DNA of 46,382 nt from an uncultured Alphaproteobacteria bacterium (GTDB lineage: Bacteria > Pseudomonadota > Alphaproteobacteria > HIMB59 > GCA-002718135): NCBI GenBank assembly GCA_902630465.1, contig CACOVJ010000007.1, forward strand, positions 1-46,382. The letters are read 5' to 3'. The stretch's first letter is position 1, and each line of letters begins with the position of its first letter. Of the stretch, positions 1 to 46,382 are shown piece by piece. The notes under the pieces were generated by a model. It had not been told where the DNA came from. It saw nothing but the letters and a program-made list of their open reading frames with translations, and ran no database searches. The position numbers and the translations under genes were made by a program.

Positions 1-1182
1 TCTCGATAATGATCCTGTTTTAATTTGACCTGCTGAAACACCAACCGATAAATCAGCAATAGTAGTATCTTCTGTTTCACCAGAACGATGTGAAATTATA
101 GTAGTAAAATTATTTTCCTTAGCTAATTTAATTGATTCTAAAGTTTCTTTTAGAGTTCCTATTTGATTTACTTTAACTAAAATAGAATTTCCAGCACCCT
201 CTGAAATACCTTTTTGTAATCTTTTTTTATTTGTAACAAATAAATCATCACCAACTAACTGAACTTTTTTTCCTATTGTTGATGTTAAATTAGACCAACC
301 AACCCAATCATCTTCGGACATTCCATCTTCTATGGAATAAATTGGATATGCATTTACTAATTTCTCCAAATATTTAATCATCTCATCAGAAGACAAAACA
401 ATTTTTTCTCCTTGTAAATCATATTTATTATTTTTGTAAAATTCAGTTGAGGCAACATCAAGTGAAAGATAAATATCTTTTCCAGGTTTAAAACCTGCAT
501 CCTCCACTGATTTCAAAACAGTTTCGATGACTTCACTAGAACTATTTATGTTAGGAGCAAATCCACCTTCATCACCAACATTGGTATTTAAGCCTTTTGA
601 TTTTAAAAGTGATTTTAATGAATGAAATATCTCACACCCATATTGAAGTGCTTCTGAAAAATTATTTGCACCAATAGGAGCAACCATAAATTCTTGAATA
701 TCAACATCGTTATCTGCATGCGAACCTCCATTAATAATGTTCATCATTGGAACTGGAAGACTCATTGTATGTTCTGTACCAAGAAAAGAATACAATTCAT
801 GACCTTCAGAAGAAGCTAAACATTTTGCAAAAGCTAAACTTGCGGCAAGGGTTGCATTAGCACCAAGTTTAGATTTATTTTCCGTACCATCAAGTTGCAG
901 CAAAAAATCGTCAAAAGAAGAAATATCTTCAAATGATTTTCCAATTAGTTCATAAGAGATTGTATCATTGATATTTCTTACTGCTCTCAAAACTCCTTTA
1001 CCTTTGTATTTAGATTTATCATTATCTCGCAATTCTAAAGCCTCATGCACTCCAGTAGAAGCTCCACTTGGAACCGCAGCTCTGCCAAAGGAAGAATCGT
1101 CAAACTCTATATCGCATTCAACAGTTGGGTTTCCCCGACTATCTATTATTTGTCTTGCTTTTATATTCGATATTTTAGGCAT
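1..1182 (-). CDS. eno: Enolase, C-terminus cut by window edge
   Basis: Enolase converts 2-phosphoglycerate to phosphoenolpyruvate in glycolysis. The frame is open from the ATG at 1182 to the left edge, giving 394 residues of an enzyme usually about 425 long, so only the last 30 or so are missing. Visible family marks are the N-terminal [12 protein letters not shown] segment, the flexible GASTG loop near residue 42, DIQEFM with Glu164 (E. coli Glu168), the metal-site GDDLFVTN near residue 310, the catalytic-lysine segment VKVNQIGT near 336 and [10 protein letters not shown] near 368. The ATG overlaps the kdsA stop by 8 bases (ATGCCTAA), so it is translated from the kdsA message. No anomaly seen. 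Confidence 0.97.
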
Positions 1183-2005
1183 TATTTTTCGCTATATCAT
1201 CAAATTGCTTAAGTTGAATTAATAAATTTTTCAAATCTTTTATATTAATCATGTTTGGTCCATCGCTAGGTGCATTGTCTGGATCATTATGTGATTCTAA
1301 AAACAAACCAGCTACACCAATTGATATGGCAGCTTTACATAATGAAGGTATATGTTCTCTTTGACCGCCACTTTTATCACCCATTCCTCCTGGCTGTTGA
1401 ACAGAATGAGTTGCATCAAAAATTACAGGATACTCATATTTTTTCATAATATCTATACCCTTAAAATCATTAACAAGCGTATTGTAACCAAAAGTTGTTC
1501 CTCTTTCAGTTATCATTATGTTTTTATTATTTGTAGTTTCTATCTTAGTGAAAATATTTTTAACATCAGTTGGTGATAAAAATTGACCTTTTTTAACATT
1601 AATAATTTTATTTGTGCTACCTGCAGCTAATAGCAAATCTGTTTGACGGCATAGAAACGCAGGGATTTGGATAATATCGATAATACTATCTTGATTTAAT
1701 TGATTACATTGATACTCATTATGGACATCGGTTAGTATTGGTAAATTAAAATTAGTTTTTATTTTTTCAAAGATTTTTAATGCGTCATCAAGATTAACAC
1801 CTCTACGACTATTAATGCTTGATCTATTTGCCTTATCAAAACTAGATTTAAAAATTAAATTAATACCAATACCAGCACATATTTTATGTAGCTCTTCTGC
1901 AATCATCAAAGAGTGACTCTCATTTTCTATTACACATGGACCTGCAATTAAAACAAATGGAGAATTATTTGAGATAGAAAAATTTTTTAGATTGATATTA
2001 ATCAT
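1175..2005 (-). CDS. kdsA: 3-deoxy-8-phosphooctulonate (KDO-8-P) synthase
   Basis: Condenses phosphoenolpyruvate with arabinose 5-phosphate to make KDO-8-P, the precursor of the KDO sugars of the LPS inner core. The 276 residues are full length. Landmarks are IAGPCVIE (residues 20-27), [10 protein letters not shown] (54-63), [14 protein letters not shown] (112-125) and [11 protein letters not shown] (197-207). Cys24, His200, Glu237 and Asp248 match the four ligands of the metal-dependent KdsA class; metal-independent enzymes carry Asn in place of the Cys. It starts inside the pyrG stop (ATGATTAA, 8-base overlap) and ends inside the eno start. It is the only LPS gene in this small tpiA-secG-pyrG-kdsA-eno operon; the other lipid A genes lie at 14-18 kb. 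Confidence 0.96.
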
Positions 2006-3611
2006 TAATTGCAGCCTTTATAAATGATACAAAAAGAGGATGAGGATCTAACGGTCTTGATTTTAACTCTGGATGAAATTGAACACCTATAAACCATTTA
2101 TGATTTTTACTCTCAAGTACTTCAGGTAATAATCCATCTGGTGACATACCGCTGAAATAATAACCTTTGTTTTCAAATTTTGATAGAAATTTCTGATTTA
2201 CTTCGTATCTATGTCTATGTCTCTCACTAATTACTTTATTTTTATATATCGAAAAGATTTTTGAATTTTTTTTCAAAATAGCTCTGTATGCCCCAAGGCG
2301 CATTGTCCCACCCTTGTCACTATTTTTATCTCTTTTTTCGATCTTATCTTTATTTACCCATTCTGTCATTAATCCTACAACTGATTTAGTGGTTTTCTTA
2401 AATTCTGAAGAATGAGCGTTTTTAATTTTTAGTACATTTTGTGCTATTTCAATAACAGCTAACTGCATTCCAAGACATATTCCAAAAAAAGGAATATTGT
2501 TTTCTCTAGCATATTTGATAGCATTAATTTTTCCATTAATACCTCGAATGCCAAAACCACCTGGAATTAGAATTCCATCACAACCTTTTAATTTTTTCAT
2601 TAAACTAATGTTGTTTTCTTTTTCAGAATTAATCCATTGAATATCTATATCAGCAGAATTTTCTATACCTCCATGTACCAATGCTTCATTTAATGATTTA
2701 TAACTATCTTTAAGATTTGTATATTTTCCTACTACAGCAATTTTAACTTTATGTTTTCTTTGTTTAATTTTTTTTTGAAGGTCAATCCAAGGCTTTAAAT
2801 TTAGTTTATGATTTTTTGGTTTATAACCTAATTGTTTTAGTAGAGCTTCATCCAAACCATATTTTGAATACAATGAAGGAACTTCATAAATTGATTTAGC
2901 ATTTAATGCAGGAATTACCGACTCTTTTTTAACATTACAAAATAAAGATATTTTGGAAATTGAGTCATTATCTATTGGTTGTTCAGATCTACACATAATG
3001 ATATCTGGTTGAATGCCCGCATTGAGAAGTTCTTTAACTGAATGTTGAGTAGGTTTCGTTTTTAACTCACCCGCTGAACTTAAAAATGGAATATAAGTCA
3101 TATGAATTAATGCTGATGAAATATTTTTATCATTTCTAATTTGTCGTATTGCTTCTAAGAAAGGTAGAGATTCAATATCTCCAACTGTTCCTCCTATTTC
3201 ATAAATTGCGATATCTTCATTTTTTAAATTGCTGTTTATAAAAGATTTTATTTCATTAGTAACATGAGGAATAACCTGAATAGTTGAACCTAGATAATCA
3301 CCTTTTCTTTCCTTCATAAGGACGTTTGAATAGATTTTACCTGATGAAACACTATCTGAATGCTTAGCTGATTTATTTGTAAATCTTTCGTAATGTCCAA
3401 GATCTAAATCTGTTTCTGCACCATCATCTGTTACATATACTTCTCCATGCTGGTAAGGACTCATTGTACCGGGATCAACATTAAGATAAGGGTCTAATTT
3501 CCTAATTCTAACTTTAAATTTTCTAGAAATTAATAGTGTTGCTAGTGCAGCTGAGGCTATACCTTTACCTAATGATGAGGCCACTCCTCCCGTAATAAAA
3601 ACATAATGCAT
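1998..3611 (-). CDS. pyrG: CTP synthase (glutamine-hydrolysing)
   Basis: Makes CTP from UTP with ATP and glutamine. At 537 residues it is full length for the family. The N-terminal synthetase domain opens with VFITGGVASSLGKGIASAAL (P-loop) and continues with LDPYLNVDPGTMSPYQHGEV. The C-terminal class I glutamine amidotransferase domain shows the nucleophile motif FFGICLGMQ (Cys near residue 378) and the His513/Glu515 pair in FHPELKSRPLDPHP. The gene sits between secG (54-base spacer) and kdsA (8-base overlap), the pyrG-kdsA-eno order common in Alphaproteobacteria. The product CTP is also used to activate KDO, which gives the pyrG-kdsA pairing a metabolic logic, though that is inference. Confidence 0.97.
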   Translation of the reverse strand: MHYVFITGGVASSLGKGIASAALATLLISRKFKVRIRKLDPYLNVDPGTMSPYQHGEVYVTDDGAETDLDLGHYERFTNKSAKHSDSVSSGKIYSNVLMKERKGDYLGSTIQVIPHVTNEIKSFINSNLKNEDIAIYEIGGTVGDIESLPFLEAIRQIRNDKNISSALIHMTYIPFLSSAGELKTKPTQHSVKELLNAGIQPDIIMCRSEQPIDNDSISKISLFCNVKKESVIPALNAKSIYEVPSLYSKYGLDEALLKQLGYKPKNHKLNLKPWIDLQKKIKQRKHKVKIAVVGKYTNLKDSYKSLNEALVHGGIENSADIDIQWINSEKENNISLMKKLKGCDGILIPGGFGIRGINGKINAIKYARENNIPFFGICLGMQLAVIEIAQNVLKIKNAHSSEFKKTTKSVVGLMTEWVNKDKIEKRDKNSDKGGTMRLGAYRAILKKNSKIFSIYKNKVISERHRHRYEVNQKFLSKFENKGYYFSGMSPDGLLPEVLESKNHKWFIGVQFHPELKSRPLDPHPLFVSFIKAAIND

Positions 3612-3665
3612 TACGGAATACCCTGATACATAAAGGGCTTACTTATAGCAAGTAAATATTAATAA
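3612..3665 (-). promoter_or_regulatory. secG-pyrG spacer with two small hairpins (pyrG leader)
   Basis: On the minus strand this 54-base spacer holds a 6-bp stem with a 5-base loop (TTACTT/AAGTAA, 3639-3655). It then holds a 4-bp CCCT/AGGG stem with a 9-base loop that ends about 10 bases before the pyrG ATG. The AGGG could act as the Shine-Dalgarno sequence and would be paired in that hairpin. No U-run follows, so a terminator is unlikely. An effect on pyrG translation is a guess from base pairing alone. Confidence 0.3.
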
Positions 3666-3968
3666 TTATTCTGGAATTGATGGTTCTTCAGAATTTGAGT
3701 CTTCATTATTGATGGAAGGAAGAGATTCTAGAACGTTTTTATCAGATCCAACAGAAGCCATTATTGTTAATACTATACTCATTACCATAAACAATGTTGC
3801 AGTTATTGCTGTTAATCTCGAAAGAAGATTTGCAGATCCACGAGCTGACATCATTCCACCAAACGTCCCTCCACCAAGTCCCAAACCTTCATTATCTGAT
3901 CCTTGAAGAAGAACCAATATTACCAGTGCAATAGCTAAAATAAGCTGTATTACTATAAGAGTAGTCAT
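3666..3968 (-). CDS. secG: SecG, preprotein translocase membrane subunit
   Basis: Small inner-membrane subunit of the SecYEG translocon that assists SecA-driven export. The protein has 100 residues with two transmembrane helices (about 3-21 and 51-70). They are joined by the glycine-rich cytoplasmic loop LQGSDNEGLGLGGGTFGGM, which is typical of the family. The C-terminal tail (about 75-100) is acidic and rich in Ser, Glu and Pro, as is common in alphaproteobacterial SecG. It is encoded 32 bases after tpiA and 54 bases before pyrG, the standard tpiA-secG-pyrG order. The ATG at 3968 is the only sensible start because the first helix begins at residue 3. Confidence 0.95.
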   Translation of the reverse strand: MTTLIVIQLILAIALVILVLLQGSDNEGLGLGGGTFGGMMSARGSANLLSRLTAITATLFMVMSIVLTIMASVGSDKNVLESLPSINNEDSNSEEPSIPE

Positions 3969-4000
3969 TTTTATTTCTTATATGTATTACGAAGCAATTA

Positions 4001-4720
4001 TCAAGAAATAATTGAATTGAATTCTTCAACTTTTAATGAAGCTCCTCCAACTAAACATCCATCTACATTTTTTATCATATTAATATCTCTTGAATTTGAA
4101 GCTTTTACTGATCCGCCATAGAGCACTTTATATTGGTTAAATTTTTTGTTAATTTCTTTAATAAAAGTATGAACTTCATCAATATCTTCTAAAGTAGGTG
4201 TTAAACCAGAACCAATAGCCCATATAGGCTCATATGCTATTATTGTGTTTTTAAAATTTGATATATCTGGGACACTATTTTCAATTTGATATTTTAAAAT
4301 ATCTTTAGTTATATTTTTTTCTTTTTCTTCTAAAGTTTCACCGATGCAAATTACTGGAATAATATTATTTTCAATTAAATTTATAGATTTTAATTTAATA
4401 ACATCACTTTTTTCATTGAAATATTGTCTTCTTTCAGAATGCCCCACTAAACAAAAACTTATTTGATTATTAGCTAACATTTTAGCAGATAATTCCCCAG
4501 TATAAGCTCCCTCATTGTAAATTGAAATATCTTGAGCTCCTGAATACAAGTTTTTATCATTTGTTTTGAGTTTATTTAGAAATATACTGGGTGAACAAAT
4601 AATTGTGCAATTTTGAGGATTATTTAATAATTTTTGATAATATTGTTTAATAAACTCAAGATTCCCATTTAATTTCCAATTTGCAATAAAAATAGAGGAA
4701 AAATTTGTTAAATTTATCAT
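4001..4720 (-). CDS. tpiA: Triosephosphate isomerase
   Basis: Interconverts dihydroxyacetone phosphate and glyceraldehyde 3-phosphate. The 239 residues are slightly short of the usual 250 but all catalytic parts are present: Asn14 and Lys16 in IANWKLNG, His94 in VGHSERRQYF, Glu164 in AYEPIWAIG (followed by the mobile loop), and the phosphate-binding YGGSVKASN and GCLVGGASL near the end. It is the first gene of the leftward operon tpiA-secG-pyrG-kdsA-eno, which pairs two glycolytic enzymes. It diverges from ppiD across a 49-base spacer. No anomaly seen. Confidence 0.96.
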   Translation of the reverse strand: MINLTNFSSIFIANWKLNGNLEFIKQYYQKLLNNPQNCTIICSPSIFLNKLKTNDKNLYSGAQDISIYNEGAYTGELSAKMLANNQISFCLVGHSERRQYFNEKSDVIKLKSINLIENNIIPVICIGETLEEKEKNITKDILKYQIENSVPDISNFKNTIIAYEPIWAIGSGLTPTLEDIDEVHTFIKEINKKFNQYKVLYGGSVKASNSRDINMIKNVDGCLVGGASLKVEEFNSIIS

Positions 4721-4769
4721 AATTAATTTTATTTATAGAAACTAATATTATAGAAGCAATCAAAATTTT
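4721..4769. promoter_or_regulatory. Divergent tpiA/ppiD promoter region
   Basis: This 49-base spacer must drive both the leftward tpiA operon and the rightward ppiD-trp operon. A perfect -10 hexamer TATAAT lies on the minus strand at 4752-4747, and TATTAT lies on the plus strand at 4746-4751, so the two candidate -10 boxes overlap back to back. No convincing -35 is visible for either direction. With these boxes both messages would have short leaders of roughly 10-20 bases. The hexamers are seen; promoter function is inferred. Confidence 0.4.
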
Positions 4770-6590
4770 ATGAGAGCATTAAATAAAAGTTGGATAGGTA
4801 TAATTTTAGTTATACTTTTTGGGGCCAGCTTATTCTTTTTTAGAGGTTCCAGTAGATACTCAAATTTATTTAATTCAGATAATTTTGTCGCAAACATATC
4901 AGGCACCCCAATATCGACAACTCAGTTTTTAAGATCGCTAGAAATGAATATTGGACAATTTGCACAAATGATTGGCTCAGATTTAACAGGAGATCAAATT
5001 AGAGCTTTTCAAATTCATCAATTAGTTCTTCAAAATTTAGTTAATAATGCAATTTTTGAGAACGAATTCGATAAATTAGATTATATCTTAGATGATACTT
5101 TAATTGCAAAAAAAACCAAAGAAAGATTTCCTAACCTCTATACAAATAATGAAATTAATGATGATGCATTAAATGATTTTTTAAGACTGCAGAGATTAAA
5201 AATAGCAGATTTAGTAAGTATTATTAATTATGAAACAAGATCAACTGTATTTGATAATTTAATTTTTAAAAAAAATTATCCATATAATTTTTTAAAGAAA
5301 ATTAATATTTATAATGATCATACAAGAAAAATTGAACTACTTACAGTTCCTTTTGAAAAAATTGATTTACCGGATCTAAATGGGAATAATATAACTAAAG
5401 ATAATTCAGAATTAGTCGATTTTTTTAGAAAAAATTCAATGAATTATATGAGTAAAGAAAAAAGAGATATTACGTATGCAGTCATCAATAAGAAAGATTT
5501 TAAAAAAGATTTCACCCCTACTGATGATGAAGTAACGAATTATTTCAGTGATAATAAGCAAATATATATCATACCTGAAAAAAGAAGTTTCAAACAATTT
5601 AATTTCAAAACAAAGGAAGAGGCAGAAAGTTTCAAACTTAAAATAAGTGGGTTATCTAAGGATGATATAATATCTTTTTCTGAAGAAAATAATATAAAGT
5701 TTAATAAATTTGTTGAAGTAGATAAAAATCAAGTTTTAGATGAATTATCAAAAGTTATTTTCTCAATCAACCAAGATGAAGTATCAGATGTAGTAAGCAC
5801 AACTTTAGCACACCACATCATTATTTTAGATGAAATTTTAATTAAAAGAGAACCTTCTCTAGATGAAGTTTATACAATAATAGAGAATACTTTGACTAAT
5901 GTACAATTAGATAATTATATTAACGATTTAAAATTTAAAATTAATCAACAAATATTAGATGGTTTCTCGATTGATGAAATAGCAGATAAAAATAATTTAA
6001 AATTAAATAAGTTAAATAATAGCATTCAAAATTTAGAAGAGGACAATTTTGAGAGTTTTCTGATTAATAAAGCTTTTTCTCAAAATAAAGATTTTATAAG
6101 TGATATATTTGATTTTGATAGTGACACATCTTTTATCATCAATATTGATGAAATTTATCCATCAAAAGTTGAAAGTATTGATGAAATATTCGATAAATTG
6201 AAAAATGATTTTATAAAATTCAAAAAATTAAATTTTGTATCTGAAACATTTGAAACTCATAAATCAGATAATAACTTAATAAAAATTAATGATATTTTTC
6301 AATCTGATATAGAGGAAAGAGATATTAAATTAACTTCAAAAGACATACCTGCGTCTTTAGTAAATAATATTTTTTTAATTAATCAGAACGAAATCACATT
6401 TTCATCAGATGAAGAAAATGTTTATTTTGCAGAAGTTAATCAAATTATTTTTGCTAACAATAATTCTGAATTTAATAGCTTAGAAATACTATCAGAATTA
6501 AAAAATGCTTTTGGTAACGAGATTATTAAGACTAAAAATATTTCATTTAATGATGAATTAATTAATGGTCTCTTATCTCAGTACAAATGA
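4770..6590 (+). CDS. ppiD: SurA/PpiD-like membrane-anchored periplasmic chaperone
   Basis: 606 residues with one N-terminal inner-membrane anchor (about residues 9-25) and a large periplasmic part. The region after the anchor (about 35-130) is a SurA_N-type chaperone domain, with the VANISGTPISTTQFLRSLE opening typical of PpiD. Residues about 265-350 look like a shrunken parvulin domain: the closing HHIIILDEI strand is recognisable, but the central segment is shorter than in active parvulins. The rest is helical, Asn/Lys/Asp-rich and poorly conserved. The order tpiA-ppiD-trpE is common in Alphaproteobacteria. It likely helps newly exported proteins fold; isomerase activity is doubtful. It overlaps trpE by four bases (ATGA). 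Confidence 0.85.
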   Translation: MRALNKSWIGIILVILFGASLFFFRGSSRYSNLFNSDNFVANISGTPISTTQFLRSLEMNIGQFAQMIGSDLTGDQIRAFQIHQLVLQNLVNNAIFENEFDKLDYILDDTLIAKKTKERFPNLYTNNEINDDALNDFLRLQRLKIADLVSIINYETRSTVFDNLIFKKNYPYNFLKKINIYNDHTRKIELLTVPFEKIDLPDLNGNNITKDNSELVDFFRKNSMNYMSKEKRDITYAVINKKDFKKDFTPTDDEVTNYFSDNKQIYIIPEKRSFKQFNFKTKEEAESFKLKISGLSKDDIISFSEENNIKFNKFVEVDKNQVLDELSKVIFSINQDEVSDVVSTTLAHHIIILDEILIKREPSLDEVYTIIENTLTNVQLDNYINDLKFKINQQILDGFSIDEIADKNNLKLNKLNNSIQNLEEDNFESFLINKAFSQNKDFISDIFDFDSDTSFIINIDEIYPSKVESIDEIFDKLKNDFIKFKKLNFVSETFETHKSDNNLIKINDIFQSDIEERDIKLTSKDIPASLVNNIFLINQNEITFSSDEENVYFAEVNQIIFANNNSEFNSLEILSELKNAFGNEIIKTKNISFNDELINGLLSQYK

Positions 6591-8065
6591 CCTCAGAAAA
6601 AAATAATTTTTTATTAAATTATAAAAAAGGTTTGCCACAGCTGTTAAAAAAAAATATAATCGCTGATATTGAAACTCCTTTTTCATCGTTGTTAAAAATT
6701 AGTAAGGGTGAAAAGTATTCATTTCTTCTTGAATCAGTTGAAGGCGGAAGTAAAAGAGGTAGGTTTTCATTATTGGGATGTGATCCAGATATAATTTGGA
6801 GTGTTCATAAAGGAAAATCTTCTATTAAATATTTAGATGAAAATTATAACTATAATCTAAATATTAATCCTTTAGTAGCATTAAGAGAATTAATAAATTT
6901 ATCAAAGTTTAAAAGCATTAATGATAATGTTCCTTTTCCTACATTAGTAGGTTACATGGGCTACCCAATGATACAGTTTATGGAAAACATAGAATTAAAA
7001 AATAAAGATAATATTAAAGTACCAGATGCTATATTTATAAGACCAAAAATTGTAGCTGTTTTTGATAATATAAAAGATATTATTTCCATTATGACAATTA
7101 GTTATCCAAGTATAAATATATCAGCAGAATATGCATATAAAAAAACAAATCAACTTTTAAAGAAAACAATAAGAAAACTAGAAAAAAGTATTTTAAGATC
7201 AGCAAACAAAAAAACAAAAAAAAATAAATTAAAATTTAAATCAAATTATAAAAAAGATGAATTTTATAAAATTGTTAATAAGGCAAAAAAATACATCAAA
7301 GATGGGGATATATTCCAAGTAGTTCCATCTCAGAGATTTGAGACAAAATATAATTTAAAAGCTATAGATTTATATAGATCTTTAAGAAGGCTGAATCCTT
7401 CTCCTTATCTAGTTAATTTAAATTTTGATAAAATCGGCATTGTTGCCAGTAGCCCAGAATTAATGGTTCAATTAAGAAATAATAAAGTAACAATAAGGCC
7501 TATTGCTGGAACCAGAAGGAGGGGTAAAAATATAAGTGAAGATATTATGCTTTCAAAAGATCTTTTGAATGATCAAAAAGAACTTGCTGAACATTTGATG
7601 TTACTTGATTTAGGGAGAAATGACGTAGGGAGAGTTTCTAAAAAAGGATCTATAAAGGTTACAGAAAAAATGATTATTGAGTATTATTCTCACGTAATGC
7701 ATATTGTATCTAATGTTGAAGGTACGATAAATAAAAAACTTGATGCTATAGATGCACTAATTGCTGGTTTTCCTGCAGGAACAGTATCAGGTGCTCCAAA
7801 AATTAGAGCACTTCAAATCATTGAAGAACTAGAAAACCTAAATAGAAGTTTTTATGCAGGCTGTATGGGTTATTTTGATTCTAATGGAGACATGGATACT
7901 TGTATCAGTTTAAGAACTGGGCTTGTTAAAGATAAAAAATTATATATTCAAGCAGGTGCCGGAATTGTTTATGACTCAGTCCCAAAAAACGAACATCAAG
8001 AGATTTTGAATAAAGCTGGTGCCTTAATGGCAGCTGCTGAAGATTCATACAAATTTGATTTATGA
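6587..8065 (+). CDS. trpE: Anthranilate synthase component I
   Basis: Converts chorismate to anthranilate using ammonia delivered by TrpG, the first committed step of tryptophan synthesis. The 492 residues are full length. The N-terminal LLESVEGG motif (near residue 49) is the tryptophan feedback-inhibition site. The chorismate-binding domain shows DIFQVVPSQRFE, PIAGTRRRG, LDLGRNDVGRV, HIVSNVEG and AGFPAGTVSGAPKIRA. It overlaps ppiD and trpG by four bases each (ATGA), implying translational coupling. No leader peptide or attenuator could exist upstream because it starts inside ppiD, so regulation is probably by feedback on the enzyme. Confidence 0.97.
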   Translation: MTSEKNNFLLNYKKGLPQLLKKNIIADIETPFSSLLKISKGEKYSFLLESVEGGSKRGRFSLLGCDPDIIWSVHKGKSSIKYLDENYNYNLNINPLVALRELINLSKFKSINDNVPFPTLVGYMGYPMIQFMENIELKNKDNIKVPDAIFIRPKIVAVFDNIKDIISIMTISYPSINISAEYAYKKTNQLLKKTIRKLEKSILRSANKKTKKNKLKFKSNYKKDEFYKIVNKAKKYIKDGDIFQVVPSQRFETKYNLKAIDLYRSLRRLNPSPYLVNLNFDKIGIVASSPELMVQLRNNKVTIRPIAGTRRRGKNISEDIMLSKDLLNDQKELAEHLMLLDLGRNDVGRVSKKGSIKVTEKMIIEYYSHVMHIVSNVEGTINKKLDAIDALIAGFPAGTVSGAPKIRALQIIEELENLNRSFYAGCMGYFDSNGDMDTCISLRTGLVKDKKLYIQAGAGIVYDSVPKNEHQEILNKAGALMAAAEDSYKFDL

Positions 8066-8631
8066 TATTATTAATAGATAATTATGATAGTTTTACCTAC
8101 AACATCAAACACTATTTCTTAGATTTAAATCAAAAAGTTGTTGTGTTTAGAAATGATGAAATTTCTATTAAAAAAATTCTTAAATTAAAACCAAAATCAA
8201 TAGTTATTTCTCCAGGTCCGTGCACACCAAATGAAGCTGGAATAAGTCTTAATCTAGTTTCAGAACTATCTGAAAAATTTCCTATTCTTGGAATTTGCCT
8301 TGGTCATCAAACTATTGGACAGGCTTTTGGAGGTAAAATAATAAAATGTAAAGAGATCATGCACGGAAAAGTTGATATAATTAATCATTTTGGTCACTCT
8401 ATATTTAAAAATATAGACAAAAGATTTAAAGCAACTAGATACCACTCCCTTGTTATAAAAAATAATACTATGCCAAAAGATTTCTTAATTACTGCAGAAA
8501 CTAATAATAAAATTATTATGGGTATTGCTCATAAAAAATTACCAATATTTGGTCTTCAATTTCATCCTGAAAGTATTGGCACTGATACAGGAAAGATTAT
8601 TTTAAACAATTTTTTAAACTTAACAAAATAA
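8062..8631 (+). CDS. trpG: Anthranilate synthase component II (glutamine amidotransferase)
   Basis: Supplies ammonia from glutamine to TrpE; in many bacteria the same protein serves 4-amino-4-deoxychorismate synthase for folate. The 189 residues form a single class I amidotransferase domain: the oxyanion strand SPGPCTPNEAG (50-60), nucleophile Cys79 in GICLGHQ, and His168/Glu170 in FHPESIGT. It is a stand-alone protein, not fused to TrpE or TrpD. It overlaps trpE by ATGA and shares one base with trpD (TAATG), consistent with a 1:1 complex made from a coupled message. Confidence 0.96.
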   Translation: MILLIDNYDSFTYNIKHYFLDLNQKVVVFRNDEISIKKILKLKPKSIVISPGPCTPNEAGISLNLVSELSEKFPILGICLGHQTIGQAFGGKIIKCKEIMHGKVDIINHFGHSIFKNIDKRFKATRYHSLVIKNNTMPKDFLITAETNNKIIMGIAHKKLPIFGLQFHPESIGTDTGKIILNNFLNLTK

Positions 8632-9632
8632 TGGACCAAATTTATATCTTAAATAAAGTTCTAGAAAAAAAAGACCTTAGTATTGAAGAGAGTATGTTTA
8701 TATTTAATAAAATTATGAGTGGAGAATTAGATGACATAAAGATCACGTCCATTCTTATAAGCTTAAAGTTAAAAGGTGAAACAAAAGAGGAAATTATTGG
8801 CGCTTCAAAGGTGATGAGAGAAAAATCTTTAAAAATTCATTCTCCAAAAAATACAATTGATACATGTGGCACTGGTGGGGATATGAAAGATACATTGAAT
8901 ATATCAACAAGTGCAGCTTTAGTTGCAGCAAGTGCTGGTGTTATTATTGCAAAACATGGCAATCGCTCAGTTAGTTCTAAATCAGGATCTGCAGATATGC
9001 TTGAAAAAATAGGTTATAAGATTTCAGATAATATAGATTACTTAGAGTATTCATTATCAAATAAGAATTTTTGTTTTTTATTTGCTCAAAATCATCATTC
9101 TGCAATGAAAAATGTAATTAATGTAAGAAAAAATTTAGCAACACGCACGATTTTTAACTTATTGGGACCGCTTACTAATCCAGCTCAAGCAGATAAACAG
9201 CTTTTAGGTGTTTATTCAAAAGATCTAGTTTCTATGCATTGCAATTGCTTAAAAGAATTAGGTTCTGAAAAAGCTATGGTTGTACATGGATTAGACGGGT
9301 TAGATGAAATTAGTTTATCTGATAATACCTACATCAACGAATTGAGGGATAATAAAGTTCTGGAGTATACTCTAGATCCAAGAGACTATAATTATGATTT
9401 AATTAAAATAGAAGATATAAAAGGTGGAGACCCAGAATATAATGCAAGTTGTTTCAATAAAATGATTAACGGAGATTATAAAGAATTTCAAAAAATTGTA
9501 GAAATTAATGCAGGAGCTGCAATATATTTATCTAATTTAAGAGATAATCTAAAAGACAGTTTTGAGTTAGCAAAAAAATGTATTGAGGAAGGAATTACAA
9601 AAAATTTTGTAAACTCATTAATAAATGAGTAA
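8631..9632 (+). CDS. trpD: Anthranilate phosphoribosyltransferase
   Basis: Joins anthranilate to PRPP to form phosphoribosyl-anthranilate. The 333 residues are typical. The PRPP-binding glycine loop is DTCGTGGDMKDTLNIST (about residues 78-94), followed by KHGNRSVSSKSGSADMLE. The anthranilate-site region RTIFNLLGPLTNPA lies near 175-190. The start shares one base with the trpG stop (TAATG), and the end overlaps trpC by 8 bases (ATGAGTAA). No missing key residues. Confidence 0.96.
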   Translation: MDQIYILNKVLEKKDLSIEESMFIFNKIMSGELDDIKITSILISLKLKGETKEEIIGASKVMREKSLKIHSPKNTIDTCGTGGDMKDTLNISTSAALVAASAGVIIAKHGNRSVSSKSGSADMLEKIGYKISDNIDYLEYSLSNKNFCFLFAQNHHSAMKNVINVRKNLATRTIFNLLGPLTNPAQADKQLLGVYSKDLVSMHCNCLKELGSEKAMVVHGLDGLDEISLSDNTYINELRDNKVLEYTLDPRDYNYDLIKIEDIKGGDPEYNASCFNKMINGDYKEFQKIVEINAGAAIYLSNLRDNLKDSFELAKKCIEEGITKNFVNSLINE

Positions 9633-10425
9633 TATACTAAAAAAAATTTGTGAAAACAAATCTAAAGAATTAGAAGAAACAAAAAAAAGATGTTCGTTTA
9701 AAACATTAGAAAAATTAATCTCATCGAAATTAGAGAAACGTGAATTTAAAGAAAGTTTAATTTTGGCACAAAGAAATAAAAAAAATTTCATAATTGGTGA
9801 AGTAAAAAAACAAAGTCCAAGCGCAGGTGAAATAATTGGAGAATATTTACCAGAAGATATTGCCATTCAATATGAAAGGTCTGGGGTTGGGGCATTATCT
9901 ATTTTAACAGAAAGTAAATATTTTTTAGGCAATATTGATCATTTATCCTTAGTTAAAAAGAAAACTAATTTACCTATTTTAAGAAAAGATTTTATTATTG
10001 ATAAATATCAAATTTTAGAAAGTAAGATTTATCAAGCAGATTGTATATTATTAATTTTATCAATATTATCAGATGATCAGGCAATAGAATTTATAAATTA
10101 TGCAAATGAATTAAAATTAGATTGTATTATAGAGGTTCACGATGAGGAGGAACTTAAAAGAGCAATCAAATTAGACTACCCTGTTATTGGAATTAATAAT
10201 AGAAACCTTAAAAGTCTTGAAATTAATATAAATAACTCAATAAATTTGAATAAAAATTTAACTAATGATTATATTTTAATTGCAGAGAGTGGCATTAAAA
10301 ATTCTGATGATATAAAAAAATTTAATTCAACAGGGATATATAATTTTTTAATTGGAGAAAGTTTGTTAAAATCTAAAGATAAAGAAAAGAAAATTGGAGA
10401 ATTACTTTTAAATGAGTCATATTAA
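9625..10425 (+). CDS. trpC: Indole-3-glycerol phosphate synthase
   Basis: Closes the indole ring of the tryptophan pathway. The 266 residues form a single TIM barrel with no TrpF domain fused. Catalytic marks are Glu and Lys in GEVKKQSPSAG (near residue 55), the catalytic lysine in LRKDFIIDKYQI (near 114), EVHDEEEL, INNRNLKSLEI and AESGI. It starts inside the trpD stop (8-base overlap) and overlaps moaC by 14 bases. TrpF, TrpB and TrpA are not in this window and would be expected elsewhere, as in many Alphaproteobacteria. Confidence 0.96.
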   Translation: MSNILKKICENKSKELEETKKRCSFKTLEKLISSKLEKREFKESLILAQRNKKNFIIGEVKKQSPSAGEIIGEYLPEDIAIQYERSGVGALSILTESKYFLGNIDHLSLVKKKTNLPILRKDFIIDKYQILESKIYQADCILLILSILSDDQAIEFINYANELKLDCIIEVHDEEELKRAIKLDYPVIGINNRNLKSLEININNSINLNKNLTNDYILIAESGIKNSDDIKKFNSTGIYNFLIGESLLKSKDKEKKIGELLLNESY

Positions 10426-10867
10426 TAAAAAAGGAAATCCTTATATAATTGACGTATCAAATAAAGATGTCACAGAAAGAGTAGCAGTTGCCTCTGGTGA
10501 AATAAAATTTGATAAAGAAACATATAAAAAAATAAAATCATTTGAGACAAAAAAAGGTAATCTTGAAAAAACTGCTATAATTGGAGGTATTATGGGGGCA
10601 AAAGAGACTTCTAGATTAATACCACTTTGTCATAATATTCCAATCAATCATATAAATATTGAGGTTATAAAAAATGATAAAAAATCAAGTCTTGTGGTCG
10701 AAAGTATAGTTAAAACAAATGCAAATACTGGTGTGGAAATGGAGGCATTAACTGCCGTTACAATTAGTTGTCTTACAATTTATGACATGTGTAAGTACTT
10801 AAATAAAAAAATTAAAATTCAAAATATACATCTTGTTTCAAAAACAGGTGGTAAATCTAATATTTAA
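10412..10867 (+). CDS. moaC: Cyclic pyranopterin monophosphate synthase MoaC
   Basis: Completes formation of cyclic pyranopterin monophosphate, the first intermediate of molybdenum cofactor synthesis. The 151 residues are near the usual 160. The active-site residues are visible: His74 in IPLCHNIPI, Glu109/Glu111 in GVEMEALTAV, Asp125 and Lys128 in YDMCKYLNKK, and the C-terminal KTGGKS. It overlaps trpC by 14 bases. In many Alphaproteobacteria moaC is followed by moeA and then lexA; here lexA follows directly, so moaC stands alone. Its presence predicts a molybdoenzyme and other moa/moe genes elsewhere in the genome. Confidence 0.95.
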   Translation: MSHINKKGNPYIIDVSNKDVTERVAVASGEIKFDKETYKKIKSFETKKGNLEKTAIIGGIMGAKETSRLIPLCHNIPINHINIEVIKNDKKSSLVVESIVKTNANTGVEMEALTAVTISCLTIYDMCKYLNKKIKIQNIHLVSKTGGKSNI

Positions 10868-10896
10868 CTAATTGATAAATAAAGATATTTATGTTT

Positions 10897-10931
10897 GTTC
10901 TTGTTTTGATCTTAAAGAACATATATAGAAC
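10897..10931 (+). promoter_or_regulatory. LexA operator (SOS box) and lexA promoter
   Basis: A perfect alphaproteobacterial SOS box, GAAC-N7-GAAC (the complement of GTTC-N7-GTTC), lies at 10917-10931. Just upstream is a one-mismatch copy, GTTC-N7-GATC, at 10897-10911. A sigma70-like promoter, TTGTTT (10901-10906), 17 bases, TATAGA (10924-10929), is embedded in these boxes, so bound LexA would block RNA polymerase. The predicted transcript start is at about 10936-10937, at or next to the lexA ATG (10937), and no Shine-Dalgarno sequence is present. This suggests a leaderless, autoregulated lexA message. The motifs are seen; the function follows from known alphaproteobacterial LexA sites. Confidence 0.8.
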
Positions 10932-10936
10932 AGTAA

Positions 10937-11563
10937 ATGCTTACAAAAAAACAAAAAGAGCTATACGATTATTTAAAAAATTACATTTCAAGTAATAAAA
11001 TCTCCCCTTCTTTTGAGGAAATGAAAACTGCAGTTAATCTGAAATCAAAATCAGGTATTCATAGATTAATTACAAGTCTAGAAGAAAGAGGTTTTATTAA
11101 AAGATTAAAGCACAAAGCAAGAGCAATGGAAATTATTAAAAAAGATAATATTGCTGATGAAAACTCTTTGTCAAATAGCATTAATATCCCATTAATTGGT
11201 GCAATTGCAGCAGGTGAAGCAATAGAAGCTATTGAAAATGCTGATGAATTTGTTTCTGTACCTTCTTCGATGACATCACCAAATGCTAAATATTTTGGAT
11301 TAAAAGTAAAAGGTCTATCTATGATAGATAAAGGAATATTTGACGGTGATATTGCTGTAATAAAAAAGACAAATAATGTTGAAAATGGAAAAATTGCAGC
11401 TGTTATTACACAAGATAACGAGGTTACTCTAAAAACTATTAAATTTGATCGAGACAAGGTCTTATTAATTCCTGCTAATCAAAGTTTTCAGACAAAGGAA
11501 TACAAAGCTGGTGAAATCCAAGTCCAAGGGACTTTATCTGGTATTATAAGAAAATATAATTAA
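10937..11563 (+). CDS. lexA: LexA, SOS response repressor
   Basis: Represses DNA-damage genes and cleaves itself when stimulated by RecA filaments. The 208 residues have an N-terminal winged helix (1-65, with PSFEEMKTAVNLKSKSGIHRL as the recognition region), a linker, and a C-terminal S24 peptidase domain. The cleavage site is Ala92-Gly93 in IAAGEAIEA, the catalytic serine is Ser128 in GLSMIDKGIFDGD, and the lysine is Lys166 in EVTLKTIK. All are intact, so autocleavage should work. It has its own promoter with overlapping SOS box, although it lies in line with the trp-moaC genes. It is a single-gene or lexA-gltX-gltA unit. comEC, often next to lexA, is absent here. Confidence 0.96.
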   Translation: MLTKKQKELYDYLKNYISSNKISPSFEEMKTAVNLKSKSGIHRLITSLEERGFIKRLKHKARAMEIIKKDNIADENSLSNSINIPLIGAIAAGEAIEAIENADEFVSVPSSMTSPNAKYFGLKVKGLSMIDKGIFDGDIAVIKKTNNVENGKIAAVITQDNEVTLKTIKFDRDKVLLIPANQSFQTKEYKAGEIQVQGTLSGIIRKYN

Positions 11564-11583
11564 TAGTTTATCTTAATTTTAAG

Positions 11584-12984
11584 ATGACTATGTTAAAAAC
11601 ACGATTTGCACCCTCTCCTACTGGTAATCTACATCTTGGAGGCGCTAGAACAGCTTTAATTAATTATATTGTAAGTAAAAAATCAGCATCATCTAAATTT
11701 TACTTGAGAATTGAAGATACAGATCATGAAAGATCAAAACAAGAATACACAGATAACATAACTAATTCTTTAAAATGGCTTGGACTTGATTGGGATGAAA
11801 ACATTCAAGTTCAGTCTAAAAGATCATCAAGACATCAAGAAGTTGCTAAAGAGTTACTTCAAAAAAAGCGAGCATTCAAATGTGTATGTTCTGAAGAAAA
11901 AATAACTAATCAAAGAAAATTAATAAGAGAAAATAAAAATTATTCAAAAAAAATATGTACTGAATGCAAAGACGATATTGATATTCAAAGTAAAGATAGG
12001 GATTATGTAGTTAGATTAGATGTACCAGATGAAGGAAATTTAAAAATTAATGATACAATTCAAGGAGACGTTTCAGTAGCAAATTTACAATTAGATGATT
12101 TCATTTTACTAAGAAAAGATCAATCACCTACTTATATGTTATCCGTAGTAGTTGATGATCATGATTTAGGAATCAATTACATTATTAGAGGTGATGATCA
12201 TTTTATTAATACATTTAGACAATACTACATTTATAAATTTATGAATTGGGATGTACCTCAATATGCACATATTCCTCTTATTCATGGAGAAGATGGAACA
12301 AAATTATCAAAAAGACATGGGGCAGTAAATATTTTAGATTTAAAAAAAGATGGATATTTAAAAGAAGCAATTATTAATAATCTTATACTTTTAGGTTGGT
12401 CAAATAATAATGAAAAGTCAGAAACTATTGATTTAAAGGAAATAATTGAAAATTTTGAAATATCAAATTTATCAAAATCATCTAGTATATTTAGTTTTGA
12501 TAAATTAGATTTTTTCAATAATTTCTATTTAAGAAAAGAAAATGGAATAAAAGAATTCATCAATTTTTGTGAAAGTGATATTGAATTAAATAAATATCTA
12601 CAAAAAGATAATACAAAAATGAAAAATATTTTTAATGTTTATAAAAAAGATATCAAAAAAATAAGTGATTTGAATGATTCAATCAAAGTTTATTTTGATG
12701 AAAATTATAAAATAAATAAAACAGAAAAACTGAGCTCAGAATTTGATATTATTTTTAAAAAATTTTTAAATTTAATTGGAGAAATAGATGATTGGAATAG
12801 AGACAATATTCAAATTATCATTAATGATTTTTTAAAAAATAATAAAATTAAATTTCCTGTTTTAGGTAAACCAGTAAGATTTTTATTAATAAATTCCTAT
12901 CAAGGACCTTCAATTTCTGATATTTTTGTAATATTAGGTAAAAAAGATACTATTGATAGATTAAATCAATATATAGGTGATTAA
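11584..12984 (+). CDS. gltX: Glutamyl-tRNA synthetase
   Basis: Charges tRNA-Glu, a class I aminoacyl-tRNA synthetase. The 466 residues are full length. The HIGH-type motif is [18 protein letters not shown] at the start, the KMSKS-type motif is KLSKRHGA (near residue 240), and the Cys-rich insert CVCSEE...CTEC (about 100-125) resembles the zinc-binding element. The C-terminal anticodon-binding domain is Lys/Asn-rich but ordinary. ATG at 11584 is chosen; a second in-frame ATG two codons on (11590) is equally possible. Whether this copy also charges tRNA-Gln cannot be judged from the window. Twenty bases follow lexA; two bases precede gltA. Confidence 0.96.
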
Positions 12985-12986
12985 TT

Positions 12987-14345
12987 ATGGCTGACTACGA
13001 AGATAAAAAAGTTAACGATAAACAGTTTACTCTATTTAATAATGAGAGTGGTAAATCGTATCAAATTCCACTTATTGAAAGCAAAGATGGTCCAAATGTT
13101 TTGGATATTCGTAAACTTTATCAAGAAACAGGACTATTTACTTTTGATCCAGGATTTACTTCAACAGCTTCATGTGAATCTGGAATAACATATATTGATG
13201 GTGAAAAAGGAATTCTTCGTCATAGAGGCTATGATATCCACGATTTAGCATCTAAAAGTGAATTTCTTGAAGTTTGTTATCTGTTACTTCACGGTGAACT
13301 ACCCTCACCAGAAGATAAGCAGAAATTTAAAGATGTAATCACTAATCATACAATGTTGCATGAGCAACTAGTAAATTTATACAGAGGTTTTCGAAGAGAT
13401 GCGCACCCTATGTCAATTATGGTAGGTGTTGTTGGTGCTCTTTCGGCCTTTTATCATGACAGTACTGATTTTTCAGACATTAATCAAAGAATGATAGCGT
13501 GTCATAGGTTAATTGCCAAAATTCCAACAATAGGTGCTATGGCCTATAAATATTCAATTGGTCAACCTTTTGTTTACCCAAGAAATGATCTTTCTTATGC
13601 AGAAAATTTTTTATATATGACATTTTCTGTACCATCAGTAGATTATAAAGTTAGTCCAAAAATCGTTAGGGCAATGGATAGATTTTTTATATTACATGCT
13701 GATCATGAACAAAATGCTTCTACTTCAACAGTTCGACTAGCAGGTTCCTCTGGCGCAAATCCTTTTGCTTGTATTGCAGCAGGTATTGCATCTCTATGGG
13801 GACCAGCACATGGTGGAGCAAATGAAGCAGTAATAAAAATGTTAGAAGAGATTGGCGATGTATCAAATATTCAAAAATACATAAATAAAGCTAAAGATAA
13901 AAATGATCCATTTCGATTAATGGGTTTTGGACATAGAGTTTATAAAAACTATGATCCAAGAGCCACAGTGATGAAAGAAAGTGCTCATGAGGTTTTAGAA
14001 GAGCTAAATATGCAAGATGATCCATTGCTTAAAATTGCAATAGAATTAGAAAAAATAGCTCTAAAAGATGAATATTTTATTAGTAAAAAATTATTCCCAA
14101 ATGTAGATTTCTATTCAGGTATAATTTTAAAAGCATTAGGTTTCCCTACAAGCATGTTTACTGTTCTATTTGCAATAGGAAGAACAGTAGGATGGATATC
14201 ACAATGGAAAGAAATGATAGAAGATCCTATTAATAAAATTGGCAGACCTCGGCAATTATACACTGGTTATAAGGCTAGAACTTATCAAGTTGAATCTTCT
14301 AGAGAAAAAAAATCAATTTTTAATTGGCTTTGGAACAAGAATTAA
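12987..14345 (+). CDS. gltA: Citrate synthase (type II)
   Basis: Condenses oxaloacetate and acetyl-CoA at the entry of the TCA cycle. At 452 residues it is some 20 longer than E. coli GltA, with a short charged tail ([15 protein letters not shown]). Landmarks are [42 protein letters not shown] (His near 274), [14 protein letters not shown] (His near 315) and DFYSGIIL (Asp near 372). The N-terminal extension and length suit the hexameric, NADH-sensitive type II family. The last 26 bases overlap the 3' end of lpxB on the other strand, so there is no room for a separate terminator. Confidence 0.96.
14320..14345. other. Tail-to-tail overlap of gltA and lpxB
   Basis: The final 26 bases of gltA (plus strand) and of lpxB (minus strand) are shared, so each encodes the C-terminal residues of one protein and the complement of the other. 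This is the only place in the window where two transcription runs converge. There is no spacer and no hairpin with a U-run on either strand, so the transcripts must overlap or end by factor-dependent means. Confidence 0.85.
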
Positions 14346-15447
14346 TTAACTTATTTATACGATTAACACTGACATCATAAGGACTATAATCATTAACGAC
14401 TTCCCTAAGGTACATATTAATTGAGTTAATTTGAGTTTCTTGTTTTTTTCTATCATTAAATAAATTTAGAAAAATATTTAATAACTTTTTTTCATTTAAA
14501 TTCGAGTTAATAACTTCTGGAATAATCATTTGGTTACTTATAATATTTATAAGATTTACATATTTCACTCTTACAAAAGGCTTAATTAAAATTTCTGTGA
14601 AATAATTAAGTTTATAGATCACTATTTGAGGAATATTCCTTTTGGCAATTTCTAAAGAGGCAGTACCAGAGCAAGTTATACTTATGTAAACATCTTTATA
14701 ATATTCATCAAATTTACTCATATCAGTTGAGATTATAGTCTCAGTTTTCCATTGCTTAGTATTTGCTTTAATTAAAGAGATAAGATGAGGCAAAGTTGGA
14801 ATAAATATTTTATAATTAAGATTATTCTTAGATATATATTTTTCAATATAACTAAAATATTTCATAAGTTTTAATACTTCGTTTTGCCTACTACCTGGTA
14901 AAAAAGAGAGGTACTTATATTTTTCTTTATTCTCTCTTTTTTTTATATGAAAGATTGGATGCCCAATAAAAGTTTTATTTAGATTATCAAAATTGAAATA
15001 TTTTTTTTCAAAATTAAACAATAGAAAAATTTCGTCAAAAATATTTGCAAACTTCTTTGCCCTATACGATCTCCAAGCCCAAACAGTTGGCGCAACTACA
15101 TGTATTATTTTATTCTTATAATTTGATTTTCTTAATTGGTTTACAAGGTTATAATTAAAATCTGGTGAGTCTATGGTTAAAACTAAATCATAATCATTTT
15201 TAATAATATAGTTTTTTAATCTTCTTATCATTTTTAAATATTTTGAAATTGAAAGTATTATTTCAAAAAGCCCTATAGATGTAAATTCTGATAAATCATA
15301 AATTTTATTTGAAATATATTTTTCAGATTGTTTGCCACAAACTCCATCAAATTGGTATTTATCTATATTCATTCTTGATAAAATATTTGAGCAAATATTT
15401 TCACCAGATTGTTCCGTACAACAAATAAAAATTTTTATTTTTTTCAA
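14320..15447 (-). CDS. lpxB: Lipid A disaccharide synthase
   Basis: GT19 glycosyltransferase that joins lipid X to UDP-2,3-diacylglucosamine, giving the lipid A disaccharide at the inner membrane. The 375 residues are full length. Family marks are [18 protein letters not shown] at the start (equivalent to the usual GExSGD), [33 protein letters not shown] and CSGTASLE. The start codon is TTG at 15447, overlapping the lpxI stop as TTGA; no in-frame ATG occurs before the conserved N-terminal strand. It is the last gene of the 32-kb leftward run, and its end overlaps gltA by 26 bases. Confidence 0.94.
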
Positions 15448-16256
15448 TTTAGATTGACTGATGAGATAAATAAGTTATTTTGACTAGCATAATCAATAAT
15501 TTTTTTCTTATCTAAAATTAAACACTTATCTTTTTGCAAAAATACACCTTCATAATTATATTTTTTTATATTTTTTATTGTATCTAAGCCAATCAAAGGA
15601 ATATCAATTAGATTACTCTGGTTTTGTTTTGAAAATTTAAAAAGTACACCATTATCATCTTTTCTTTTATATTCCTTGCATCTTTTTAATAATTCATCTG
15701 TTCCTTCTATAGCTTCTAATCCTAAAACTAATTGATTTTGAATTATCATAGCCTGACCAACATCTAATTTCTTATATATTTGATATACTGATTTTGCTTT
15801 TTTTAAATTTAGAATTGCATTTTTAGAAGGCTTGATTTTTGTTAAATTTATTTCAGTTGAAAATAATTCCTTACAATATTTGGTCCAATTAAAAAAAATA
15901 TATCCTTTAGTTTCAAAGTATTTTTTTAAACTCATTAAAAGATTGTTGTCACCTTTTTTCTCTAATAAAAGACTTTTAGCAAGTAACAATGTCGACAAAT
16001 CAAAACCTAAATCTTTAATACCAGGTCTTTTTATGCTTCCTGCAAATATTATATGCTTTATTTTATTTGAATCTAAAACTTTAAAGATTTTTTTTACTGA
16101 TAAGATATCAAAATCTACAACACGATGATTGTTATAAAATTTATTATTTTTACTATTTAAAGAAAAAAATGTAACATCGTAATTTTTACCTAATAGTGAT
16201 TTACCAATATATAGAGGCAAATTACCATCCCCAGCAATTATTCCTATTTTAGTCAT
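15444..16256 (-). CDS. lpxI: UDP-2,3-diacylglucosamine pyrophosphatase LpxI
   Basis: Hydrolyses UDP-2,3-diacylglucosamine to lipid X in the lipid A pathway; it is the alphaproteobacterial replacement for LpxH. The 270 residues fit the family. The N-terminal nucleotide-binding-like domain opens with IGIIAGDGNLPLYI. The catalytic C-terminal domain has DVGQAMIIQNQLVLGLEAIEG, DNGVLFKF and EGVFLQKDKCLILD. The ATG at 16256 is preferred over a TTG at 16262 because it gives the 8-base ATGACTAA overlap with the lpxA stop seen repeatedly in this window. The position between lpxA and lpxB matches the pathway. Confidence 0.93.
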   Translation of the reverse strand: MTKIGIIAGDGNLPLYIGKSLLGKNYDVTFFSLNSKNNKFYNNHRVVDFDILSVKKIFKVLDSNKIKHIIFAGSIKRPGIKDLGFDLSTLLLAKSLLLEKKGDNNLLMSLKKYFETKGYIFFNWTKYCKELFSTEINLTKIKPSKNAILNLKKAKSVYQIYKKLDVGQAMIIQNQLVLGLEAIEGTDELLKRCKEYKRKDDNGVLFKFSKQNQSNLIDIPLIGLDTIKNIKKYNYEGVFLQKDKCLILDKKKIIDYASQNNLFISSVNLN

Positions 16257-17034
16257 TATCAAAAGTTGTAATACCTCTTTTTGAATTTGAATTTAGAAAT
16301 TCAATTACTTCTTTAATTTCTAAAATTTCAGAACTTTTAAGAAAATTATTTTTAATATTATTTTCAATTGTATCATTTTTATCAAAAATTATATTTATGA
16401 AATTTTTAATTTCATTGATTGTATTAGATGTTAAGCCTTTTCTTTTTAAACCAATGAAGTTTAAACTTTTCATATTTTCTCTTATTCCTGTATACAAACC
16501 ATATGGGATGATATCTTTTTCAACACCACTCATACCACCAATCATTGCATATTTTCCTATTCTAACAAATTGATGTATTGCTGAATTACCCCCTAAAATT
16601 GCATTATTATCAATTTCTACATGTCCAGCAAGAGTTGCGTTATTTGCTAAAATTACATTTGATTTAATTATGCAATCATGCGCTACATGTGATCCAACCA
16701 TAAATAAACAGTTATCGGCTATTACAGTATTTAAACCTCCGCCAGATGTACCTGGATTTATGGTAACATTTTCTCTAAATTTATTATTACTTCCAATTTT
16801 AAGATAAGATTTTTCTTTGTTGTATTTTAAATCTTGAGGTTCAGATCCAATAGAAGAAAATGGATAGAAGGTATTGTTATTGTCTATGCTAGTATTGCCA
16901 GTAATTGAAACATGAGATAGTAAATTATTATATTGTCCTAACTTTACTCCATCTCCAATAATACAATACGGACCAATATTTGTTGTTTCATGTATTTCAG
17001 TATTTTTAGAAATTACAGCTGAAGGATGAATCAT
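16249..17034 (-). CDS. lpxA: UDP-N-acetylglucosamine O-acyltransferase LpxA
   Basis: Catalyses the first step of lipid A synthesis, moving a 3-hydroxyacyl chain from ACP to UDP-GlcNAc. The 261 residues begin with a left-handed beta-helix of hexapeptide repeats (about 1-185) and end with a helical domain. His119 in VAHDCIIKSNVILANNATL corresponds to the catalytic His125 of E. coli. NPGTSGGGLNTVI and HQFVRIGKYAMIGGMSGV are classic family segments. It starts 56 bases after fabZ and its stop overlaps the lpxI ATG. No anomaly. Confidence 0.96.
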   Translation of the reverse strand: MIHPSAVISKNTEIHETTNIGPYCIIGDGVKLGQYNNLLSHVSITGNTSIDNNNTFYPFSSIGSEPQDLKYNKEKSYLKIGSNNKFRENVTINPGTSGGGLNTVIADNCLFMVGSHVAHDCIIKSNVILANNATLAGHVEIDNNAILGGNSAIHQFVRIGKYAMIGGMSGVEKDIIPYGLYTGIRENMKSLNFIGLKRKGLTSNTINEIKNFINIIFDKNDTIENNIKNNFLKSSEILEIKEVIEFLNSNSKRGITTFDND

Positions 17035-17090
17035 ATATTAGTATTAAATTATTAAAATATAACTTTAAACAAATAATATATTTCTAATTA
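17035..17090 (-). other. fabZ-lpxA spacer, almost purely A/T
   Basis: A 56-base spacer in the leftward lpx run with only a handful of G/C bases. It is the only spacer in the lipid A block; all its neighbours overlap. It could hold an AT-rich promoter for lpxA-lpxI-lpxB or simply be eroded sequence. No hairpin and no clear -35/-10 pair stands out, and no strong Shine-Dalgarno sequence precedes the lpxA ATG at 17034. Confidence 0.4.
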
Positions 17091-17525
17091 TTACTTATAT
17101 TTAATCATAGCAGAAAATTCAGCTTCACTAATTTTTGTGTTCTCCTTAAAACATGTGCCTTCAAATTTATATACATCTCTGACACTATTAATAAATCTTA
17201 CTTCAAATAATACTTGGTCATTTGGAAGTATAGGTTTTCTAAACTTTGCTTTATTTACACTCATAAATAATACTGACTTTTCTTTATATTCTTTAAGTTT
17301 ATAAGATACTACAATTCCAGCCGTTTGTGCCATTGCTTCAACAATAATTACTCCAGGCACAATAGGATTATCTGGAAAATGTCCTTTAAAAAAATATTCA
17401 TTTGCAGAAAATAGTTTGTTAGATTTACCATGTTCACCTGGTACAATTATTTCACAAGTATCAACAAATAAAAATGGATCTCTATGAGGAATAAGGTTTT
17501 TAATTTCTTCTGTGTTTAATTTCAT
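17091..17525 (-). CDS. fabZ: 3-hydroxyacyl-ACP dehydratase FabZ
   Basis: Dehydrates 3-hydroxyacyl-ACP in fatty acid elongation and competes with LpxA and LpxD for the same substrate pool. The 144 residues form one hot-dog fold with IPHRDPFLFVD (12-22), the catalytic His49 in FKGHFPDNPIVPGV, and Glu63 in EAMAQTAG. It starts with ATG at 17525, overlapping the lpxD stop by ATGA. The lpxD-fabZ-lpxA arrangement is standard in Proteobacteria and sets the balance of lipid A against phospholipid. Confidence 0.97.
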   Translation of the reverse strand: MKLNTEEIKNLIPHRDPFLFVDTCEIIVPGEHGKSNKLFSANEYFFKGHFPDNPIVPGVIIVEAMAQTAGIVVSYKLKEYKEKSVLFMSVNKAKFRKPILPNDQVLFEVRFINSVRDVYKFEGTCFKENTKISEAEFSAMIKYK

Positions 17526-18517
17526 TTTCTCGAACTATTTCTTATAATTTCTTTCTTCCATAACTTAATATCCTTAGCTGGAAAACCAGCAATTACCATA
17601 TTGTTAGATATACTTTTAGTTACACCACTTTTTGCTGCAATGGTAACATTATCTCCAATAATTAAGTGACCAGAAATACCAGCTTGACCACCAATTTTAA
17701 CAAAATCTCCAATTTTTGTACTACCAGCAATACCAACTTGCGCAGCTATAATTGCATGCTTTCCAATAACAACATTATGAGCGATTTGAACTAAATTATC
17801 TATTTGTGAAAATTCTCCAATTGTCGTACTTTCAAAAACTGCCCTATCAATAGTAGTGTTTGAACCTATTGTACAATTTTTTTTTATTATAACATTGCCA
17901 TGGTGAATTATTTTTTTCTTACTTTTTTCCTCAAATCCAAATCCGTCTGAACCAATTCTAGCTCCAGATTTTATTAAACAATTTTCGTTAATAATTGCAT
18001 TAGATATAGATACATTATTTTGAATTATAGAATTATTAAGGATTTTTACATTAGGTCCAATAGTTGTATTTGATCCTATGATAACATTACTGGCAATTTC
18101 TGTATTTGCTTCTATATTGCAAAAAGGATCGATTTGTACATTTTTACTTAGTTTACAATTTTTACTTAAATTTGTATTTGTTGATATGACTCCATTTGAC
18201 CTATAATCGTTATCCGAAAAAAGTTCTGATAAATATGCGAGAGATAAATATGGGTCATTTACTATTATGTACTTGCATTTACTTGATAAATATTTTGAGT
18301 ATTCTTTTTTTATAATACATGCTTTTGCTTTACATTTTTTTAAATCATCGATATATTTTATATTAGAAAAAAAAGATAAGTCTTTACTAGTGGCACTAGA
18401 TACAGAATTAATACTTTCAAATATCTCATCGTTATCTATATCAGAAATCAAATCAATAGAATGAGTCTTTAATTTTTTTACAATATCTAAGTATTTAATT
18501 TTTTTCAAAACTTTCAA
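17522..18517 (-). CDS. lpxD: UDP-3-O-acylglucosamine N-acyltransferase LpxD
   Basis: Adds the second 3-hydroxyacyl chain in lipid A synthesis. The protein has up to 331 residues: an N-terminal uridine-binding domain (about 1-100) and a long left-handed beta-helix (about 105-310), with NLVQIAHNVVIG holding the catalytic His and SGHLIIGDNVTIAAKSGV near the end. There is no ATG at the start. TTG at 18517 (overlapping skp by 23 bases) is given here, but TTG at 18508 (overlap 14 bases, 328 residues) is as likely. The N-terminal domain is more diverged than the helix. Overlaps fabZ by ATGA. Confidence 0.93.
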   Translation of the reverse strand: MKVLKKIKYLDIVKKLKTHSIDLISDIDNDEIFESINSVSSATSKDLSFFSNIKYIDDLKKCKAKACIIKKEYSKYLSSKCKYIIVNDPYLSLAYLSELFSDNDYRSNGVISTNTNLSKNCKLSKNVQIDPFCNIEANTEIASNVIIGSNTTIGPNVKILNNSIIQNNVSISNAIINENCLIKSGARIGSDGFGFEEKSKKKIIHHGNVIIKKNCTIGSNTTIDRAVFESTTIGEFSQIDNLVQIAHNVVIGKHAIIAAQVGIAGSTKIGDFVKIGGQAGISGHLIIGDNVTIAAKSGVTKSISNNMVIAGFPAKDIKLWKKEIIRNSSRK

Positions 18518-19025
18518 ATTCCAAGTTAAAATTTATTTCATTAAGTTTATTTTTTATATCATTTGTTATATTTATAGAATTAGAGGCGATTAAATAACTC
18601 GTTGAATCTAAGACTAAATCTATATTATTATTTTTAGCATATTTTTCTGTCAAAACAATTATTTCTTGAAGTATTAATTTTCTCATTTTTATAATTTCAT
18701 CCTGATAGTGCATATTGAAAGAATCAACTAAATTAGTAAATTTACCTAATTCAATATTATAGTTGTTTATTAAATTATTAATTTCAGTTTCATTTAATAC
18801 AATTTTAGACTTATCTATCTCTGATTTTATTTTATTTAATTTAATTTCATTTTCCTTGATGATGTTAGAATTAATTTTTTGATTATTTTCAATTTCTAAT
18901 AAAAATTCTTTATAGTATTTGTTACTATCTAAAAGTTTTTCGATATCTAATACTGCAATATTAGTGGATAAAGTAGTTTTAGAATATAAAATAATAAAAA
19001 ATACTAATATAAATTTTTTTATCAA
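18495..19025 (-). CDS. skp: OmpH/Skp-family periplasmic chaperone
   Basis: Periplasmic holdase that carries unfolded outer-membrane proteins to the BAM complex. 176 residues: a signal peptide (about 1-20, KKFILVFFIILYS core), a short core strand IAVLDIEKLLDSN, a long charged coiled coil (about 35-125), and a closing segment KNNIDLVLDSTSYLIAS that is typical of the OmpH family. The start is TTG at 19025, overlapping the bamA stop as TTGA. No other start keeps the signal peptide, so TTG is probably real. The bamA-skp-lpxD order is the classic one. Confidence 0.9.
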   Translation of the reverse strand: MIKKFILVFFIILYSKTTLSTNIAVLDIEKLLDSNKYYKEFLLEIENNQKINSNIIKENEIKLNKIKSEIDKSKIVLNETEINNLINNYNIELGKFTNLVDSFNMHYQDEIIKMRKLILQEIIVLTEKYAKNNNIDLVLDSTSYLIASNSINITNDIKNKLNEINFNLEFESFEKN

Positions 19026-21307
19026 TCTAAATTACCTATGGAAAATAGGAACATTCTTTTAATATCATATTCTTCGTCTTGGATTGGGAAACCCCAAGCA
19101 AAACCAATTGGTCCAATTGCAGAGTAATATTTAAAACCAAAGCCAACTGATGATCTAATAGTATTATCATTTTTTGTTGGTTTTGTTTTATTTTCCCATA
19201 CCAAACCGTAATCATTAAAAATATTCACATAAAATGGAAATTGTGAGTCTTTTGATAGCTCTCTTGAAATATCAAATTTTGTTACAACCAGATTATTACC
19301 ACCGACATAAGATGATCTTGAATTTCTAGGGCCCGCACCAAAAGTATCAAATCCCCGAAGCCACCTACCGCCCAGAGAGAATTTATCATCTGTTAATATA
19401 TCATTATTACTTAAAGAAATAATATTCCCAACTCTAGCTTGAAAGGAAAATATATTTTTATCAATTTTATTATATTTTTTATAAGTTATAATGTTCTTGA
19501 ATGTTCCATTAGAAGAACTTGTAGGTGTTTCTATAGAATTAATATAGCTTACAAAAGTTCCATTTTGAGGCAAAACTAGGGAGTTAAGAGTATTATATGA
19601 TAGTCTATTATTCAATACAAAACTTACATTTTCACCAGATGAATTATTTATAGTTGAAGCAACAGTTGAAGCATTGGTAATTTTATAATCTTTTATTATA
19701 TAATCTAAATTTATAGCGTGATTTATTAATGGACTAACTTTATATGATATGCCTATTCCTGTCGACAATGTATCAAGTTTATAGGAACTTGCTACTGAAA
19801 AGTCTTCTTGTTTTAATTGAGCCTTGTAAGTAACATTTACATCATTTACATAATTTATTCTATCTGTTGTTTCAAAAGTAAATTCAGTTTTATCATCTGT
19901 TGTATTAATAAGTGTTTTTAAAGATCTTCCTGTGCCATAAAAATTTCTCTCACTTAATCCAGCTACAACACCAAAGCCCTCCAAAGTACCTATAGATAGA
20001 CCAACATTAAATGTTCCAGTTTGTTTTTCATCAACTATTATCTGAATTTCAGATAGCTCATTATCTATTTCTTTTTCGATAATCTCAACTGACTTAAATA
20101 AGCCTAGTGAATTTAGTTTTTTTTGAATATTTTTAAGTTGAGATTTATGATAAGCATCTCCTTCAACAAGTTTTAGCTCTCTTCTAATGACTTTATCAAA
20201 GGTTCTTGTATTTCCATATATGTTTATTTGTTTTGCATATTTAGGCTCTATTTGATAGATTTCATAAACAATGGAGACATGTTTCAAATCTTTTTTTTCC
20301 AATACATTAATTTCAAAAAATTGAATACCATCTTTCATGATTAAATCAGAAATATCAGCATTCAATTTATTAATTTCTGTTAGAGAATAAATATTATTTT
20401 GGCTAATTGTATTATTTATCAAGTTTTTAATATTGCTTTGTAAATCAGGATTCAGCATTTTATTTTTATCTGTTAAGGTAATATTTTTATATTGATAAAC
20501 TTCCCCCTCAATAATTTTAAAATATATATTTACTTTATTAGATTTTAAGTACTCTACAGAAAAATCTACCTTTATATCAATGTAGCCTTTGTTTATATAA
20601 TATTTTTTTATTGCGACTAAATCGTTTTCAATAATATATTTTTTATAATTATTATTAGCAAATATATTGGTTAATGTTTTTGTTTTGGTTTTTATTACAC
20701 TTTTTAATTCTTCTTTGTCTATTGTATCGTTTCCACTAAAATATATTTTTGCTACTTTAGTTATGTTTCCTTCTTTAAATTCAAAATACAGATCAGCGGT
20801 ATTAGTTTCTTTATATAATTTTGATGTAAAAGTAATTTGTGAATTATTATATCCAAAAGATTTATATAAATTTTGAAGTTCTGATATAAATTCATTTATT
20901 GTAATAGGATTTAAATTAAAAATTTTGAACTCATTTGTAAGTTTACTTAACTCTTCATCATCAAATCTATCATTATTTTTAAAATATATTTTATTAATAT
21001 TTGGATATTCTTTTATATTAATAATATATGTATTTTCATTTACTTCTACAGATACCTGTTCAAATAATTGAGAGTTATCTAAAGTTTTTATCAAATAATT
21101 AGAATATTTATCTGAGATTTCACTCGGAGGATCTTTTAACAAAGAAAGGATAACATCTTTATCTGTAAAATTATTTCCATTTATCTCAATCTTAATATTA
21201 TTTGAGATTACTTTATTAGAAATTGAAACAATAATTAATAGACTTATGATAAATTTAGAATATTGTCTTAATTTTATTTTCAACTTTTTCATGAAATTTA
21301 ATAACAT
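19022..21307 (-). CDS. bamA: BamA, outer-membrane protein assembly factor
   Basis: Central Omp85 subunit of the BAM complex, which inserts beta-barrels into the outer membrane. Up to 761 residues: a signal peptide (about 6-34), five POTRA domains (about 35-430) and a C-terminal 16-strand barrel with the GGRWLRGFDTFGAGPR (VRGF-type) motif and GPIGFAWGFPI near the end. The true start may be the ATG at 21292, which gives a cleaner signal peptide beginning KKLKIKLRQ. Either start overlaps dxr (38 or 53 bases). The last residues FSIGNLD end in Asp, where most BamA proteins end in Phe or another aromatic. rseP is missing between dxr and bamA. Confidence 0.95.
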   Translation of the reverse strand: MLLNFMKKLKIKLRQYSKFIISLLIIVSISNKVISNNIKIEINGNNFTDKDVILSLLKDPPSEISDKYSNYLIKTLDNSQLFEQVSVEVNENTYIINIKEYPNINKIYFKNNDRFDDEELSKLTNEFKIFNLNPITINEFISELQNLYKSFGYNNSQITFTSKLYKETNTADLYFEFKEGNITKVAKIYFSGNDTIDKEELKSVIKTKTKTLTNIFANNNYKKYIIENDLVAIKKYYINKGYIDIKVDFSVEYLKSNKVNIYFKIIEGEVYQYKNITLTDKNKMLNPDLQSNIKNLINNTISQNNIYSLTEINKLNADISDLIMKDGIQFFEINVLEKKDLKHVSIVYEIYQIEPKYAKQINIYGNTRTFDKVIRRELKLVEGDAYHKSQLKNIQKKLNSLGLFKSVEIIEKEIDNELSEIQIIVDEKQTGTFNVGLSIGTLEGFGVVAGLSERNFYGTGRSLKTLINTTDDKTEFTFETTDRINYVNDVNVTYKAQLKQEDFSVASSYKLDTLSTGIGISYKVSPLINHAINLDYIIKDYKITNASTVASTINNSSGENVSFVLNNRLSYNTLNSLVLPQNGTFVSYINSIETPTSSSNGTFKNIITYKKYNKIDKNIFSFQARVGNIISLSNNDILTDDKFSLGGRWLRGFDTFGAGPRNSRSSYVGGNNLVVTKFDISRELSKDSQFPFYVNIFNDYGLVWENKTKPTKNDNTIRSSVGFGFKYYSAIGPIGFAWGFPIQDEEYDIKRMFLFSIGNLD

Positions 21308-22409
21308 CTTTAATAGTCTTTAATGAAGAATACAAATTGAAAGAAACAACTTTTTTAATTATCTTGTAAATATCTGTATATTTAATTAGATTATTCTTAA
21401 ACATATTAACAGCATATTCGTTACCAACATTAAATTTTATCAAATTAGAAGGCTTAGACTTATCCATTTTTTTGAAAATATTAATTATAGGAAACATTTT
21501 GGGATCAACTTTGTAAAACGTTAATTCAGAATAACTTTTAAAATATAATCGGTTATATTTTTTCTTTGGATTAATTTTTGATAGCATTAAAAAATTATGT
21601 AGTGGAATAATCATGTCATTTTTGAATAAATTGAATTGAGTTGTATAGTTTTCTTTTTCTATTATTGAATGAACTAGCGCTTTTGGATGTATTAAAATAT
21701 CAATTTTTTCATAAGGAATACTAAAAAGATAATGAGCTTCTATTATCTCCAAACACTTATTTACTAATGTTGCAGAGTCAATACTATTTTTATATCCCAT
21801 TTTCCATTTAGGATGATTAATTGCTTGTTTGAAAGATACATTTTTTAATTTATTAAAATTTTTTCCAAAAAAAGGTCCTCCTGAAGCGGTGATGATAATT
21901 TTTTTTAAATTATCTTTTAAATTACCATTATTAAGTGTTTCAAATAATGAATAATGCTCTGAGTCTAGTGGAAAAATATTTGTTTTTTTAAAATATTTAT
22001 TATTTTTAAATATATGTCCGGCAGATACTATAGCTTCTTTATTAACAATACCTAAATTGCTTGTATTTTTAATAATGTTTTCTAAATAATAAAGTGATTT
22101 ATATCCTGAAATAGCTAAAACTGAAAAGTCTGATTTAGAATTATTAAGGTATTTTTTTAATTTATTAAAAGTTAAAATCTTAGTTTTGTTAGTTAATTGT
22201 TTTTTAAATATTTTTTTTAATTTATTTAAAGCATTTGTATCATTTAAATGTACATAATTAGGTTTGTAAATTTTAATCTGTTTTAAGATTAAATTTATAT
22301 TAGTGTTGCCACACAATAAATTAACTCTTATATCAGGAAAACTTTTAGATATGATTTTTAGGGTTTTTTTTCCTATTTCACCAGTTGATCCATATATGTT
22401 TATATTCAT
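21255..22409 (-). CDS. dxr: 1-deoxy-D-xylulose 5-phosphate reductoisomerase
   Basis: Makes methylerythritol 4-phosphate, the committed step of the non-mevalonate isoprenoid pathway that feeds UppS. The 384 residues are full length. The NADPH-binding start is INIYGSTGEIGKKTL, and the central catalytic region includes VNKEAIVSAG, PLDSEHYSLFE, TASGGPF and HPKWKMGYKNSIDSATLVNKCLEIIEAH. The domains are Lys/Asn-rich but intact. It overlaps cdsA by ATGA and runs 38-53 bases into bamA. The usual order uppS-cdsA-dxr-rseP-bamA is kept except that rseP is absent. Confidence 0.96.
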   Translation of the reverse strand: MNINIYGSTGEIGKKTLKIISKSFPDIRVNLLCGNTNINLILKQIKIYKPNYVHLNDTNALNKLKKIFKKQLTNKTKILTFNKLKKYLNNSKSDFSVLAISGYKSLYYLENIIKNTSNLGIVNKEAIVSAGHIFKNNKYFKKTNIFPLDSEHYSLFETLNNGNLKDNLKKIIITASGGPFFGKNFNKLKNVSFKQAINHPKWKMGYKNSIDSATLVNKCLEIIEAHYLFSIPYEKIDILIHPKALVHSIIEKENYTTQFNLFKNDMIIPLHNFLMLSKINPKKKYNRLYFKSYSELTFYKVDPKMFPIINIFKKMDKSKPSNLIKFNVGNEYAVNMFKNNLIKYTDIYKIIKKVVSFNLYSSLKTIKDVIKFHEKVENKIKTIF

Positions 22410-23029
22410 ATAAACTTTATTATAAAACTAAATGTTATTAATGACAGAATAAAACTGTCAAACCTATCAAAAAAACCTCCATGACCAGGTAAGATATTAC
22501 TTGAATTTTTAATATTATTTAATCTTTTAAAAATTGATTCAATCATATCACCAAAAAAAGCAGAAACGATTATTGCCAAAGTAAATATTATTATTTGCGG
22601 AGTAAGTAACAAATTAAATAAGTAACAAAAAAATATGCTCGCAGAAACAGAAAAACAAATACCTCCAATTAATCCTTCCAGTGTCTTATTAGGACTTATT
22701 TTATGAGATATTTTTCTCCTGCCATAAAATTTACCTACTAAGTAAGAAAAGATATCAAATGTTATTATAATTGTAACCATTAGATTAAAGATTAAATATA
22801 ATGAAGGATCAAATTTATGAAAATAAATAGAAGAAAATGATAATAATAAATATATTATTATAGTTATTCTATAGTTTTTAAAATTAAATAAAACTTCAAA
22901 GCTAATTATAATATAAATAATTAAAACTAATAATAATACATATTTAAAGCTGTAAACTACTAATAAAAAATAAATAAATAAAAAAAAAACTGAAATCAGA
23001 ATTCTAGTAAATAAATCTTTATAATCCAT
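22406..23029 (-). CDS. cdsA: Phosphatidate cytidylyltransferase
   Basis: Makes CDP-diacylglycerol from CTP and phosphatidic acid, the branch point to all membrane phospholipids. An integral membrane protein of 207 residues, shorter than the usual 260-285, with about six hydrophobic helices. The CDP-diglyceride synthase signature is complete in the C-terminal third: ISPNKTLEGLIGG, then GDMIESIFKR and GHGGFFDRFDS with the metal-binding Asp pair. The shortening affects the N-terminal helices. It overlaps uppS by 11 bases and dxr by four (ATGA). Confidence 0.94.
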   Translation of the reverse strand: MDYKDLFTRILISVFFLFIYFLLVVYSFKYVLLLVLIIYIIISFEVLFNFKNYRITIIIYLLLSFSSIYFHKFDPSLYLIFNLMVTIIITFDIFSYLVGKFYGRRKISHKISPNKTLEGLIGGICFSVSASIFFCYLFNLLLTPQIIIFTLAIIVSAFFGDMIESIFKRLNNIKNSSNILPGHGGFFDRFDSFILSLITFSFIIKFI

Positions 23030-23705
23030 ATTTTCTATTTATTTTTAAGTAATCGTTAACAATTTTTTCAAATTCGTTAGTAGAAAATTCTGGCCATAAA
23101 GTATCAGTAAAAAATAATTCTGTGTATGTTAAGTTATACATAATAAAATTACTTAGTCTCTTATAACCACCTGTTCTTATTAAAACATCTGGATCATCAC
23201 AGTATCCTAAATAAAATAATTTTCTTATTTGTTCATTATTTTCTATATCAATATCATTGATGCTACTTTTAAACTTTTTTAAAACTTCCTTAATTTCTTC
23301 TTTAAAACCGTAATTAAATGCAATATTAAGATTTAGACTTTTATTATTATTTGATATTTTTTCAGCTTTATCAAACATATCAATAACTTTAGCTGGTAAA
23401 TTGATCCTTGATCCAAAAATATTAATTTTAATATTCTGCTTATTGATTAATTCATCAATTAATTGACTGAAATTATTATAAATAATTTCATATATTAAAT
23501 TAATTGAAGACCTTTTGTAATTCTCTGAAGACAAAGTGAATAGTGTAACATTTGGAATATTTAGTCTTAAACAACAATCAATAATTTTTTTTATATTATC
23601 AAAACCTTTTTTGTAGCCAGTTTTACTATTTAAATTATTTTTTTTAGCCCATCTTTTATTACCATCTAAAATTAAAGCTACATGACTTAAACTATTATCA
23701 GCCAA
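23019..23705 (-). CDS. uppS: Undecaprenyl (di-trans,poly-cis) diphosphate synthase
   Basis: Cis-prenyltransferase that makes the C55 lipid carrier for peptidoglycan and LPS sugars. The 228 residues match the family. The catalytic Asp14 lies in VALILDGNKRWAKKNN; SSENYKRS, NIAFNYG and the C-terminal DPDVLIRTGGYKRLSNF and WPEF are present. The only workable start is TTG at 23705, two bases after the frr stop; no ATG lies before the catalytic motif. It overlaps cdsA by 11 bases. Together with dxr and cdsA this forms the lipid-precursor part of the cluster. Confidence 0.95.
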   Translation of the reverse strand: MADNSLSHVALILDGNKRWAKKNNLNSKTGYKKGFDNIKKIIDCCLRLNIPNVTLFTLSSENYKRSSINLIYEIIYNNFSQLIDELINKQNIKINIFGSRINLPAKVIDMFDKAEKISNNNKSLNLNIAFNYGFKEEIKEVLKKFKSSINDIDIENNEQIRKLFYLGYCDDPDVLIRTGGYKRLSNFIMYNLTYTELFFTDTLWPEFSTNEFEKIVNDYLKINRKYGL

Positions 23706-23707
23706 AC

Positions 23708-24250
23708 TTAGACTTTCAAAATTTCGCTTCTTTTATCGTCAAGAATATTTTCAATTTTTTTTATATTGTCATCAGTTTCTTTTTGAATGTTGTTAATAAT
23801 TTTTTTTAAATCATCCTCTGAATAATTATTTTCTTTTTTTTCTTTTTTATTAATCTCAATATAATCTCTACGAATATTTCTAATGGCTATTTTAGCGTTC
23901 TCAGCATACTCAGATGCAATTTTTGTAATTTCTTTTCTTCTTTCCTCACTTAGTTTAGGAATTGGTAATCGTATTAGTTGCCCATCAACCTGGGGATTTA
24001 TACCTAAGTTTGAATCTGTTATTGCACCTTCAATTTGTTTAATCAAACTATTGTCCCATACCTGGATTGTAATTGTACTTGAATCTGGAATAGATATATT
24101 TCCTAGCTGGTTGATTGGTGTGTTTGAACCATAAGCTTGAATCACAATATTGTCCAACATTGATGGATTAGCTCTTGATGTTCTTAGTGAATTTAATTCT
24201 TTTTCAAAATGTGCTATTGATGCATTCATTTTTTTTGTAATTTCTTCCAT
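23708..24250 (-). CDS. frr: Ribosome recycling factor
   Basis: Splits the post-termination ribosome with EF-G. The 180 residues are slightly short of the E. coli 185. Family marks are LNSLRTSRANPSMLDNI, the central beta domain with YGSNTPINQLGNISIPD, and the C-terminal helices with PIPKLSEERRKEI and AIRNIRRD. The ATG at 24250 follows the pyrH stop by one base, and the stop lies two bases before the uppS TTG. The pyrH-frr-uppS order is standard. Confidence 0.97.
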   Translation of the reverse strand: MEEITKKMNASIAHFEKELNSLRTSRANPSMLDNIVIQAYGSNTPINQLGNISIPDSSTITIQVWDNSLIKQIEGAITDSNLGINPQVDGQLIRLPIPKLSEERRKEITKIASEYAENAKIAIRNIRRDYIEINKKEKKENNYSEDDLKKIINNIQKETDDNIKKIENILDDKRSEILKV

Positions 24251-24251
24251 A

Positions 24252-24953
24252 TCAGCTAATTTTACTATATGATCCTTTCCTATTCAAAACATTAATTAGT
24301 GAATTTGGTTTAAAGATATTGGTAATATAAATTGGAATATTGGTATCTTTTGCCAAACTTATGGCAGTTAAATCCATAACTTTTAAATTTTTGTTGATAA
24401 CTTGAGTGTAGGATATTTTTTTAATCAATTTTGCTTTTGGATTTTTTACTGGATCACTCTCATAAATACCATCAACTTTTGTTGCTTTAATTATGAAATT
24501 ACAATCCAGTTCTGATGCTCTTAGTGAGGCGGCAGTATCTGTTGAGAAAAATGGGTTTCCTGTTCCTGCAGCAAAAATTACAATACGATTTTTTTCTAAA
24601 TGTCTTATTGCTCTTCTCCTTATATATGGCTCAGCTATTTGGGACATTATTATTGCAGATTGTACTCTAGTCGGAACATTTATTTTTTCTAGACTACTTT
24701 GAAGTGATAAAGCATTCATAACGGTTGCAAGCATTCCCATATAATCAGAAGTAGATCGATCTATTCCTTCAGAAGCACCTTTAATACCTCTAAAAATATT
24801 ACCTCCACCAATAATAATACAAATCTGGTATTTTTTTTTGTAGACCTTTTTTATCTCATTTGTAATTTTATTTATTGTAGATACATCAATACCATAGTTT
24901 GAATCACCCATTAATGATTCACCTGATATCTTAATTAATATTCTTTTTATCAT
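24252..24953 (-). CDS. pyrH: UMP kinase
   Basis: Phosphorylates UMP to UDP, supplying all pyrimidine nucleotides; it is the bacterial hexameric amino-acid-kinase-fold enzyme. The 233 residues are typical. ILIKISGESLMG opens the ATP site. IIGGGNIFRG and the UMP-binding TSDYMGMLATVMNA are intact, as are GTGNPFFSTDTAA and KATKVDGIYESDP. It follows tsf by two bases and precedes frr by one, forming the classic rpsB-tsf-pyrH-frr series. Confidence 0.97.
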   Translation of the reverse strand: MIKRILIKISGESLMGDSNYGIDVSTINKITNEIKKVYKKKYQICIIIGGGNIFRGIKGASEGIDRSTSDYMGMLATVMNALSLQSSLEKINVPTRVQSAIIMSQIAEPYIRRRAIRHLEKNRIVIFAAGTGNPFFSTDTAASLRASELDCNFIIKATKVDGIYESDPVKNPKAKLIKKISYTQVINKNLKVMDLTAISLAKDTNIPIYITNIFKPNSLINVLNRKGSYSKIS

Positions 24954-24955
24954 AA

Positions 24956-25813
24956 CTATAAACTAAAAATATTATATGAAATAATTTTATAATCATATTT
25001 TTCCTTATAATCAGAAATAATTTGGCTAACTGTTTTTTCCTGATCTAGAATAAAGTTCTGATTTAATAAAGTAACCTCAGAATAGTACTTTTTCATCTTT
25101 CCTTCTAAAATTTTATCAACAATATTTTCTGGTTTACCAGAGCTTAAGATTAATTCTTTTTGAATTTTTTTCTCCTTTTCAATTAAATTAACGTCTAAAT
25201 CTTTTATGTCTAGAGCATCTGGTTTCATTGCTGCAACATGCATACAAATATTTTTTGATAGAGTTTTAATCTTATCATCATTATTTTTTGTTTCATAATT
25301 AATGAGCGAAATAATTTTACCGATGTTTTTCTTATAACTATTATGAACGTAGTAAGAATTAAAAGATTTATGATTTTCTATTATTAATAAATCATTTAAT
25401 ATCAGGTTCTCTCCAATTTGCGCTATCTTATTTTTTAAATAATTTGCAATAGTTTCATCCTTAAATTTAAGATTTAATAAATTGTCCTTTGTTAGACTAG
25501 CATTATCGTTTTCAATTATTACATTTCCAATTTCATCTAAAAAATTTAAGAATGTATCACTTTTTGCTGCAAAGTCTGTTTCGCTATTAATTTTTAGTAG
25601 CGCTGTAATATTGTCATTAGAGTATATACCTATTGCACCTTCATTTGCTTCTCTTGATGATTTTTTTGAAGCTTTGGCAAGACCTTTTTTTCTTAAATAT
25701 TCTATTGCTTCATCTAAACTATTATTATTTTCGCTTAGTGCTTTTTTACAATCAAGAAAACCTGCACCTGTTTTACTTCTTAAATCTTTAATGAGATTCA
25801 TTATATCTGACAT
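24956..25813 (-). CDS. tsf: Elongation factor Ts
   Basis: Nucleotide exchange factor for EF-Tu. The 285 residues are typical. The N-terminal UBA-like domain holds IKDLRSKTGAGFLDCKKAL; the TDFAAKSDTF motif (near residue 80) is the part of the core that touches the EF-Tu magnesium site. The dimerisation subdomains that follow are more diverged and Lys/Asn-rich. A good Shine-Dalgarno sequence (AGGAG) lies about 8 bases before the ATG at 25813. A 30-base spacer separates it from rpsB, with which it is surely co-transcribed. Confidence 0.97.
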   Translation of the reverse strand: MSDIMNLIKDLRSKTGAGFLDCKKALSENNNSLDEAIEYLRKKGLAKASKKSSREANEGAIGIYSNDNITALLKINSETDFAAKSDTFLNFLDEIGNVIIENDNASLTKDNLLNLKFKDETIANYLKNKIAQIGENLILNDLLIIENHKSFNSYYVHNSYKKNIGKIISLINYETKNNDDKIKTLSKNICMHVAAMKPDALDIKDLDVNLIEKEKKIQKELILSSGKPENIVDKILEGKMKKYYSEVTLLNQNFILDQEKTVSQIISDYKEKYDYKIISYNIFSL

Positions 25814-25843
25814 TAATATCTCCTATATAAAAAAGTTGTAATT

Positions 25844-26584
25844 TTATCTAGTTTCTTCTTCTTTAACAGAACCTTCTTCTGACTTTTTTTCTTCAAAGTT
25901 TACTGCATCCTCAATAGTTTCAGAAAAATATTTTTTATATAAATTTATAGACCTTAATGCATCATCATTGCCTGGGATCACATAATCTATTAAATCGGGA
26001 TCAGCATTTGAGTCAACAATACCAATAACAGGAATATTTAATTTCTTTGCTTCAAGAACGGCTATCTTATCTTTTAAGACATCAAAAATTACTAATAAAT
26101 CTGGTTTTCCATTTAATTTACGTATACCTCCTATATTTAGTTCAAGCTTTTGTTTTTCTCTTGAAATATCTAGTAACTCTTTTTTTGATAAACTTTTTGA
26201 TATGTTTTCATCATTAGTAAATGTTTCAATTTCATCTAGTCTTTTGATTGAATTTGAAATAGTATTCCAATTTGTAAGAGTGCCACCCAACCATCTTTTA
26301 TTAACATAAAAATTATCATTTATATTTGCTAAATCTTTAACAGTTTGTTCACATTGTTTTTTAGTACCAACAAAAAGTACTTTACCAGACTTACTAATAG
26401 TTTCGTGAATTTTTGTTAACGCAATATTTAATAAATCAACTGTAATTCTTAAGTCGAATATATGTATGTTATTTCTTACTCCATATATATATTCTTTCAT
26501 CTTTGGGTTCCATCTTCTGACATTATGACCAAAATGAACCCCAGATTCTAATAAGTCCTCTATTTTAATTTCAGGTAAATTCAT
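25844..26584 (-). CDS. rpsB: 30S ribosomal protein S2
   Basis: Small-subunit ribosomal protein. The 246 residues are full length, with LLESGVHFGHNVRRWNPKMKEYIYG near the N-terminus (signature 1) followed by the coiled-coil hairpin, then KRWLGGTLTNW and PVIGIVDSNADPDLIDYVIPGNDDA. The tail is acidic (EEKKSEEGSVKEEE). It follows the largest spacer in the window, which carries a possible structured leader. The strong GGAGG four bases before the ATG at 26584 fixes the start. S2 represses its own operon in several bacteria, and the leader would suit that here. Confidence 0.97.
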   Translation of the reverse strand: MNLPEIKIEDLLESGVHFGHNVRRWNPKMKEYIYGVRNNIHIFDLRITVDLLNIALTKIHETISKSGKVLFVGTKKQCEQTVKDLANINDNFYVNKRWLGGTLTNWNTISNSIKRLDEIETFTNDENISKSLSKKELLDISREKQKLELNIGGIRKLNGKPDLLVIFDVLKDKIAVLEAKKLNIPVIGIVDSNADPDLIDYVIPGNDDALRSINLYKKYFSETIEDAVNFEEKKSEEGSVKEEETR

Positions 26585-26679
26585 AATTCCTCCGGTTGTA
26601 CCTCCACAGAAACAAAAAACACCGGTTTTTTCTGTGTGCTAGTTATTAAAATAGGGTAATATTACAAAAATGATTAATT
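26585..26679 (-). promoter_or_regulatory. rpsB leader: hairpin with possible pseudoknot at the ribosome-binding site
   Basis: On the minus strand an 8-bp stem forms between CACAGAAA (26636-26629) and TTTCTGTG (26612-26605). Its loop contains ACCGGT (26626-26621), and CCGGU in the loop can pair with ACCGG at 26596-26592, which overlaps the GGAGG Shine-Dalgarno sequence (26593-26589). That would form a pseudoknot hiding the ribosome-binding site. A second GGAGG lies at 26605-26601. Known S2 leaders in gammaproteobacteria also use a pseudoknot, so feedback control by S2 or Ts is a plausible inference. The stem could instead end dnaE transcripts, but no U-run directly follows it. Confidence 0.5.
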
Positions 26680-29600
26680 TCAAGTAATTTCTATTGAATA
26701 ATCAATTAAATTTGATTTTTTTAAGTCATCTAATTTTTTATAAGATTTTATAGAATATTTATTAAAATCAAAATTTATGAGTTTATTTTCAATATTAATA
26801 AACAAATCAATTTTATTTATTTTAGACAAAGGTTTGATCTCAAAAATATTGTCTTTTTCTTTTACAATGTTCTCTATTGATGAATAGATACTGAACTTTA
26901 AATTATTTTCAATGAAAATATTTTCCAAAAATGAGACATTTTTTATAACAAAACGATTATCAGAACTAGTTCTTAAGATATCAATATCAAAAATTAAAAT
27001 GTTTCCCTCTTTTAATAATGATCTATATTTGTACAAGTTTTCACCAAATATTGTTAATTCGTATTGCGTATTTATTTCAGAAACAGTTATAAAGGCATAT
27101 TTTCTTCCATCTTTATTTGATCTTTCTTTAATATCAAGAATAGCACCGCAGACTTTTGATGTACTAATTTCATTATTACTGGCAATATCTTTAAATAATT
27201 TTATATTTTTATATTCAAAAAATAGTTTTGGATAATGGTTCAGAGGATGATCAGAAAAATAAAACCCTATAACATCTAGCTCATTTGTTAAAGTTTCTAT
27301 ATTATTCCATTTATCATATTTTTGATAAAATAAATTTTCATCATTAAATGACAATTCATTTTCTTCAAATAGTAGATCTTGATTTGATATTTTTTCTGCA
27401 CCAAATAAATCAACGAACTTAGTAACATTATAAAATAGCTTAGCTCTATTTGTCTCTATGCTATCAAAAGCTCCAGCTTGTATCAACTTTTCAAGTTGCC
27501 TTTTATTTATGACATCATTTTTAACTCTTTTCATAAAATCAATTATATTTTTAAATTTTCCATTAATTTTTCTTTCTTGAATCATGTTAGAAATAGATTT
27601 AATACCTACTCCTTTGATTGCTCCTAATCCAAATCTAATAGACTTAGAATTATTGTTTATTTCAATTGTGAATAAAGATTCAGAATAATTAATATCGGGT
27701 TTAAGAAAATTTATATTTAATCTCTCAATTTCATTTTTAAGCAAAATTATTTTATCTGTTCTATCTATTGAAAAATTTAATGTTGCAGTAATAAATTCAT
27801 GAGGAAAATTAGCTTTTAAATATGCTGTTTGATATGAAATTAATGCATATGCTGCTGCATGACTTTTATTGAAACCATAACCAGCAAACTTATCAACTAA
27901 ATCAAAAATTTTTGAAGCCTCCTTTTTGCTAATTTTGTTTTGAATAGCACCCTCAATAAATCTAGATTTTTGCATGTCCATTTCTTTTTGTATTTTCTTA
28001 CCCATAGCCCTTCTTAATAAATCCGCCTCACCTAATGAATAATTTGATAATACTTGTGCAATTTGCATTACCTGCTCTTGGTAAACAATGATACCATAGG
28101 TCTCTTTTAAAACATTCTCTAACATGGAGTGTAGATATTTAATTTCTTCACGTCCATGCTTTCTATTACAAAATGAAGGTATGTTATCCATTGGGCCAGG
28201 TCTAAATAATGCAACTACAGCAATTATTTCTTCAAATTTATCTGGCTGTAATTGACGAAGTACACTACCCATACCATTACTTTCTAATTGAAATATACCA
28301 ACTGTATCTCCCCTACTTAATTGTTCATATGTTTTTTTATCATTTAAAGGAATATTATTTATTAAAAAATTATTATTATCTTTTGTTATAAGTTTTACAC
28401 AATCATCAATTATTGACAAAGTGGTTAAGCCAAGAAAATCAAATTTAATTAGTCCTGCCTCTTCAACATATTTCATAGTAAATTGCGTAGCGTTAGTATT
28501 TGTATTCTGATCTTTGTATAATGGAACTACTTTAGATAGTTTTTCATGCCCAATAACAACACCTGCGGCATGAGTTGATGCATGTCTATGTGAACCTTCG
28601 ATTTTAAGACTTACATCAATAATATTTGAAATTCTTTCATCACTGCTAATTCTCTCTTGTAAACTTCTTTCTGATTTAATTGACTCACTTAATGAAAGAG
28701 GATTTGAAGGATTAAATGGTATTAACTTTGCAAAAGAATCTACTTCACCGTAAGGAACTTCTAAGACGCGTCCAATATCTCTAACTGCAGCTCTTGAAGC
28801 AAGAGTACCAAAAGTAATTATATGCGCAACACATTCAGATCCATATTTTTTATTAACATATTCGATTACTTCATCTCTTCTGGTTTGGCAGAAATCTATA
28901 TCAAAATCGGGCATAGAAACTCGTTCTGGATTTAGAAATCTCTCAAATAATAAATCGTACTCTAATGGGTCTAAATCAGTTATACCTAATGACCAAGCAA
29001 CTAAACTACCTGCGCCAGACCCTCTTCCAGGACCAACAGGAATAGATTGAGCTTTAGCCCAATTAACAAAATCAGCAACAATTAAAAAATATCCAGCAAA
29101 ACCCATTCTTATAATTATTTGATTTTCATAATTTAACCTATCGATATACTTTTGAGAGTTTTTAATATTCATTTGTTTAATTTTTTTGTTTAATCCTTGA
29201 ACTGATAAATCAAGCAAGTAATCCTCAGCTGATAAATTTTTATCATTTTTAAATTCAGGTAGTTTAGGTTTAGTTGACTCAGGAAAAAAACTGCATGAAA
29301 GAGAAACATTTAAATTATTTTGAATTATTTCTGGAATATCGATAAAATTTAAATTCATTTCTTCACTTGTTTTGAAATAAATGTTTTCATTAGATGTAAT
29401 TCTTTGAGAGTTATTTATAGTAGATTTTTGAGCTATACATAAAAGAGCATCATGCGCTGAGTAATCTTCTTTATTTGCATATTTTATATTATTTGACCCA
29501 ATAAGCGAAATATCAAATTTTTTTGATAGATTTATAAATTCTTTTTCAAATAAATCTATATTTTGATCATTAATTCTTTGAATTTCGAAAAGAAAATTTT

Positions 29601-30081
29601 CATTAAATATTTTTTTTAAATTATTTATTAATTCATTAATTTCCTTTTTTTTATTATCTTTTTTTAATAATAAAAGGGGGTTGAATTCACCTCCTATATA
29701 ACAAAACAATCCCTTAGAAAAATTCTCAATTTGTGATAATTTTATTCCAATATTACTTGTTTCATTGAGATGAGAGAGTGAGCTTAGTTCTAAAAGATTT
29801 TTGTATCCTAATTCATTTTTGACTAAAAAGGTAACTTGAGAAATTTGATCATTTACTATTACATCCAATAGATTAATTGTACTGCCAATAATTGGCTGAA
29901 TATTATTTTTAATACATTCTTTAGCGAATTCAAACACTCCAAACATATTATTATTATCGGTAATAGCTATAGCGGGCATATTATTTTTTTTTGCTAAATT
30001 TACTAAATTTTCAATTTTAAGCGTACTTTCAGATAATGAGTATGATGATAAAGTTCTTAAATGAATAAAAGGCTTATTCAT
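26680..30081 (-). CDS. dnaE: DNA polymerase III alpha subunit
   Basis: Catalytic subunit of the replicative polymerase. At 1133 residues it is near the usual 1160. Domains in order: PHP (about 1-270), polymerase palm and thumb with PDFDIDF carrying two catalytic Asp near residue 392 and LIKFDFLGLTTL carrying the third, fingers with FRPGPMDNIP and GIIVYQEQVM, helix-hairpin-helix, and OB fold with KVCGAILDIKE. The PHP domain begins HLRTLSSYSL where many have HLRVHSDYS, so a metal-binding His is missing. Proofreading is therefore expected from a separate DnaQ. It overlaps lolD by 8 bases (ATGAATAA). Confidence 0.97.
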   Translation of the reverse strand: MNKPFIHLRTLSSYSLSESTLKIENLVNLAKKNNMPAIAITDNNNMFGVFEFAKECIKNNIQPIIGSTINLLDVIVNDQISQVTFLVKNELGYKNLLELSSLSHLNETSNIGIKLSQIENFSKGLFCYIGGEFNPLLLLKKDNKKKEINELINNLKKIFNENFLFEIQRINDQNIDLFEKEFINLSKKFDISLIGSNNIKYANKEDYSAHDALLCIAQKSTINNSQRITSNENIYFKTSEEMNLNFIDIPEIIQNNLNVSLSCSFFPESTKPKLPEFKNDKNLSAEDYLLDLSVQGLNKKIKQMNIKNSQKYIDRLNYENQIIIRMGFAGYFLIVADFVNWAKAQSIPVGPGRGSGAGSLVAWSLGITDLDPLEYDLLFERFLNPERVSMPDFDIDFCQTRRDEVIEYVNKKYGSECVAHIITFGTLASRAAVRDIGRVLEVPYGEVDSFAKLIPFNPSNPLSLSESIKSERSLQERISSDERISNIIDVSLKIEGSHRHASTHAAGVVIGHEKLSKVVPLYKDQNTNTNATQFTMKYVEEAGLIKFDFLGLTTLSIIDDCVKLITKDNNNFLINNIPLNDKKTYEQLSRGDTVGIFQLESNGMGSVLRQLQPDKFEEIIAVVALFRPGPMDNIPSFCNRKHGREEIKYLHSMLENVLKETYGIIVYQEQVMQIAQVLSNYSLGEADLLRRAMGKKIQKEMDMQKSRFIEGAIQNKISKKEASKIFDLVDKFAGYGFNKSHAAAYALISYQTAYLKANFPHEFITATLNFSIDRTDKIILLKNEIERLNINFLKPDINYSESLFTIEINNNSKSIRFGLGAIKGVGIKSISNMIQERKINGKFKNIIDFMKRVKNDVINKRQLEKLIQAGAFDSIETNRAKLFYNVTKFVDLFGAEKISNQDLLFEENELSFNDENLFYQKYDKWNNIETLTNELDVIGFYFSDHPLNHYPKLFFEYKNIKLFKDIASNNEISTSKVCGAILDIKERSNKDGRKYAFITVSEINTQYELTIFGENLYKYRSLLKEGNILIFDIDILRTSSDNRFVIKNVSFLENIFIENNLKFSIYSSIENIVKEKDNIFEIKPLSKINKIDLFINIENKLINFDFNKYSIKSYKKLDDLKKSNLIDYSIEIT

Positions 30082-30763
30082 TAATTAATTGTATTTTTTT
30101 ATTTTTAAATTGGTAAATTTCATCTGCTAACAACGAATATTTTTTATTATGAGTAACATATACTAAAGTTTTTTTATTTTGTTCGATATAATTTATAAAA
30201 AAACTAAAAATACTGTTAGCAGTATCCTCATCAAGATTGCCAGTCATTTCATCAGCTAATATTAAATCTGGATTATTTACAAGTGATCTTGCGATCGCAA
30301 CTCTTTGCTGCTCTCCACCTGATAATTTGAGTGGTTTAAAATTAATCCTTTCCCCTAAACCAAACTCTATTAAAATCTTTTTTGATATTTGATAACTTTT
30401 ACTATCATGTTTGTTAATCAATAATGGGAGCATAACATTTTCTATTACAGTAAGCTCTGGTATTAAATGAAAAAATTGATGAATAAATCCTATTGATGAT
30501 CCTCTAATTTTATTTGTTTCAGTTTCAGTAATCATTGAAATATCTTTTTGTTTGAAAAAGAAATTACCATTAAATTCTTTATCAAGTAGACCAAGAATAT
30601 TGAGGAAGGTAGTTTTACCTGATCCTGAAGGACCAATAATTGAAACCTTTGAGTTAGCTTTTAAATTAAAATTTAAATTTTTAATAATCTCAATATTTGT
30701 ATCATTATCATCATTATAATTTTTATTTAGGTCAGATATCTGTATTATTAAATTGTTATTCAC
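30074..30763 (-). CDS. lolD: LolD, lipoprotein-releasing ABC transporter ATPase
   Basis: ATPase of the LolCDE-type complex that frees outer-membrane lipoproteins from the inner membrane for LolA. The 229 residues have Walker [10 protein letters not shown] (44-52), signature LSGGEQQ (147-153), Walker [13 protein letters not shown] (167-178) and the H-loop in YVTHNKK. The start is GTG at 30763, in an 8-base overlap with the lolC stop (GTGAATAA); no nearby ATG fits. The lolC-lolD pair followed by dnaE is typical of Alphaproteobacteria. Confidence 0.94.
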
Positions 30764-32006
30764 TTCTTAAAATTTTGACTGGATCTACTTTAGCTGAGCT
30801 TAAAGCTGGAAAAATTGTTGAAATTATTGATATTATTATTGCAACACAAAGGACATAAAAAACTTCATTAACACTAATTTTTGAGGGCAAAGATGATAAA
30901 TAATATATTTCTTCTGAAAAAAGTTTTGTTCCAAGTAAGTTTTCTAAAAAAAATTGAATTGATCTAATATTAATCGTAAATAGAATTCCAATTATTAGTC
31001 CCAACAAAGATCCTATTAAGCCAATAGAAACACCAATTACAAAAAAGATTTTTATAATGCTTTTATTTGTCATTCCAATTGTTTTTAAAATTCCAATATC
31101 TTTATTTTTTTCTTTTACAAAAATAATTAATCCAGAAATAATATTTAATGAAGCAACTAAAATAATAAGAGATAAAATAATAAACATAACATTTTTCTCA
31201 ACTTTTAAAGCATTAATTAAGGTTTGATTTGTATCTTTCCAAGATATTGAATAAAAATTTAACAAAAGATTTGAGATTTCTATATCTACATTATTTTTAA
31301 ATAACTCAATTTCATTCGGATCTTTTGTAAAAAATTCGATTTTATTGTAAGTATTTTTATTAAATAAAAGTAACTTTCTAACAAGATCTGAAGATAAAAA
31401 AACTAAATTAGAATCGTATTCATATAAACCTAAATCAAAAATCCCTATAATTTCTAATGTTTTATATCTTGGAATATTTCCTAATATAGTTTTATCAGTT
31501 TTGGGAATTGCAATTTTAATTTTATCACCAACAGCTACACCCATCTCATTTGCAAGAGAATCTCCAATTAAAATTTCATTTTTTACATTTTTAATTAATG
31601 ATCCATTTTTAATCTTGTTAAATAGATAATGATCTTTATCGTACTTATCATATCCTTTAATCATAACCCCTTTTGAATTTTGATTTTTAATGATTAAACC
31701 TTTTGTTTCTAAAGATTTAAAGTGCTGTATAAAAAATGAATTGTCAATATTTGATATGATTTTATTAGCTTGTTCATATTTAATTATTTTATCAGAACTA
31801 TAAATATTTAAATGAGAGTTAAGCCCAATAATTCTTTTCGTAAGGTCAATCCTAAAACCATTCATAACAGACATTACAATTATGATAGCTGCTACACCTA
31901 GACTTATACCGACAATAGAAAACCATGTAAAAATAGAAACATATCCATCAGATTTTTTTGAAAATAAAAATCTAAAAATCAGTAATCGTTCTGATTTGGA
32001 AATCAT
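30756..32006 (-). CDS. lolC: LolC/LolE, lipoprotein-releasing ABC transporter permease
   Basis: Membrane subunit of the lipoprotein-sorting transporter. 416 residues: helix 1 (about 25-46, GVAAIIIVMSVMNGFR), a large periplasmic MacB-type domain (about 50-265), then three helices (about 270-300, 318-345 and 378-402) forming the FtsX domain. RFLFSKKSDGYVSIFTWFS near the N-terminus is a LolC/E family hallmark. Only one permease gene is present, so it probably works as a homodimer, as in other Alphaproteobacteria. ATG at 32006 immediately follows the proS stop with no gap. Confidence 0.94.
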   Translation of the reverse strand: MISKSERLLIFRFLFSKKSDGYVSIFTWFSIVGISLGVAAIIIVMSVMNGFRIDLTKRIIGLNSHLNIYSSDKIIKYEQANKIISNIDNSFFIQHFKSLETKGLIIKNQNSKGVMIKGYDKYDKDHYLFNKIKNGSLIKNVKNEILIGDSLANEMGVAVGDKIKIAIPKTDKTILGNIPRYKTLEIIGIFDLGLYEYDSNLVFLSSDLVRKLLLFNKNTYNKIEFFTKDPNEIELFKNNVDIEISNLLLNFYSISWKDTNQTLINALKVEKNVMFIILSLIILVASLNIISGLIIFVKEKNKDIGILKTIGMTNKSIIKIFFVIGVSIGLIGSLLGLIIGILFTINIRSIQFFLENLLGTKLFSEEIYYLSSLPSKISVNEVFYVLCVAIIISIISTIFPALSSAKVDPVKILRSE

Positions 32007-33302
32007 TTATTTTTTTAATTTATTGTTAACGAAATTAATAACATCATTACATGAAATTTTTTGAATCTCATTATTTTGACGATTTTTGAATTCTACTAAA
32101 TTATTTTTTAAATCTCTTTTACCAATTATAATTTGAAAAGGCGTACCTATTAATTCATTATCAGATAATTTTTTTCCAATACTGCATATTCTATCATCAA
32201 AAATTACTTCAACATTATTTTTCATAAAATATTCATAATACTCTAATGATTTTGTGTCACAATCTTGATCTCCAGGCATTAAATTTATTATGGAAATTTT
32301 AAATGGAGCAACCTCTAATGGCCATTTGATACCATTTTCATCATGATAAGCTTCTATAATTGCTCCAACCAATCTTGAAACTCCAATACCGTAAGAACCC
32401 ATATGAACTGGTATATTTTTCCCATTTTGGTCTTGAACAAAAGCATTTAATTTCTCTGAATACTTTGTTCCAAAATAAAAAATGTGCCCAACTTCAATAC
32501 CTTTTGATATTTTTAAATCATCTCTTGAAATTGGACATTTATTATCATCATGTTGTTCATCAACTGCAGCGTAAAATGACTGAAGCTCATTTGGATCTAT
32601 AGTATTAGGATTTAAAGTTTCTAATTTCTTATCATAATAAAGTTGACTTTCTCCTGTTTTGGCAATTATTTGAAATTCATGACTCAAGTTTCCACCTATT
32701 GGACCAGTCTCAGCTCTGAGAGAAATTGGTGTGAGGCCCATTCTAATAAACGTTCTTATATAGGCTCTAAACATGTTATCATATGATTTTTTTGCTTCTG
32801 TTTCATTCAGATCAAAAGAATAATTATCTTTCATTAAAAATTCTCTTCCACGCATGACACCAAATCTAGGTCTTAATTCGTCTCTAAATTTCCATTGTAT
32901 ATGATATAAATTTTTTGGGAGATCCTTGTATGAATTTATATGAGATTGAAAAATATCAGTTATCAGCTCTTCATTTGTCGGGCCATATAACATCTCTCTT
33001 CCACTTCTATCAGTAATCCTCAACATTTCTTTTCCATAATCATCATATCTGCCTGATTTAACCCACAAATCAGAAGACTGTATAGTTGGCATAAGAAGTT
33101 CAATTGCTCCCGCATTATTTTGCTCTTCTCTTACAATTTGCTCAATTTTTTTTAGAACTAATAAACCTAATGGTAGCCAAGAATATATTCCTGCACTAGA
33201 TTGTTTAATCATACCAGCCCTAATCATCATTTTGTGAGATATTATTTCTGCATCAGATGGAGCATCTTTCAAAGTAGGTATGAAAAAATTTGAATATTTC
33301 AT
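32007..33302 (-). CDS. proS: Prolyl-tRNA synthetase, short alphaproteobacterial form
   Basis: Class II synthetase that charges tRNA-Pro. At 431 residues it is much shorter than E. coli ProS (about 570) because the editing insertion domain between motifs 2 and 3 is absent. Visible are LLMPTIQSSDLW, motif 2 FRDELRPRFGVMRGREFLMKD and motif 3 GSYGIGVSRLVGAI, followed by the anticodon-binding domain. Such forms, known from Rickettsiales and Rhizobiales, rely on separate YbaK/ProXp-type editing proteins. It overlaps the upstream DUF1467 gene by ATGA and abuts lolC. Confidence 0.96.
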   Translation of the reverse strand: MKYSNFFIPTLKDAPSDAEIISHKMMIRAGMIKQSSAGIYSWLPLGLLVLKKIEQIVREEQNNAGAIELLMPTIQSSDLWVKSGRYDDYGKEMLRITDRSGREMLYGPTNEELITDIFQSHINSYKDLPKNLYHIQWKFRDELRPRFGVMRGREFLMKDNYSFDLNETEAKKSYDNMFRAYIRTFIRMGLTPISLRAETGPIGGNLSHEFQIIAKTGESQLYYDKKLETLNPNTIDPNELQSFYAAVDEQHDDNKCPISRDDLKISKGIEVGHIFYFGTKYSEKLNAFVQDQNGKNIPVHMGSYGIGVSRLVGAIIEAYHDENGIKWPLEVAPFKISIINLMPGDQDCDTKSLEYYEYFMKNNVEVIFDDRICSIGKKLSDNELIGTPFQIIIGKRDLKNNLVEFKNRQNNEIQKISCNDVINFVNNKLKK

Positions 33303-33532
33303 TTATTAAATATAGTTGATAAATCAAAACCAAATAAAATCAAAAAAAATAAAATAATAGCTGATATTAAAGATGTTAGTAAAAATTTTATTAATAAGAA
33401 AGGCCTACTTGGGGCACTCTTTGCATGTCCAATCTTTGTTTCATTAGGTACTTTAATTTTAAGGGGCAGAATTATAAAAAATAAAATCCACCAAATTAAA
33501 ATAAATATTAAAACATGAGTAAAAATTGCCAT
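33299..33532 (-). CDS. DUF1467 family small membrane protein
   Basis: 77 residues with two transmembrane helices (about 3-22 and 47-68), joined by a short loop KVPNETKIGHAKSAPSRPFL. The WWILFFIILPLKI start and the GHAKSAP-type loop match the alphaproteobacterial DUF1467 family, whose function is unknown. The ATG at 33532 (sharing one base with the rnj stop, TGATG) is preferred to the TTG one codon earlier. It overlaps proS by ATGA. Its position upstream of proS is conserved in the class, which argues that it is real despite its size. Confidence 0.85.
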   Translation of the reverse strand: MAIFTHVLIFILIWWILFFIILPLKIKVPNETKIGHAKSAPSRPFLLIKFLLTSLISAIILFFLILFGFDLSTIFNK

Positions 33533-35205
33533 CAAGATCTAATTAAATGGACTTCAATTTCTGGTTTTTTTTGAAATGTATTTTTCATAATTTTTCTTAG
33601 ATTATTTTTAATTAAATCTGAAACTATTTGATCTGATGTTTTTTGAGAATCATTTAATTTAATAAAATTTTCAATAAAAATCACTTTGAATTCATTTAAT
33701 ATTTCATTTTCATCAATTTCTGGCAATCCTTTGAATGTAATTTTAATATTTTTATCTATTGAATTATCATTATCATTAATAATTAATGATATTAAAGCTA
33801 ATCCTTCAAATGAATATTTACGTCTTTCTTTAATAAAAGAAGATTCAGAGTCATATAAATTTTTACCCTCAACTATTAACTTTCCAGTTTTGAATTTCTC
33901 TACAATCTTTGGTTCTCCTGGAGCAATTTTAAGACATTTTCCATTCTCTAAAATTTTTGTGAAAGGTACTTGAGATGAATTAGACAGTTGTCTATGGGCT
34001 TCTAAATGCATAGGTTCTCCATGAACAGGTATTGAGATATAAGGCTTGGTCCAATTATACATCTGTTTGATCTCTTCAGCATAACCATGTCCAGACACAT
34101 GTACTAAATCATCATCAGCAGTTACTACTTCAACTCTTTGCCTTATAAGTAAATTTTTTAAGTTATTAATAGATTTTTCATTACCAGGAATATCACGAGA
34201 ACTAAATATAACTACATCTTCTGACTCTAAATGCAAATACTGGTGAGAATTATAGGCAATTCTATAAAGAGCAGATCTTTTTTCACCCTGACTACCAGTG
34301 CAGATTATAACTAGGTTTTCTCTGGGAATATATGAGGCTTCATCCTCATTAATGAAAACATCATCATCATTTAAATAGCCGCATTTTCTAGCTATCTCAA
34401 TATTTTTCTTCATACTTCTACCGACCAAAGCAACTTTTCTATTATTTTTTTTTGCAGCATGTATAATATTTTTCATTCTAGCTATATTTGATGAAAAACA
34501 AGTAACAACTATTCTATTGGAAAATCTTGAAAATATATTTGTTAATTCATCCTTAACATCATTCTCAGATTGTGATTTTCCAGGTACATTAGCATTTGTA
34601 GAATCGCCTATTAATGCAAGAAGTCCGCTACTGCCAATTTTTTCAAATTGTGTTGGTGAAAAAGCATTACCAAGTGTAGGTGTCTGATCTATTTTCCAGT
34701 CAGCAGTATGAAGTAGTGCTCCATAAGATGTGGAAATCACAATTGCACTAGGTTCAGGTATTGAATGAGTTGTTGGGATAAAATCAAGGGTAAAATTTTT
34801 TAATGAAAGTTTCTTTCTTAAATTAATTTCATTTAAAGAAAATCCCTCAACTTTGTTGAATTCTTTTAATCTGTTTTCTATTAATAGCATAGCAAATTTA
34901 CTTGCATATACTGGACATTTGATTTTATTAGCCAAAAAAGCAACTGCGCCTGCATGATCTTCATGACCATGACTTATTATTATTGCCTCAAGTTTATCTT
35001 CAATACTATCAATACAATTAATTTTAGGTACTAATAAATCTACACCAGGAAATTTTTCATCTGCAAATGAAAGCCCTAAATCAATCATAATCCATTTTCC
35101 ATCACAACCATATAGATAACAATTTGCACCTATTTCTCCTATTCCACCTAATGATAAAAAGTGAAGTCCTTCATTAATATCATTTAAATTTAAATTATTA
35201 TGCAT
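33532..35205 (-). CDS. rnj: Ribonuclease J
   Basis: Metallo-beta-lactamase/beta-CASP ribonuclease with 5'-3' exo- and endonuclease activity, used in RNA maturation and decay. 557 residues from the ATG at 35205; a TTG six codons upstream is less likely because the ATG gives the recurring 8-base overlap with coaX (ATGCATAA). The metal motif is SHGHEDHAGA (near residues 78-87), with LGGIGEIGANCYLYG and IDLGLSFAD before it. The beta-CASP region holds ICTGSQGEKRSALYRIA, and VHVSGHGYAEE and PVHGEPMHLEAH follow. The C-terminal domain is diverged. Confidence 0.95.
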   Translation of the reverse strand: MHNNLNLNDINEGLHFLSLGGIGEIGANCYLYGCDGKWIMIDLGLSFADEKFPGVDLLVPKINCIDSIEDKLEAIIISHGHEDHAGAVAFLANKIKCPVYASKFAMLLIENRLKEFNKVEGFSLNEINLRKKLSLKNFTLDFIPTTHSIPEPSAIVISTSYGALLHTADWKIDQTPTLGNAFSPTQFEKIGSSGLLALIGDSTNANVPGKSQSENDVKDELTNIFSRFSNRIVVTCFSSNIARMKNIIHAAKKNNRKVALVGRSMKKNIEIARKCGYLNDDDVFINEDEASYIPRENLVIICTGSQGEKRSALYRIAYNSHQYLHLESEDVVIFSSRDIPGNEKSINNLKNLLIRQRVEVVTADDDLVHVSGHGYAEEIKQMYNWTKPYISIPVHGEPMHLEAHRQLSNSSQVPFTKILENGKCLKIAPGEPKIVEKFKTGKLIVEGKNLYDSESSFIKERRKYSFEGLALISLIINDNDNSIDKNIKITFKGLPEIDENEILNEFKVIFIENFIKLNDSQKTSDQIVSDLIKNNLRKIMKNTFQKKPEIEVHLIRS

Positions 35206-35959
35206 CTTGTAAGTTTTCTCCAATCACTCTAATTCCTTCTAATGTTAAATATTTATTGTATATAGGTTTAAAAAGTATTTTATCCCGAAAAATTTCACCG
35301 AAACCGCCAGTAATATATATTTTTGGCTTGAACTTATTCTCAAGAATTATTTGTTTTAAAGTACCATTTATTGCATGTAAGTATCCGAAATAAAAACCAG
35401 CCTTAATTGATGAAATAGTATCTCTGGCTATGATTTTTTTTGTTTTAGAAATTTTTGATTTTTTTAGTAATTCAGTACCGCTAATCAATGAATTCATAGA
35501 CAGTTTTAACCCTGGAAAAATTAAACCACCAAAATATTGATTATTTTTAATAACATCAAATGTAGTTGCAGTCCCAAAATCAATAATTATACAATCAGAA
35601 ATTTTTTTATTATGAATTGCGATATAATTTGCAACTCTATCAGAGCCAATTTGATTTAGGTTATAATTTATTTTTGCATCAATAGGAATTTTTTTTGGAC
35701 TTACTATATAGAATTGAAAATTTTCCTTAATAAAAATTTTTTTAATAAATATATTTAGAGAAGGTACTACAGAAGATAAAACACACGTCTTATTTTTTGA
35801 ATTAAATAATATTTTCTTATTTGATTGCAAAAAGCTTTTGAATTCAAATTTAAACTTTTTTTTGTTTTTTTCTGTATTTAATCTTAATACTTTTCTTAAT
35901 TTTTTTTTTAAATAAACTCCTATTACTATATTGGTGTTTCCTACATCTATAACTATCAT
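35198..35959 (-). CDS. coaX: Type III pantothenate kinase
   Basis: Phosphorylates pantothenate, the first step of coenzyme A synthesis; type III enzymes are insensitive to CoA feedback. The 253 residues belong to the ASKHA fold: MIVIDVGNTNIVIGVY (phosphate 1), then GSDRVANYIA and IDFGTATTFDVI (phosphate 2), GGLIFPGLKLSMNSLISGT, and the adenosine motif ITGGFGE near the end. It overlaps birA by ATGA and rnj by 8 bases. The nuoN-birA-coaX-rnj order is a common alphaproteobacterial arrangement. Confidence 0.95.
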   Translation of the reverse strand: MIVIDVGNTNIVIGVYLKKKLRKVLRLNTEKNKKKFKFEFKSFLQSNKKILFNSKNKTCVLSSVVPSLNIFIKKIFIKENFQFYIVSPKKIPIDAKINYNLNQIGSDRVANYIAIHNKKISDCIIIDFGTATTFDVIKNNQYFGGLIFPGLKLSMNSLISGTELLKKSKISKTKKIIARDTISSIKAGFYFGYLHAINGTLKQIILENKFKPKIYITGGFGEIFRDKILFKPIYNKYLTLEGIRVIGENLQDA

Positions 35960-36693
35960 TTTACTATACTAGCATTATAAATATTTTTAAATTTAGAATT
36001 TGATTTAAATAAGATTGAGCCATCATAATTCAAATCATATAAGATTCCCTCTTTAATATTATTATTATCTAACTTTAGCTTGATATTATCTTTTAAGAAT
36101 TTTAATCTTGATTTATACTTTTTCATTATAATATCAGAACGATTTTTTAAAAGATTTAAATTTAATAAGTATTCTTCCATTAAATTATATGCAAATGTTA
36201 TATTATTAATATTCACATTATATTCATTGACATATGTTGTTTCATAATCATTAACATCTGGAGATGAAATAATATTTATTCCAAAACCTGTATTTATTAA
36301 CATTTGATTATTCTTGTTGTAAATTTCTGATATGATTCCACATATTTTTTTATCATTAATTATAATATCGTTAGGCCATTTTATTTTTGTCTCAACTTTG
36401 CAAATTTTTTCTATAACTTCACAAATTATATTTGAAGTATAAGCAGTGTTAAAAAAATGATTTTTTATATCTAATATATTTTTTAATAGTAATGAAATAT
36501 ATATATTTCCTTTTGGACTTATCCATTTTGTACCCCTTCTTCCAATTCCTTGATTTTGCTTATTTGCCATTAAACAAATATTATTTTCAGATGATAAATT
36601 TTTAATTTTTGACATAGTAGAATCAACTTCATTGAGAAAATAAAAATCAAATTTATTTTTTTTTAATAAAGACTTGATACGCTCTAAAGTCAT
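35956..36693 (-). CDS. birA: Biotin-[acetyl-CoA-carboxylase] ligase, monofunctional
   Basis: Attaches biotin to the BCCP subunit of acetyl-CoA carboxylase. The 245 residues contain only the catalytic and small C-terminal domains, without the DNA-binding N-terminal domain of E. coli BirA, so it cannot act as the biotin repressor. Visible are FYFLNEVDSTMS, KQNQGIGRRGTKWISPKGNIY (the biotinyl-AMP loop, split here by an Ile) and IKWPNDIIINDKKICGIISE. It starts three bases after nuoN and overlaps coaX by ATGA. Confidence 0.94.
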   Translation of the reverse strand: MTLERIKSLLKKNKFDFYFLNEVDSTMSKIKNLSSENNICLMANKQNQGIGRRGTKWISPKGNIYISLLLKNILDIKNHFFNTAYTSNIICEVIEKICKVETKIKWPNDIIINDKKICGIISEIYNKNNQMLINTGFGINIISSPDVNDYETTYVNEYNVNINNITFAYNLMEEYLLNLNLLKNRSDIIMKKYKSRLKFLKDNIKLKLDNNNIKEGILYDLNYDGSILFKSNSKFKNIYNASIVK

Positions 36694-36696
36694 AAC

Positions 36697-38145
36697 TTAT
36701 ATTTTCAAATTTGCTGATATATTTACTAAAATTGATGGATAAAAAATAAAACATACAATTAAAAATAAAGTAATTGTTAGAATTATTTTAGATTGAAAAG
36801 AAATTTTAAAATTTGGTTTTTTATCTTCAATGTTTTCATCAAAAAACATAACTTTTATAATTTTGAGATAATAAAAAGCAGATATTACACTTGCTATTAC
36901 TCCTAATATAGAAAGAACATATAACTCTTGTTTTATTGCAGCTATAAATACATAAAATTTACCAAAAAAACCTATGAAGGGAGGAATTCCAGCCATTGAA
37001 AGCATTATAATTGCTATTGAAAGACTAACTATTGGATTGGATCTACTTAGTCCTCTTAAATCATTAATCTCAACTAAATATTCATTTTTAATTTTGATAG
37101 ATAATATGATTGCAAATATTGCTACATTCATAATCATGTAAGAAAACATATAAATTGACACTGCTTTAATACCATCATTATTTGCTGCAACTAATGCTAT
37201 TAAAATATATCCAACATGGCCAATAGAGCTGTAAGCAAGAAGTCTTTTAATATTGGATTGGGCGATAGCTGCAATTCCACCTAAAAACATTGAAGCTATT
37301 GATAAAAAAGTAATTATTTGAGACCATTCAGAATAAGAATGCTCAAAAGGAATAAGACAAAATCTGTAAATCAATGCAACAGCTGCAATCTTAGGAACTA
37401 TTGCAAAAAAAGCTGTTATTGAATTTGGTGCTCCCTCATATACATCTGGTGTCCACATATGAAATGGCACTGCGGAAACTTTAAAAGCCAGTCCAACAAG
37501 AACAAAAACTAATCCAAAAATAAGTCCTAAATTGAGATTATCATAATTCGAAATAACCATATTAATACTATTAAAATCCATTGATCCTGTAAAACCATAA
37601 ACTAAAGACATTCCATATAAGAGGATACCTGAAGATAATGCTCCTAAAATAAAATATTTAACACCTGACTCTGCAGATGAATGTGAGTCTCTTTTGATTG
37701 CTGCTGCTACATACAGAGCTAAGCTTTGTAATTCTATTGCCAAATACATTGACATTAAATTGTTTGCTGAAATCATCAGCATCATACCTAAAGTGGAAAA
37801 TAAAAGGAGGATAGGTATTTCAAAATTTTTAAGTTTCATTGATAAAAAATATTCTTTTGAAATCAAAATACTTGATATCGATCCCATAAGAACTAAAAAT
37901 TTAAAAAAATTTATAAATGATGAGTTACTAAATAAATTTTGATAATTAGCAAAATCTGTTTCATAATCTAAATATACGAGTAATGCAGTTGTTAATAAAA
38001 TTAAAACTGCAAAATTAGAAGTTTTTCTAAAAGCATTTTTTTTTATATAAAGACCAAATATTAAACAGACAAAAGATAATATTGCTAAATATATTTCCGG
38101 TAATAGTAAAACTTTAAAAATGCTATCTAACATTTGCCAACTCAT
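36697..38145 (-). CDS. nuoN: NADH-quinone oxidoreductase subunit N
   Basis: Antiporter-like membrane subunit of complex I that takes part in proton pumping. The 482 residues contain about 14 transmembrane helices. Conserved parts are MYLAIELQSLALYVAAA (helix 5, with the key Glu), KYFILGALSSGILLYGMSL, FKVSAVPFHMWTPDVYEGAP (broken helix 7 with Lys) and RLLAYSSIGHVGYIL. The ATG at 38145 overlaps nuoM by 23 bases; an internal ATG at 38133 is an alternative. It is the last nuo gene in the order F-G-H-I-J-K-L-M-N. Confidence 0.96.
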   Translation of the reverse strand: MSWQMLDSIFKVLLLPEIYLAILSFVCLIFGLYIKKNAFRKTSNFAVLILLTTALLVYLDYETDFANYQNLFSNSSFINFFKFLVLMGSISSILISKEYFLSMKLKNFEIPILLLFSTLGMMLMISANNLMSMYLAIELQSLALYVAAAIKRDSHSSAESGVKYFILGALSSGILLYGMSLVYGFTGSMDFNSINMVISNYDNLNLGLIFGLVFVLVGLAFKVSAVPFHMWTPDVYEGAPNSITAFFAIVPKIAAVALIYRFCLIPFEHSYSEWSQIITFLSIASMFLGGIAAIAQSNIKRLLAYSSIGHVGYILIALVAANNDGIKAVSIYMFSYMIMNVAIFAIILSIKIKNEYLVEINDLRGLSRSNPIVSLSIAIIMLSMAGIPPFIGFFGKFYVFIAAIKQELYVLSILGVIASVISAFYYLKIIKVMFFDENIEDKKPNFKISFQSKIILTITLFLIVCFIFYPSILVNISANLKI

Positions 38146-39607
38146 AATTGGTAATGATTAACTCAAGAGATAACCTCATCGGATCAAGAAAAATATTTGG
38201 AAAAACTCCCATTATGATTACTGATATAGCAAGGGGAATAAGAATTAATTTTTCTCTAGTATTAATATCAATAATTTCAGAAAGTTTTACATTAGTAATT
38301 TCTCCAAAAATTATTCTTTTATATAGATATAACATGTAAACAGCTGACAAAATTATTCCGAATGCAGCTCCAATTACAACATAGCTTGAAAATTTAAATG
38401 CTCCAATAATTACAAGAAATTCACCTACAAAACCACTAGTGCCTGGTAAACCCACAGACCCAAGCATGAAAATCATAAACACTGTTGCATATAATGGCAT
38501 TCTTTTAACAAGACCGCCATAAAAGCTAATTTCTCTAGTATGCATTCGATCATATATTACTCCAACACATAAAAATAGAGCCGCTGATACTATCCCGTGA
38601 CTAATCATTTGCATCATAGCTCCTTCTAAGCCTTGCTGGTTTACTAAAAAAATTCCAATAGTGACAATCCCCATATGCGCTACTGACGAATATGCTATTA
38701 ATTTTTTAATATCAGTTTGAGCTAGTGCAACTAGGGAAGTATAGATTATTGCAATTATACTGAGTGCCATAATAAGTGGAATGAAATAATCTGTTGCTTC
38801 TGGAAGCATTCCAATTGAAAAACGTATGAAACCATAACCTCCCATTTTTAAAAGCACACCTGCCAAGATTACTGAACCAGCAGTGGGTGCCTCAACATGA
38901 GCATCAGGTAACCATGTATGAAAAGGCCACATTGGTATTTTTACCGCAAAAGATGCAAAAAAGGCTAACCATAAAAATATTTGAGTATCAAATGAAAAAA
39001 AATTTCCTTGAAGGGCTTCTATACTCATTGACTCGGTATTCCTGTACATAACTATGATTGCAATTAACATGAGAACTGAACCAAGAAGTGTGTAAAGAAA
39101 AAATTTAAATGAAGCGTATATTCTTCTTTGGCCTCCCCATATTCCAATTATTAAATACATTGGAATTAATACAGCTTCAAAAAAAATATAAAATAAAAGT
39201 ATGTCTACAGAAGCAAACATACCTATCATAACAGTTTCTAAAAATAAAAATGCAAGCATATATTCTTTTATTCTTTTCTTAACGTTGCTCCAACTTGCAA
39301 GTATGCAAATTGGTGTTAGAAAAGTGCTCAACAAAATCATAAACAATGAAACGCCATCAACTCCTATATGATAATAAAAATTAAAATCATCAAACCATCT
39401 AAATTTTTCTTCAAATTGATATGATGGGTTTAAGTAATCAAATTGAAACCATAATGTTAAACTAAGTATAAACGTGCCAATAGATGTCAAAAGAGCAGAC
39501 CATTTAATATTATTTGAAGTTACATCATCTTCCTTTATAAAAAGAATAATGATACTTCCAATTAATGGAAGAAAAATTATTACTGAAAGTAATGGCCAGT
39601 TAATCAT
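38123..39607 (-). CDS. nuoM: NADH-quinone oxidoreductase subunit M
   Basis: Second antiporter-like proton-pumping subunit. The 494 residues contain about 14 helices. Landmarks are YYHIGVDGVSLFMILLSTFL, FIFFEAVLIPMYLIIGIWGG (helix 5 Glu), FAVKIPMWPFHTWLPDAHVEAPTAGS, KLIAYSSVAHMGIVTIG and GFVGEFLVI near the C-terminus. The ATG at 39607 directly follows the nuoL stop without a gap. All family hallmarks are present; nothing unusual. Confidence 0.97.
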   Translation of the reverse strand: MINWPLLSVIIFLPLIGSIIILFIKEDDVTSNNIKWSALLTSIGTFILSLTLWFQFDYLNPSYQFEEKFRWFDDFNFYYHIGVDGVSLFMILLSTFLTPICILASWSNVKKRIKEYMLAFLFLETVMIGMFASVDILLFYIFFEAVLIPMYLIIGIWGGQRRIYASFKFFLYTLLGSVLMLIAIIVMYRNTESMSIEALQGNFFSFDTQIFLWLAFFASFAVKIPMWPFHTWLPDAHVEAPTAGSVILAGVLLKMGGYGFIRFSIGMLPEATDYFIPLIMALSIIAIIYTSLVALAQTDIKKLIAYSSVAHMGIVTIGIFLVNQQGLEGAMMQMISHGIVSAALFLCVGVIYDRMHTREISFYGGLVKRMPLYATVFMIFMLGSVGLPGTSGFVGEFLVIIGAFKFSSYVVIGAAFGIILSAVYMLYLYKRIIFGEITNVKLSEIIDINTREKLILIPLAISVIIMGVFPNIFLDPMRLSLELIITNYELANVR

Positions 39608-41515
39608 TTAGTAATAAATAAACCAAGTAAGAATTATTACTAATCCACCAAGCATTGCAAACGCATAATGGAATAAATAACCGGATTGGAACATACTTAT
39701 ATAAATTGAAGATTTTGCTATAAGCCAAGAAACTCCATTAGGGCCCCAGCCATCTATAGTTTTTTCATCTCCTCTTTTCCAAAAAAAATTGGCTATATTA
39801 AAAAAGGTATTAACAAATAAACTTTGATACAGTTCATCAACATACCATTTATTTTTGGAAATAGAATACAATGGGTCTAAATTATAACTTATGTTTCTCG
39901 CTCTTTGTTTATTGTTTGAGTAAATGAATACACAAGTAAAAATTCCAAAAGCTACAGCAAGTTTAGATATTAAAGATTGAGTGAAGGGTAAATATTTATG
40001 CGAACTATAAGATAATACTAATGCGCCGTCCCAGAATTCTTTTTTGTAATAACCGATAAAATAATCTGCAAAAATTATGCCAGAAAATATTGAGCCAACT
40101 GCTAAAATAAACAATGGAATTGTCATTACCATAGGTGACTCATGAGCATGTTCATATATTTTAACTTCGGATCTATTTTCGCCATGAAATGTTAAGAATA
40201 ACAATCTCCATGAATAAAAAGCTGTAAGTAAAGCTGTTACAATTCCAACAATATATGCAAAGTATGCAATGCTGTTTGATGTATAATAAGCATTTTCTAA
40301 AATACTTTCTTTTGAATAATAACCAGATAAGTATGGGAAACCAATTATTGCAAGAGATCCAATCCACATCATAGTTGCAGTAAATGGAATTTTTTTATAA
40401 AGCCCTCCCATCTTTGTCATATCTTGCTCATGATGCATTGCATGAATTACCGATCCAGCAGATAAGAATAACAATGCTTTAAAAAAAGCATGAGTAGTTA
40501 AATGAAATATTGATGCATTGTATGCTCCAACACCTGCTGCAAAAAACATATAGCCTAGCTGACTGCATGTGGAATAAGCTATTACTCTTTTGATATCATT
40601 TTGTGTTAAAGCTATAGACGCAGCAAATATTGCAGTAGCTGCACCAACAAAAGTAATAAACAGATTTGTTATTGTAGCAAATTCGTATAATGGGCTCATT
40701 CTAGCTACTAAAAAAACACCAGCAGTTACCATTGTTGCCGCATGAATCAATGCAGAAACTGGTGTTGGGCCTTCCATTGCGTCAGGCAACCAAGTATGTA
40801 AACCAAGTTGAGCTGACTTACCCATTGCTCCAATAAATAATAAAAAACATAGTAGATCTAAAGTAGGAAAATCAATTGAAAGGAATGTGATTTGATGATC
40901 TTTAAATGTGTCGACTTGTTCAAAAATAGTGTCAAAGCTAATTGAACCAAACACAAAAAATATACCTGCTATACCAATAGCATAACCAAAATCACCAACT
41001 CTATTTACTACAAAAGCTTTAATTGCGGCTTTATTAGCAGTTTCTTTGTGATACCAAAAACCGATTAATAAGTAAGATGCTAAACCAACACCTTCCCATC
41101 CAAAAAACATTTGTAATAAGTTATTACTAGAAACTAATACAAGCATGAAAAATGTAAACAAACTTAAATATCCCATGAAACGAACTTTTGAGGGATCTTC
41201 TTTCATATAACCAATAGAGTATAAATGAACACAAGCAGAAACAGTTGTAACAACAATAAACATAACTGCTGTAAGCGTATCTAGTCTAATTGACCAATCA
41301 ACAATAAAAGATCCAGAGGTAATCCAATTTAAAATATAAATAATTTGTGTTTCTTTACTTCCTAGATATTGAATAAAAATTACCCATGAAAATATTGCGC
41401 ATATAAACAATATCGCTGTTGAAGTAATTTGAAAAACTCTGAAATTAAAATGTTTTCCAAATAAAAAACAAAAAAGAAAACTAATGAAAGGAAGAAAAAT
41501 GATCGAAATAGCCAT
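39608..41515 (-). CDS. nuoL: NADH-quinone oxidoreductase subunit L
   Basis: Distal antiporter-like subunit of complex I with the long lateral helix. At 635 residues it is full length, with about 16 helices. SIRLDTLTAVMFIVVTTVSA and FFGWEGVGLASYLLIGFWYH (helix 5 Glu) are present, as are AQLGLHTWLPDAMEGPTPVSAL (helix 7 Lys region), KRVIAYSTCSQLGYMFFA and the C-terminal stretch after FNIANFFWKRGDEKTIDG that forms the lateral helix and last anchor. It lies one base after nuoK and abuts nuoM. Confidence 0.97.
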   Translation of the reverse strand: MAISIIFLPFISFLFCFLFGKHFNFRVFQITSTAILFICAIFSWVIFIQYLGSKETQIIYILNWITSGSFIVDWSIRLDTLTAVMFIVVTTVSACVHLYSIGYMKEDPSKVRFMGYLSLFTFFMLVLVSSNNLLQMFFGWEGVGLASYLLIGFWYHKETANKAAIKAFVVNRVGDFGYAIGIAGIFFVFGSISFDTIFEQVDTFKDHQITFLSIDFPTLDLLCFLLFIGAMGKSAQLGLHTWLPDAMEGPTPVSALIHAATMVTAGVFLVARMSPLYEFATITNLFITFVGAATAIFAASIALTQNDIKRVIAYSTCSQLGYMFFAAGVGAYNASIFHLTTHAFFKALLFLSAGSVIHAMHHEQDMTKMGGLYKKIPFTATMMWIGSLAIIGFPYLSGYYSKESILENAYYTSNSIAYFAYIVGIVTALLTAFYSWRLLFLTFHGENRSEVKIYEHAHESPMVMTIPLFILAVGSIFSGIIFADYFIGYYKKEFWDGALVLSYSSHKYLPFTQSLISKLAVAFGIFTCVFIYSNNKQRARNISYNLDPLYSISKNKWYVDELYQSLFVNTFFNIANFFWKRGDEKTIDGWGPNGVSWLIAKSSIYISMFQSGYLFHYAFAMLGGLVIILTWFIYY

Positions 41516-41516
41516 A

Positions 41517-41822
41517 TTATCCTTTTAGCTTATTGATTTTATTAACTTCGATTGATCCTAGATTTCTAAAAAAAACCACTAATATTGCCAATCCAATTGC
41601 TGCTTCAGCCGCAGCAACAGTTAATGTCAACATTGCAAATATTTGACCAGATATATCATTAATAAAAGAAGAAAAAGCAATAAAATTAATGTTAACAGAT
41701 AATAAAATAAGTTCAATTGACATTAAAATGATTATTAAATTTTTCTTATTTAAAAAAATACCAAGTACACCTAATGTAAAAATAATTGCACCTAAAAAAA
41801 GATAGTGTTCAAGAAAAATCAT
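41517..41822 (-). CDS. nuoK: NADH-quinone oxidoreductase subunit K
   Basis: Small three-helix membrane subunit of complex I. It has 101 residues, with helices at about 5-22, 28-48 and 62-88. Glu37 ([14 protein letters not shown]) and Glu73 ([14 protein letters not shown]) are the two buried acidic residues of the proton path. ATG at 41822 directly follows the nuoJ stop with no gap, and the stop is one base from nuoL. Confidence 0.97.
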
Positions 41823-42437
41823 TTATTGAATTCCTTCACCTAATTTTACTTTTTTCTTATCAATTGCATTTAAAGCATCAACTGAATTTTGATTATCAAT
41901 ATTCTGTCTTTTTACACCACCTTTGTCTCTAAGAGTAAGAGTTATCGAACCTATCATTGCAACTAACAAAATTATTCCACATATTTGAAATAAATAAAAA
42001 TATTTAGTATAAAGGATTTCACCAATCATTTTTGTATTTTCTATGTCATAGATTCTTGGTTCTAGAGGCATTTTTGTGCTATTAATATTTGATGAGATAT
42101 CTGTTAGAAATAGAATGCCTAATTCAATAACAAGCACTATTCCAAGTAAAGCTCCAAATGGCAAGTATTGAAGGAAACCTTCTCTTAATTTTATATAATT
42201 TATATCTAACATCATCACAACAAAAAGGAAAAGAACTGCAACTGCTCCTACATAAACAACAACTAGTATCATTGCTAAAAATTCAGCTCCTAATAATACG
42301 AAAAGTCCAGAAGCGTTTACAAAACTAAGTATTAAAAATAATACTGAATGAACTGGATTTTTTGCACTAATTACCATTAAAGCAGAAAGAACTGCAACTG
42401 ATGAAAATAAGTAAAAAGTAAGTGAATATAATATCAT
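41823..42437 (-). CDS. nuoJ: NADH-quinone oxidoreductase subunit J
   Basis: Five-helix membrane subunit of complex I. It has 204 residues, with NPVHSVLFLILSFVNASGLFVLLGAEFLA in helices 2-3 (the family core with its pi-bulge region in VVYVGAVAVLFLFVVMML). The C-terminal soluble tail (about 170-204) is hydrophilic and poorly conserved. ATG at 42437 follows nuoI by two bases. Confidence 0.96.
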   Translation of the reverse strand: MILYSLTFYLFSSVAVLSALMVISAKNPVHSVLFLILSFVNASGLFVLLGAEFLAMILVVVYVGAVAVLFLFVVMMLDINYIKLREGFLQYLPFGALLGIVLVIELGILFLTDISSNINSTKMPLEPRIYDIENTKMIGEILYTKYFYLFQICGIILLVAMIGSITLTLRDKGGVKRQNIDNQNSVDALNAIDKKKVKLGEGIQ

Positions 42438-42439
42438 AT

Positions 42440-42919
42440 TTATCTGTAATCTCTATCCAGATATATATTTTGGGCAATTTCTTGCTCCCATCTATCACCA
42501 TTTTCTAAAAGTTTATTTTTGTTATAGATTAATTCTTCTCTTGTCTCTGTAGCAAACTCAAAATTTGGACCTTCAACAATAGCATCAACTGGGCAAGACT
42601 CCTGACAGAGTCCACAATAAATACATTTAGTCATGTCAATATCATACCTTGTTGTTCGTCTACTTCCGTCATCTCTTGGCTCAGCTTCAATTGTTATTGC
42701 TTGAGCAGGACAAACTGCTTCACATAGTTTACATGCAATACACCTTTCTTCACCACTTGGATATCTCCTTAAGGCATGCTCTCCTCTGAAACGAGGACTA
42801 AGTGGGCCTTTTTCATGCGGATAATTGATTGTTACTTTTGCTTTAAATATATATTTAAAAGTTAAATATAGACCTTGTAAAAGTTCAAAGAGCGTAAATG
42901 ATTTAATTATTTTATACAT
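42440..42919 (-). CDS. nuoI: NADH-quinone oxidoreductase subunit I (8Fe ferredoxin-like)
   Basis: Hydrophilic subunit that carries iron-sulfur clusters N6a and N6b to the quinone site. The 159 residues hold two CxxCxxCxxxCP motifs: Cys60, 63, 66, 70 in [16 protein letters not shown] and Cys99, 102, 105, 109 in [16 protein letters not shown]. The [21 protein letters not shown] lead-in and the overall length match mitochondrial-type (alphaproteobacterial) NuoI. It lies eight bases after nuoH and two before nuoJ. Confidence 0.97.
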
Positions 42920-42927
42920 ATTATTTA

Positions 42928-43941
42928 TTATTTAGGCAACATGTCGAAGTAAACTAAAAATCCTGATGTGGCTACTACCCAGAATAATGAAAATGGTAAA
43001 AAAACTTTCCAGCCAAGCCTCATTAATTGATCATATCTGTATCTTGGAAAAGTTCCTCTTACCCATATAAAAAGAAACAATATAAAAATAATTTTAATAG
43101 TAAACCAGATAACACCTGGTATGGCATTAAAGGGAAATATATCAAAAGGAGGAAGCCATCCTCCTAAAAATAAAATTACTGTCATTGAACTCATTAAAAT
43201 CATACTTGCATACTCACCTAAAAAAAATAGGACAAAAGAAGCTGAAGAGTATTCAGTGAAAAAACCAGCAACAAGTGTAGACTCATCTTCTGGAAGGTCA
43301 AATGGTAGTCTATTTGTTTCTGCTAGAGCAGATATAAAAAAAATAATGAACATTGGCAATAAAGGAATTGCAAACCAAACGGTTTCTTGTGCCATTACAA
43401 TTTTAGATAAATTCAATGATCCAACACATAGTAAGACGGTAATAATTACAAAACCTATAGATACTTCATAAGAAACCATTTGTGCAGCTGATCTTAACGC
43501 TCCTAAAAATGGGTATTGAGAATTACTAGCCCAGCCTGCCATAATTATTCCGTAGACGCCTAATGATGATACAGCAAAAAGATACATGATCCCAACATTG
43601 ATATCGGAAACTACCCATCCTGGTGCAAACGGAATTACAGCCCAACCAGCTAGACTTAATACCATTGTTATGATTGGCGCTAAAATAAATACAATTTTAT
43701 TTGATCCACTTGGAATTATATTTTCTTTAGTAATTAACTTTAAAGCATCAGCAAAACTTTGCAGGATTCCAAATGGACCAACAATATTTGGACCTCTTCT
43801 TAATTGTATTAAAGCTAAAACTTTTCTTTCAGCATATACCAAAAAAGCGACTGATATTAGTACAGGCACAACTACTGCAAGTATTTGAGCAGTAATAATT
43901 AATCCTGGAAAAATTATATCGTTTAATAAAGAGGTTTTCAT
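42928..43941 (-). CDS. nuoH: NADH-quinone oxidoreductase subunit H
   Basis: Membrane subunit that forms the quinone chamber together with NuoB and NuoD. 337 residues with about eight helices. [24 protein letters not shown] (the key first loop), [48 protein letters not shown] and [22 protein letters not shown] are all present. The ATG at 43941, one base after the nuoG stop, is preferred over a TTG three codons upstream at 43950. Confidence 0.97.
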
Positions 43942-43942
43942 C

Positions 43943-45721
43943 TTAAGCAACTTTACTCAATATATCTTTTGTACATAGAGCCATTGTTTCGGATGATCTA
44001 GAAATCGAGTCATTCATATAAAAATTTTCAATATTATAGTTAATATTTATATTCTTGATTTTGTGAATTTTACCAAACGAGATTTTATTAATCGGATTGA
44101 TTTCATTTAAATGCGCAAATTGACTAAAACTAGAAATTATTTCCCCTCTTAATTCTGAAAGATTATTAAAATTTAGCTTATTGTTTATAATATCACTCAA
44201 AGCTCTAAATACTTTCCACTCCTCTTTGGCATCTCCCAGTGGATTATGACATTTAGTTGTTTGAAATACTCTACCCTCAATGTTCATATAAGTAGAAGAT
44301 TTTTCTGTATATGCTGGAGTTGGAAGTATAATATCAGCTACTGCAGCTGATCTATCTCCGTTGTGACCCATATAGATTACAAAAGAGTCTTTTAAAATTG
44401 ATACATCAATTTCATCTAGACCCATGAGAAATACAACTGGTTTTTTTTTACTTAAGTATTTTTTTAGCTTTGAATGATAATCAAAATCAAATTCTTTATT
44501 ATAAAATTTGAGTTCTAACGCCCCTACTCTAGATACATCTTGATTTAATATATTTAAAGGATTTACATCTCTATTTTTTTGAATTTTTTTAGCAAGTGAG
44601 GCACAAGATTGAAGGATCATTGATCCATCTGTATTATTTATTGCTGATGTGCCTATAATTATTAGAGGATTTTTAGAGTCTTTTAATATTTTTCCAAAAT
44701 CGCATCTATCATTTAATTTATTTATATGTTCTAGTGAATCAGATAAGTGCATGTAATTGTATGTCAAATCTATTTTAGGGCCTATCAAGCCAATTTTGCA
44801 GTTATTTTCAATGTAAGCTTTTCTTATTCTTGCATTTAATACTGCAGCCTCCCATCTAGGATTAGATCCTATTAATAAAATCGCATCAGCACTTTCAATT
44901 TCCTGAATTGTTGAGTTAAACTTATAGCTGTCAGGAGAATTTTCAATAAACTGAGCATTATCAAATCGACAATCAAAGTAATTTGAACCTAAGTTTTCAT
45001 TAAATTTTTTTGATGCGTATATTGTTTCAATATCAGTAAATTTTCCAGATAGCATAACAGTATTTTTTTGGTCTCTTTTGATTAACTCTTTTTCAATTTT
45101 TGAAATAGCATCATTCCAAGAGGATTTTTGAAGCTTACCGTCTTTCTTTATATATACTGTATCCAATCTCTGTCTAGAAAGACCATCAATTGCAAACCTT
45201 GATTTATCACTTATCCATTCTTCATTCGTTTCCTCATTAATTCTAGGTAAAGCGCGTAAAACTTTTTTACCTCTGGTGTCAATTCTAATACTCGAACCAA
45301 TACCATCAAAAACATCATAGGTTTCTGTTTTATTGAGTTCCCAAGGTCTAGACTTGAAAGCATAAGGTTTACTTGTAAGTGCTCCTACAGGACATAGATC
45401 TATAACATTACCAGAAAGTTCAGAGTCTATTGTCTTTTCTAGGTAAGTTGTTATTTCTGCATTTTCTCCTCTTCCTAATAAACCAATATCATCAACGCCA
45501 GCAACCTCAGTAGAAAATCTCACACATCTTGTGCAATGTATACATCTTGTCATTATGGTCTTAACAAGTGGGCCCATATTTTTATTTTGGACAGCTCTTT
45601 TATTTTCTTCATATCTAGTTTTATCAAAACCATAATACATTGCTTGGTCCTGCAAATCACATTCACCACCCTGATCGCATATTGGACAATCTAAAGGGTG
45701 ATTAATTAATAAAAACTCCAT
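43943..45721 (-). CDS. nuoG: NADH-quinone oxidoreductase subunit G, main part after a frameshift
   Basis: Largest hydrophilic complex I subunit, bearing several iron-sulfur clusters. This 592-residue frame lacks the N-terminal ferredoxin domain, which lies in another frame just upstream (45756-45980). It has the His/Cys motif [19 protein letters not shown] (cluster N3/N4 region), [12 protein letters not shown] with [10 protein letters not shown], and the molybdopterin-oxidoreductase-like domain (about 140-500) lacking a cofactor. The first ATG (45721) is internal to the family alignment: the frame continues upstream in homologous sequence ([13 protein letters not shown]) to about 45763. It is therefore the rest of a broken nuoG, not a separate gene. 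It ends two bases before nuoH. Confidence 0.92.
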
Positions 45722-45755
45722 GACGCCTTTTCGGGCTTTCTTAACAACATCGGAA

Positions 45756-45980
45756 TTAGTTTTTAATTACCATTCCATCAGCTGCTGGCATAGCGCAAGA
45801 AGCAATTGGTTTTGGAGCTTTTTCCATTTCAACTAAACACATTCTGCAATTTCCTGCTATTGAAAGTTTTTCATGATAACAAAATCTAGGAATTTCAGAC
45901 CCTGCTTGCTCACAAGCTTGCATAACGGTCATCCCATTTTCAAATTCAATTTCCTGGTTATCAATAGTAATTTTTGGCAT
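45756..45980 (-). CDS. nuoG: NuoG N-terminal [2Fe-2S] ferredoxin domain, separated by a frameshift
   Basis: 74 residues: a beta-grasp ferredoxin domain with all four ligands of cluster N1b, Cys33 in RFCYHEKL, Cys44 and Cys47 in [10 protein letters not shown], and Cys61 in [10 protein letters not shown]. The ATG shares one base with the nuoF stop (TAATG). The frame runs into TAA after GMVIKN. Removing one A from the A5 run at 45764-45760 restores [20 protein letters not shown], exactly the expected family sequence, and joins it to the main part. A sequence error or a recent mutation is the likely cause. Confidence 0.9.
45760..45764 (-). other. Frameshift site in nuoG (A5 run)
   Basis: On the minus strand ATT is followed by five A then CTAATTCC. 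With four A the reading is ATT AAA ACT AAT TCC, which continues in frame through the conserved [10 protein letters not shown] segment. With five A it reads ATT AAA AAC TAA and stops. The extra base is seen directly; whether it is real, an assembly error or bypassed by slippage cannot be decided here. Confidence 0.88.
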
Positions 45981-46382
45981 TAAGCGACTCTTCTATTTCT
46001 TTCAGCAATTCTCTTTTCTATTTCTGGTCTAAAGTGTCGAAATAAACCTTGAATAGGCCATGCCGCTGCGTCACCTAAAGCGCAAATTGTATGACCTTCT
46101 ATCTGTTTTGTAACATCAAGTATTTTGTCTATGTCTTGGTTTTGAACATTTCCACCAATCATTTTTTCCATCATTCTATACATCCAACCTGTTCCTTCTC
46201 TACATGGCGTGCATTGACCACAACTTTCATGTTTATAAAAATGAGACAATCTTGCAATCGCTTCTACAATATCTGTTGATTTATTCATTACAATAACAGC
46301 TGCTGTTCCAAGTCCACTTTTAACTTCTTTAAGACTATCAAAATCCATTTTAACATCATCACAAATTGATTTTGGAAGTAGT
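45980..46382 (-). CDS. nuoF: NADH-quinone oxidoreductase subunit F, C-terminal part (cut by window edge)
   Basis: FMN- and NADH-binding subunit of complex I. The frame is open to the right edge: 133 residues of a protein usually about 430 long. Present are [12 protein letters not shown]-type sequence ([15 protein letters not shown]), then [20 protein letters not shown] with three Cys of cluster N3, and the fourth Cys in [14 protein letters not shown]. The FMN and NADH sites lie beyond the window. The internal ATG at 46348 is not the start, since homologous sequence ([11 protein letters not shown]) continues upstream of it. The stop shares one base with the nuoG ATG (TAATG). Confidence 0.96.

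Follow-up and report, generated by a model that had tools for sequence, protein, structure and literature searches.

A compact homologue of the proteobacterial S2 leader overlaps the ribosome-binding site of rpsB in the alphaproteobacterial order HIMB59

In E. coli, the ribosomal protein uS2, together with bS1, represses translation of rpsB-tsf via the leader of the mRNA, and the ribosome-binding site was reported to lie outside the S2 operator (review PMC10931766). This leader is covered by the Rfam model RF00127 (t44), which detects it with 83.5 bits. The rpsB motif (RF01815) was described by Meyer et al. (2009) and was first found in Ca. Pelagibacter ubique, where it follows dnaE (PMC2704228). 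It consists of P1, a pseudoknot formed by J2-3 and the 3' extension that follows P1, and the optional parts P2 and P3, which are short or absent in some members. Most Alpha- and Gammaproteobacteria were reported to have it (PMC2704228).

The DNA analyzed here (the window) is a stretch of 46,382 nucleotides from an uncultured alphaproteobacterium of the order HIMB59 (contig CACOVJ010000007.1). On its minus strand, rpsB for ribosomal protein S2 (25844-26584, 246 aa; TIGR01011, 305 bits) is followed in the same gene run by tsf for elongation factor Ts (24956-25813; TIGR00116, 239.5 bits) and preceded by dnaE (26680-30081; NF004226, 1309 bits). The gene order dnaE-rpsB is also found in Ca. Pelagibacter ubique (PMC2704228). 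The dnaE-rpsB spacer measures 95 bases, and no other gap in the window between two ORFs of at least 60 aa is as long (next 69), which agrees with an earlier note on this DNA; an apparent gap of 1,098 bases is in fact an ORF, probably dxr.

On the minus strand, the spacer reads ...CUAGCA-CACAGAAA-AAA-CCGGU-GUUUUUUG-UUUCUGUG-GAGGUACA-ACCGG-AGGAAUU-AUG. The earlier note had placed in it an 8-bp hairpin whose loop can pair with a strand overlapping the Shine-Dalgarno sequence, and the coordinates of both helices proved exact. The 5' arm of P1 (CACAGAAA, 26629-26636) forms eight Watson-Crick pairs with the 3' arm (UUUCUGUG, 26605-26612), and the loop strand CCGGU (26621-26625), corresponding to J2-3 of the rpsB motif, pairs with ACCGG (26592-26596). 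P1 and this pseudoknot 3' strand are connected by the linker GAGGUACA (26597-26604), which together with G26605 makes up the junction element GGAGG that is conserved in the motif. The 3' strand ends 7 bases from the AUG of rpsB at 26584 and has G26593 and G26592 in common with the Shine-Dalgarno sequence GGAGG (26589-26593).

GGAGG occurs twice, at 26605-26601 and at 26593-26589, 12 bases apart. The two copies had been thought to flank the pseudoknot; positions and spacing are correct, but the copies flank the linker before the pseudoknot 3' strand and not the pseudoknot as a whole. A role for the two copies as such was not borne out, since 39 of 74 relatives have GGGAG in place of the second, and the first belongs to the motif and is absent in the sister family. 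Only the second can be the Shine-Dalgarno sequence. As a second or decoy Shine-Dalgarno sequence the first copy was rejected, because it lies 16 bases from the AUG here, and in E. coli it is conserved at a long distance from the start codon.

With the members of RF01815, the leader shares the location upstream of rpsB after dnaE, P1, the 5-bp J2-3 pseudoknot, the GGAGG junction and ACCGG. It differs in that P2 and P3 are absent, that it falls below Rfam detection and that the pseudoknot strand lies inside the Shine-Dalgarno sequence. The E. coli leader has the same order of parts, namely P1 (CACGUAUC/GAUACGUG), then GAGG and the pseudoknot strand, but its pseudoknot is GGGGU/ACCCC, the P2/P3 region is longer, the Shine-Dalgarno sequence is separate and the pseudoknot ends 24 bases before the AUG. 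Compact H-type pseudoknots near the ribosome-binding site are also known, for example, from the SAM-V and SAM-II riboswitches of marine Alphaproteobacteria. These are similar to the present leader as short pseudoknots near a start codon but differ in gene, sequence and presumed ligand; the likeness is an analogy only.

For a comparative analysis, rpsB was located in 148 of 200 relatives. The leaders comprised 74 of the same family (own leader included) and 21 of its sister family within the order. About 60 came from further Alphaproteobacteria, and E. coli and 50 others found with the t44 model were added. An alignment of 208 leaders was made with MAFFT by sequence only, and covariation of 3,916 column pairs was scored by a G-test with APC. 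As a null, the R-scape scheme was reimplemented: along a FastTree tree, the substitutions were redistributed over the columns (30 sets). The top nine of all column pairs belong to the two helices: seven of the eight pairs of P1 (26636/26605 to 26630/26611) and, of the five in the pseudoknot, 26625/26592 and 26624/26593 (empirical E below 1/30). None of the null pairs in the 30 sets reached these scores (empirical E = 0). The three remaining pairs of the pseudoknot are nearly invariant. The pair in tenth place, 26640/26627, belongs to neither helix, yet it exceeds the null, which is thus imperfect; its signal looks like a split in composition that sets the own family apart from all other leaders.

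The P1 pairs vary via A-U, G-C, C-G and U-A. When the partner strand is moved by 1-3 columns, the proportion of paired cells drops from 94% to at most 62% for P1 and from 98.3% to at most 62% for the pseudoknot. CCGGU/ACCGG is found in most Alphaproteobacteria, double changes in several of their lineages lead to CUGGU/ACCAG (L155, L158), UCGGU/ACCGA (L156, L185) and CCGAU/AUCGG (L187), and E. coli and its gammaproteobacterial relatives carry GGGGU/ACCCC. Four alphaproteobacterial rows were flagged as broken; three of them (L165, L167, L046) are one-base alignment shifts and read by eye as CCGGU/ACCGG or UCGGU/ACCGA. P1, a CCGGU-type loop strand (one UCGGU) and ACCGG are present in all 95 leaders of the order, and no close relative has lost either helix, the top P1 pair being mismatched in 2 of the 74 same-family leaders. 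Within the own family alone, no significant covarying pair was obtained because there is too little variation; the pseudoknot is invariant there, so that close relatives by themselves speak neither for nor against it. The earlier note had suggested looking for covariation in the two helices, and judged by the compensatory changes across the whole set, both helices are real.

It had also been left open whether the structure is homologous to the pseudoknotted S2 leader of gammaproteobacteria or convergent. The proposed search with Rfam leader models did not detect the leader: RF01815 gave no match at the rpsB leader of the window, neither at the gathering score (40 bits) nor at E 10. This model matches 180 of 289 Alphaproteobacteria, none of them in the leader's own order, most likely because it expects P2 and P3, which are both lost here. 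To avoid circularity, a model (R1) was built without any leader of the order, from the core of 27 leaders that are largely RF01815 matches adjoining rpsB, with the variable interior removed. R1 matches 26638-26590 on the minus strand (26.4 bits, E 0.0012; window E 5.5e-5), which is the sole match in the 1.02-Mb genome at E up to 10, and in genus mates the R1 match also lies directly upstream of rpsB. The leader combines a position directly upstream of rpsB (rpsB-tsf) with a covarying P1, a five-pair J2-3 pseudoknot and an R1 match. Covariation and the cross-family match together show, from sequence comparison, that it is a homologue of the proteobacterial rpsB motif (RF01815; RF00127/t44 in E. 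coli), which settles the question in favor of homology. It is a real and evolutionarily conserved element that is already known in kind; the sole fresh point is its compact layout, with the ribosome-binding site partly inside the folded RNA.

The leaders of the own family have 4 bases from P1 to the loop strand and 8 bases after that strand; the corresponding medians are 32 and 22 for other Alphaproteobacteria and 13 and 34 for the gammaproteobacterial set. With such short loops and no stems in them, P2 and P3 are gone. In the 95 leaders of the order, which belong to two families and share descent and hence are not 95 independent events, the pseudoknot 3' strand ACCGG is invariant. In every case, it stops 4-10 bases short of the AUG and contributes to the Shine-Dalgarno sequence (ACCGGAGG, ACCGGGAG, ACCGGAGA). 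For 38 other Alphaproteobacteria the distance from this strand to the AUG is 8-25 bases, and 34 of 39 leaders (these and E. coli) have a separate AGGA-type Shine-Dalgarno sequence between pseudoknot and AUG. One Pelagibacteraceae leader (L048) has 8 bases between pseudoknot and AUG and no Shine-Dalgarno sequence. The GGAGG junction is found in 73 of the 74 same-family leaders and in 80 other alpha- and gammaproteobacterial leaders, with GGCGG in 15 more. It is nearly universal except in the sister family (L190-L210), where it is absent together with the CACAC 5' element. This family keeps P1 and the pseudoknot, with a P1 sequence unrelated to that of the own family.

Seen as a single sequence, the leader is far less conspicuous. 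Of the dinucleotide shuffles of the spacer, 2.3% also yield a stem of 8 bp and some 5-bp pairing of its loop with the tail, and nested MFE folding alone misses P1 (z 0.13), as would be expected from chance pairing in an A/T-rich spacer. The same layout with at least 4 G/C in the second helix is found in 0.055% of the shuffles, and an 8-bp stem with a G/C-rich 5-bp second helix occurs only here in the whole window on both strands; this rarity alone is suggestive only. Chance is refuted by the covariation, the cross-family model match also speaks against it, and its probability is negligible. As nested folding misses P1, the evidence for the leader structure is comparative and not thermodynamic. 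For the last 57 bases, an alternative nested fold has -10.8 kcal/mol compared to -9.9 kcal/mol for the P1-constrained fold, which leaves out the pseudoknot helix with about -6.6 kcal/mol. P1 might otherwise be read at the DNA level, as an inverted repeat to which a transcription factor binds as its operator; a promoter may lie in the same spacer. We regard an operator as very improbable, since the pairing of P1 is kept through all pair types, with no fixed operator sequence, and goes together with that of another, non-nested helix which overlaps the ribosome-binding site. Transcription attenuation was rejected as well, because no terminator-like site is present in 26560-26800.

It remains to be weighed what the conserved structure does. 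S2 autorepression was demonstrated for the E. coli rpsB-tsf leader (PMC10931766); for the lineage of the window we infer S2 binding. Surplus S2, probably together with S1, would bind the leader and stabilize the pseudoknot, which would lower translation of rpsB and, via coupling to rpsB, that of tsf. The S1 gene rpsA is present in the genome, and a 16S 3' end with the anti-Shine-Dalgarno sequence CCUCC was found in genus mates. Since the pseudoknot 3' strand shares two Shine-Dalgarno bases and lies 7 bases from the AUG, its full pairing and that of the anti-Shine-Dalgarno sequence are mutually exclusive, so that a pseudoknot locked over the ribosome-binding site would repress by masking it directly. 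Against masking, the AGGA directly behind the pseudoknot strand might still act as a weak Shine-Dalgarno sequence. As the ribosome-binding site is reported to lie outside the operator in E. coli, masking would be a putative mechanism specific to the compact layout, and it appears to be the likeliest one in the order. We consider it quite probable that the leader is an S2-leader homologue cut to a bare H-type pseudoknot, with S2 repression by direct masking. Alternatively, S2 control might work as is supposed for E. coli, with bound S2 (and S1) blocking initiation or hastening mRNA decay and with the overlap as a by-product of spacer shortening. E. coli is S2-repressed with its Shine-Dalgarno sequence outside the pseudoknot, as it is in most Alphaproteobacteria, and genome shortening by itself would bring the start codon nearer. 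However, the overlap is found in 95 of 95 leaders and the Shine-Dalgarno sequence is made from the ACCGG strand instead of being a separate neighbor, which leaves this explanation possible but rather doubtful. Loss of S2 control in the streamlined lineage, with an inherited structure whose conserved parts serve as translation-initiation leader only, would agree with the loss of P2 and P3 and with the additional absence of the GGAGG junction and the CACAC element in the sister family. It is unlikely, since P1 and the pseudoknot are still paired although the P1 sequence is fully different between the two families, and compensatory changes in P1 are found within each of them (L145; U-A to C-G in 5 of 21 leaders of the sister family).

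Tentatively, and with somewhat less than even confidence, we suggest that the S2 operator of the order has merged with the ribosome-binding site, the minimal two-helix pseudoknot acting as a direct lock and the E. coli operator acting at a distance. If so, this would be the smallest natural S2-responsive RNA seen in the comparison. The comparison suggests that the core conserved in S2 leaders consists of P1, the GGAGG linker and the pseudoknot, so that fewer features come into question for recognition by S2. At about 50 bases and with the Shine-Dalgarno sequence inside, the present leader is an easy test object for S2 autorepression. There is also a gap in Rfam, as the motif is carried by a whole order of marine bacteria and missed. 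The Pelagibacteraceae rpsB leader mentioned above (L048, 1925-2009) reaches 30.4 bits with RF01815, under the 40-bit cut-off, even though Pelagibacter is where the motif was first described; the threshold thus loses compact members.

Further observations concern transcription. TTGAAA upstream was rejected as a -35 box, as it overlaps the stop codon of dnaE and lies 11 bases from the TATAAT of the relatives. Of the 74 same-family leaders, 39 have a perfect TATAAT that precedes the CACACAG element by 24-25 bases; after shuffling, TATAAT anywhere is expected in about 14 of 74. The window itself has TAATAT-like letters only, at 26655-26670, 24-25 bases upstream of P1. The spacer may hold an own rpsB promoter without recognizable -35 box. 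The gene run rpsB-tsf-pyrH-frr continues with ORFs which read as uppS-cdsA-dxr-bamA (19022-26584). Its genes overlap or are separated by at most 30 bases, and the ORF read as dxr (21255-22409) shares 53 bases with the next gene.
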